Below are positions 1 through 38,063 of a stretch of 38,063 nt of DNA, piece after piece. Under the pieces are notes generated by a model. That model was not told the DNA's origin and did not search any database. It saw nothing but the letters and a program-made list of their open reading frames with translations. The first letter of the stretch is position 1. Each line of letters begins with the position of its first letter. The DNA lies in assembly GCA_013285985.1 (NCBI GenBank), contig JABDGR010000011.1:1-38063 (forward strand). The letters run 5' to 3'. This stretch comes from Verrucomicrobiota bacterium (GTDB lineage: Bacteria; Verrucomicrobiota; Verrucomicrobiia; Opitutales; JABDGR01). Made by a program: the position numbers and the translations under genes.

Positions 1-2
1 CC

Positions 3-752
3 GGAGGAAATTTTGCGCCGCATCTGGGCATCATCGCCGGAAATCTCACGGCACCGGTCGCCGGCCGCCCCGCTTTGCTCACGCACGACGAGATGACGAC
101 AATTTTTCACGAGTTTGGCCACTTGTTGCACCATTTGCTCGGCGAGGTGGAGGTCAAGTCGCTCAACGGTGTGCGGGTGACCTGGGACTTTGTCGAACTG
201 CCGTCGCAGATCATGGAGAACTGGGCCTGGGAGCGCGCCGGGTTGGATTTTGTGGCCCGGCACTTCGAAAGCGGCGCGCCGCTGCCCGAAGATGTTTTCC
301 GGAAAATGCGCGCGACGCGCCGCTTCATGGCCGCGACGGCGATGATGCGCCTGCTCGCCTTCAGCAAAATGGATCTCGATTTGCATTTGCACGCGGAGGC
401 ACTGGCCGCGACGCCGCCGGCGGAGCTGGACGCCTGGCTGCGGCCGCGTCTGGCCCAATACCTGCCGCGTTACCGGACGGAGCCGCCCATGTTCGCGCCG
501 CGTTTCACCCACGTTTTTGCCGAGCCCGTGGGCTATGCCGCCGGTTATTATTCCTACAAATGGGCGGAAGTGTTCGACGCGGACGCCTTTACCCGCTTCC
601 AGCAGGAGGGTTTGCTCAATGCGGTGACCGGTCGGGAGTTTCGGGAAAAAATCCTGGCGCGCGGCAATAGCGCCCCGCCGGAGGAATTGTTCCGCGATTT
701 TCTCGGGCGGGCCCCCCGCCCTGATGCCGACCTCGCCCGTTGCGGATTATAA
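3..752 (+). CDS. M3 family metallopeptidase (oligopeptidase A / Dcp-like), C-terminal part, truncated by window start
   Basis: HEFGHLLHH zinc motif. The frame is open to the window edge upstream of the listed TTG start and reads GGNFAPHLGIIAGNLTAPVAGRPALLTHDEMTTIFHEFGHLLHHLL, typical of M3 peptidases. Confidence 0.93.
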   Translation, partial: GGNFAPHLGIIAGNLTAPVAGRPALLTHDEMTTIFHEFGHLLHHLLGEVEVKSLNGVRVTWDFVELPSQIMENWAWERAGLDFVARHFESGAPLPEDVFRKMRATRRFMAATAMMRLLAFSKMDLDLHLHAEALAATPPAELDAWLRPRLAQYLPRYRTEPPMFAPRFTHVFAEPVGYAAGYYSYKWAEVFDADAFTRFQQEGLLNAVTGREFREKILARGNSAPPEELFRDFLGRAPRPDADLARCGL

Positions 753-764
753 CGGGAAAGAAAG

Positions 765-2789
765 TCACGCGATGGGCGCGGCTGCTTTCCCCGTGGCGGA
801 TGCTTCCGGCATTGCTGCGGACTGGGGCGTATCCAGAAGGCGTCGGACGCGTTCAAGCAGGGTGTTCAGGGAAAATGGCTTCTGTAGACGGTCAGTCCCC
901 TCACCCATTTTTTCCCCGGCGTGGAGGTTCTCGTAGCCGGACATCAGCAGCACGCGCAAAGTCGGGTATTCTTGGCGCAGCTGGGTGGCCAGGGCGCGGC
1001 CCGAAAGCTTGGGTAATACAATATCGGCGATGAGGAGATCAAAATTCCCCTTTTTTTCCTGAAAGTGCACCAGAGCGTCCTCGCCGGTGGCGGCCAGCAC
1101 CGTGGCATAGCCGTGCATATCGAGCAGGTTTTTAACGCAATCGGCGAAATTCGGGTCGTCTTCCACCAGCAGGATGCGCTCGTGGCCGCCGGGGGCTGCC
1201 ACCGGAGCGTCTTCGTGGACGACCCCCGGCGTGGTTGGGGCTTCGATGGCGGGAAGGTAGATGGTGAAGACCGAGCCTTTGTCCGGCTCGCTTTGCACGT
1301 CAATTTTGCCCCGGTTTTGTTTGACCAGGCTGTAGACCATCGCGAGCCCCAGGCCCGTCCCCTTGCCAACCTCCTTTGTGGTGAAGAACGGCTCAAAAAT
1401 TTTGTCGCGAATTTCATGCGGGATGCCGCAACCGGTGTCGGCCACGCTCAACAGCACGAAGGGCCCCGGCCCGTGCAAATCGAGACGGGCCGCCTCCGGC
1501 GAGTCAAATTTGCGGGCGGTTAGGCTGATGGTGATGCGTCCGGCCTCGGCGATCGCATCGCGCGCATTGAGGCAGAGGTTGACCAGCACCTGCTCAATTT
1601 GGCCGGCGTCGGTGTAAAGTTGCGGCAGGCCGGCCGGGGCATCCACGATCAATTCGATGTTTTCGCGGATGACGGGGCGCATCATTTTTTCCACTTCGCG
1701 CACCACGAACGCGGGTGAAATGGTTTGCGGCGGCGTGGCGGAGCGGCGGCTGAAGGTCATCAACCGGGCGACCAGGTCGGCGCCGCGCTGTCCGGCCGCC
1801 CGGATGTTGCGGTAATATTTTGTCAGGTGGTCGTCGGGTTTGGCTTTGAGCAGCAGCAGATCCGCGTAGGAATTGATGATCGCCAGCAGGTTGTTGAAAT
1901 CGTGCGATATCCCTCCGGCGAGCCGGCCGACGGCGTCGAGCTTTTGGGTGCGGCGGATGTTTTCCTCCAGTTGATCAAGCTGGGTGACGTCGCGCAGGAT
2001 GATGACCCGGCCCAGGGCGGCGCTGTCCGTTTCCGCCAGCGCGTTGGTTTGAATTTGGACGAGGCGCACTTCGCCGTGCGGGCTGACCAGCAAAAGCGGG
2101 TGTGATGGCTCGGTCCGGAATCCGGGTTGAAGCAAACGTTCGGCAATTTCCGGCAGGCGCGTGCGGGTTTCGCGTTCGCGCAGGTCAAGCAATTCGCTGA
2201 TCGGGCAGTTTTGCGCGGCCCCGTGGGGCAGGCCCAGCACGCGTTCGGCGGCGGGGTTGAGGTACGTCAGCCGGCCGGCGGCGTCGGTGGTGAGCACGTA
2301 GTCTTCCAGCGCGCCGAGGGTGGCGGCCAGGCGCTGTTCGGTGGCTTTGCCGATGCAGTCCAGCCGGGCCTTGTAGAGCGCCATTTCGATCGTGATCAGC
2401 ACCTCCTTCTCGCGGTAGGGCTTGAGCAGGTAGGCGAATGGGGCCGTGCGGCGGGCCCGCTCAATCGTCGCTTCGTCGGAAAAAGCCGTGAGGTAAATGA
2501 GTGGAACTTCGCGCTCCCGGCGGATTTTTACGGCCGTTTCCACGCCGTCCTGCTCGCCCGGGATATTGATGTCCATCAATATCAAATCCGGCTTGGTTTC
2601 CCGCGCCATTTGCTCGGCCTGCCCGCTGGAGGCCGCCATGCCGGCGACCTGGTAGCGGCCGCGGGAAAGTATCTTTTGCAGGATAAAGGCCGAACTCGGA
2701 TCGTCCTCCACGATCAAAATACGTGGCGGTGACGCCGTGGTGCCGGCAGCGCCAGAGCTTGCGACCGTCGTAGGCTGGATCGAACTCAT
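765..2789 (-). CDS. Hybrid histidine kinase (REC-PAS-HisKA-HATPase-REC)
   Basis: N-terminal receiver [11 protein letters not shown]...[13 protein letters not shown]-like region, [21 protein letters not shown] His box, HATPase motifs ([25 protein letters not shown]), C-terminal receiver [10 protein letters not shown]...[13 protein letters not shown]...LQKPF. Start taken at MSSIQP (ATG at 2789), not the ORF maximum at 2852. Confidence 0.93.
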
Positions 2790-3058
2790 AAGGCGTATCC
2801 GTGTTTTAGCTCGGCACACTGCACGCCAGCCTCCGCTCGCGCAGGCCAACATGATGGGGTAAAATCATTTCTGGGGTTTGTTACCCGGGCAAGTAAATCC
2901 CTTCGGGTCAATACCCTAGTTCTTTCGGAATTTTCCATTACCGGGCTATAACCTCATGTTAATTAATTGCTTTGTCCATGCGATGCACACTATAAACAGT
3001 TATCGGTTGTCCGTGTCCATGCTCTTCCAATGGCTTTTTCGCCTGAATTATCCCAAGG

Positions 3059-3086
3059 TTGACACCCCATTATTATTTGATACACT
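3059..3086 (+). promoter_or_regulatory. Candidate sigma70-type promoter upstream of the response regulator
   Basis: TTGACA (3059-3064), 16-bp spacer, TACACT (3081-3086), in an AT-rich intergenic region 60 bp upstream of the ATG at 3147. Confidence 0.45.
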
Positions 3087-3146
3087 CATCACCGTGCCAG
3101 TGAGTCAATTTAGACCCCGGCGGGATGGGTGCCGAGTACTTTACCT

Positions 3147-3809
3147 ATGAAAAGAGTGGTCATCATTGAAGATGAAACAATGCTGCGCGACCTGCTCGCT
3201 GAGCTGTTGAAAAGCTTTCCCCTTTGCACTTTGGCCGGCACCTATGGCGACGGTCTTGAGGGGTGGAAGGCGCTCCAGAAAATCAAGCCCGACATGGTGC
3301 TGCTGGATATCAAACTGCCCTCGCTCAACGGGCTGGATATTCTGCGCCGGTTGCGCGAGCAGGTGCCCAATTGCAATGTGCTGCTCTTTAGCGCTTATTT
3401 CACCACCGGCATGGTTCGCCAGGCGCTGAAGGCCGGCGCCAACGGCATCATCGAAAAAACCGCCGGCTTGCCCGAGATGGAAAAAGCCATCCGCGCCGTG
3501 GTCGATGGCGGCACCTACCTTGGCCCGGGCGTGGCCGACATGGTCCGCCGCATCATGATTGACCCGGATAAGGACGACTCTCTGGAAAATCTTTCGGAAC
3601 GCGAACGCGAGGTCCTGCAGTACGTGGCCGAGGGGTATAGCACCAAGGAAATTGCCGTGAAGCTTTCCATCAGCGTCAAAACTGCCGAGACCCATCGCTC
3701 CAATCTCATGACGAAGCTCAATCTGCACGGCATCGCGGGGTTGACGCGTTATGCTATTGAACACGGGCTGATCAAATCGGCCCCGCCCACTTTGTCGACC
3801 GAGGGCTAG
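3147..3809 (+). CDS. NarL/LuxR-family response regulator
   Basis: Receiver MKRVVIIEDETMLRDLL...MVLLDIKLPSLNGLDIL and LuxR HTH LSEREREVLQYVAEGYSTKEIAVKLSISVKTAETHRSNLMTKL. Start at MKRVV. Confidence 0.93.
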   Translation: MKRVVIIEDETMLRDLLAELLKSFPLCTLAGTYGDGLEGWKALQKIKPDMVLLDIKLPSLNGLDILRRLREQVPNCNVLLFSAYFTTGMVRQALKAGANGIIEKTAGLPEMEKAIRAVVDGGTYLGPGVADMVRRIMIDPDKDDSLENLSEREREVLQYVAEGYSTKEIAVKLSISVKTAETHRSNLMTKLNLHGIAGLTRYAIEHGLIKSAPPTLSTEG

Positions 3810-5740
3810 GCGTCGGCGCGCGCGCGCGCCTCGGCCACCGCGGCGTCCATCCACGCGTCCAGTTTTGGTTTCAACAAGGCTTCGAGCGCGGGGCGGCCTT
3901 CTGGTTTGGCCAGCGGCTCTTTCGCAAAGAAATAAATTTTCAGTTTCGGCTCGGTGCCGCTGCCGCGGATGGCGCACCGCCAGCCCCCCGCGAGGTCGTA
4001 CAGCAGGAAATCTTCCCGCGGAATGGTTTCGCCTTCCTCGTCATGATGTTCGAGGAGAAAGTCATTGGCTCGCTCCACCGGGCGCCCGCCGAATGTTTTT
4101 GGCGGGTTGGCGCGCAAAGAGGACAGCGCTCGCTGGATTTGGGCGACGCCCGCCGCGCCTTCAAAAGTCAGCGTCCGCAGCGATTCCTTGTGATAATCAT
4201 GCCGGGCATACAGCGCATCGAGCGCGGCCGTGGCGGTTAGCTTGCGCGTGGCCAGCCACGCGGCGAGTTCGGCGCACATCGCCGCCGCCGCATTGGCATC
4301 CTTGTCCCGCACGGTGTCCCCCGCGAGGCAGCCGTAACTTTCTTCGGCGGCAAAGACCATCCACGACGAATGATTCACGTATAATGCCGCCCGTTCGGCG
4401 GGAGGCAGGGCGGCAATCTCGGCCGGCTGGCGCTGGTCCCCGGCCGCTGCCAGCGCGGTAAAAAGCTGTTGCTCGTATTTGCGCAATTTTGCGCCCATCC
4501 ATTTGAATCCCGTCAACGTGTTGACGCAACTGGCGCCATGACTGCGGGCGATGACATCGAGCATCGGCGTGGTGACAAAACTTTTCAGCAGTACGGCGCG
4601 CGGGCAGCCTGCTTTTGGCAACCAGCCGAGTTCCTTGGCACGCTGCAAGCGGTAATCCGCGATCAACACGCCAAGTTCGTTGCCGGTGAGTGACCGATAT
4701 GAGCCGTCCGCCTCGCGGAAGACCGTGCCGATCCGGTCGGCATCCGGGTCGGTGGCGAGGCCCGTATCGGCCTGGCTGGTGCGGGCGGTTTCCAAAACCT
4801 GTGCGAGCGCGCGGGGATCTTCCGGGTTGGGCGAGGGCACCGTGGGGAATCTCCCGTCCTGCTTCATCTGCGGGGCGACTTCGACCACTTCCGCACCGAG
4901 GCGGCGCAGCAAGCCGGGTATCACCACGCCGCCGGTGCCGTGCAGCGCCGAGTAGACAATTTTCGGGCGGCGCGCGCGAATCAAGGGCGCGTCCAAAACC
5001 ACCTGGACGACGGCCTCCACATATTTTTGGTCGAGTTCCGCGGAAACGGTTTCCCAGCCCTGGCCCTTCGCCGCGGTGGCTTGTTGCAGCACCGGGCCGG
5101 TTTCCGGCAATTGGACCGCGCGGACTGCCTCCACAATCTGGTCGGCCAGCGGTGGGACGACCTGGCCGCCGTGAGCCGCATAAACCTTGTAGCCATTGTC
5201 GTACGGTGGGTTATGGCTGGCCGTGAGCACAATGCCGGTGTCGGCTCCCAGCGCCCGCACCGAAAAGCTCAATTGCGGCGTCGAACGCGGCCCGGTAAAC
5301 AGCCACGCCTCGCCCCCGAGGCCCGTCCAGACGCGCGCGGCCAGTTCCGCGAAGTAACGGGAAAAATGCCGCACATCGTGCGCGATGACCAGGCGCGGGC
5401 GCGGATTTTTCCCACCGGCATTTTTCACGCTGCGAAAAAGGCCCATTGTGGCGCGCGCGACGGTGACGTCATTGAGCGTGTTTGCGCCCACCGCCGGGTG
5501 AGCGGGGTTGTCCGTCCCGCCCGGGCCGAGTTCCACGGCCGCCGGCTTGCGCCCGATGACGCGGCCCCTCATGCCGCCGGTGCCGAAACTCAATTCGCGG
5601 AAGAAGCGGTCTTCCAATTCGTCCCACGCTTTCGTGTCGACCAGTTCATCGAGCGCCGCCTGCGCCCAGGCGGGCAAAAAACCGCCCGTGCGCCAGGCGG
5701 CCAGGCGCTCATTTGCAGCCGGGGAAAGTTTTTCGGTCAT
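3806..5740 (-). CDS. Phospho-sugar mutase (phosphoglucomutase/phosphomannomutase superfamily)
   Basis: TASHNPPYDNGYKVY active-site loop, DPDADRIG metal loop, RGSGTEPKLKIYF phosphate-binding loop. Confidence 0.93.
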   Translation of the reverse strand: MTEKLSPAANERLAAWRTGGFLPAWAQAALDELVDTKAWDELEDRFFRELSFGTGGMRGRVIGRKPAAVELGPGGTDNPAHPAVGANTLNDVTVARATMGLFRSVKNAGGKNPRPRLVIAHDVRHFSRYFAELAARVWTGLGGEAWLFTGPRSTPQLSFSVRALGADTGIVLTASHNPPYDNGYKVYAAHGGQVVPPLADQIVEAVRAVQLPETGPVLQQATAAKGQGWETVSAELDQKYVEAVVQVVLDAPLIRARRPKIVYSALHGTGGVVIPGLLRRLGAEVVEVAPQMKQDGRFPTVPSPNPEDPRALAQVLETARTSQADTGLATDPDADRIGTVFREADGSYRSLTGNELGVLIADYRLQRAKELGWLPKAGCPRAVLLKSFVTTPMLDVIARSHGASCVNTLTGFKWMGAKLRKYEQQLFTALAAAGDQRQPAEIAALPPAERAALYVNHSSWMVFAAEESYGCLAGDTVRDKDANAAAAMCAELAAWLATRKLTATAALDALYARHDYHKESLRTLTFEGAAGVAQIQRALSSLRANPPKTFGGRPVERANDFLLEHHDEEGETIPREDFLLYDLAGGWRCAIRGSGTEPKLKIYFFAKEPLAKPEGRPALEALLKPKLDAWMDAAVAEARARADA

Positions 5741-5749
5741 GGCGGCAAA

Positions 5750-7213
5750 TTAGTTTAAAACCAGTCCGTCGGCCAGTTTTGGTTTTTGGGTGAGGACACT
5801 CCAGCGTGCGCTGACGCTGGCGTCGTCGTCGCCAAAGAGCGGGCTGATTTCCAGGGCAAAGGCTGGCCGGCCTGTGTCATCCATGGGAACGGCCACGCCG
5901 GCGGCTTGGAGCCAGCGCGCGAACTGGCGCAATTGATCATCGCGGCAGGTTTCGACGGAATCTTCTCCTGCGGCGTTTTTCACGGGGGAAAAATCATCTG
6001 CCCGGGTGGTCTCGATAATGGTGGCCTGGCGCGCGAAGGGCAGGGCGTCGAAAACGAACATTTCGAATTTTACGCCGTTGGGTTCGTTCGGCTGCACGGA
6101 TTGGCCATTCGCATCCACCGTGGTGACTTTTTTGTTGGCGCGATGAAAAGGCAGGCGCACGGCCGCGTCGCGCCCCGCACCGACGCGGGCGACAAATTCA
6201 CGATCCAGCGCATGGATGCCAATCGATCCAGCCCGGAAGCGCAGCGCGCCACCCGGTTCGCGTTCTTCGCAAAGTTCTCGCGGCATGTCGCTGTATTCGA
6301 CGACAACCACCCGGCCCTGCGGGTCGAGGCAGAGGTGCCCGATTTTTTCTCCCGGACCCCGCTTGGGAATCATCTTGGTCGACATCTCGGAGCCGGTTTC
6401 GAGATGGCAGCCGATGAATTCCGCATCGACGCAGCGCACGAGCGGGTTGTCCACTTGGAAATAACTCAATGTTTGCACGCCCAACTCCCGCAGAAGTTCG
6501 ATGGCGCCGCCGCGCGCCAAGGCGCGCAACGCGCCGCCGTGGCCGTCGGGGCTGAGGGCGATGCGGTCGGGCGCTTCGAGTATGATTTTGCCGTCGAAGT
6601 CCACGGCTGGCATTGTCCCCTGGGGAAAGAAAAACACCCGGGCCCGGTCCAGGCCGAAAAATTGATGCTCGGCAAAAAAATCCTGGGTGGCGGCGTCGTT
6701 CGCCGGGCTGGTCAGGATGAGCCAGGGCGGCGTTTTGCCATGGCGCACACCCGCGGCCCGGATTTTTTCCGCAAAGACTTGAAAGAGGGAATGCCCGCGC
6801 ACCGGGGTGACGGGGAACGCGCCTTTCGGGCCGTCGAAACCCAGGCGCGTGCCTTGGCCGCCGGCAACCGTAAAACAGGCCACGGCGCCGGCGCGCAAGG
6901 CATCCTCACCCCGGGCTTTGGCGCGCGCCCATTGGGCGGGGTCGCCGCCATTTTCCAGGCGGGCCAGGGCCGGCGCGGGCCGTAACCGGGAAAAATCAAT
7001 GGTTGGCTTTGCGCCACCGCGCAGATGGGTTTCGACCAGCAGGGAAATTTCGGCGAGGTCGATCTTGGCGGCTTGTCCGCCCAACTCGGTTTTCTGGGCC
7101 GGAGTCAGCCGCTCCCAAAACTGGAAGACCCGGCCCTGCCCGGCGCGCTCAAAGGCGGCGCGCAATGTGGCGGGATTTGACGAAGACACGGACGCGGCGG
7201 AAACGGGATTCAT
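5750..7213 (-). CDS. UDPGP-family nucleotidyltransferase (UDP-GlcNAc / UDP-sugar pyrophosphorylase-like)
   Basis: GGQGTRLGFDGPKGAFPV nucleotide-binding motif and FQVDNPLVRCVDAEFIG, resembling eukaryotic-type UAP1. Confidence 0.88.
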   Translation of the reverse strand: MNPVSAASVSSSNPATLRAAFERAGQGRVFQFWERLTPAQKTELGGQAAKIDLAEISLLVETHLRGGAKPTIDFSRLRPAPALARLENGGDPAQWARAKARGEDALRAGAVACFTVAGGQGTRLGFDGPKGAFPVTPVRGHSLFQVFAEKIRAAGVRHGKTPPWLILTSPANDAATQDFFAEHQFFGLDRARVFFFPQGTMPAVDFDGKIILEAPDRIALSPDGHGGALRALARGGAIELLRELGVQTLSYFQVDNPLVRCVDAEFIGCHLETGSEMSTKMIPKRGPGEKIGHLCLDPQGRVVVVEYSDMPRELCEEREPGGALRFRAGSIGIHALDREFVARVGAGRDAAVRLPFHRANKKVTTVDANGQSVQPNEPNGVKFEMFVFDALPFARQATIIETTRADDFSPVKNAAGEDSVETCRDDQLRQFARWLQAAGVAVPMDDTGRPAFALEISPLFGDDDASVSARWSVLTQKPKLADGLVLN

Positions 7214-7237
7214 GCAACCGGCAGACGCTGTGGGCGG

Positions 7238-7648
7238 TTAAGGGTGGCGGGTGGCGGGGTTCGTTGCGGCCGGAGATTGCCGGGAGGGCGGTAGGGGCGC
7301 GTTCAACGCGGAACGCGTGCCGTCAACATCGCTCACCGACGCGGCGCCGGTTACGGGATCCACATTAAAACGAAAAATGAGTTCATCCGGCCGTGCATAG
7401 TCGAGGTGGGCGCGGGCCATGCGGTCAAGAAAATCCGGGTCGGTTTGGAGCCGGTGAAGAATCTCCTGGTATTTTCCAAGTTGTACGTGCAAGGCGTCGA
7501 CTTGGCTCTGGGCCGCGGCTTCTTTTTGGCGGAAATTATCCACTTCGAGCTGGGCGTCATGGATCAATTTCGCGGCGTATGCGCCGCCGAGCGCCAGCAG
7601 CAAAACGAGTGCTCCGGAAATAAACTTATAAACAGCCGTGGATCTCAT
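7238..7648 (-). CDS. FtsB/DivIC-like septum formation initiator family protein
   Basis: Short protein with N-terminal TM helix, coiled coil (EVDNFRQKEAAAQSQVDALHVQLGKYQEIL), then a DPDFLDRMARAHLDYARPDELIFRF tail typical of FtsB/DivIC. Confidence 0.75.
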   Translation of the reverse strand: MRSTAVYKFISGALVLLLALGGAYAAKLIHDAQLEVDNFRQKEAAAQSQVDALHVQLGKYQEILHRLQTDPDFLDRMARAHLDYARPDELIFRFNVDPVTGAASVSDVDGTRSALNAPLPPSRQSPAATNPATRHP

Positions 7649-7755
7649 GGAGATTGCTTCAACGCATATTATTGGGCGGTTCGGCGCAAGCCCAGACGGA
7701 AATCAACCCGGTTCCATGACGCGAGGCCGGTCAAAATCAGCCCGCTGCGCGGCAA

Positions 7756-9249
7756 CTACGGCAGCAGCGTGTCACCCATGAGGAAGCGGTCGGCTTCGCG
7801 CGCCGCGCCGCGCCCTTCATTGATGGCCCAGACGACGAGGCTTTGTCCGCGCCGGCAATCTCCGGCGGCAAAGACCCCGCGCAGGTTCGTCGCATATTTG
7901 CCGTGGTCAGCCTTGGCGTTGGTGCGGGCGTCACGCTCTATTTTCAGGGCATCCAGCAAAGGCTGTTCTGGCCCAAGGAAACCCATCGCCAGCAAAACCA
8001 ACTGCGCGGGAATTACGCGCTCGCTGCCTTTGACCACCTGCGGGCCGAATTGCCCGGCTTCATTCTTTTTCCATTCCACATTGACAAGTTCCAAACCGCT
8101 GATTTGGCCGTTTGCGTCACCGACAAACTTTGTTGCGGTAACCAGATACTGGCGCGGGTCGGCGCCAAATTTTGCCGCGGCTTCCTCCTGTCCGTAATCC
8201 AGTTTGTAAACCTTGGGCCATTCCGGCCACGGATTGTTCGGCGCGCGCTCCAGGGGCGGTTGCGCGAGAATTTCAAGTTGCGCGAGCGACTTGCAGCCAT
8301 GGCGCATGGCCGTGCCGACGCAGTCCGTCCCCGTGTCGCCTCCGCCGATGACGACGACATGTTTGCCGCGCGCATCAATGGGCGGGCGTTGGGTGTCGGT
8401 GATGCCCTGGTCGAGGAGGAATTTTGTGTTCGTATGGAGATACTCCATCGCGAAGTGCACGCCCTTGAGTTCGCGGCCGGGAATCGGCAAGTCGCGCGGC
8501 TTGGTCGCGCCCGTGCAGAGCACCACCGCGTCGAATTCCTTCAATAATTTTTCCGCGGCATAATTCACGCCCACTTCGACATTGGTTTTAAAGACAATCC
8601 CTTCCTTCGCCATCACATCCACCCGGCGTTGGACGACCGCTTGCTTGTCGAGCTTCATGTTGGGGATGCCATACATAAGCAATCCGCCGATGCGGTCGGC
8701 GCGCTCGAAAACGGTGACGAGGTGTCCGGCGGAATTCAACTGCGCGGCGCACGCCAGGCCGGCCGGGCCGGAGCCAATGACCGCAATTTTTTTGCCCGTG
8801 CGGTGCGCGGGCGGCTGGGGGATGATCCAGCCTTCCTCCCAGCCCTTGTCGGCAATGGCGTTTTCAATGCTTTTGATGGTGACGGGTGGCTCGATGACTC
8901 CGAGCACACACGAACCTTCGCATGGCGCGGGGCAGACACTTCCGGTAAATTCGGGAAAGTTGTTGGTATGGTGCAGACGTTCCAACGCTTCCCGCCACTG
9001 TTTTTTATATACCAGGTCGTTCCATTCGGGAATGAGATTGTTAATCGGACAGCCGGAGGCCATGCCGCTGATGAGCTGGCCGGTGTGGCAGAACGGCGTG
9101 CCGCAATCCATGCAGCGGGCGCCCTGGGTTTGCAGCTCCTGGTCCTCGCGGTGGAGGTGGAACTCCTTCCAGTCCTTGATGCGTTCAGCCGGTGAGCGGT
9201 CGGGGCCGGAGTCGCGTTTAAAATCGAGAAAGCCAGTGGGTTTGCCCAT
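7756..9249 (-). CDS. gltD: Glutamate synthase small subunit (GltD)
   Basis: CMDCGTPFC and CPAPCEGSC Fe-S Cys motifs, [21 protein letters not shown] motif, [17 protein letters not shown] motif; adjacent gltB. Confidence 0.96.
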
Positions 9250-9258
9250 GGGAAAAAG

Positions 9259-9283
9259 GGAGTCAGGAGACAGAAGTCAGGAG
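9259..9283 (+). repeat. Left arm of imperfect inverted repeat flanking the four-helix-bundle gene
   Basis: GGAGTCAGGAGACAGAAGTCAGGAG. Pairs as an inverted repeat with 9674-9705: 3 mismatches over 25 aligned nt plus one 7-nt gap. Confidence 0.8.
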
Positions 9284-9663
9284 AGGGGTGATGGCGGGAG
9301 GTTGCGACTTTTGCCCAAGTGGGCAATATAGCTATGAAGCAATCGAGCCACTTCGTCGAGTTGAGTTTCCAAGGAAAGGGTTTCGGAATAATGGAGGTCG
9401 CGGGCCAGAATCAAATAATAGCGGCATTCTTCAAGAGAGCCTTGGCTAATGTTGTAGAAACGCGCTTTGTCTGCGAGGCTGTGTTTGCGGAAGCCTTCGG
9501 CGATGTTGGCGGGAATGGAAACGGCGGCGCGGCGTAATTGGCTGGTGAGTCCATAAAGTTCGTGTTTGGGAAATGTCTCAGTAATTTTATAAACTGCGAG
9601 CACAAAGGCATGGGCCTTTTGCCAAACCAGGAGGGCTTGGAATGATTGAGCCGGTGTGGGCAT
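9277..9663 (-). CDS. Four helix bundle protein (23S rRNA intervening-sequence protein / Avd-like family)
   Basis: FQALLVWQKAHAFVLAVYKITETFPKHELYGLTSQLRRAAVSIPANIAEGFRKHS...FYNISQGSLEECRYYLILARDL is characteristic of the IVP-like four-helix-bundle family. Confidence 0.95.
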   Translation of the reverse strand: MPTPAQSFQALLVWQKAHAFVLAVYKITETFPKHELYGLTSQLRRAAVSIPANIAEGFRKHSLADKARFYNISQGSLEECRYYLILARDLHYSETLSLETQLDEVARLLHSYIAHLGKSRNLPPSPLS

Positions 9664-9673
9664 GGGCGTGGTG

Positions 9674-9705
9674 CTCCTGTCTTCTGGCTACTGTTTCCTG
9701 TCTCC
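9674..9705 (-). repeat. Right arm of imperfect inverted repeat flanking the four-helix-bundle gene
   Basis: Minus strand reads GGAGACAGGAAACAGTAGCCAGAAGACAGGAG and abuts the gltB stop codon (TAA, complement of 9706-9708). Confidence 0.8.
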
Positions 9706-12700
9706 TTAATTCCCACCGACCCGGGAGAGGTCTTTCGCATTGGCTTCAAACGCCGCCAGCAACGCCTGTTCGCCAGTGAAGCCCTGGGCCTCGACTTTTT
9801 TAATCTGCGTGAGCATGCGTTCGTAGTCCTTCGGGAAAACCTTGGCAAATTTCGGCAGGTATGCATCCCAGTTTTCGAGGAGGCGTTTCGCCTTCGCCGA
9901 GCCGGTCAGCCGCGCGTGTTTTTCGATGAAGGCTTTGACTTCGGCGATTTCCTCGTCGCTGCTCTCGATGAGTTTGTAAAGATTCACCATCGCCGGGTTC
10001 AGGCGCTGGCCGAACAGTCCGTCCTCGTCGAGCACGTAAGCCAGCCCACCCGACATGCCCGCAGCGAAATTGCGCCCCGTCGGCCCGAGCACGACCACCT
10101 TGCCCCCGGTCATGTATTCGCAGCCATGATCTCCGACGCTTTCGACGACCGCGTGGACACCCGAGTTGCGCACGCAGAAGCGCTCGCCCGCCATGCCCTG
10201 GATGAAGGCTTCACCGGCCGTCGCGCCGTACAACGCCACGTTGCCGATGATCATGTTGACGCCCGGTTCAAACGTGCTGGTTTTCGGCGGTGTAATGATG
10301 ATGCGCCCGCCGGAAAGGCCTTTGCCGACATAGTCATTCGCGTCGCCCTCAACGCGGATGGTGATGCCCCTGGGCATAAACGCACCGAGCGATTGCCCGG
10401 CTGAGCCGTGGAAATTCAACTGGATGGTGTCGTCGGGCAGGCCGGTGGGGCCGTGCCGGCGCGTGAGTTCGCTGCCGAGGATGGTACCGACGACACGGTG
10501 CGTGTTCTTGATGGGCAGGTTGACCACCACCGGCTGTTTTTTCTCCAGCGCCGGTGCGCAGAGCTTGAGCAAGTGCGTGTTGTCGAGCGCGGCGTCGAGG
10601 CCGTGGTCCTGCGGCATCTGGCAATAGGTACCCACTTCCGGGCCGACGTCGGGCCGGTAAAGAATTTTCGAGAAATCGAGGCCCTTGGCCTTCCAGTGGT
10701 TCACCGCCTGGTGGACGGCGAGCTTGTCCACGCGCCCGACCATTTCGTTGACGGTGCGGAAGCCGAGCTTGGCCATGTATTCGCGCATCTCCTGCGCGAT
10801 GAAGCGCATGAAGCGTACGGCATATTCCGGGTCGCCGTTATATTTCGCGCGCAGGCGCGGGTCCTGCGTGGCGATGCCGACCGGGCAGGTGTTGAGATGG
10901 CACACCCGCATCATCAGGCAGCCCAGGGTGACGAGCGGCGCCGTCGCAAAACCAAATTCCTCCGCGCCGAGCAGCGCGGCGATAACGACGTCGCGCCCGG
11001 TCTTGAGCTGGCCGTCCGTTTCAATCACCACGCGGCTGCGCAGATTGTTGAGCAAAAGGGTCTGGTTCGTTTCGGCCACGCCGAGTTCCCAGGGCGCGCC
11101 CGCGTGCTGGATGGACGACAGGGGCGAGGCCCCCGTGCCGCCGTCATGGCCGGAAATCAAAATCACGTCGGCTTTGCCCTTGGCCACACCCGCAGCGATG
11201 GTGCCGACGCCGATTTCGGCCACCAGCTTGACGTTGATGCGCGCCTTCGTGTTCGCGTTTTTCAAGTCGTGGATGAGCTGGGCCAGATCCTCGATGGAAT
11301 AAATGTCGTGGTGCGGCGGCGGTGATATGAGGCCGACGCCCGGCGTGGTGCCGCGCACCTTGGCGATGGGCGGGTAAACCTTGGTGCCGGGCAATTCGCC
11401 GCCTTCGCCGGGTTTCGCACCCTGCGCCATTTTGATTTGGAGCTCCTGGGCATTGATCAGGTAATTGCTCGTCACGCCAAAACGTCCGCTTGCGACCTGT
11501 TTGATCGCGCTGTTTTTGCTGTCGCCGTTCGGCTCCAGCATGTAGCGCACCGGGTCTTCGCCGCCTTCGCCGGTGTTCGACTTGCCGCCGAGGCGGTTCA
11601 TCGCGATGGCCAGCGCCTCGTGTGCCTCCTTGGAAATCGAACCATACGACATCGCGCCGGTCTTGAAGCGTTTGACGATGGCTTCGACCGACTCGACTTC
11701 TTCGAGGGGCACGGGTTTTTCGGCCAGTTTAAATTCAAACATCCCGCGTAGCGTGCACAGGTTGCGCGATTGCTCGTCAATCAGCTTCGAGTATTCCTTG
11801 AAGATGGCAAAATCGTTGGCGCGGGTGGCCTTTTGCAGTTTATGAATCGATTGCGGGTTCCACAGGTGGAACTCGCCGTCCGCGCGCCATTGGTAAACGC
11901 CGCCGGCTTCCAGCGCGTGCGTGTCCTCGCCGTCGTGCGCCGGGTAGGCGTGGCGGTGCCGCTGGCGCACCTCATCGGCGATGGTGTCCAGTCCGATGCC
12001 TTCGATGCGCGAGGCCGTGCGGTGGAAATATTTGTCCACCACATCGTGGTTGATGCCAATGGCTTCAAAAATCTGCGCGCCGCGGTAGCTGGCGTAGGTT
12101 GAAATGCCCATCTTCGCCATCGTCTTGATGACGCTCTTCACGCCCGCCTGGATGAAATTCTTGCACGCCTTTTCATAATCCACGCTCAATTTTCCATCGT
12201 GGATGAGGTCGTAAAGCGTTTCAAAGGCCAGGTAGGGATTCACGACATCCGCGCCAAAGCTGAACAGCAGCGCGAAATGATGCACCTCGCGCGGCTCGCC
12301 CGTTTCGAGGATGAGCGACACCAGTGTGCGCGTGCCGCGCCGGATGAGGTGGTGGTGCAGGCCGGACGTGGCGAGCAGGGCGGGAATGCCCGCGTGCTTT
12401 TGATCTAGGCCCCGGTCGCTGAGCACGAGCAGGTTCGCCCCCTTGGCGATGGCCTGGTCGGCGGCGGCGAACAATTTTTCCAGCGCGGCGGCCAGGCCCG
12501 GCCCGCCGAGGTCCGGCTCGAACAAAATCGGCAATTCCGCTGACTGGAAGCCTTCGCGCTGAATGTGGCGCAGCTTGGCCATCGTCTTATTATCAATAAT
12601 CGGGTCGTGCAGCTTGATCCGGCGGCAGTTTTCCGGCAGCGACTCAACCAGATTGCGCTGCGTGCCGAGGAAGGTTTCCGACGCGGTGATGACGGCCTCG

Positions 12701-14340
12701 CGGATGGAGTCAATCGGCGGGTTCGTCACCTGCGCGAAGAGTTGCTTGAAGTAATTATAAAGGAGCTTGGGCTGGTTGGAAAGGACGGCCAGCGGAATGT
12801 CCGTGCCCATCGAGCCGAGCGGCTGCACTCCGTCCCGGCCCATCGGGGTGAGCAGGAAACGCAGGTCTTCATAAGTGTAGCCAAAGGCCTTCTGACGCAG
12901 GAAAACGGTGGCGTGGTCCACACCGTGGGCCTCGCGGTCGGGCAGTTCCTCGATCTTGACGCGGTATTTCGCCAGCCACTCGCCGTAGGGCTGGGCTTTG
13001 GCGAAAGTGTCTTTGATTTCCGTGTCGTCCACGATGCGGCCCTGCTGGGTGTCCACAAAGAACATCCTTCCGGGTTGCAGCCGGCCTTTGAACGCCACGT
13101 TCGCCGGGTCCACATCCACCACGCCGACTTCCGACGCCATGATCACGCGGTCGTCCTTGGTGACATAATAGCGCGAAGGCCGCAGACCGTTGCGGTCGAG
13201 CACCGCGCCGACGCAGATGCCGTCAGTAAAGGAAATCGAGGCCGGTCCGTCCCACGGCTCCATCAGGCACGCATGGTATTCGTAGAATGCGCGTTTCTCC
13301 GCGCTCATGCTCTCGTGGTTTTCCCACGGCTCGGGAATCATCATCATCACCGCGTGCGGCAGCGACCGGCCGGCCAGCACGAGGAATTCGAGGCAGTTGT
13401 CAAACATGCCCGAGTCGGACCCGTCTTCCTGGATAATCGGAAGGACTTTCTTCAGGTCATCGCCAAACAGCGCGCTGGCGATTTGCGCCTGGCGCGCGTG
13501 CATCCAGTTCACATTGCCGCGCAGCGTGTTGATTTCGCCGTTGTGCGACATGTAGCGGTTCGGGTGCGCGCGGAACCACGCCGGGAACGTGTTGGTCGAA
13601 AAACGCGAGTGCACTTGCGCCAGTGCGGACTCGAAGTCCGGGTCGTTCAAGTCGGGGAAATATTTCTCAAGTTGCGTCGAGGTCAGCATGCCCTTGTAGA
13701 TGAACGTGCGGGCCGACAGGCTGGTGATGAAGAACAGCGTGTTGCGCGCGTCGTGGTTGGGCAGGGTGTAGCGCAGCTTGTTTGACGCCACGTGGCGGAT
13801 GACGAAAAGTTTCCGCTCGAAGCTCAAATCATCCTTCAGCGCCGGGTTGCGCCCGATGAAGAGTTGTTTGATGACCGGCTCAACCGCCAGGGCCGTGGGC
13901 CCCACATCCGCGCCTTTGCTGTCCACGGGCACGGTTCGCCAGCCGAGCACTGTCTGGCCCTCGGCGCGCACGGCGTCTTCCAGGCCGCGTTCGCATTCGG
14001 CGCGCTCTTTCGCATCGCGGGGCAAAAAGACTCCCGCCACGCCATATTGTCCCGCCGGGGGCAGCTTGACGCCCTGCTTCGCCAGCTCGCGGCGCAGAAA
14101 TTTGTCCGGAACCTGCACGAGGATGCCTGCGCCGTCGCCCGTGTTCGTCTCGCAGCCACAGGCCCCGCGGTGCTCCATGCTTTCGAGCATCGTCAGCGCG
14201 TCCCGCACAATCTGGTGCGACTTGCGTCCCTTGATATGGACGATAAAGCCGACGCCGCACGAGTCATGCTCAAACGCCGGGTCGTAGAGCCCCTGGGCGG
14301 GGGGCTCTCCGGCGGCGTTGCGTGGAGGAAGTGCACTCAT
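9706..14340 (-). CDS. gltB: Glutamate synthase large subunit (GltB)
   Basis: 1544 aa. N-terminal HDSCGVGF (propeptide and catalytic Cys), [35 protein letters not shown] site, [13 protein letters not shown] Fe-S region, C-terminal GXGXG beta-helix region. Confidence 0.98.
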
Positions 14341-14563
14341 GGAATTTCGAAGGAAAATCCGGCGGACGCGGAGCGGTGGCGGCTCGGAGGAGCTTCTGCC
14401 GCCCGCGCGGCCAGTTAGACAAAGGCAGATTTATTTTTCACGCAACTAAAAATCGCAGCATTTTCCGCGCCGGGCTGGCTTGTTCAACTGCCTTGCAATT
14501 ACGGGTCAATTTTTGCCAACGCCGCTTGCCCTCAACGTCCGGCCCGTTAAACTGGAACGCTTC

Positions 14564-16513
14564 ATGCCCGCCGCCGCGCCCAAGCCCGCTGCCGCCGCGC
14601 CCGATTATTCGAATGGCGCGCTCACGTTGCGCCTGCTCAAGCTGACCTGGCATTACAAATATCTCTGCCTCCAGGTGCTCGCGCTGCAGTTGGTGTTGCT
14701 CACGCTGGGTTTGCTCGGCCTCAACCTCACCGGCACCGGCATTGACTACGTGCGCCATGCCGTGGACGCGAGCGTCCCCGCGCCGAATTGGCCGGTGTGG
14801 CTGCCCGCGCCCGCCGCCGGTGCGCCGGTGCTGCACGGGCTATGGATTATCGCGGGCGCAATTCTCCTTTTTGCTTTGCTGCGTTCGGTGCTCAATTACG
14901 CCTACACCGTCGGCATCGGCCTGCTGACGCAGCACCGCCTGGTGGTGGACATGCGCACGCAGGTTTATGACAAGCTCCAGCGCCTGTCCTTCCGCTTTTT
15001 CGACGAAAACGCCAGTGGTTCCATCATCAACCGCTGCACGAGCGACGTGCAGAACGTCCGCGCGTTCGTGGACCAGGTGGTCATTCAAATTTTCATTATG
15101 CTGATTTCGCTGACCATCTATGTCATCTACATGGTCAACATCAGTCCGCGGCTCGCGCTGGCCTGCCTGGCCACCATGCCGCTGTTATGGATTCGCTCGG
15201 TGTTCTTCGCCCGGGAAATTCGCCCCGCCTACGTCGAAAGCCGCGAATTGATGGACAATCTCGTGCTCTCCTTCGCCGAGTGCGTCCAGGGCATCGGCAC
15301 CATCAAGGGTTTCGCCCTCGAGGATCAGGCCATCGCGCGTTTCAGCGCCGACAACCAGCGCGTCGCCACGCAGCGCTACGGCATTTTCCGCGCCGTCAGC
15401 CTGTACTCGCCCACGATGGACATGCTGACGCAGATTGGAATGATTGTCCTGCTCGGTTATGGCGGCGTCATGGTGGTGCGCGGCGAAATCCAGCTTGGCG
15501 CGGGCCTGGTTGTGTTCGCCGGCCTGCTCCAGCAATTTTCCGGTCAAGTCAACACCATGGCCTCGGTGGCGGATTCCATCCAGCTGGCGTTGACGAGCGC
15601 GCGCCGTGTCTTCGAAGTGCTCGACGCTCCCGTCGAAGTGCAGTCGCCAGCGAATCCCCAGCCGCTGGGCAAAGTGCGGGGTGAAATTATTTTCGAGAAG
15701 GTCAGCTTTAGTTACAACGCCGAACACGCCGCCCTCACGGAGATTTCTTTTGCCGTCAAACCCGGCGAGCTGATCGCCATCGCGGGCGCCACCGGCTCCG
15801 GCAAAAGCGTGCTCATGTCGCTCATCCCGCGCTTCTACGACCCCGCGGCCGGGCGCATTTTGATCGACGGACATGACCTGCGCGATTTGTCCCTCGATGA
15901 ATTGCGCCGCGCCATCGGCCTGGTTTTTCAGGAGAATTTTCTGTTTTCCGACACGGTTGCGTCCAACATCGCCTTTGGCAATCCCGGCGCCACCCGCGCG
16001 CAAATCGAGCGCGCCGCCCAAATCGCCGCCGCCGATAAATTTATCCGCGAGCAACCCCAGGGCTACGAAACGCTCCTCGGCGAACTGGGCACGAACCTTT
16101 CCGGTGGCCAGCGTCAGCGTCTCGCCATTGCGCGCGCGTTGTTGCACGACCCACCCATTCTTTTGCTCGACGATCCCACCGCTGCGGTTGACCCCGGCAC
16201 TGAGCACGAAATCATCGAGGCGCTCGAAAACGCCGTCCAGGGCCGCACCACCTTCATTGTCGCGCACCGCCTGAGCACCCTGCGCCGGGCCGACCGCATT
16301 CTCGTGCTCGAGCAGGGCCGCTTGGTGCAGCAGGGCACGCACGCCGAACTGATGAAGGAAGCCGGCCCCTACCGTCGCTCCGTGAGCATCCAGGGCGTTG
16401 ATTTCGAAAGTCTCCAAGTGCTCCAAAACACCCGCGCGCCCTGGGGGCCGCGCCCGGCTGTGCCGCCGCCTTCCATCGAATTGCGCGCTCCGCCGGAAGG
16501 AGATGTGCCATGA
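14564..16513 (+). CDS. ABC transporter, fused permease/ATP-binding (exporter half-transporter 1)
   Basis: Six-TM exporter domain, Walker A GATGSGKS, signature LSGGQ, Walker B ILLLDDPTAAVD, H-loop VAHRLST. Start at MPAAAPKP. Confidence 0.94.
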   Translation: MPAAAPKPAAAAPDYSNGALTLRLLKLTWHYKYLCLQVLALQLVLLTLGLLGLNLTGTGIDYVRHAVDASVPAPNWPVWLPAPAAGAPVLHGLWIIAGAILLFALLRSVLNYAYTVGIGLLTQHRLVVDMRTQVYDKLQRLSFRFFDENASGSIINRCTSDVQNVRAFVDQVVIQIFIMLISLTIYVIYMVNISPRLALACLATMPLLWIRSVFFAREIRPAYVESRELMDNLVLSFAECVQGIGTIKGFALEDQAIARFSADNQRVATQRYGIFRAVSLYSPTMDMLTQIGMIVLLGYGGVMVVRGEIQLGAGLVVFAGLLQQFSGQVNTMASVADSIQLALTSARRVFEVLDAPVEVQSPANPQPLGKVRGEIIFEKVSFSYNAEHAALTEISFAVKPGELIAIAGATGSGKSVLMSLIPRFYDPAAGRILIDGHDLRDLSLDELRRAIGLVFQENFLFSDTVASNIAFGNPGATRAQIERAAQIAAADKFIREQPQGYETLLGELGTNLSGGQRQRLAIARALLHDPPILLLDDPTAAVDPGTEHEIIEALENAVQGRTTFIVAHRLSTLRRADRILVLEQGRLVQQGTHAELMKEAGPYRRSVSIQGVDFESLQVLQNTRAPWGPRPAVPPPSIELRAPPEGDVP

Positions 16514-18408
16514 GCTTCGACCTCGGCTGGCTGCGCGAGCTTTTCCAGCGCCCGCCCATGCCGCACCCGACCGTGCGGCACGAATTCTCGCTGGCCCGCG
16601 GCGCCCCGCGCGATGACGAGGATGACCAGCGCGAACTCCCGCGCACGCTCGACCTGCGCATCCTGCGCCGGCTGTTCAGTTACACGCATCCGTACGCGAA
16701 GATGCGCAACCGGCTCTTCGTGCTGGTCACCATTCGCTCGGCGCAGCTCCCGCTGCTTGCCTACTCGGTTGGCGTGATCATCCAGGGGCCGATCGCCCAT
16801 CATGACTTGCCAAAGCTTTGGTGGGCGCTGGCGGCCTATTTCGCGCTGGTCTGCTTTACGGATTGGACGCTCTACTACCGCCAATTTTACGCGCTCAGAC
16901 TCGGCGAGGACGTCGTGCGTGATTTGCGGCTGTTTTTGCTGCGGCATCTGTTCACCTTGCCGATGGCGTTCTTCAACCGTACGAAGCTCGGCCGCGTCAT
17001 CAGCCGCATGACGAGCGACATCGAAGCCGTGCGCCTCGGCGTGCAAAATTTCCTCTTTGTCGGCCTGGTGCAGTGCGGCCAGATGTTTTGGGCCTGCTTG
17101 CTGATGGCGCATAATAACTGGCGGCTCTTTCTCGTCGTCTTGCTGACCGTTCCGCCGGCCTGGGCGCTCGACCGTTACTTCCGCAAACGGCTCAGCCACT
17201 CCACGCGCATGATGCAGGAAAGCTTTTCCCGCGTGACGGCCTCGCTGGCTGAGACGGTCGCTGGCATTCGCGTGACGCAGAGCTTCGGCCGCGAGGCCGT
17301 GAACGCTGGCATCTTCAAACGCCTCGCGCACGACCATTCGCTCTACACCCTGAATTTCGCGCGTTACAGTGGCATGTTTATCCCGCTGCTCGAAGTGAAC
17401 TCGCAGTTCTTCATCGCCACGATCCTCATTGCCGGCGGCTATGGCGCGCTCCACCCCGGCTGGAACATGCCCGCCGGCGACCTCATCATGTTTTTCTTCC
17501 TCGCCAACCAGTTCTTCGGCCCCATCACCGTTTTGGGCAACCAGTTCGCGCAGATGATGACCGCTCTCGCCGGCGCCGAGCGCCTCTTCCGCATGTTAGA
17601 CACGCCGCCCGAGTGGCAGGATTCACCCGGGACTCAACCTGTGCCGCCACTGCAAGGCCGCGTCGAATTTCGCCATGTCACCTTCGGCTACGACCCCGCT
17701 CGGCCCGTCCTGCACGACATCTCCTTCACCGCCGAGCCGGGGCAGACCATTGCGCTCGTTGGCCACACCGGCAGCGGCAAGACGAGCATCATCAACCTTC
17801 TCTCGAAATTTTATCTCGCCCAAACGGGCGAAATCCTCCTCGACGGCCACGAAATCAAAAGCGTCACCAGTACGTCCCTGCGCCGGCAGATGGGCCTCGT
17901 GCTCCAGCACAGCTTTTTATTCACTGGCACCGTGGCCGATAACATCCGCCTGCCGCGTCCCGAAGCCACCGATGAGGAAGTCACCGCCGTGCTCCGCAAG
18001 CTCGATTGCCTGGATTTGATTGAATCGTTGCCGCAGGGCCTCGCCACCAAGGTTGGCGAAAAAGGCCGCGGGCTTTCTGTTGGGCAGCAGCAACTGGTCT
18101 GCTTCGCGCGCGCCATGCTCGCCGACCCGCGCATCCTTATCCTCGACGAAGCCACCAGTGCGATTGACACCATCACCGAGGCGCGTTTGCAGGCGGCTTT
18201 GGCGAAGTTGCTCGAAGGGCGCACCAGCTTCGTTGTCGCGCACCGGCTGAGCACCATCCGCAACGCCAGCGTCGTGCTCGTCCTCGACCACGGCCACCTC
18301 ATCGAGCGCGGCACGCACACGCAACTCCTCACGCAGGGCGGCGTTTACGCGCGTTTGTATTTCCAATTCGCCAGCGCCGGGGAGGGGAGTGCAACAGCTC
18401 CGACCTGA
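16510..18408 (+). CDS. ABC transporter, fused permease/ATP-binding (exporter half-transporter 2)
   Basis: ATGA overlap with the preceding gene; Walker A GHTGSGKT, signature LSVGQ, Walker B ILILDEATSAID, H-loop VAHRLST. Confidence 0.94.
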   Translation: MSFDLGWLRELFQRPPMPHPTVRHEFSLARGAPRDDEDDQRELPRTLDLRILRRLFSYTHPYAKMRNRLFVLVTIRSAQLPLLAYSVGVIIQGPIAHHDLPKLWWALAAYFALVCFTDWTLYYRQFYALRLGEDVVRDLRLFLLRHLFTLPMAFFNRTKLGRVISRMTSDIEAVRLGVQNFLFVGLVQCGQMFWACLLMAHNNWRLFLVVLLTVPPAWALDRYFRKRLSHSTRMMQESFSRVTASLAETVAGIRVTQSFGREAVNAGIFKRLAHDHSLYTLNFARYSGMFIPLLEVNSQFFIATILIAGGYGALHPGWNMPAGDLIMFFFLANQFFGPITVLGNQFAQMMTALAGAERLFRMLDTPPEWQDSPGTQPVPPLQGRVEFRHVTFGYDPARPVLHDISFTAEPGQTIALVGHTGSGKTSIINLLSKFYLAQTGEILLDGHEIKSVTSTSLRRQMGLVLQHSFLFTGTVADNIRLPRPEATDEEVTAVLRKLDCLDLIESLPQGLATKVGEKGRGLSVGQQQLVCFARAMLADPRILILDEATSAIDTITEARLQAALAKLLEGRTSFVVAHRLSTIRNASVVLVLDHGHLIERGTHTQLLTQGGVYARLYFQFASAGEGSATAPT

Positions 18409-18431
18409 ATAAAAATTGCCTTCGCGGGCTG

Positions 18432-18944
18432 ATGCGGATAAACGTCGTGCCCCAGACGCCGCTCATGCCCCCGCCTCCTTATCCCCAGACTGTCCGCACC
18501 GCCGCCCGCGCGGTGGTCGTGCGCGATGGCCGTCTGCTCGCCATCGCCATGCGCGATAACGAAGGCGAGTTTTTCATCCTGCCGGGCGGCGGGCAGCGCC
18601 ACGGCGAAACCCTGGCGGAGACTTTGCGCCGCGAGACCGGCGAGGAAATCGGTATCGCGCTCGAGCCGGGGCCGTTGCTGTATGTCCGCGAATATATAGG
18701 CAAAAACCACACTTTTGCCACCGAGCACAAAAACTTCCACCAGGTCGAGGTGGTGTTTCGCTGCGTGCTGCCCGCGGGCGCGGAGCCCAAGGCCGGGGCG
18801 CAGCGTGACCGGCGGCAGGTCGGCGTCGCCTGGCTCGAATTGGCCAAACTTGGCGATTGCCGTTTCTTCCCGGCCTTCTTAAAAAAATGCGTGCGCGATG
18901 GCGACCTCGCCGTCGAACCGCTCTATTGGGGGGACTTAAACTAG
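18432..18944 (+). CDS. NUDIX hydrolase
   Basis: Nudix box GGQRHGETLAETLRRETGEEIGI matches GX5EX7REUXEEXGU except T at the first U position. Exact start uncertain. Confidence 0.88.
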   Translation: MRINVVPQTPLMPPPPYPQTVRTAARAVVVRDGRLLAIAMRDNEGEFFILPGGGQRHGETLAETLRRETGEEIGIALEPGPLLYVREYIGKNHTFATEHKNFHQVEVVFRCVLPAGAEPKAGAQRDRRQVGVAWLELAKLGDCRFFPAFLKKCVRDGDLAVEPLYWGDLN

Positions 18945-18947
18945 CCC

Positions 18948-19994
18948 ATGAAAATTGCCACCACCGCCCTGGCCAAATACGCCTTTGTGGACGTCGTCGA
19001 CTACACGAAGAACCGCAGCGTCGAGGCGCAGTCGGACATCATCGACCTGCTCAACACGATGGTCGCGCGGGTGTTTGAGGATTTAAAAATCCCGAAAGAG
19101 GAGCGCATCCTGTTGCCGACGGGCGATGGCATGTGCGTCGCCTTCCTCAATTACAATTTTTTCGACATCAACATGATTTTCTCCTTCAAGCTCCTCGAGG
19201 CCATCCAGGCGCACAACAAGAAGGAGCAGGACGAGGCCCGGCGGTTCAAAGTCCGCATCGGCATCAACGAGAATCAGGACAACCTCATCCTCGACATCAA
19301 CGGCGTCAGCAACCTCGCCGGCAGCGGCATCAACCGCGCCCAGCGCGTCATGGATCTCGGCGACGAATCCCAAATCCTCCTCGGCCACGCCTCTTACGAA
19401 GTCCTGCGCTTCCGCGAGTTGTATATGAAGCATTTTCGCGAGTTCACCGCGCCGGACAAGCATGGCGAGGTCTTTTATGTTTACCAATTCGTCGACGAGG
19501 AGTTGAGTTATTTAAACTCCGCCACGCCGGAGGCCTTCATGCGCCACGAAACGGCCGACCTCGGCAAACGCCCGCTCACCGAGCTCTGCGCGTGGACCAT
19601 CGCCATCGCCCACAAACGCCGCGATTTTTTTGCCGCAAAAAAGGACGACGCCCGTTTCACCCAGGTCGCGAACACGCTGCTCTACCACCTCGCGCTCGAC
19701 GAGGTTTCGCGCAAAAAATCCACGCCGTTCAAGAAGCACACCTTCAAGACCCACAAGGCCGGCTTCGCGCCCATGGAGGAGCAGTTCAATTACTACAAGG
19801 CCCAGGATTTCAATCTGATAGCCGCGCTCGCCGAGTTCATTGACGACAAGCACTACCGGCCCTTTTACCCCTGCTTCGAGGGCGAATCCGGCCAGAAGAA
19901 CTACGCCTTCCCCACCGCCGAGGGCCTCAAGCGCCTCCGCGAGGAATTCCCCGAGCTCGAAGACGACCCCGTTATCTTGAAAATCTCCGGCTAG
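18948..19994 (+). CDS. Class III adenylate/guanylate cyclase-like catalytic domain protein with C-terminal extension
   Basis: FVDVVDYT (metal Asp), LLPTGDGMCVAF (second metal Asp), VRIGINENQ, SGINRAQRVMDLGDESQILLG (transition-state Asn/Arg) follow the class III cyclase order; about 165 further residues are unassigned. Confidence 0.8.
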   Translation: MKIATTALAKYAFVDVVDYTKNRSVEAQSDIIDLLNTMVARVFEDLKIPKEERILLPTGDGMCVAFLNYNFFDINMIFSFKLLEAIQAHNKKEQDEARRFKVRIGINENQDNLILDINGVSNLAGSGINRAQRVMDLGDESQILLGHASYEVLRFRELYMKHFREFTAPDKHGEVFYVYQFVDEELSYLNSATPEAFMRHETADLGKRPLTELCAWTIAIAHKRRDFFAAKKDDARFTQVANTLLYHLALDEVSRKKSTPFKKHTFKTHKAGFAPMEEQFNYYKAQDFNLIAALAEFIDDKHYRPFYPCFEGESGQKNYAFPTAEGLKRLREEFPELEDDPVILKISG

Positions 19995-20011
19995 ACCATA
20001 GTCGTGTTTGT

Positions 20012-21559
20012 TTACACCGCCAGCTTCAGCAATTCCTTCGTCGCGGGTACATCGCGAATGACCTGGTCCGGGTCCGGCCCGGTGCCGATGTAGCGCAGGT
20101 TCGGCAGCGGAATTTTTTTGCCTCCGCGGGCCGCGACGTCAATCACGCTTTTGACGAGAAAAGCCGTGTAGCGTTGGGCGTTCTTTGGCAATTGGGCAAA
20201 TTCTCTCACACCGGCGATGTCTTCATTCCAGCCGGGTAGGTGGGCATAGACCGGTTGCAGCGATTGCCGCGCGCGGTCTTCTCTCGGCACTCCGGCGGTG
20301 AGCGCGCCGTCCTTGGCGCGATAGCCGGTGCACACTTGCAGTTCGCCGTGCCAGTGGCCGCGGTGGGTCAGCGCATCGAGCTTGTTGATGACGATGTCCT
20401 GAAAGCCCCCGTAGCGCAGGGCATCGCCTTTTTCCACGGCGTCAAACCAGCCGACCATCCGCTGGCGGCCGGTGCTCGTGCCGTATTCCAACTCGCGCAA
20501 AAGCTTACCCAGCGGGTGGGCGTCTTCCATCTGCGTCAGAAAAACGTGGGTGCCGACCTTGGTGTCGTAGGCCTTGCAGCAGCCGATGGTGTGTACCGCT
20601 TGGCAGGGAATCCCCGCGCTCAGGAAAAATTCCGGTGTGTAAGTGTGCGAGGCCGTGACGTTCGGCGGGAAACCATGCCGCTTGTCCAGCCAGTAGCTCT
20701 GGCCGAACTCGCCGATGACGTGCTGCCCCCCGGCCAGTGCCGTGAGTACGGCCTCGCGTACATCGCCAATGCGCGGGCGCAGTCGCTGCCCGGCCTGCCA
20801 GTAGGCTTCCAGGAGTTCGTCCGTCTTGAACGAGAATGGCTCTTCGCCCCGGAATTTTTCAAAATCAAATTCCTCCTTGGCAAAGATGCCCGCCTCGATG
20901 CTGGCGTGGTTGGCGCGTGCTTCGGCCAGCGAAAGCCGCTCAAAAAAGTGCTTCCAGTGCACCGGCGCCACGAGGCAGATTTCCTTGATGACCCGCAGAG
21001 CCCGGTTGACGCGGGTGCGGAATTTTCGCGCGAAGTCTTCGCGCCCGCCGAGGAAGTCGCCGTAGTAAATCGGCCAGTGGCTCGCTTCATCCGTGTAGGC
21101 CGGGCTGATGCCGCGGCCCGTCGATCCCCGTTGCGGTTCGCCGAGGACGTGCGTGCGGTAATCCTCCCAGGCCAGGTCGAGCAGCCGGTGCGAAAGGTCG
21201 GAAACCATGGTGCGCTCGTCAATCAGCAGGCGCTCGAAGACACGGAAACCGCGGCGCTCCAGCGGGTCGATCTCCCAGAGGAATTTTCGCGGGTCGGCCA
21301 CCACGCCCGCCCCGATGGCCAGGGTGGGCACATCGGCGTCAATCACGCCCGCCGGGAGCAGGTTGAGCTTCAGGCCGCCCGCCGTATGGCCCGAATTCGC
21401 GCCGCCGTTGACCTTGAGCACCACGCCCACCGCATCGCTCCGCTTTGTGCTCGCGCGCAGCTCGGAGGCGATTTCATAGACGAGACGCCCCTTGCCTTCA
21501 TCGCCCATGCTGATGCCCACGTCGGCGATTAACTGGCTGGTAAAGGGTGGCAGGGCCAT
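20012..21559 (-). CDS. purA: Adenylosuccinate synthetase family protein (divergent, 515 aa)
   Basis: [13 protein letters not shown]-loop-like motif, [27 protein letters not shown]-terminal [11 protein letters not shown]. Confidence 0.82.
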
Positions 21560-21615
21560 GGCAACGTAAAATAAAAAACGAAATAAACTGAAACAGCAAA
21601 AGTTTTTTGGAAATC

Positions 21616-22251
21616 TCAGAGCCAGTTTTCATGTCCGCCGCAATAGACCGGGCGCAACGAGAGCGGGCGGTCGAGTATTTCCCGCAACACAAACGCTTGC
21701 CGGGCGGACGACGGCGAGGCCAGCAAAGGTTTGAGATTTGCCACTGGGGCTGGACCATAGCTGTATTTAACGGGTGATTCATCCGGCGTGCTTTCCGGCA
21801 GCGCATAGGCCGCGGCTTCCGTGGCGGCGGCTTCCATGGTTGCGGCATCCGTATTGGGGGAAATTGTAGCCACCGGCATGACCATTGGCGCTGGTATGGC
21901 CGGTTGCGGTGCCGGGGTGAGGCGCTGGTAAGTGGAAATCGGTTTCGGCGCAGGCCTTGGCGGGACGCCCATATTGGGCACGGTCCGCGGGCGCCGGGGC
22001 GCCGGCGCTGCTGGTGCAGGCGAAGTTTGCATTGGCTGCTGCTGCCGCTGCACGACGCGCCGGCGGATTTCCTCCTGAATTTCCCGGTAACGCTTGTCCG
22101 CCTCCGTCAACTGCGGTTCGGCCGGAGGCAAGTTGTTATTCGTTGTCGGCCGCTCGCTTGGGGAATCCTTCTGCGCCCCTTTGGATTTTTCCAGCATCGC
22201 GCGCAGCCCGACGAATACGGCGACGATGAGGACGATGATGGCATGATCCAT
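21616..22251 (-). CDS. Hypothetical Pro/Ala-rich protein with N-terminal membrane anchor
   Basis: Open frame between floA and purA in the same orientation; [20 protein letters not shown] hydrophobic start, then a low-complexity Pro-rich region. Confidence 0.6.
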
Positions 22252-22303
22252 GGCGCTGGAAAATTAAGGATGAAAAATAGCGGCGTAATTTGTGGTGCGG
22301 AAT

Positions 22304-23341
22304 CTATGGCTTCGCCGGCTGGTCGCCCGGCTGGCCGATGGTCTGCCTCATGCCGGTGTCGGCCGTCAGGTTCTGCATCTTGTAGTAATCCATGAAGCCC
22401 ATGCGGCCATTGCGCATCGCGTCCGCCAGCGCCTGCGGCACCTGCGCCTCGGCCTCGACGACCTTCGCGCGCATCTCCTGCACCCGCGCCTTCATTTCCT
22501 GTTCGACGGCGACGGCCGCCGCGCGGCGGATTTCCGCCTGCGCCTGCGCCATGTTCTTGTTCGCCATGGCCTGCGCTTCTTGCAATTTCGCGCCGATGTT
22601 TTCGCCCACGTCCACGTCCGCGATGTCGATCGAAATGATTTCAAACGCCGTGCCCACGTCCAGTCCGCGCGCCAGCACGGTCTTGGAGATGCGGTCCGGG
22701 TTTTCGAGCACAAATTTGTACGTGTCCGCCGAGCCGATGGTGGTGACGATGCCTTCGCCCACGCGCGCAATGATCGTTTCCTCCAGCGCATTGCCGACGT
22801 ACCGTTCCAGGTTTGAGCGCACCGTCACCCGCGCCTTCACCTTGACCTGGATGCCGTCCTTCGCCACGCCGTCAATCGTCAGGCGGCCCGATTGTGGATT
22901 CGGGCAGTCAATGACCTTCGGGTTGATGGAAGTCTTGACGGCTTCGAGCACGCTCTTGTTCGTGCCCTTCGTCGAAAGGTCAATCGCGCACGCCCGCCCC
23001 CAGTCGAGGTTGATGTTCGCCTTCTGCGCCATGATCAGCGCCTGCACCGTCTGGATCAGGTTGCCGTCGGCCAAATAATGCGCTTCGAGCAAATCCACCT
23101 CAATCGGAATGCCAGCTTTCGAAGCCGTGATGCGCGCATCCGTCACTAATACATAAGGCACGCCGCGCAGGCGCATCGCCAGCAGGGTCAGCCCGGAAAT
23201 CGGCGCTCCGGCCAGCCGCGCCTTCAGCCAGGTAAAGAAAAACGTGATGAACAGCACCCCACCCACGACGACCATGACGGCGATCACGACATAGACGATG
23301 GTGAGCAGATTGACGGGAATTTGGGCAAGGAGGGTGGTCAT
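22304..23341 (-). CDS. floA: Flotillin-like protein FloA (UPF0365/YqfA family)
   Basis: N-terminal TM hairpin, [55 protein letters not shown]-like Ala/Glu-rich region. Start at MTTLLAQ. Confidence 0.93.
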
Positions 23342-23476
23342 GGGGGAAATCAGGGTTGGGATTGAAGGAACGCTGGCGGGCCGGCCCGGTTGGGCCAAGC
23401 CACTGCCCATCATTCTTTCCTTCGCCCGCCGTATCGCAAGGCGAAACGGTCGGGGGTGCCGCGCCTCGTTTTCGGC

Positions 23477-24019
23477 CTAATGCTTGCCCGGGCCCGAAGA
23501 CACTACCACGCTCGCCGCCCGCAGCAGGCGGTCATTGAGCAAATACCCCGGTCGCAACACTTGCAGCACGTGGCCGTCAGCGACCTCCGCGCTCGGCTGC
23601 TGGGCGACGGATTCGTGAAATTTCGCGTCAAACGGCTGGCCCGTAGGGTCAATCTCCTTGAGCCCATGCTGCGCGAGCACCCCGCGCAGTTGGTCGGAAA
23701 TCAGTTTGATGCCGTCAATCACCGCCTTGGCCTCGGGGTGGGCCTGGAGGGACGCTTGCAAGCCAAGGCGCAGGTTATCCAGCGCGGGCAAAAGGTCTTC
23801 GAGCAGCGCGGCGGCGGCGGTGCGGCGGGTGTCCTCCTTCTCGCGCGCGGCGCGGCGGCGGAAGTTGTCGAGGTCGGCCATCGCCCGCACGTAGTGGTCC
23901 TTGAATTTCGCGGTCTCGGCCTGGGCGGCATCGAGCTGCGCCAGCAGCGCCGTGGCGTCCGCCGGCGGCGTGGCTTCTGGCTGGTCGTCGAAAGATGATG
24001 GCTCAGGCGCTTTGCTCAT
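23477..24019 (-). CDS. grpE: Nucleotide exchange factor GrpE
   Basis: YVRAMADLDNFRRRAAREKEDTRRTAAAALLEDLLPALDNL, FDAKFHESVA, VLQVLRPGYLLNDRLLRAASVVVS. Start at MSKAPEP. Confidence 0.95.
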   Translation of the reverse strand: MSKAPEPSSFDDQPEATPPADATALLAQLDAAQAETAKFKDHYVRAMADLDNFRRRAAREKEDTRRTAAAALLEDLLPALDNLRLGLQASLQAHPEAKAVIDGIKLISDQLRGVLAQHGLKEIDPTGQPFDAKFHESVAQQPSAEVADGHVLQVLRPGYLLNDRLLRAASVVVSSGPGKH

Positions 24020-24080
24020 GAATAAAACAAATAAAAATACGCCCAAGATGCCAATGGCGCAAGGAGAACTTGGGGCGCAA

Positions 24081-24887
24081 TCACAATTCGGCCGCCGCTG
24101 CTTCATCCACCAGCCAGGTCACGCGGCTCGCGTACGCTTTGTGGATTTGCGACGGCAATATTTTCGGATCATACGGCCCGCGCAGCACCGCCTTGAGCAC
24201 CGCCGCTTTGTTCGCGCCGTTCGCCACTATAACTACGCGGGCGCACCGCGCCAGCCCGGCTTGTGTAATGGTCAACCGCCAGCCGCGCCCCGGCCATTCA
24301 ACCGCCGCAAAATTGTCTGCCAGGCTGGAGCCAATGAGCGTGCAGCCGGGAAAGAGCGACGCCGTGTGCCCGTCGTCCCCCATGCCGAGGAAGCACACAT
24401 CAAAACAATTTTTCGCGCCAAAACGGGAGTTCCACGTTCGATTAAACGCTTCTGCGCAAAACAGGGGCGGCAAATCAACCGGCCAGGGAATTTTCGCTTC
24501 CGCCGGCACACCCAGCGGCGTCAGCATCAGTCGGTCGGCATTGCCGAAATTCGAATCGTCCGACTCCAGCGGCGCGCTGCGCTCGTCGCTTGTCAGCCAG
24601 AGGCAGTTTTTCCACACCGTTTTCGGCAGCTTCTTTTTCCCCGCCGCCCACAAGTAAAAAGCCTTCGGCGTCGAACCGCCGGACAACCCCACGGTAATCG
24701 GCGCGTTTTTTTCGGTCTCTGCCTTGCGCAATATATCCACCATCCCGCGAAAGGTCTCGTCGAGTGTGCCCACCCGCAAAGTGCCGTAATCGCTTTTGAT
24801 TTCGCGCATACTCAGGGCATTTTCATTTCGCGCGCTCGAAAGACAATCCCAAATCCTGCCGGGGTTTTGCTCTTCCGGCAGGCTCAT
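24081..24887 (-). CDS. pgl: 6-phosphogluconolactonase
   Basis: GLSGGSTPKAFY, WLTSDERSAPLESDDSNFG, FLGMGDDGHTASLFPG. Confidence 0.93.
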   Translation of the reverse strand: MSLPEEQNPGRIWDCLSSARNENALSMREIKSDYGTLRVGTLDETFRGMVDILRKAETEKNAPITVGLSGGSTPKAFYLWAAGKKKLPKTVWKNCLWLTSDERSAPLESDDSNFGNADRLMLTPLGVPAEAKIPWPVDLPPLFCAEAFNRTWNSRFGAKNCFDVCFLGMGDDGHTASLFPGCTLIGSSLADNFAAVEWPGRGWRLTITQAGLARCARVVIVANGANKAAVLKAVLRGPYDPKILPSQIHKAYASRVTWLVDEAAAAEL

Positions 24888-24954
24888 ATTTGCCCTTGTC
24901 TATCGCACTCGTGTGTAAAAAATCAGCACGACCCCCCGGGAAGGAAAAACCACC

Positions 24955-26457
24955 ATGCGTACCCCATTGTTAGCTTTCGCCTTAGTGTTGTCCATCTACC
25001 CGTGCGTTTCCGCGCAAACTGCGCGATATGACGACCATCAGAACATGATGGACCAGCTGGGCATCACCCAATTGCGTCCAGGGAAAAACGGCAATCCTGG
25101 GACCGGCCCGGGCTTTGAAGAGGCCACGGCCAACCCATGGAAAGACTCCATGCCCGACCCGCTGAAAATGAAAGACGGCACCCCGGTAACCCGTCCCGAC
25201 CAATGGCCCGCGCGCCGCGCCGAAATTTTGGAAGATTTCGAACGAGAGGTTTATGGCCGCGTCCCCGCCAACGTGCCCAAGGTCACTTGGGAAATCACTG
25301 CCACCACCACCGGCGCCAGCGGCGGCATCTCCACTGTGACCAAGTACCTGACGGGCCATGTGGACAACCGCGCCTACCCGCAAATCACGGTGAATATTCG
25401 CGCCAGCTTTACCGTGCCGGCCAACGCCACCGGCCTGGTGCCGGTGATGTTTAACTTCGGTCCGGTTGCGGGCCCGCCTCCAGATACTTTAACCGCCGCG
25501 CAAGCCGCCCAAGTGGACAAGCTCTTAAAGACCCTCATCATCGACGAAGACCCCGCCGCGAAAGACATTTTTGACCGCCATCCCACCTACAAAGTTATTT
25601 CCGGGCCGCCGGGCGCACCCGCCACTGCCGGCGGGGCGGTTCCCTGGACGCAGTTGGCCATAGCCAAAGGCTGGGGTTACGGCTCCATCGACCCCACCAG
25701 CGTCCAGCCCGACAACAATAGTTTGACCACCGCGGGCATCATCGGCCTGACCAACCAGGGTCAGCCCCGCAAACCGGACGACTGGGGCGCGCTGCGCGCG
25801 TGGGGCTGGGGCGTCAGCCAACTCATTGACTATTTCGCCGCTCATCCCGACTCGAAAGTGAATCCTAAGAAAATCGGCATCGACGGCGTCTCCCGCTACG
25901 GCAAGGCGTCTCTCGTCACGGAGGCGTTCGACCCGCGTGTGGCCGTTGCGCTCGTGGCGTCTTCCGGCGAAGGCGGCGCGAAGCTGCATCGCCACGATTT
26001 TGGCGAGGCGGTGGAAAACCTCACTGGTGGCGAATATTACTGGATGGCCGGAAATTTCCTCAAGTATGGCGCGGCCGAACCCTTCGTGAAGACGGCGGCG
26101 GATTTGCCCGTGGACTCGCACGAGCTTATCGCCCTGTGCGCACCGCGCCCAGTATTCATCAGTTACGGGGTCGAGTCCGCGGGTGACCCCAAATGGGTGG
26201 ACGCCCACGGCAGTTTCATGGCAGGCGTGCTCGCGGGGCCGGTTTATCGTCTCTTGGGCAAAAAAGATTTCGGCACGCCCGGTGATTATTTGACGGATGC
26301 AATGCCCCCGGTCGGGCAGTTGATTGGCGGCGAACTCGCCTGGCGGCAGCACGAAGGCGGGCACACCGAGGTGCCCAACTGGCCCTCGTTCTTCGAGTGG
26401 GTGGGGCGGTATATTCAAGCTCCAACGTCAATATTGTCTGCTACCTGGGTCAACTAA
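24955..26457 (+). CDS. Secreted carbohydrate esterase, glucuronoyl esterase (CE15)-like
   Basis: Signal peptide MRTPLLAFALVLSIYPCVSAQ; IGIDGVSRYGKASLVTEAFDPRV nucleophile motif (GxSRxGK); late His motif WRQHEGGHTEVPNW. Confidence 0.85.
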   Translation: MRTPLLAFALVLSIYPCVSAQTARYDDHQNMMDQLGITQLRPGKNGNPGTGPGFEEATANPWKDSMPDPLKMKDGTPVTRPDQWPARRAEILEDFEREVYGRVPANVPKVTWEITATTTGASGGISTVTKYLTGHVDNRAYPQITVNIRASFTVPANATGLVPVMFNFGPVAGPPPDTLTAAQAAQVDKLLKTLIIDEDPAAKDIFDRHPTYKVISGPPGAPATAGGAVPWTQLAIAKGWGYGSIDPTSVQPDNNSLTTAGIIGLTNQGQPRKPDDWGALRAWGWGVSQLIDYFAAHPDSKVNPKKIGIDGVSRYGKASLVTEAFDPRVAVALVASSGEGGAKLHRHDFGEAVENLTGGEYYWMAGNFLKYGAAEPFVKTAADLPVDSHELIALCAPRPVFISYGVESAGDPKWVDAHGSFMAGVLAGPVYRLLGKKDFGTPGDYLTDAMPPVGQLIGGELAWRQHEGGHTEVPNWPSFFEWVGRYIQAPTSILSATWVN

Positions 26458-26464
26458 ACCGGCC

Positions 26465-27316
26465 ATGACCCTCGCCCGAAAATTATTTCCGGCACTGGCG
26501 GTGTTCGTGTGCCTGGCCGGTTTGGCTCACGCGCAAATCCCGCCTGCCGACCAGCCCTCACCCCGAGCCGACGCCAATTCGCAACTCGCCCACCAGCAGT
26601 TGCTCGAGAAGGCAAAAAAGGGAGGCATCGACATTTATTTCGAGGGCGATTCCATCACCCGCCGTTGGGGCGCCACGGATTACCCGGACTTTCTCGCCAA
26701 CTGGAAACAAAATTTCTACGGTTGGAACGCCGCCGATTTCGGCTGGGGCGGTGACCGGGTTGAAAACATCCTCTGGCGGCTCGAAAATGGCGAGTTAGAC
26801 GGCGTGAACCCCAAGGTCATTGTCCTTTTGGCCGGCACCAACAACGTCGGCGCGCGCCTCCCGGATGTCGCCCGCATTGCCGGCATCACCAAGGGAATCA
26901 AGGCCATCCTCGATGCCTGCCGGCAGAAGGCGCCTAAGGCTGTCATCATTCTCACCGCCATTTTCCCGCGCAACGACAACCCGGCCGTCATCCCCGCCAT
27001 TAACCAAATCAACGCGAACATCGCCCAATTCGCCGACGGGAAAACCATCCGTTTTCTCAACGTCAATGACCGGCTGGCGGACAAGGACGGCAAGTTGCTC
27101 GACGGCATGATGAACCCCGGCGACAAATTGCATCCCACGCTGAAGGGCTACCAAGTCTGGGCCGACGGGCTGAAGTCGATACTCACCGAATTACTTGGGC
27201 CGCCCGCCAAAGAGGACCACGCCCCGCCGCCCACCGGCGACCCCAGCGCAGCAAACCGCGGTACTTCACGCGCCTCTGCCACTGCTCCGGCGACTGCGTC
27301 GTCATCCGCCAAGTGA
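26465..27316 (+). CDS. Secreted SGNH/GDSL hydrolase
   Basis: Signal peptide; IDIYFEGDSITRRWG, GWGGDRVENILWRL, VIVLLAGTNNVG, DKLHPTLKGY blocks. ATG at 26465, 7 bp after the CE15 stop. Confidence 0.92.
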   Translation: MTLARKLFPALAVFVCLAGLAHAQIPPADQPSPRADANSQLAHQQLLEKAKKGGIDIYFEGDSITRRWGATDYPDFLANWKQNFYGWNAADFGWGGDRVENILWRLENGELDGVNPKVIVLLAGTNNVGARLPDVARIAGITKGIKAILDACRQKAPKAVIILTAIFPRNDNPAVIPAINQINANIAQFADGKTIRFLNVNDRLADKDGKLLDGMMNPGDKLHPTLKGYQVWADGLKSILTELLGPPAKEDHAPPPTGDPSAANRGTSRASATAPATASSSAK

Positions 27317-27325
27317 TTCGTCCGC

Positions 27326-28321
27326 CTAAAAAAACAACGCCTCGGCCAGTTCCTTCACCCGTTCGATGGGTTTGACGTGCTGCGGGAAATCCACCGCGCC
27401 TTTGCCGAAGTCGGCCTTGATGCGCACACCGTCGCAATCTTTCGCGTGCGCCCAGAGGAAATTTTTCTTTCCGCCGTCGTATTGCCATTCGACTTCGAGT
27501 TCGTTGGTCGAGGCGGCCGCGAGCGGCTTCGCGAGGAAAGTCACCTCATCCGGGTGCTCGCCGGGCTTTTCACAATGGTCGAGGCAGGTTTCCTGCCAGC
27601 GCAAAAGGTTGGCCGCTTCGCCATCCGCGCCGGGCGCATAGCGGCATTCAACGCGCGCCAGGCCCGCGATGAGCGCGTCGGGTTCGTAGCTGCTCAAAAA
27701 TTGCCCGATGGACTGGCGTACCGGCAGCAGCCGCGCATACGCGAGGTCCATCACCGTTTCCGGCTTCGGCCAGTGCGTCTTGGCATAGTCCGCCCCTTCA
27801 ATGCACGAATCAAAGACGATGCGCGTGCACAGTTTGAGGTAGGGGAGATATAATTCCTCAATGCGGCGCGCCGGCACGCGGTGCAGCCAATGATACACTG
27901 GCAAATCGCTTTCCAGCCAGACGCTCACCTGGTTTTCCAAAAATCCCGCGGCGTTGACCGGGTAGCCGAGAATCAGCGCCTCGCAGCAGCACATTTGCCG
28001 CGTGCTTGGGCCGATGTAGCACTGTGAAAAAAGTTTCGCCTGCACGAACAGACTCTCGTTCGCGTCCTTCACCGGGCACAGCGCCACGATGCGGCATGGG
28101 TACACTTGCGCGAATTCAATGGCTTGGTCGAACACGCGCTGCGCCTCATCGGGTGGTGTCGCCAGCCCAAATTGCAGCACCAGGTTCATCTGCGACGCGC
28201 GAAACGCGGAGGGTTCCGCGCTGCCGTGCGGCGCGTCGCTCTGCCACATGCGCGAAAGTGTCTTGGACACGTCGGACAACCGCAGCGCCATCCCGGGCAA
28301 AACATCGAGCAGGGTGGTCAT
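27326..28321 (-). CDS. opcA: Glucose-6-phosphate dehydrogenase assembly protein OpcA-like
   Basis: NLVLQFGLA..., CRIVALCPVKD, LPVYHWLHRVPARRIEEL, RIVFDSCIEGADY; immediately downstream of zwf, as in classical zwf-opcA pairs. Start at MTTLLD. Confidence 0.85.
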   Translation of the reverse strand: MTTLLDVLPGMALRLSDVSKTLSRMWQSDAPHGSAEPSAFRASQMNLVLQFGLATPPDEAQRVFDQAIEFAQVYPCRIVALCPVKDANESLFVQAKLFSQCYIGPSTRQMCCCEALILGYPVNAAGFLENQVSVWLESDLPVYHWLHRVPARRIEELYLPYLKLCTRIVFDSCIEGADYAKTHWPKPETVMDLAYARLLPVRQSIGQFLSSYEPDALIAGLARVECRYAPGADGEAANLLRWQETCLDHCEKPGEHPDEVTFLAKPLAAASTNELEVEWQYDGGKKNFLWAHAKDCDGVRIKADFGKGAVDFPQHVKPIERVKELAEALFF

Positions 28322-28326
28322 GATTT

Positions 28327-29874
28327 TTACGGCCCGGCCCGGCGCCATTCATGATGTTGATCCCACAGCAGACGGTCGCCCGCCAGCGGCCCCCACGAGC
28401 CGGCCGCGTAATTTTCCAGGCCGCGTTTGCCGCCTTCCTGCCAGAAATCGAGAATCGGCGTGTACAGCCTCCACGAGGTCTCCGTCTCGTCGCCGCGGAT
28501 GAAGAGCGTCGAGTCGGACACGATGCAATCGAGGATGAGGCGCTCGTACGCTTCGGGCGTGTTCGAGCCGAATGTCGTCGCGTAGCGGAAGTGCATCTTC
28601 ACCGGTTGCGTGCGGGTTTCGAGGCCCGGCACCTTCGAGTTCATCAGCAAAGTAGTCCCTTCATCCGGCTGAATTTGGATGACGAGCGTGTTGGCCGCGA
28701 GGTTGAAGCGCTCGTGGTCGGCGAACAAAATCCCCGCCGGGCGCTTGAACTGCACCGCGATTTCCGATACCCGCCGCGCCAGCCGCTTGCCCGACCGCAG
28801 GTAGAATGGCACGCCCTGCCAGCGCCAGTTTTCGATGGATAGGCGCACCGCCGCGTAAGTCTCGGTGATGGAATCGGCCGGCACGCCCGCTTCCTGCATA
28901 TAACCCGGCACCTTCTGGCCCTGGATGAGTCCTTCCGTGTATTGTGCGCGCACCACGTCGCCGCCTTCCGCTTTCAGGTTGGCCGGCTGGATGCCTTTGA
29001 GCAGCTTCACTTTTTCATCGCGGATATCCTCCGCGCTCAATGACACCGGCGGCTCCATCGCCACCAGCGAAAGCAGCTGCATCGTGTGGTTTTGAATCAT
29101 GTCGCGCAGCGCCCCCGACTGGTCGTAGTAGCCCGCGCGCTCGCCGACGCCGAGGTCCTCCGCCACGGTGATTTGCACGCAATCCACATAGCGCCGGTTC
29201 CAAATCGGCTCAAAAATCGTGTTGGCAAAACGCAGCACCAGCAAATCCTGCACCGTCTCCTTGCCCAGGTAATGGTCAATGCGGTAGACCTGCGATTCCT
29301 CAAACTGGTTGCGGATGATGCGGTTCAAATCCTGCGCCGAGGCCAGGTCGCGCCCAAACGGCTTTTCGATAATCATCTTCGAGGCCAGCGGCGTGCCCGC
29401 GTGCCGCCGCGCCAGTCCGCTGACGCCGAGGTTTTCCAGCACCGGCTTGAAGACGTTCGGCGGTGTCGAGATGTAAAACACGCACTGCAAATCGCGTCCC
29501 AGCTGTTTTTCGATGGCGTCAATTTTCCCGCCCAGGGTCTTGAAGGCGTTGACGTCATCATAGCTGCCCGGAATGTAAAAAGTGTTGGCCTGCACGCGCG
29601 CCCACACGTCGTCCATCAGCGGCCGTCGGGAAAACTGCTTGATGTCCTTCGCCGTCTCCGCCCGAAAATCATTGTCCGGAATCGGTTTGCGCCCGAAGCC
29701 GATGAGGTAGAAGTCGGGCGACAGCAGGTTGTCCACCGCCAGGTTGAAAATGGCTGGCACCAGCTTGCGCGCGCACAAGTCGCCGGACGCCCCGAAGATG
29801 ACCAGGATCGTCGGCGGTGCACCGCGATGTTTGCTCAGGCCTTGGAGGAAGGGATGGCGGGAAGGTTCAACCAT
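28327..29874 (-). CDS. zwf: Glucose-6-phosphate 1-dehydrogenase
   Basis: ILVIFGASGDLCARKLVPAIFNL, YRIDHYLGKETVQDLLVLRFAN, LRSGKRLA. Confidence 0.97.
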   Translation of the reverse strand: MVEPSRHPFLQGLSKHRGAPPTILVIFGASGDLCARKLVPAIFNLAVDNLLSPDFYLIGFGRKPIPDNDFRAETAKDIKQFSRRPLMDDVWARVQANTFYIPGSYDDVNAFKTLGGKIDAIEKQLGRDLQCVFYISTPPNVFKPVLENLGVSGLARRHAGTPLASKMIIEKPFGRDLASAQDLNRIIRNQFEESQVYRIDHYLGKETVQDLLVLRFANTIFEPIWNRRYVDCVQITVAEDLGVGERAGYYDQSGALRDMIQNHTMQLLSLVAMEPPVSLSAEDIRDEKVKLLKGIQPANLKAEGGDVVRAQYTEGLIQGQKVPGYMQEAGVPADSITETYAAVRLSIENWRWQGVPFYLRSGKRLARRVSEIAVQFKRPAGILFADHERFNLAANTLVIQIQPDEGTTLLMNSKVPGLETRTQPVKMHFRYATTFGSNTPEAYERLILDCIVSDSTLFIRGDETETSWRLYTPILDFWQEGGKRGLENYAAGSWGPLAGDRLLWDQHHEWRRAGP

Positions 29875-29880
29875 GGGAAA

Positions 29881-30411
29881 TTAGGGCCGGCGCCCGTCGT
29901 TGCGGATGGGTGGAAGGTGGTTGGGAAGCAAGGGAATGCCGGCATGGAGCATCACCTCCGGCACCGCCCCATCAGAAACTCTCACCTCCACGATGTCGAA
30001 GCGAAAATGCGCCGGCCTTTGCTCCAGACCCCGCAGGTAGGCGCGCACCGCCCGGGCCAGGGCGTGCTTTTTACGCCGCGTCACCGAATGATACCCCGTC
30101 ACGGGGGCATGGGCCGCCCGGGTTCTGACCTCTCCGAAGACTAGCACTTCGCCGTCCCAGGCCACCAGGTCCAGCTCGTCCCGCCCATGCCGCCAGTTGC
30201 GGGCGACGATTTTCCAGCCCTTCTCCCGGAGGAACGTTGCGGCGGCCTCCTCACCAAGCCGTCCGCGCTCGCTGGCCGCTGTGTCGGGGCCCGGATTGCG
30301 CGTGCCCCAAAACCAGCGCCAGCGCGCGGCGATTATTCCCCCGGCCCGTTGCAACCAGCCAGTCATCAACCCAGCTTGCACGGCGCCGCCACCCGAGGCA
30401 ATCCTACGCAA
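29881..30411 (-). CDS. YraN family protein (UPF0102)
   Basis: GEEAAATFLREKGWKIVARNWRHGRDELDLVAWDGEVLVFGEVRTRA matches the YraN nuclease-like core. Confidence 0.9.
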   Translation of the reverse strand: MRRIASGGGAVQAGLMTGWLQRAGGIIAARWRWFWGTRNPGPDTAASERGRLGEEAAATFLREKGWKIVARNWRHGRDELDLVAWDGEVLVFGEVRTRAAHAPVTGYHSVTRRKKHALARAVRAYLRGLEQRPAHFRFDIVEVRVSDGAVPEVMLHAGIPLLPNHLPPIRNDGRRP

Positions 30412-30413
30412 AA

Positions 30414-30725
30414 CTATTTTACCAGACGCCCGAAAACATCCGCCAAATCAACGTGGAATTGCCGCAGCGCCAGCCAGAGGAAAAGAAAGAAACCGAAGAA
30501 GCACACAATTTTCAATTTGCGCACGCGCCCGGGCAGATGCCGGAAGTGGCGGTCCTTGAACGCCCGATGCGGGCTGCGGCTGACGCGGAAGTTCTGCCAC
30601 GAGGCGCAGATCTGATGCGTGGGTCGAAAGGCAATGTAGGCGCAAACGATGAGTGGCACACCAATGCTGGCGGAAATGGTGAGCCAGTAAAGTAGGTCTT
30701 CGACAGTCTGGAGGAGGTTGTTCAT
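30414..30725 (-). CDS. Hypothetical small membrane protein
   Basis: Two hydrophobic segments (LLYWLTISASIGVPLIVCAYIAF, LKIVCFFGFFLFLWLAL), packed tightly in the same direction upstream of yraN. Confidence 0.6.
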   Translation of the reverse strand: MNNLLQTVEDLLYWLTISASIGVPLIVCAYIAFRPTHQICASWQNFRVSRSPHRAFKDRHFRHLPGRVRKLKIVCFFGFFLFLWLALRQFHVDLADVFGRLVK

Positions 30726-30747
30726 TGCGCGGGCGCGTAAATCCCCT

Positions 30748-31293
30748 TCACCTGGCCGGTCGGCTGGGCGGTCTCGCCGGGCCGGGTGGTGCGCCGGCCT
30801 CGTCCGGCAGTTTGGCCTCGAGGGCGGCGATGGCCTCGTGTGTTTGCGCCAGGCCTTCGCCTTTGTTCAGGCGGGCCGGGTCGCTCAACTCCGCTTGCTG
30901 TACCTCCAGGCGCTGGCGTACCGTGGCCGGGTCGGTGCTGCGCGTCGGGATTTTTCCGCGATGCACCGCACCGCGGTGCATGCGCTTCAACAGTGGTGGC
31001 AGCATCCCGGCGAAAACGCTGTAACACGTCGGGCAGCCGTAGCGGCCCCGGTGTTCGAAGTCGCGCTGGCTGCAATCGCAGGCCGGGCAGCGCGCCGTCG
31101 GCTCCCGCGTGCGGCGTGCCGTGGCGCCCGCCCGCTCAAGCAGTGCGTAAGTGTCCGCGTCGAACACCCCGTTTTCTGCCGCGTGTTTTTCGCACCAGGC
31201 GCGGGAAACATTTTTGCCGTCCTTGGCAAAAGTGATGAAGACCGTCGCGGTCGCTCCGCAACTGGCGCAGGCAGGCTTGGGTGTATGCCCCAT
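30748..31293 (-). CDS. McsA-like protein with CxxC zinc motifs and a UVR-like C-terminal region
   Basis: CASCGA, CEKH, CPACDC, CPTCYSVF...LLKRMHRGAVHRGKIP is typical of McsA/UvrB-UvrC motif proteins. Start at MGHTPKP (31293). Confidence 0.82.
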   Translation of the reverse strand: MGHTPKPACASCGATATVFITFAKDGKNVSRAWCEKHAAENGVFDADTYALLERAGATARRTREPTARCPACDCSQRDFEHRGRYGCPTCYSVFAGMLPPLLKRMHRGAVHRGKIPTRSTDPATVRQRLEVQQAELSDPARLNKGEGLAQTHEAIAALEAKLPDEAGAPPGPARPPSRPAR

Positions 31294-31420
31294 GTTTTTA
31301 TTATCGGAAAAATTGTTCCAAAAGGCAATTGAGAACTGAGTTGGCTTGACGCTGGAACCCAAAGCGTTAATCCTGATTTTGGACGCCGGACTCCTGGTCG
31401 TTCGCTCCTGTCTTATCACC

Positions 31421-31993
31421 ATGGAACTGTTTTTTTCACCGCGGGGCCGCATCAAGCGGCTCACTTTTTGGGAGGGCCTTACGGCCTGGTTCCTCCTGCA
31501 TTCCTTGCTGCTGATCATCATCATCATGGCCATGATGTATGCCCGGAACGGTTTTGTCTGGATGCTCGCGGATACCGATTTGTCCATTTTCGCCAATTTT
31601 TTCACCGCGCTATTCTTTGCCGAGTGGGTTTTCGCCATTTGGACCCTCGCGGCCATTTGCGCCAAACGCTGGCACGATTTGAATTTTTCCGGCTGGCTGG
31701 CGGCGCTTAACACCGTGCCGGTGGTCGTGGCGGGCCAGGCGCTCTTGGCTTTCTTTGGCGGGCTCGAACGCGATTTGGTTTACCGCTATGTCACTGACCC
31801 GAAGGCCATGGGCGAGGGCCAAAATCTCTTTGAAGTCATTACTCGGGCGAAAATCATGTTTTACAAAGACTATGTCGAGCCTTCGCCCATGTACGTGACG
31901 TTTGCCGTGCTGGTCGTGGCCGGGGTCTTCCTTTTCCCCTGCGTTTTGAAGGGCACGTCGGGTGCGAACGTCCATGGCAAAGCTGGGGCTTGA
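31421..31993 (+). CDS. DUF805-like integral membrane protein
   Basis: MELFFSPRGRIKRLTFW..., several TM segments, and CAKRWHDLNFSGWLAAL resembling the DUF805 RLHDxxxSGW motif. Confidence 0.7.
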   Translation: MELFFSPRGRIKRLTFWEGLTAWFLLHSLLLIIIIMAMMYARNGFVWMLADTDLSIFANFFTALFFAEWVFAIWTLAAICAKRWHDLNFSGWLAALNTVPVVVAGQALLAFFGGLERDLVYRYVTDPKAMGEGQNLFEVITRAKIMFYKDYVEPSPMYVTFAVLVVAGVFLFPCVLKGTSGANVHGKAGA

Positions 31994-32000
31994 GGCCGCG

Positions 32001-32396
32001 TCAATTCAGGGAGCGCACATAAGCCAGTAATTCGGCTATTTCCGCCTCCGAATGTTTTTTGGCGAAAGAAGGCATTTCGCCTTGGATGCCGTTCTTGATG
32101 ACATTCACGATGCGGCGGTCGCTCACTTGCACGCCGTGCAAGTCCGGCCCTTCATCGCCGTGGGCGTCGGCCCCGTGGCAGTGCGCGCAACTGTTCAGGA
32201 ATAATTTTTGTCCCGCCACGGCCATTTCCGGTGAGGGTGCCGGGGGCGAGAACAGCCAGGTCTCGGCGACGGCCGGTTGCTGGTGTGAATCGGCCCGGGC
32301 TTGTTGCTGCAAGGTCTTGCCGAAAACAAAGGCCCCGCCCAATGCCAGCCCGCTGGCCAGGATGGCCGCCCCCAATGCTTTCTTTTCGCGAGTCAT
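32001..32396 (-). CDS. Cytochrome c (class I, single heme)
   Basis: N-terminal signal/anchor; CAHCHGADAHGDEGPDLHG heme site, later M residues (GEMPSF), YVRSLN C-terminus. Confidence 0.92.
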   Translation of the reverse strand: MTREKKALGAAILASGLALGGAFVFGKTLQQQARADSHQQPAVAETWLFSPPAPSPEMAVAGQKLFLNSCAHCHGADAHGDEGPDLHGVQVSDRRIVNVIKNGIQGEMPSFAKKHSEAEIAELLAYVRSLN

Positions 32397-32409
32397 CGTC
32401 CGTCAGGTT

Positions 32410-32832
32410 TCAATGGCCCAAAAGCATTTCCCCGCCAAAATAGCCCGCGCCGGCCACCAAGGCCGCCGCCGTAAAACCCACGGCCAGATAACAGCCGAAC
32501 ACCCCGCGCCGGGTCATGGTGCCGACCATCGCCCGCCACGTGGCCAGCCCCACCAGCAGGCCAAACGCCGGCCAGACAAACAGGTGATGAAAACGCACCA
32601 GGTCGTGGCCCAGCATCTGGCCCTTGGTCATGAGTAATCCGGAGGCTACGGCGGGAAAAGTCCCCAGCCCGGCAAGTAACATCGTCCAGTATCCGGCGAT
32701 GTTCAACTGCGGCCCCGCCGGTCGGCGCGCCAGCGCCAAACCCGCCGCATCGAAGAGCCACGAACACCCCGCCAGTGCCAGGGGCAGATGCGTGCTCGCG
32801 CCATGAATTTTTGCCCAAAATTCGCTGTCCAT
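32410..32832 (-). CDS. Small polytopic membrane protein (DUF2231-like)
   Basis: About 4 TM segments with His residues (KIHGASTHLPLALAG, VRFHHLFVW), between the phosphoesterase and cytochrome c genes on the same strand. Confidence 0.72.
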   Translation of the reverse strand: MDSEFWAKIHGASTHLPLALAGCSWLFDAAGLALARRPAGPQLNIAGYWTMLLAGLGTFPAVASGLLMTKGQMLGHDLVRFHHLFVWPAFGLLVGLATWRAMVGTMTRRGVFGCYLAVGFTAAALVAGAGYFGGEMLLGH

Positions 32833-32847
32833 GGTTTGGCGTCCGGT

Positions 32848-33873
32848 TTATCCGGCTTTGTCGGCGAGGGTTGAATCCACCACCGCCAGCGTGTGGTCGT
32901 GTTCGATGTATTTCACGCTGGTGAGCCCGAGGTAGGAGCGCAGTTTCGGCGCATCCACGAGCATCGGGCCGGGCTTGGGCGCGGTACCCGGTTCGGGTTG
33001 CGGGAAAGCCGTCGAGCGCGCGGTGTGGAACATCATGTTGCCCTCCACCTTTTGCAGCGCCTGGTGGATATGCCCGTTCAATACCGTGACCGAGCCAAAC
33101 CGCTTGAGCAGGTCCAGCGCCTTTGCGCCATCGTCCATGCCCCAACCCCATTTCGGATAAACCGCCCACAGCGGAATGTGCGCGAAGACGACGATGGGGG
33201 TTTCCGCCGACAGGCTCGCCAGGTCTTTTTCCAGCCACGCCAGCTGCTCGGCGCCGATGGTGCCCAGGCCGCCTTGGGCCAAATTCATGACATTGTTCAG
33301 GCCGATGAAATGCACGCCCTTTTGGTCAAAGCTGTACCAGCCGGCGCCCATTGTGCCCTTGCCGAAGCGTTTCAGGTATTCCGCTCCGTTGTCGCTGCCC
33401 ACGTCATGTTCGCCGGGCACGTAGAAAACCTGCTTCGTTTTGCAGTCCTTGGTCATTTGATCCAGCAAGTCAAATTGACCGGGATCGGACAAGTGGGTGA
33501 GGTCGCCCGTGTGCAAAATGAATTCCGGCGTGGTCGGGAGCGCGTTGATGCGATTGACGGTTTCGCGGAAGGTCGCGGCCACGTCGGGGTTCGCGGGCAT
33601 TTTGAAGCCGATGTGGCTGTCGCTGATTTGGACAAAGTTCAGCAAACCGGTGCTGGTCGTAGGCATGGCCGGCGTCGCGGGCATGGCCGCACCGGCACCG
33701 TAGCTCGCGCCGAGTACGCGCGAACTGAGTGTGCCGCTGCCGACGACCCAGACCAGGCCGGTGCCGGCCCAGGCCATGCATTTTAAGAAACCGCGACGGT
33801 CTACGCCGTCGTGGTTGTGGTTGTCGAGGATGAGGTCGGCGGAGCCGGCGGGATGTTCGTGGTCGTGGTGCAT
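32848..33873 (-). CDS. Tat-exported calcineurin-like metallophosphoesterase
   Basis: DRRGFLKCMAWAGTGLVWVVG Tat-like signal; QISDSHIGF, HTGDLTH, VPGEHDVG, FAHIPLW, LNGHIHQ metal-site motifs. Confidence 0.9.
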   Translation of the reverse strand: MHHDHEHPAGSADLILDNHNHDGVDRRGFLKCMAWAGTGLVWVVGSGTLSSRVLGASYGAGAAMPATPAMPTTSTGLLNFVQISDSHIGFKMPANPDVAATFRETVNRINALPTTPEFILHTGDLTHLSDPGQFDLLDQMTKDCKTKQVFYVPGEHDVGSDNGAEYLKRFGKGTMGAGWYSFDQKGVHFIGLNNVMNLAQGGLGTIGAEQLAWLEKDLASLSAETPIVVFAHIPLWAVYPKWGWGMDDGAKALDLLKRFGSVTVLNGHIHQALQKVEGNMMFHTARSTAFPQPEPGTAPKPGPMLVDAPKLRSYLGLTSVKYIEHDHTLAVVDSTLADKAG

Positions 33874-33901
33874 GGATGGATGTGAGGGTGATTGCCGTTG
33901 A

Positions 33902-33929
33902 ATACGTGCCGGGAACCCGTTTTATTCCC
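33902..33929 (-). promoter_or_regulatory. Candidate ECF-sigma promoter driving the phosphoesterase operon
   Basis: Minus strand GGGAATAAAA-N13-CGTAT, 28 bp upstream of the phosphoesterase ATG; identical hexamer-like elements and spacing to the divergent + strand copy. Confidence 0.75.
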
Positions 33930-33962
33930 GAAATCTTCGCAAAAAACTTTTTGTTTTTTTGC

Positions 33963-33990
33963 GGGAATAAAACCGCCGGTTTTGACGTAT
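33963..33990 (+). promoter_or_regulatory. Candidate ECF-sigma autoregulatory promoter
   Basis: Plus strand GGGAATAAAA (33963-33972)-N13-CGTAT (33986-33990), ending 8 bp before the sigma factor ATG at 33999. Confidence 0.75.
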
Positions 33991-33998
33991 AATTCTTT

Positions 33999-34547
33999 AT
34001 GGACGAATCCGCGTTCCCGTCTGCGGTGGCCCCCGCCACCTTTGAGCAGGCCCTGTTGCCGCACCAGGACGCCGCTTACAACCTCGCCCGCTGGCTTATG
34101 CGCCACGACCACGATGCCGAAGATTGCGTGCAGGAAGCCTTCCTGCGCGCCTACCGGGCTTTCGACCGCTTTCGCGGCGGGGACGGGCGCACGTGGCTGC
34201 TCGCCATCGTGCGCAACGTCTGTTACTCCCGCCTCCGCCAAAAGCGCCTGGTCGAGCCGCCCATCTCTTTCGACGAAATCGAGCACAGCTCCAGCGTCGC
34301 CACCGTCGAATCGCCCTGGGCGCACGCCGCCGCCCGCGAATTGCTCCCCCAGGCCATGGATAAACTGCCGGACGAAGCGCGCGAAATCCTCGTGCTCCAT
34401 GAAATCGAGGGCTGCGCCTACAAGGAAATCGCCGCTATTTTGGAAGTGCCCATCGGCACCGTCATGTCGCGCCTCGCGCGCGCCCGGCTGAAACTCCTCG
34501 GCGAACTGCAACTGCTTTTGCGAAAGGATCTTTCCCATGGACTGTGA
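33999..34547 (+). CDS. ECF-type RNA polymerase sigma factor
   Basis: Region 2 (AYNLARWLMRHDHDAEDCVQEAFLRAYRAFDRFRGGDGRTWLLAIVRN) and region 4 (LPDEAREILVLHEIEGCAYKEIAAILEVPIGTVMSRLARARLKL). Confidence 0.96.
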   Translation: MDESAFPSAVAPATFEQALLPHQDAAYNLARWLMRHDHDAEDCVQEAFLRAYRAFDRFRGGDGRTWLLAIVRNVCYSRLRQKRLVEPPISFDEIEHSSSVATVESPWAHAAARELLPQAMDKLPDEAREILVLHEIEGCAYKEIAAILEVPIGTVMSRLARARLKLLGELQLLLRKDLSHGL

Positions 34548-35286
34548 CCAGCCCCAGGCCTTCCGGCAGGCTTATGCCGATGGTGAACTCGAACTCGGCC
34601 GTCTGATTGAGTTCGAGGCCCACTTGCAAAAATGCCCCGCGTGCCGCGCCGACGTGGAGAAAATCCGCGCCGGCCGCGCTGCTCTGCGCGCCAGTCTGCC
34701 GCGCTATGCCGCCCCGGCGCGTCTGACGGAGAAAATCCGCGCCGCTTTGCCCATCACGGCTCAACCCCGTCGCAATGTGACCATTAAATTTTGGCCGTAT
34801 CTCGGTTGGGCGACGTCGCTGGCCGCCGCGGTTTTATTTGGCCTGTTCATCGGTCTGCAACGCGGGCAAACGTCGGGCTTGCTCGACGAAGCGCTCGCCA
34901 GCCACGCCCGCTCGCTCATGGCCACGCATCTGATGGACGTGGTCTCCACTGACCAGCACACCGTCAAACCGTGGTTTGCGGGCAAAACCAATTTTGCTCC
35001 ACCCGTGGTGGACTTATCCGCCGAAGGCTTTCCGCTGGCTGGTGGCCGGCTCGACCAGCTTGGGCCACAACCCGTGGCCGCGCTCGTGTATGCCCGGCGC
35101 AAACATTTTATCAACTTGTTTGTCTGGCCCTCGACCTCCGGCCCGCTGCCTGAGCAGTCCGCCGAGACCCGGGGCTATCACACGCTATCCTGGTCGCAGG
35201 ATGGTCTGAACTTCATTGCCGTGTCCGAAATTCCCGCGGACGAACTGACCGCTTTCGTGAAAGCCTACCGCGCCCAAGCCCACTGA
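34537..35286 (+). CDS. Anti-sigma factor with zinc-binding (ZAS-like) domain
   Basis: HLQKCPAC (HX3CX2C) near the N-terminus, one TM segment (YLGWATSLAAAVLFGLFIGL), overlaps the ECF sigma gene. Confidence 0.92.
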   Translation: MDCDQPQAFRQAYADGELELGRLIEFEAHLQKCPACRADVEKIRAGRAALRASLPRYAAPARLTEKIRAALPITAQPRRNVTIKFWPYLGWATSLAAAVLFGLFIGLQRGQTSGLLDEALASHARSLMATHLMDVVSTDQHTVKPWFAGKTNFAPPVVDLSAEGFPLAGGRLDQLGPQPVAALVYARRKHFINLFVWPSTSGPLPEQSAETRGYHTLSWSQDGLNFIAVSEIPADELTAFVKAYRAQAH

Positions 35287-35289
35287 TTT

Positions 35290-37050
35290 TTATTTCGCCG
35301 CAATTTTCTTGAGCGCTTTCGTCACCGCCGCCAGCGGTCGCGTGTTGAATACTTGCTCCTTCGCCAGCCCGCCTTTGCGCGCAATCAGCACGCCGAGGCG
35401 CACGTAGCGCAATCCCGCGGTGTCATGGGCATCGGGATTGATCACGCACATCACGCCCTTGTCTGCCGCCTGGCGCCAATACCGCCAATCGAGGTCGAGG
35501 CGCTGCGGCTGCGCGTTTAATTCGATCATTTTGCCATTGGCCGCCGCCGCGGCGATAATCTTGGCGATGTTCACCGCATAGCCCTCGCGCTGTAGCAGCA
35601 GTCGCCCCGTCGCGTGGCCCAGCATCGTCACGTGCGGGTGTTCGAGCACGCGCACCATCCGCTTGGTCATCGCCGCCTCATCCTCGCCCTGTCCGTAACG
35701 ATTATGCACTGACGCAACCACGTAGTCCAGTTGCGCCAGCACGCTGTCCTCGTAATCAAGCTGGCCGTCCTTGAGGATGTCGCACTCCGTTCCCGCAAAA
35801 AGATGCACGCGGAATTTCTTGGACGCGTTGAGCGCGCGGATTTTTTCCACCTGCGCCAGCAGTCGTTCCTCGCTGAGCCCATGCGCTTGGAAGGACGACT
35901 TTGAATGGTCGGCAATGCCGAGATACTCCCAGCCGAGTTCATCGGCGGCGGCCGCCATCTCTTCGAGCGTCGCGTGGCCGTCGGAGGCGTTCGTGTGGTT
36001 GTGGAAGGCCCCGCGCAGGTCGCCTTCCTCAATCAGCCGCGGCAGCGGCCCTTTTTCCGCCCGTTCGATTTCATCCAGCCCTTCGCGCAATTCCGGTGGG
36101 ATGGGGTGGAGCCCGAGTTTTTCAAAAATATCGTCTTCGCTCCGCGCGGTAATGACGCTTTTCGCCCCCGGCCCGCCCGCGGTCGGGTCGTCCTTTTTCG
36201 TCAGGCCCCATTCGCTCAGGCTCAAGTCGCGGGCCAGCGCGCGTGAACGCATCTTCACATTATGGTCCTTCGAGCCGGTGAAGTGGTGCAGCGCAAAATA
36301 AAATTGTTTCAACGGCACCACGCGCAAGTCCGCCTGCATCCCGTCTTTGAGCCGCACGCTCGCCTTGGTGCCGCCGCGCCCCGTCACTTCCGCCACACCG
36401 GGCTGGGTGGTGAACCACTTCATTGCCGGATCGGGGTCTTCCGCCGCCACGAGAAAGTCCAAATCGCCGATCGTCTCCAGCCCGCGCCGCAAACTGCCCG
36501 CGTGCGAGACGCGTTCGACCCCCTTGATTTTTTTCAACCCTTCCACAATCGGCGCGGCCGCCTGCCAGGCGTCCCACCACAAATGCCGGCGACCGTACGC
36601 CTCCCGGTTTTTGATGCCGGTCAAAATATTCTCCTGCGTCTTTTCGCCAAAGCCCGGCAGCCCCGCCACTTTCCCCGCCGCGCACGCCTCGGCCAGCTTC
36701 GCCAGCGAATCCACGCCGAGTTCCTTGTGCAGCGCCATGATTTTTTTTGGCCCCAGCCCCGGCACGCCCAGCATTTCCACCAGCCCCGGCTCCACACTCG
36801 CCTTCAGCTTGTCGTAATAGGGCAATTTCCCGGTGTTATACAGCGTCGTGATTTTTTCTACCAGTGCCTCGCCCAGTCCCGGCACCTCGCCCAGCGTGTC
36901 TGCCTTGATGCGCGCGCCGAGGTCATCCTCCAACGCTGTCAGCGCCCGCGCCCCGTTGTGGTACGCCCGCACCTTGAAAGGGTTTTCCCCGGTCAGTTCC
37001 AGCAACGTCCCGATTTCCTCCAGCACCTCCGCGATTTCGGCTTTGTCCAT
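35290..37050 (-). CDS. polX: DNA polymerase/3'-5' exonuclease PolX (Pol X plus PHP domain)
   Basis: HhH regions (GLGPKKIMALHKELG), Pol X active site AGSLRRGLETIGDLDFLVA, PHP motifs FHNHTNASDGHATLEEM and LGIADHSKS. Confidence 0.96.
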   Translation of the reverse strand: MDKAEIAEVLEEIGTLLELTGENPFKVRAYHNGARALTALEDDLGARIKADTLGEVPGLGEALVEKITTLYNTGKLPYYDKLKASVEPGLVEMLGVPGLGPKKIMALHKELGVDSLAKLAEACAAGKVAGLPGFGEKTQENILTGIKNREAYGRRHLWWDAWQAAAPIVEGLKKIKGVERVSHAGSLRRGLETIGDLDFLVAAEDPDPAMKWFTTQPGVAEVTGRGGTKASVRLKDGMQADLRVVPLKQFYFALHHFTGSKDHNVKMRSRALARDLSLSEWGLTKKDDPTAGGPGAKSVITARSEDDIFEKLGLHPIPPELREGLDEIERAEKGPLPRLIEEGDLRGAFHNHTNASDGHATLEEMAAAADELGWEYLGIADHSKSSFQAHGLSEERLLAQVEKIRALNASKKFRVHLFAGTECDILKDGQLDYEDSVLAQLDYVVASVHNRYGQGEDEAAMTKRMVRVLEHPHVTMLGHATGRLLLQREGYAVNIAKIIAAAAANGKMIELNAQPQRLDLDWRYWRQAADKGVMCVINPDAHDTAGLRYVRLGVLIARKGGLAKEQVFNTRPLAAVTKALKKIAAK

Positions 37051-37055
37051 GGGGC

Positions 37056-37361
37056 TTAGGATTTGCGGAGCACGTCCGGCGCGCGCGGGTCCTTGCCGGC
37101 GGTTTTGTGGTACGCGCCGGTCTGCTTGTCGCGCACGTATTTGGTGAAGCCTTTTTTCTCCACGTTTTGTTCGGCCAGCAGGCTTTTGGTGCGGCCCGGC
37201 GTGTATTTCGTCGTCAGCGCCGGCGGCAGATAAACCCGCCGCACCGGCCGGCCTGTAACCGGGTGTCGCTCCAGTGCCTTCGCACTCATCGACTGCTCGA
37301 CCTCGAGCAATTCGCCCTCGGAGCCATCGTCGAGGATTTCCCGGTAAACGTAAATGGGCAT
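37056..37361 (-). CDS. FmdB-like small protein lacking zinc-ribbon cysteines
   Basis: MPIYVYREI...EVEQSMSAKALERHPVTGRPVRRVYLPP matches the FmdB-type scaffold (MPIYEYxC...CPxC...VRRxxxPP), but the protein has no Cys. Confidence 0.75.
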   Translation of the reverse strand: MPIYVYREILDDGSEGELLEVEQSMSAKALERHPVTGRPVRRVYLPPALTTKYTPGRTKSLLAEQNVEKKGFTKYVRDKQTGAYHKTAGKDPRAPDVLRKS

Positions 37362-37428
37362 GTCGCCACTTTAGGCGATTTTTCGCAATTGCGCAAGACT
37401 CGGCGCGAACTCCGGCCGCCCGAAATTG

Positions 37429-38063
37429 CTACCGTTTCAGCTTTGCGAAGAACGTCGAGTAATTCCCCCCGCCCGGCGGCGGCTCGTTCATTTTCAAGTC
37501 GTAGAACGGGCTCAGGGTATCAATGACGATTTTCTTCACGTGCGACTGGTGCCATTCGCCGGTGATGATTTCGAAGCGGACCTTGGAATACTCCATCAGC
37601 CGCGGCAGAATGGACCCTTCTGCGCCTTCGCAGTCGATTTTGAGCAGCGTGTGCGCGTTGGGATAATTCTTCAGCAGGTCGGCGAGCCACGCGGCGTCAA
37701 AAAAATATTCCCCCACGTCGAAGTACCGCTTCCCGTCAATGTTCATCTGCGCGTCCTGGTCCCCGAGCACCGGCAGGTTGATCGCCCGGCACCTCGGCGT
37801 GCAGTTGGCCGCCAGCCCGCGGAAGTGCTGGTGCATCGCTTCAAAGGAATAAATTTTCGCCTGCGGCCACAAATTCGCCGCCAGCGTGGTAAAGGCGCCA
37901 ATCTGCGCGCCGATGTCCACCACCAGCGCCGGGACAAACCCCTCCGCCGCCAGCCGTTGCACCTGGTAATCATCATGGGCGTAAATCTCCGTGATCGACC
38001 CTTTGTACGAGGCGAGTTCGACCGGGTCATCCGCCGGCAGGATCAATCGTGGAAAGGCCCGGC
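37429..38063 (-). CDS. FkbM family methyltransferase, 5' end probably outside the window
   Basis: VVDIGAQIGAFTTLAANLWPQAKIYSFEA SAM motif, LLKIDCEGAEGSILP. The frame stays open upstream of the listed TTG start to the window edge. Confidence 0.87.
   Translation of the reverse strand, partial: RAFPRLILPADDPVELASYKGSITEIYAHDDYQVQRLAAEGFVPALVVDIGAQIGAFTTLAANLWPQAKIYSFEAMHQHFRGLAANCTPRCRAINLPVLGDQDAQMNIDGKRYFDVGEYFFDAAWLADLLKNYPNAHTLLKIDCEGAEGSILPRLMEYSKVRFEIITGEWHQSHVKKIVIDTLSPFYDLKMNEPPPGGGNYSTFFAKLKR

Follow-up and report, generated by a model that had tools for sequence, protein, structure and literature searches.

The origin and the mobility of the intervening sequences (IVSs) of 23S rRNA have been in question for decades. 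The IVSs of Coxiella and Leptospira are 428–444 nt in length, possess terminal inverted repeats, and carry a gene of the 23S_rRNA_IVP family (IVP), which encodes a four-helix-bundle protein. In the Coxiella IVS tandem GACAGAT heptamers stand before the start codon of the IVP gene, the terminal stem is ~28 bp long, and the sequence is excised by RNase III; the Xanthomonas member of the family, XCC0516 (PDB 2GSC), is reported as a homopentamer (PMC4990558). Heptamer arrays as separate features are known from Xanthomonas, Nostoc, and Beggiatoaceae (PMC4692102, PMC4679880). In Xanthomonas the GGGAATC arrays form 70–75 inverted pairs per genome, and most arrays lie close to stop codons in gaps between genes of the same direction; the study describing them saw, in general, no association of the arrays with mobile elements and mentions neither S23 nor XCC0516 in its text (PMC4692102). 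The IVP protein family, the rRNA IVS, and the heptamer arrays taken separately are thus already known; a description joining array, gene, and mobility was not found in the literature searched, outside which most subscription journals lay.

The element considered here is located in a 38,063-nt stretch of a contig of a Verrucomicrobiota bacterium of the order Opitutales (JABDGR010000011.1; this whole stretch is further called the window). According to a profile search of the neighbours the gap between gltB and gltD is exactly 9250–9705, that is, 456 bp. An earlier reading of the window, made from the letters without database searches (further the sequence-only reading), had placed a single four-helix-bundle gene in this gap between inverted-repeat arms at 9259–9283 (plus strand) and 9705–9674 (minus strand); ORF calls and the PF05635 and TIGR02436 matches bear out the gene, and the arms have the positions and letters it gave. 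The features are as follows, the models of the host genes being from NCBIfam.

7756–9249, minus strand: gltD, the downstream host gene (TIGR01317, 784 bits)
9250–9705, minus strand: the entire inserted element between gltB and gltD, in operon direction; most junctions of relatives in the order are short
9259–9283, plus strand: downstream array, inverted, GGAGTCA GGAGACA GAAGTCA GGAG, overlapping the end of the ORF
9277–9663, minus strand: 128-aa 23S_rRNA_IVP/four-helix-bundle gene (PF05635, 126.5 bits; TIGR02436, 126.2 bits)
9674–9705, minus strand: upstream array, GGAGACA GGAAACA GTAGCCA GAAGACA GGAG, beginning immediately past the gltB stop codon
9706–14340, minus strand: gltB, the upstream host gene (NF008730, 1705 bits)

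The IVP gene is the sole gene of the element. Its product passes the family cut-offs of PF05635 (33.8 bits) and TIGR02436 (24 bits) and is homologous to XCC0516 (E 6e-20); no Rfam match was obtained in 8800–10200. The protein family, the similar length, and the terminal inverted repeats are those of a 23S rRNA IVS; unlike an IVS, the element lies between the protein genes of an operon and not inside 23S rRNA, and it belongs to a kind with full arrays on both sides, subfamily-specific motifs, and gene-less forms.

Each of the two arms consists of tandemly repeated copies of a degenerate heptamer, a feature that was missed at first sight, and the 7-nt gap in the initial arm alignment is one heptamer unit. 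The score of the inverted arms was matched by 1 of 5000 dinucleotide shuffles and by 2 of 978 equally spaced stretches within the same window. Taken alone the inverted repeat is only moderately above chance, and the persuasive case for the arrays lies in the comparison with other loci. In the predicted RNA fold of the junction the array arms form the closing stem (z −2.4), so that, as in an IVS, the terminal inverted repeats pair around the ORF. The GGAG located 10 nt upstream of the IVP ATG is the last GGAG of the upstream array, and the stop codon TGA (9277–9279) falls within the downstream array; with an array-derived GGAG near the start and an array-derived stop codon, the gene seems to need no promoter of its own. 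An exact-pattern search of the window's own genome (50% complete) gave no copies of the array besides its own arm, which is explained by each protein subfamily having its own motif. The second IVP of this genome (L001 1450–1839) is bounded by a different array (AAAGGGACAAAGGAGCAAAGG). On contig C4 of the same genome a gene-less inverted pair was also observed (L330 3083–3211); its arrays are built of GTTTCGG units and enclose a loop of 59 nt.

Among 52 genomes of the order Opitutales 23 gltB-gltD junctions were readable, and 20 of them are empty, with a length of 16–85 bp; therefore the gene of the window is an insertion, and the comparison with relatives proposed in the sequence-only reading came out mostly free of the insert. 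Two junctions (L007 and L008; 121 and 132 bp) hold gene-less insert-like sequence, in which inverted heptamer arrays, as judged by eye, are clear in L008 and probable in L007. The remaining one (L010/L088, 476 bp), from genome G038 of another genus, carries a single GxxExxY (PF13366) gene enclosed by inverted arrays of the CACRGAG type. The gltB-gltD site has therefore been entered repeatedly. In genome G013, to which L008 belongs, arrays of a GGCTGAA heptamer flank gltD on either side and are also present in the gltB-gltD junction, with no IVP gene.

The exact ends of the insertions were seen in cyanobacterial plasmids, which carry the same IVP subfamily, 60–70% identical, with the same heptamer unit as the window. 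Two plasmid genes flank the element in Trichormus ATCC 29413 and in Scytonema; related plasmids, 97–98% identical, possess the plain junction AAAAAGTAATTAACAAAT with no insert, and the boundaries of the insert are the arrays. The Trichormus insert is flanked on both sides by GTAAT, which includes the upstream stop codon. This 5 bp target duplication is clean at the one junction, the others being ambiguous or accompanied by small target changes, and the repeated bases at these other junctions could alternatively be supplied by the arrays themselves. Two more insertions, of different IVP subfamilies, occupy adjacent junctions of one operon in Nostoc plasmids, with five empty relatives each. In the plasmid of Picosynechococcus PCC 7003 (L300 1995–2351) an IVP element separates cas10 from cmr3 in a type III-B CRISPR operon, and PCC 7002 is without the element. 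Verrucomicrobiota congeners provided a comparison at lower identity (occupied L279 versus empty L280–L282), and at one locus the insert is common to several congeners (L283–L286, L288), so many copies are old.

The generality of the arrays was estimated by comparison of 250 bp on each side of a gene with the reverse complement of the opposite side, with significance at p≤0.02; these statistics rest on best local alignments of short sequence, and many of the compared genomes are draft metagenome assemblies. Inverted arrays were detected at 21 of 26 IVP loci in the order and at 18 of 24 across the phylum, at 1 of 21 control gltD loci, and at 22 of 26 GxxExxY loci. The array unit is mostly 7 bp long, at times 6 or 8–11 bp, and the median length of the element in the family is 478 bp. 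In ~380 kb near 20 further IVP genes and the window, and in ~840 kb of less biased sequence, the inverted pairs of the tandem type mostly surround an IVP gene or are short and gene-less; the few others in those stretches are GC-rich or coding chance pairs. A block-permutation test of the arm-to-arm register gave p≤0.05 at 37 of 76 loci, so in about half of the loci the pairing of arms exceeds that of a mere common motif, which is suggestive rather than decisive. The expectation of one fixed repeat of 25–32 bp had to be given up: the ends are variable arrays of 6–11 bp units which vary in length, phase, and motif, in disagreement with the fixed terminal inverted repeats of a transposon or MITE, and as the motif differs by protein subfamily, most members would escape any one repeat model. 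The REPIN/RAYT systems and MITEs are likewise short, inverted, and intergenic, with gene-less copies; their ends, however, are fixed and tied to a transposase, whereas here variable arrays are tied to a four-helix-bundle gene. Like the IVP elements, the GxxExxY cassettes occupy gene junctions and consist of one gene enclosed by inverted degenerate arrays, but their protein is unrelated, of the PD-(D/E)XK nuclease superfamily, and their CACRGAG arrays have a period of 8–10 bp. A GxxExxY gene flanked by such inverted arrays was also noticed on a Bacteroides finegoldii plasmid (L326), and CACRGAG-type arrays surround apparently non-coding sequence in G013 (L358 8085–8586), possibly a gene-less unit of the GxxExxY type.

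The similarity of motifs increases with the identity of proteins across 110 array-bearing loci (Mantel r = 0.57, reached in 0 of 1000 permutations) as well as within one phylum (r = 0.40, 0 of 1000), the relation being flat under 55% protein identity. Of the 85 IVPs with 55% or more identity to that of the window, 35 have the window-type unit in tandem upstream and 41 have it downstream; it was found near none of the 76 IVPs below 55%, and in only 2 of all control windows taken 500 bp further out. Its carriers belong to about a dozen phyla and include Acidobacteria, Ignavibacteria, Bacteroidetes, Balneolaceae, Calditrichaeota, Planctomycetes, Verrucomicrobia, Lentisphaerae, Clostridia, Syntrophaceae, Elusimicrobia, Chlorobium, and Cyanobacteria, and several motifs with several IVPs can coexist in one genome (L037, L058, and L138 in G021). 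As the motif tracks the protein across hosts, gene and arrays therefore move between hosts as a unit, although their co-variation could alternatively reflect linked descent and not binding. On these comparisons of sequence the mobility of this kind of element is strongly supported: the unit is inserted between genes, with arrays as its ends, and motif and subfamily travel together across phyla. The proposal of a compact insertion unit is accordingly in good standing, being backed by the empty relatives, the exact plasmid empty sites, and the same motif at related genes across phyla; neither a gene present in all relatives nor a repeat occurring nowhere else, the two outcomes named in advance as speaking against it, was encountered.

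The arrays are also found without a gene. A gene-less pair with similar motif (L296, genome G047) occupies the site of the IVP element of the congener G031, and another one (L292, G266) the junction where G038 carries the GxxExxY cassette. In the Nostoc plasmid pNPM1 (L315 about 1118–1335) an IVP ORF is interrupted by a ~216-bp gene-less pair of the window-type unit with a conserved hairpin-rich core; for the insert, 100 matching places were counted in 43 cyanobacterial plasmids. STRR heptamers and small dispersed repeats also occur in Nostoc. With gene-less pairs at several loci the arrays thus appear sufficient in cis, and their existence points to the gene-bearing copy as possibly the autonomous form, so the description of the element as non-autonomous is not established. 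By a longest-ORF rule, the calls of which are rough, 57 IVP genes are oriented with both called neighbours and 3 against both. The elements sit in sense within operons, at or beside the upstream stop codon, and selection alone could alternatively produce this bias.

The preferred reading, to which a probability of roughly two in three is given, is a minimal mobile unit of the composition array–IVP gene–inverted array, where the arrays serve as ends, IVP provides recognition, host enzymes provide the chemistry, and the rRNA IVS is a subset. The mode of movement, including binding, action in trans, and host chemistry, we infer as follows. An IVP oligomer would recognise its own array, either as DNA or as an RNA stem of both arrays, and would act on arrays, the mobile ends, in cis and in trans, the gene-less pairs being the dependent form served by IVP in trans. 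The insertion step would be performed by host replication or repair and not by a reverse transcriptase. The promoterless unit would be co-transcribed with the operon, the arrays would provide the ribosome-binding site and stop codons, and RNase III may cut the array stem, by analogy with 23S rRNA IVSs, so that the operon would tolerate the unit. The 23S rRNA IVSs would be units which landed in rRNA; with its heptamers, its stem, and the same protein, the Coxiella IVS gives the impression of one such element in rRNA. The counterpoint to this reading is the lack of a catalytic residue by which a four-helix bundle could cut strands.

The same lack of a known catalytic site in IVP, together with the mobility, present or former, of the gene-less pairs and the frequent Y1_Tnp genes in the order, would suit a passenger unit whose arrays are recognised by an unlinked transposase, for instance a RAYT/Y1 or IS enzyme, IVP only regulating or stabilising. 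This reading is unlikely, since the motif follows the IVP subfamily across phyla, which is unexpected for one common transposase, and since G038, with one IVP and seven GxxExxY genes, has no detectable Y1_Tnp, and G019, with GxxExxY genes, has neither Y1 nor RVT_1. The RAYT/Y1 transposase as owner of the arrays was rejected: the RAYT loci of the order bear their own REP-type repeats and not these arrays.

An RNA route, in which a reverse transcriptase copies stem-loop RNA of the operon for insertion and IVP takes the part of Avd beside this enzyme, would agree with the relation of the IVP and Avd families, with the marked sense orientation (57:3), and with the predicted RNA stem closed by the arms. 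The protein of the window shares the broader four-helix-bundle fold with the Avd protein of diversity-generating retroelements and matches the Avd models weakly, but its scores are under the cut-offs (26.6 versus 80 bits and 22.5 versus 40 bits), and no RVT_1 gene was found in the 1.5 Mb searched of the window's genome, which is 50% complete, nor in G007, G020, G027, G031, and G034, near-complete IVP-rich genomes which have 3–11 IVP genes each. Dependence on such a retroelement or on a reverse transcriptase was rejected from these IVP-rich relatives, there is no sign of a link to diversity-generating retroelements in the genomes searched, and the RNA route is very unlikely. Still less likely are the arrays as cis-regulatory sites of an ordinary host gene, acting by binding or as an RNA stem and amplified by slippage. 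The arrays do adjoin start and stop codons and contain SD-like sequence and stop codons, and for solitary bacterial heptamer arrays a regulatory role or G-quadruplex formation has been proposed (PMC4692102, PMC4679880); against this, the exact empty sites end at the arrays, with gene and arrays missing together, the gene-less pairs occur at unrelated loci and nested in an ORF, and the same unit is present across many phyla.

A wider reading, which is tentative and rather less probable than its opposite, is a pan-bacterial minimal mobile class, in which a non-catalytic four-helix-bundle protein reads subfamily heptamer arrays and spreads its gene and gene-less pairs via host enzymes, the IVSs, GxxExxY cassettes, and orphan Xanthomonas and Nostoc arrays being branches. 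The GGGAATC repeats of Xanthomonas and the G-rich GGGGAYT repeats of Nostoc are likewise degenerate heptamer arrays, the solved IVP XCC0516 is from Xanthomonas, and a link of the origin of the GGGAATC arrays to an XCC0516-type IVP is predicted. If IVSs are indeed rRNA-inserted members of a common intergenic element, the question of their origin and mobility would become testable with one protein, one array, and empty sites of close strains. The unexplained heptamer arrays of several bacterial groups would then receive a source, and a function would be provided for the IVP protein family, which is present in 225 of the 289 genomes sampled in Verrucomicrobiota.

Among phage records no relative was found. 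IVP genes are present on 11 IMG/VR contigs, several of which, read by eye, have arrays; on the contigs L371–L374, classed as viral, IVP genes with inverted heptamer arrays were observed.
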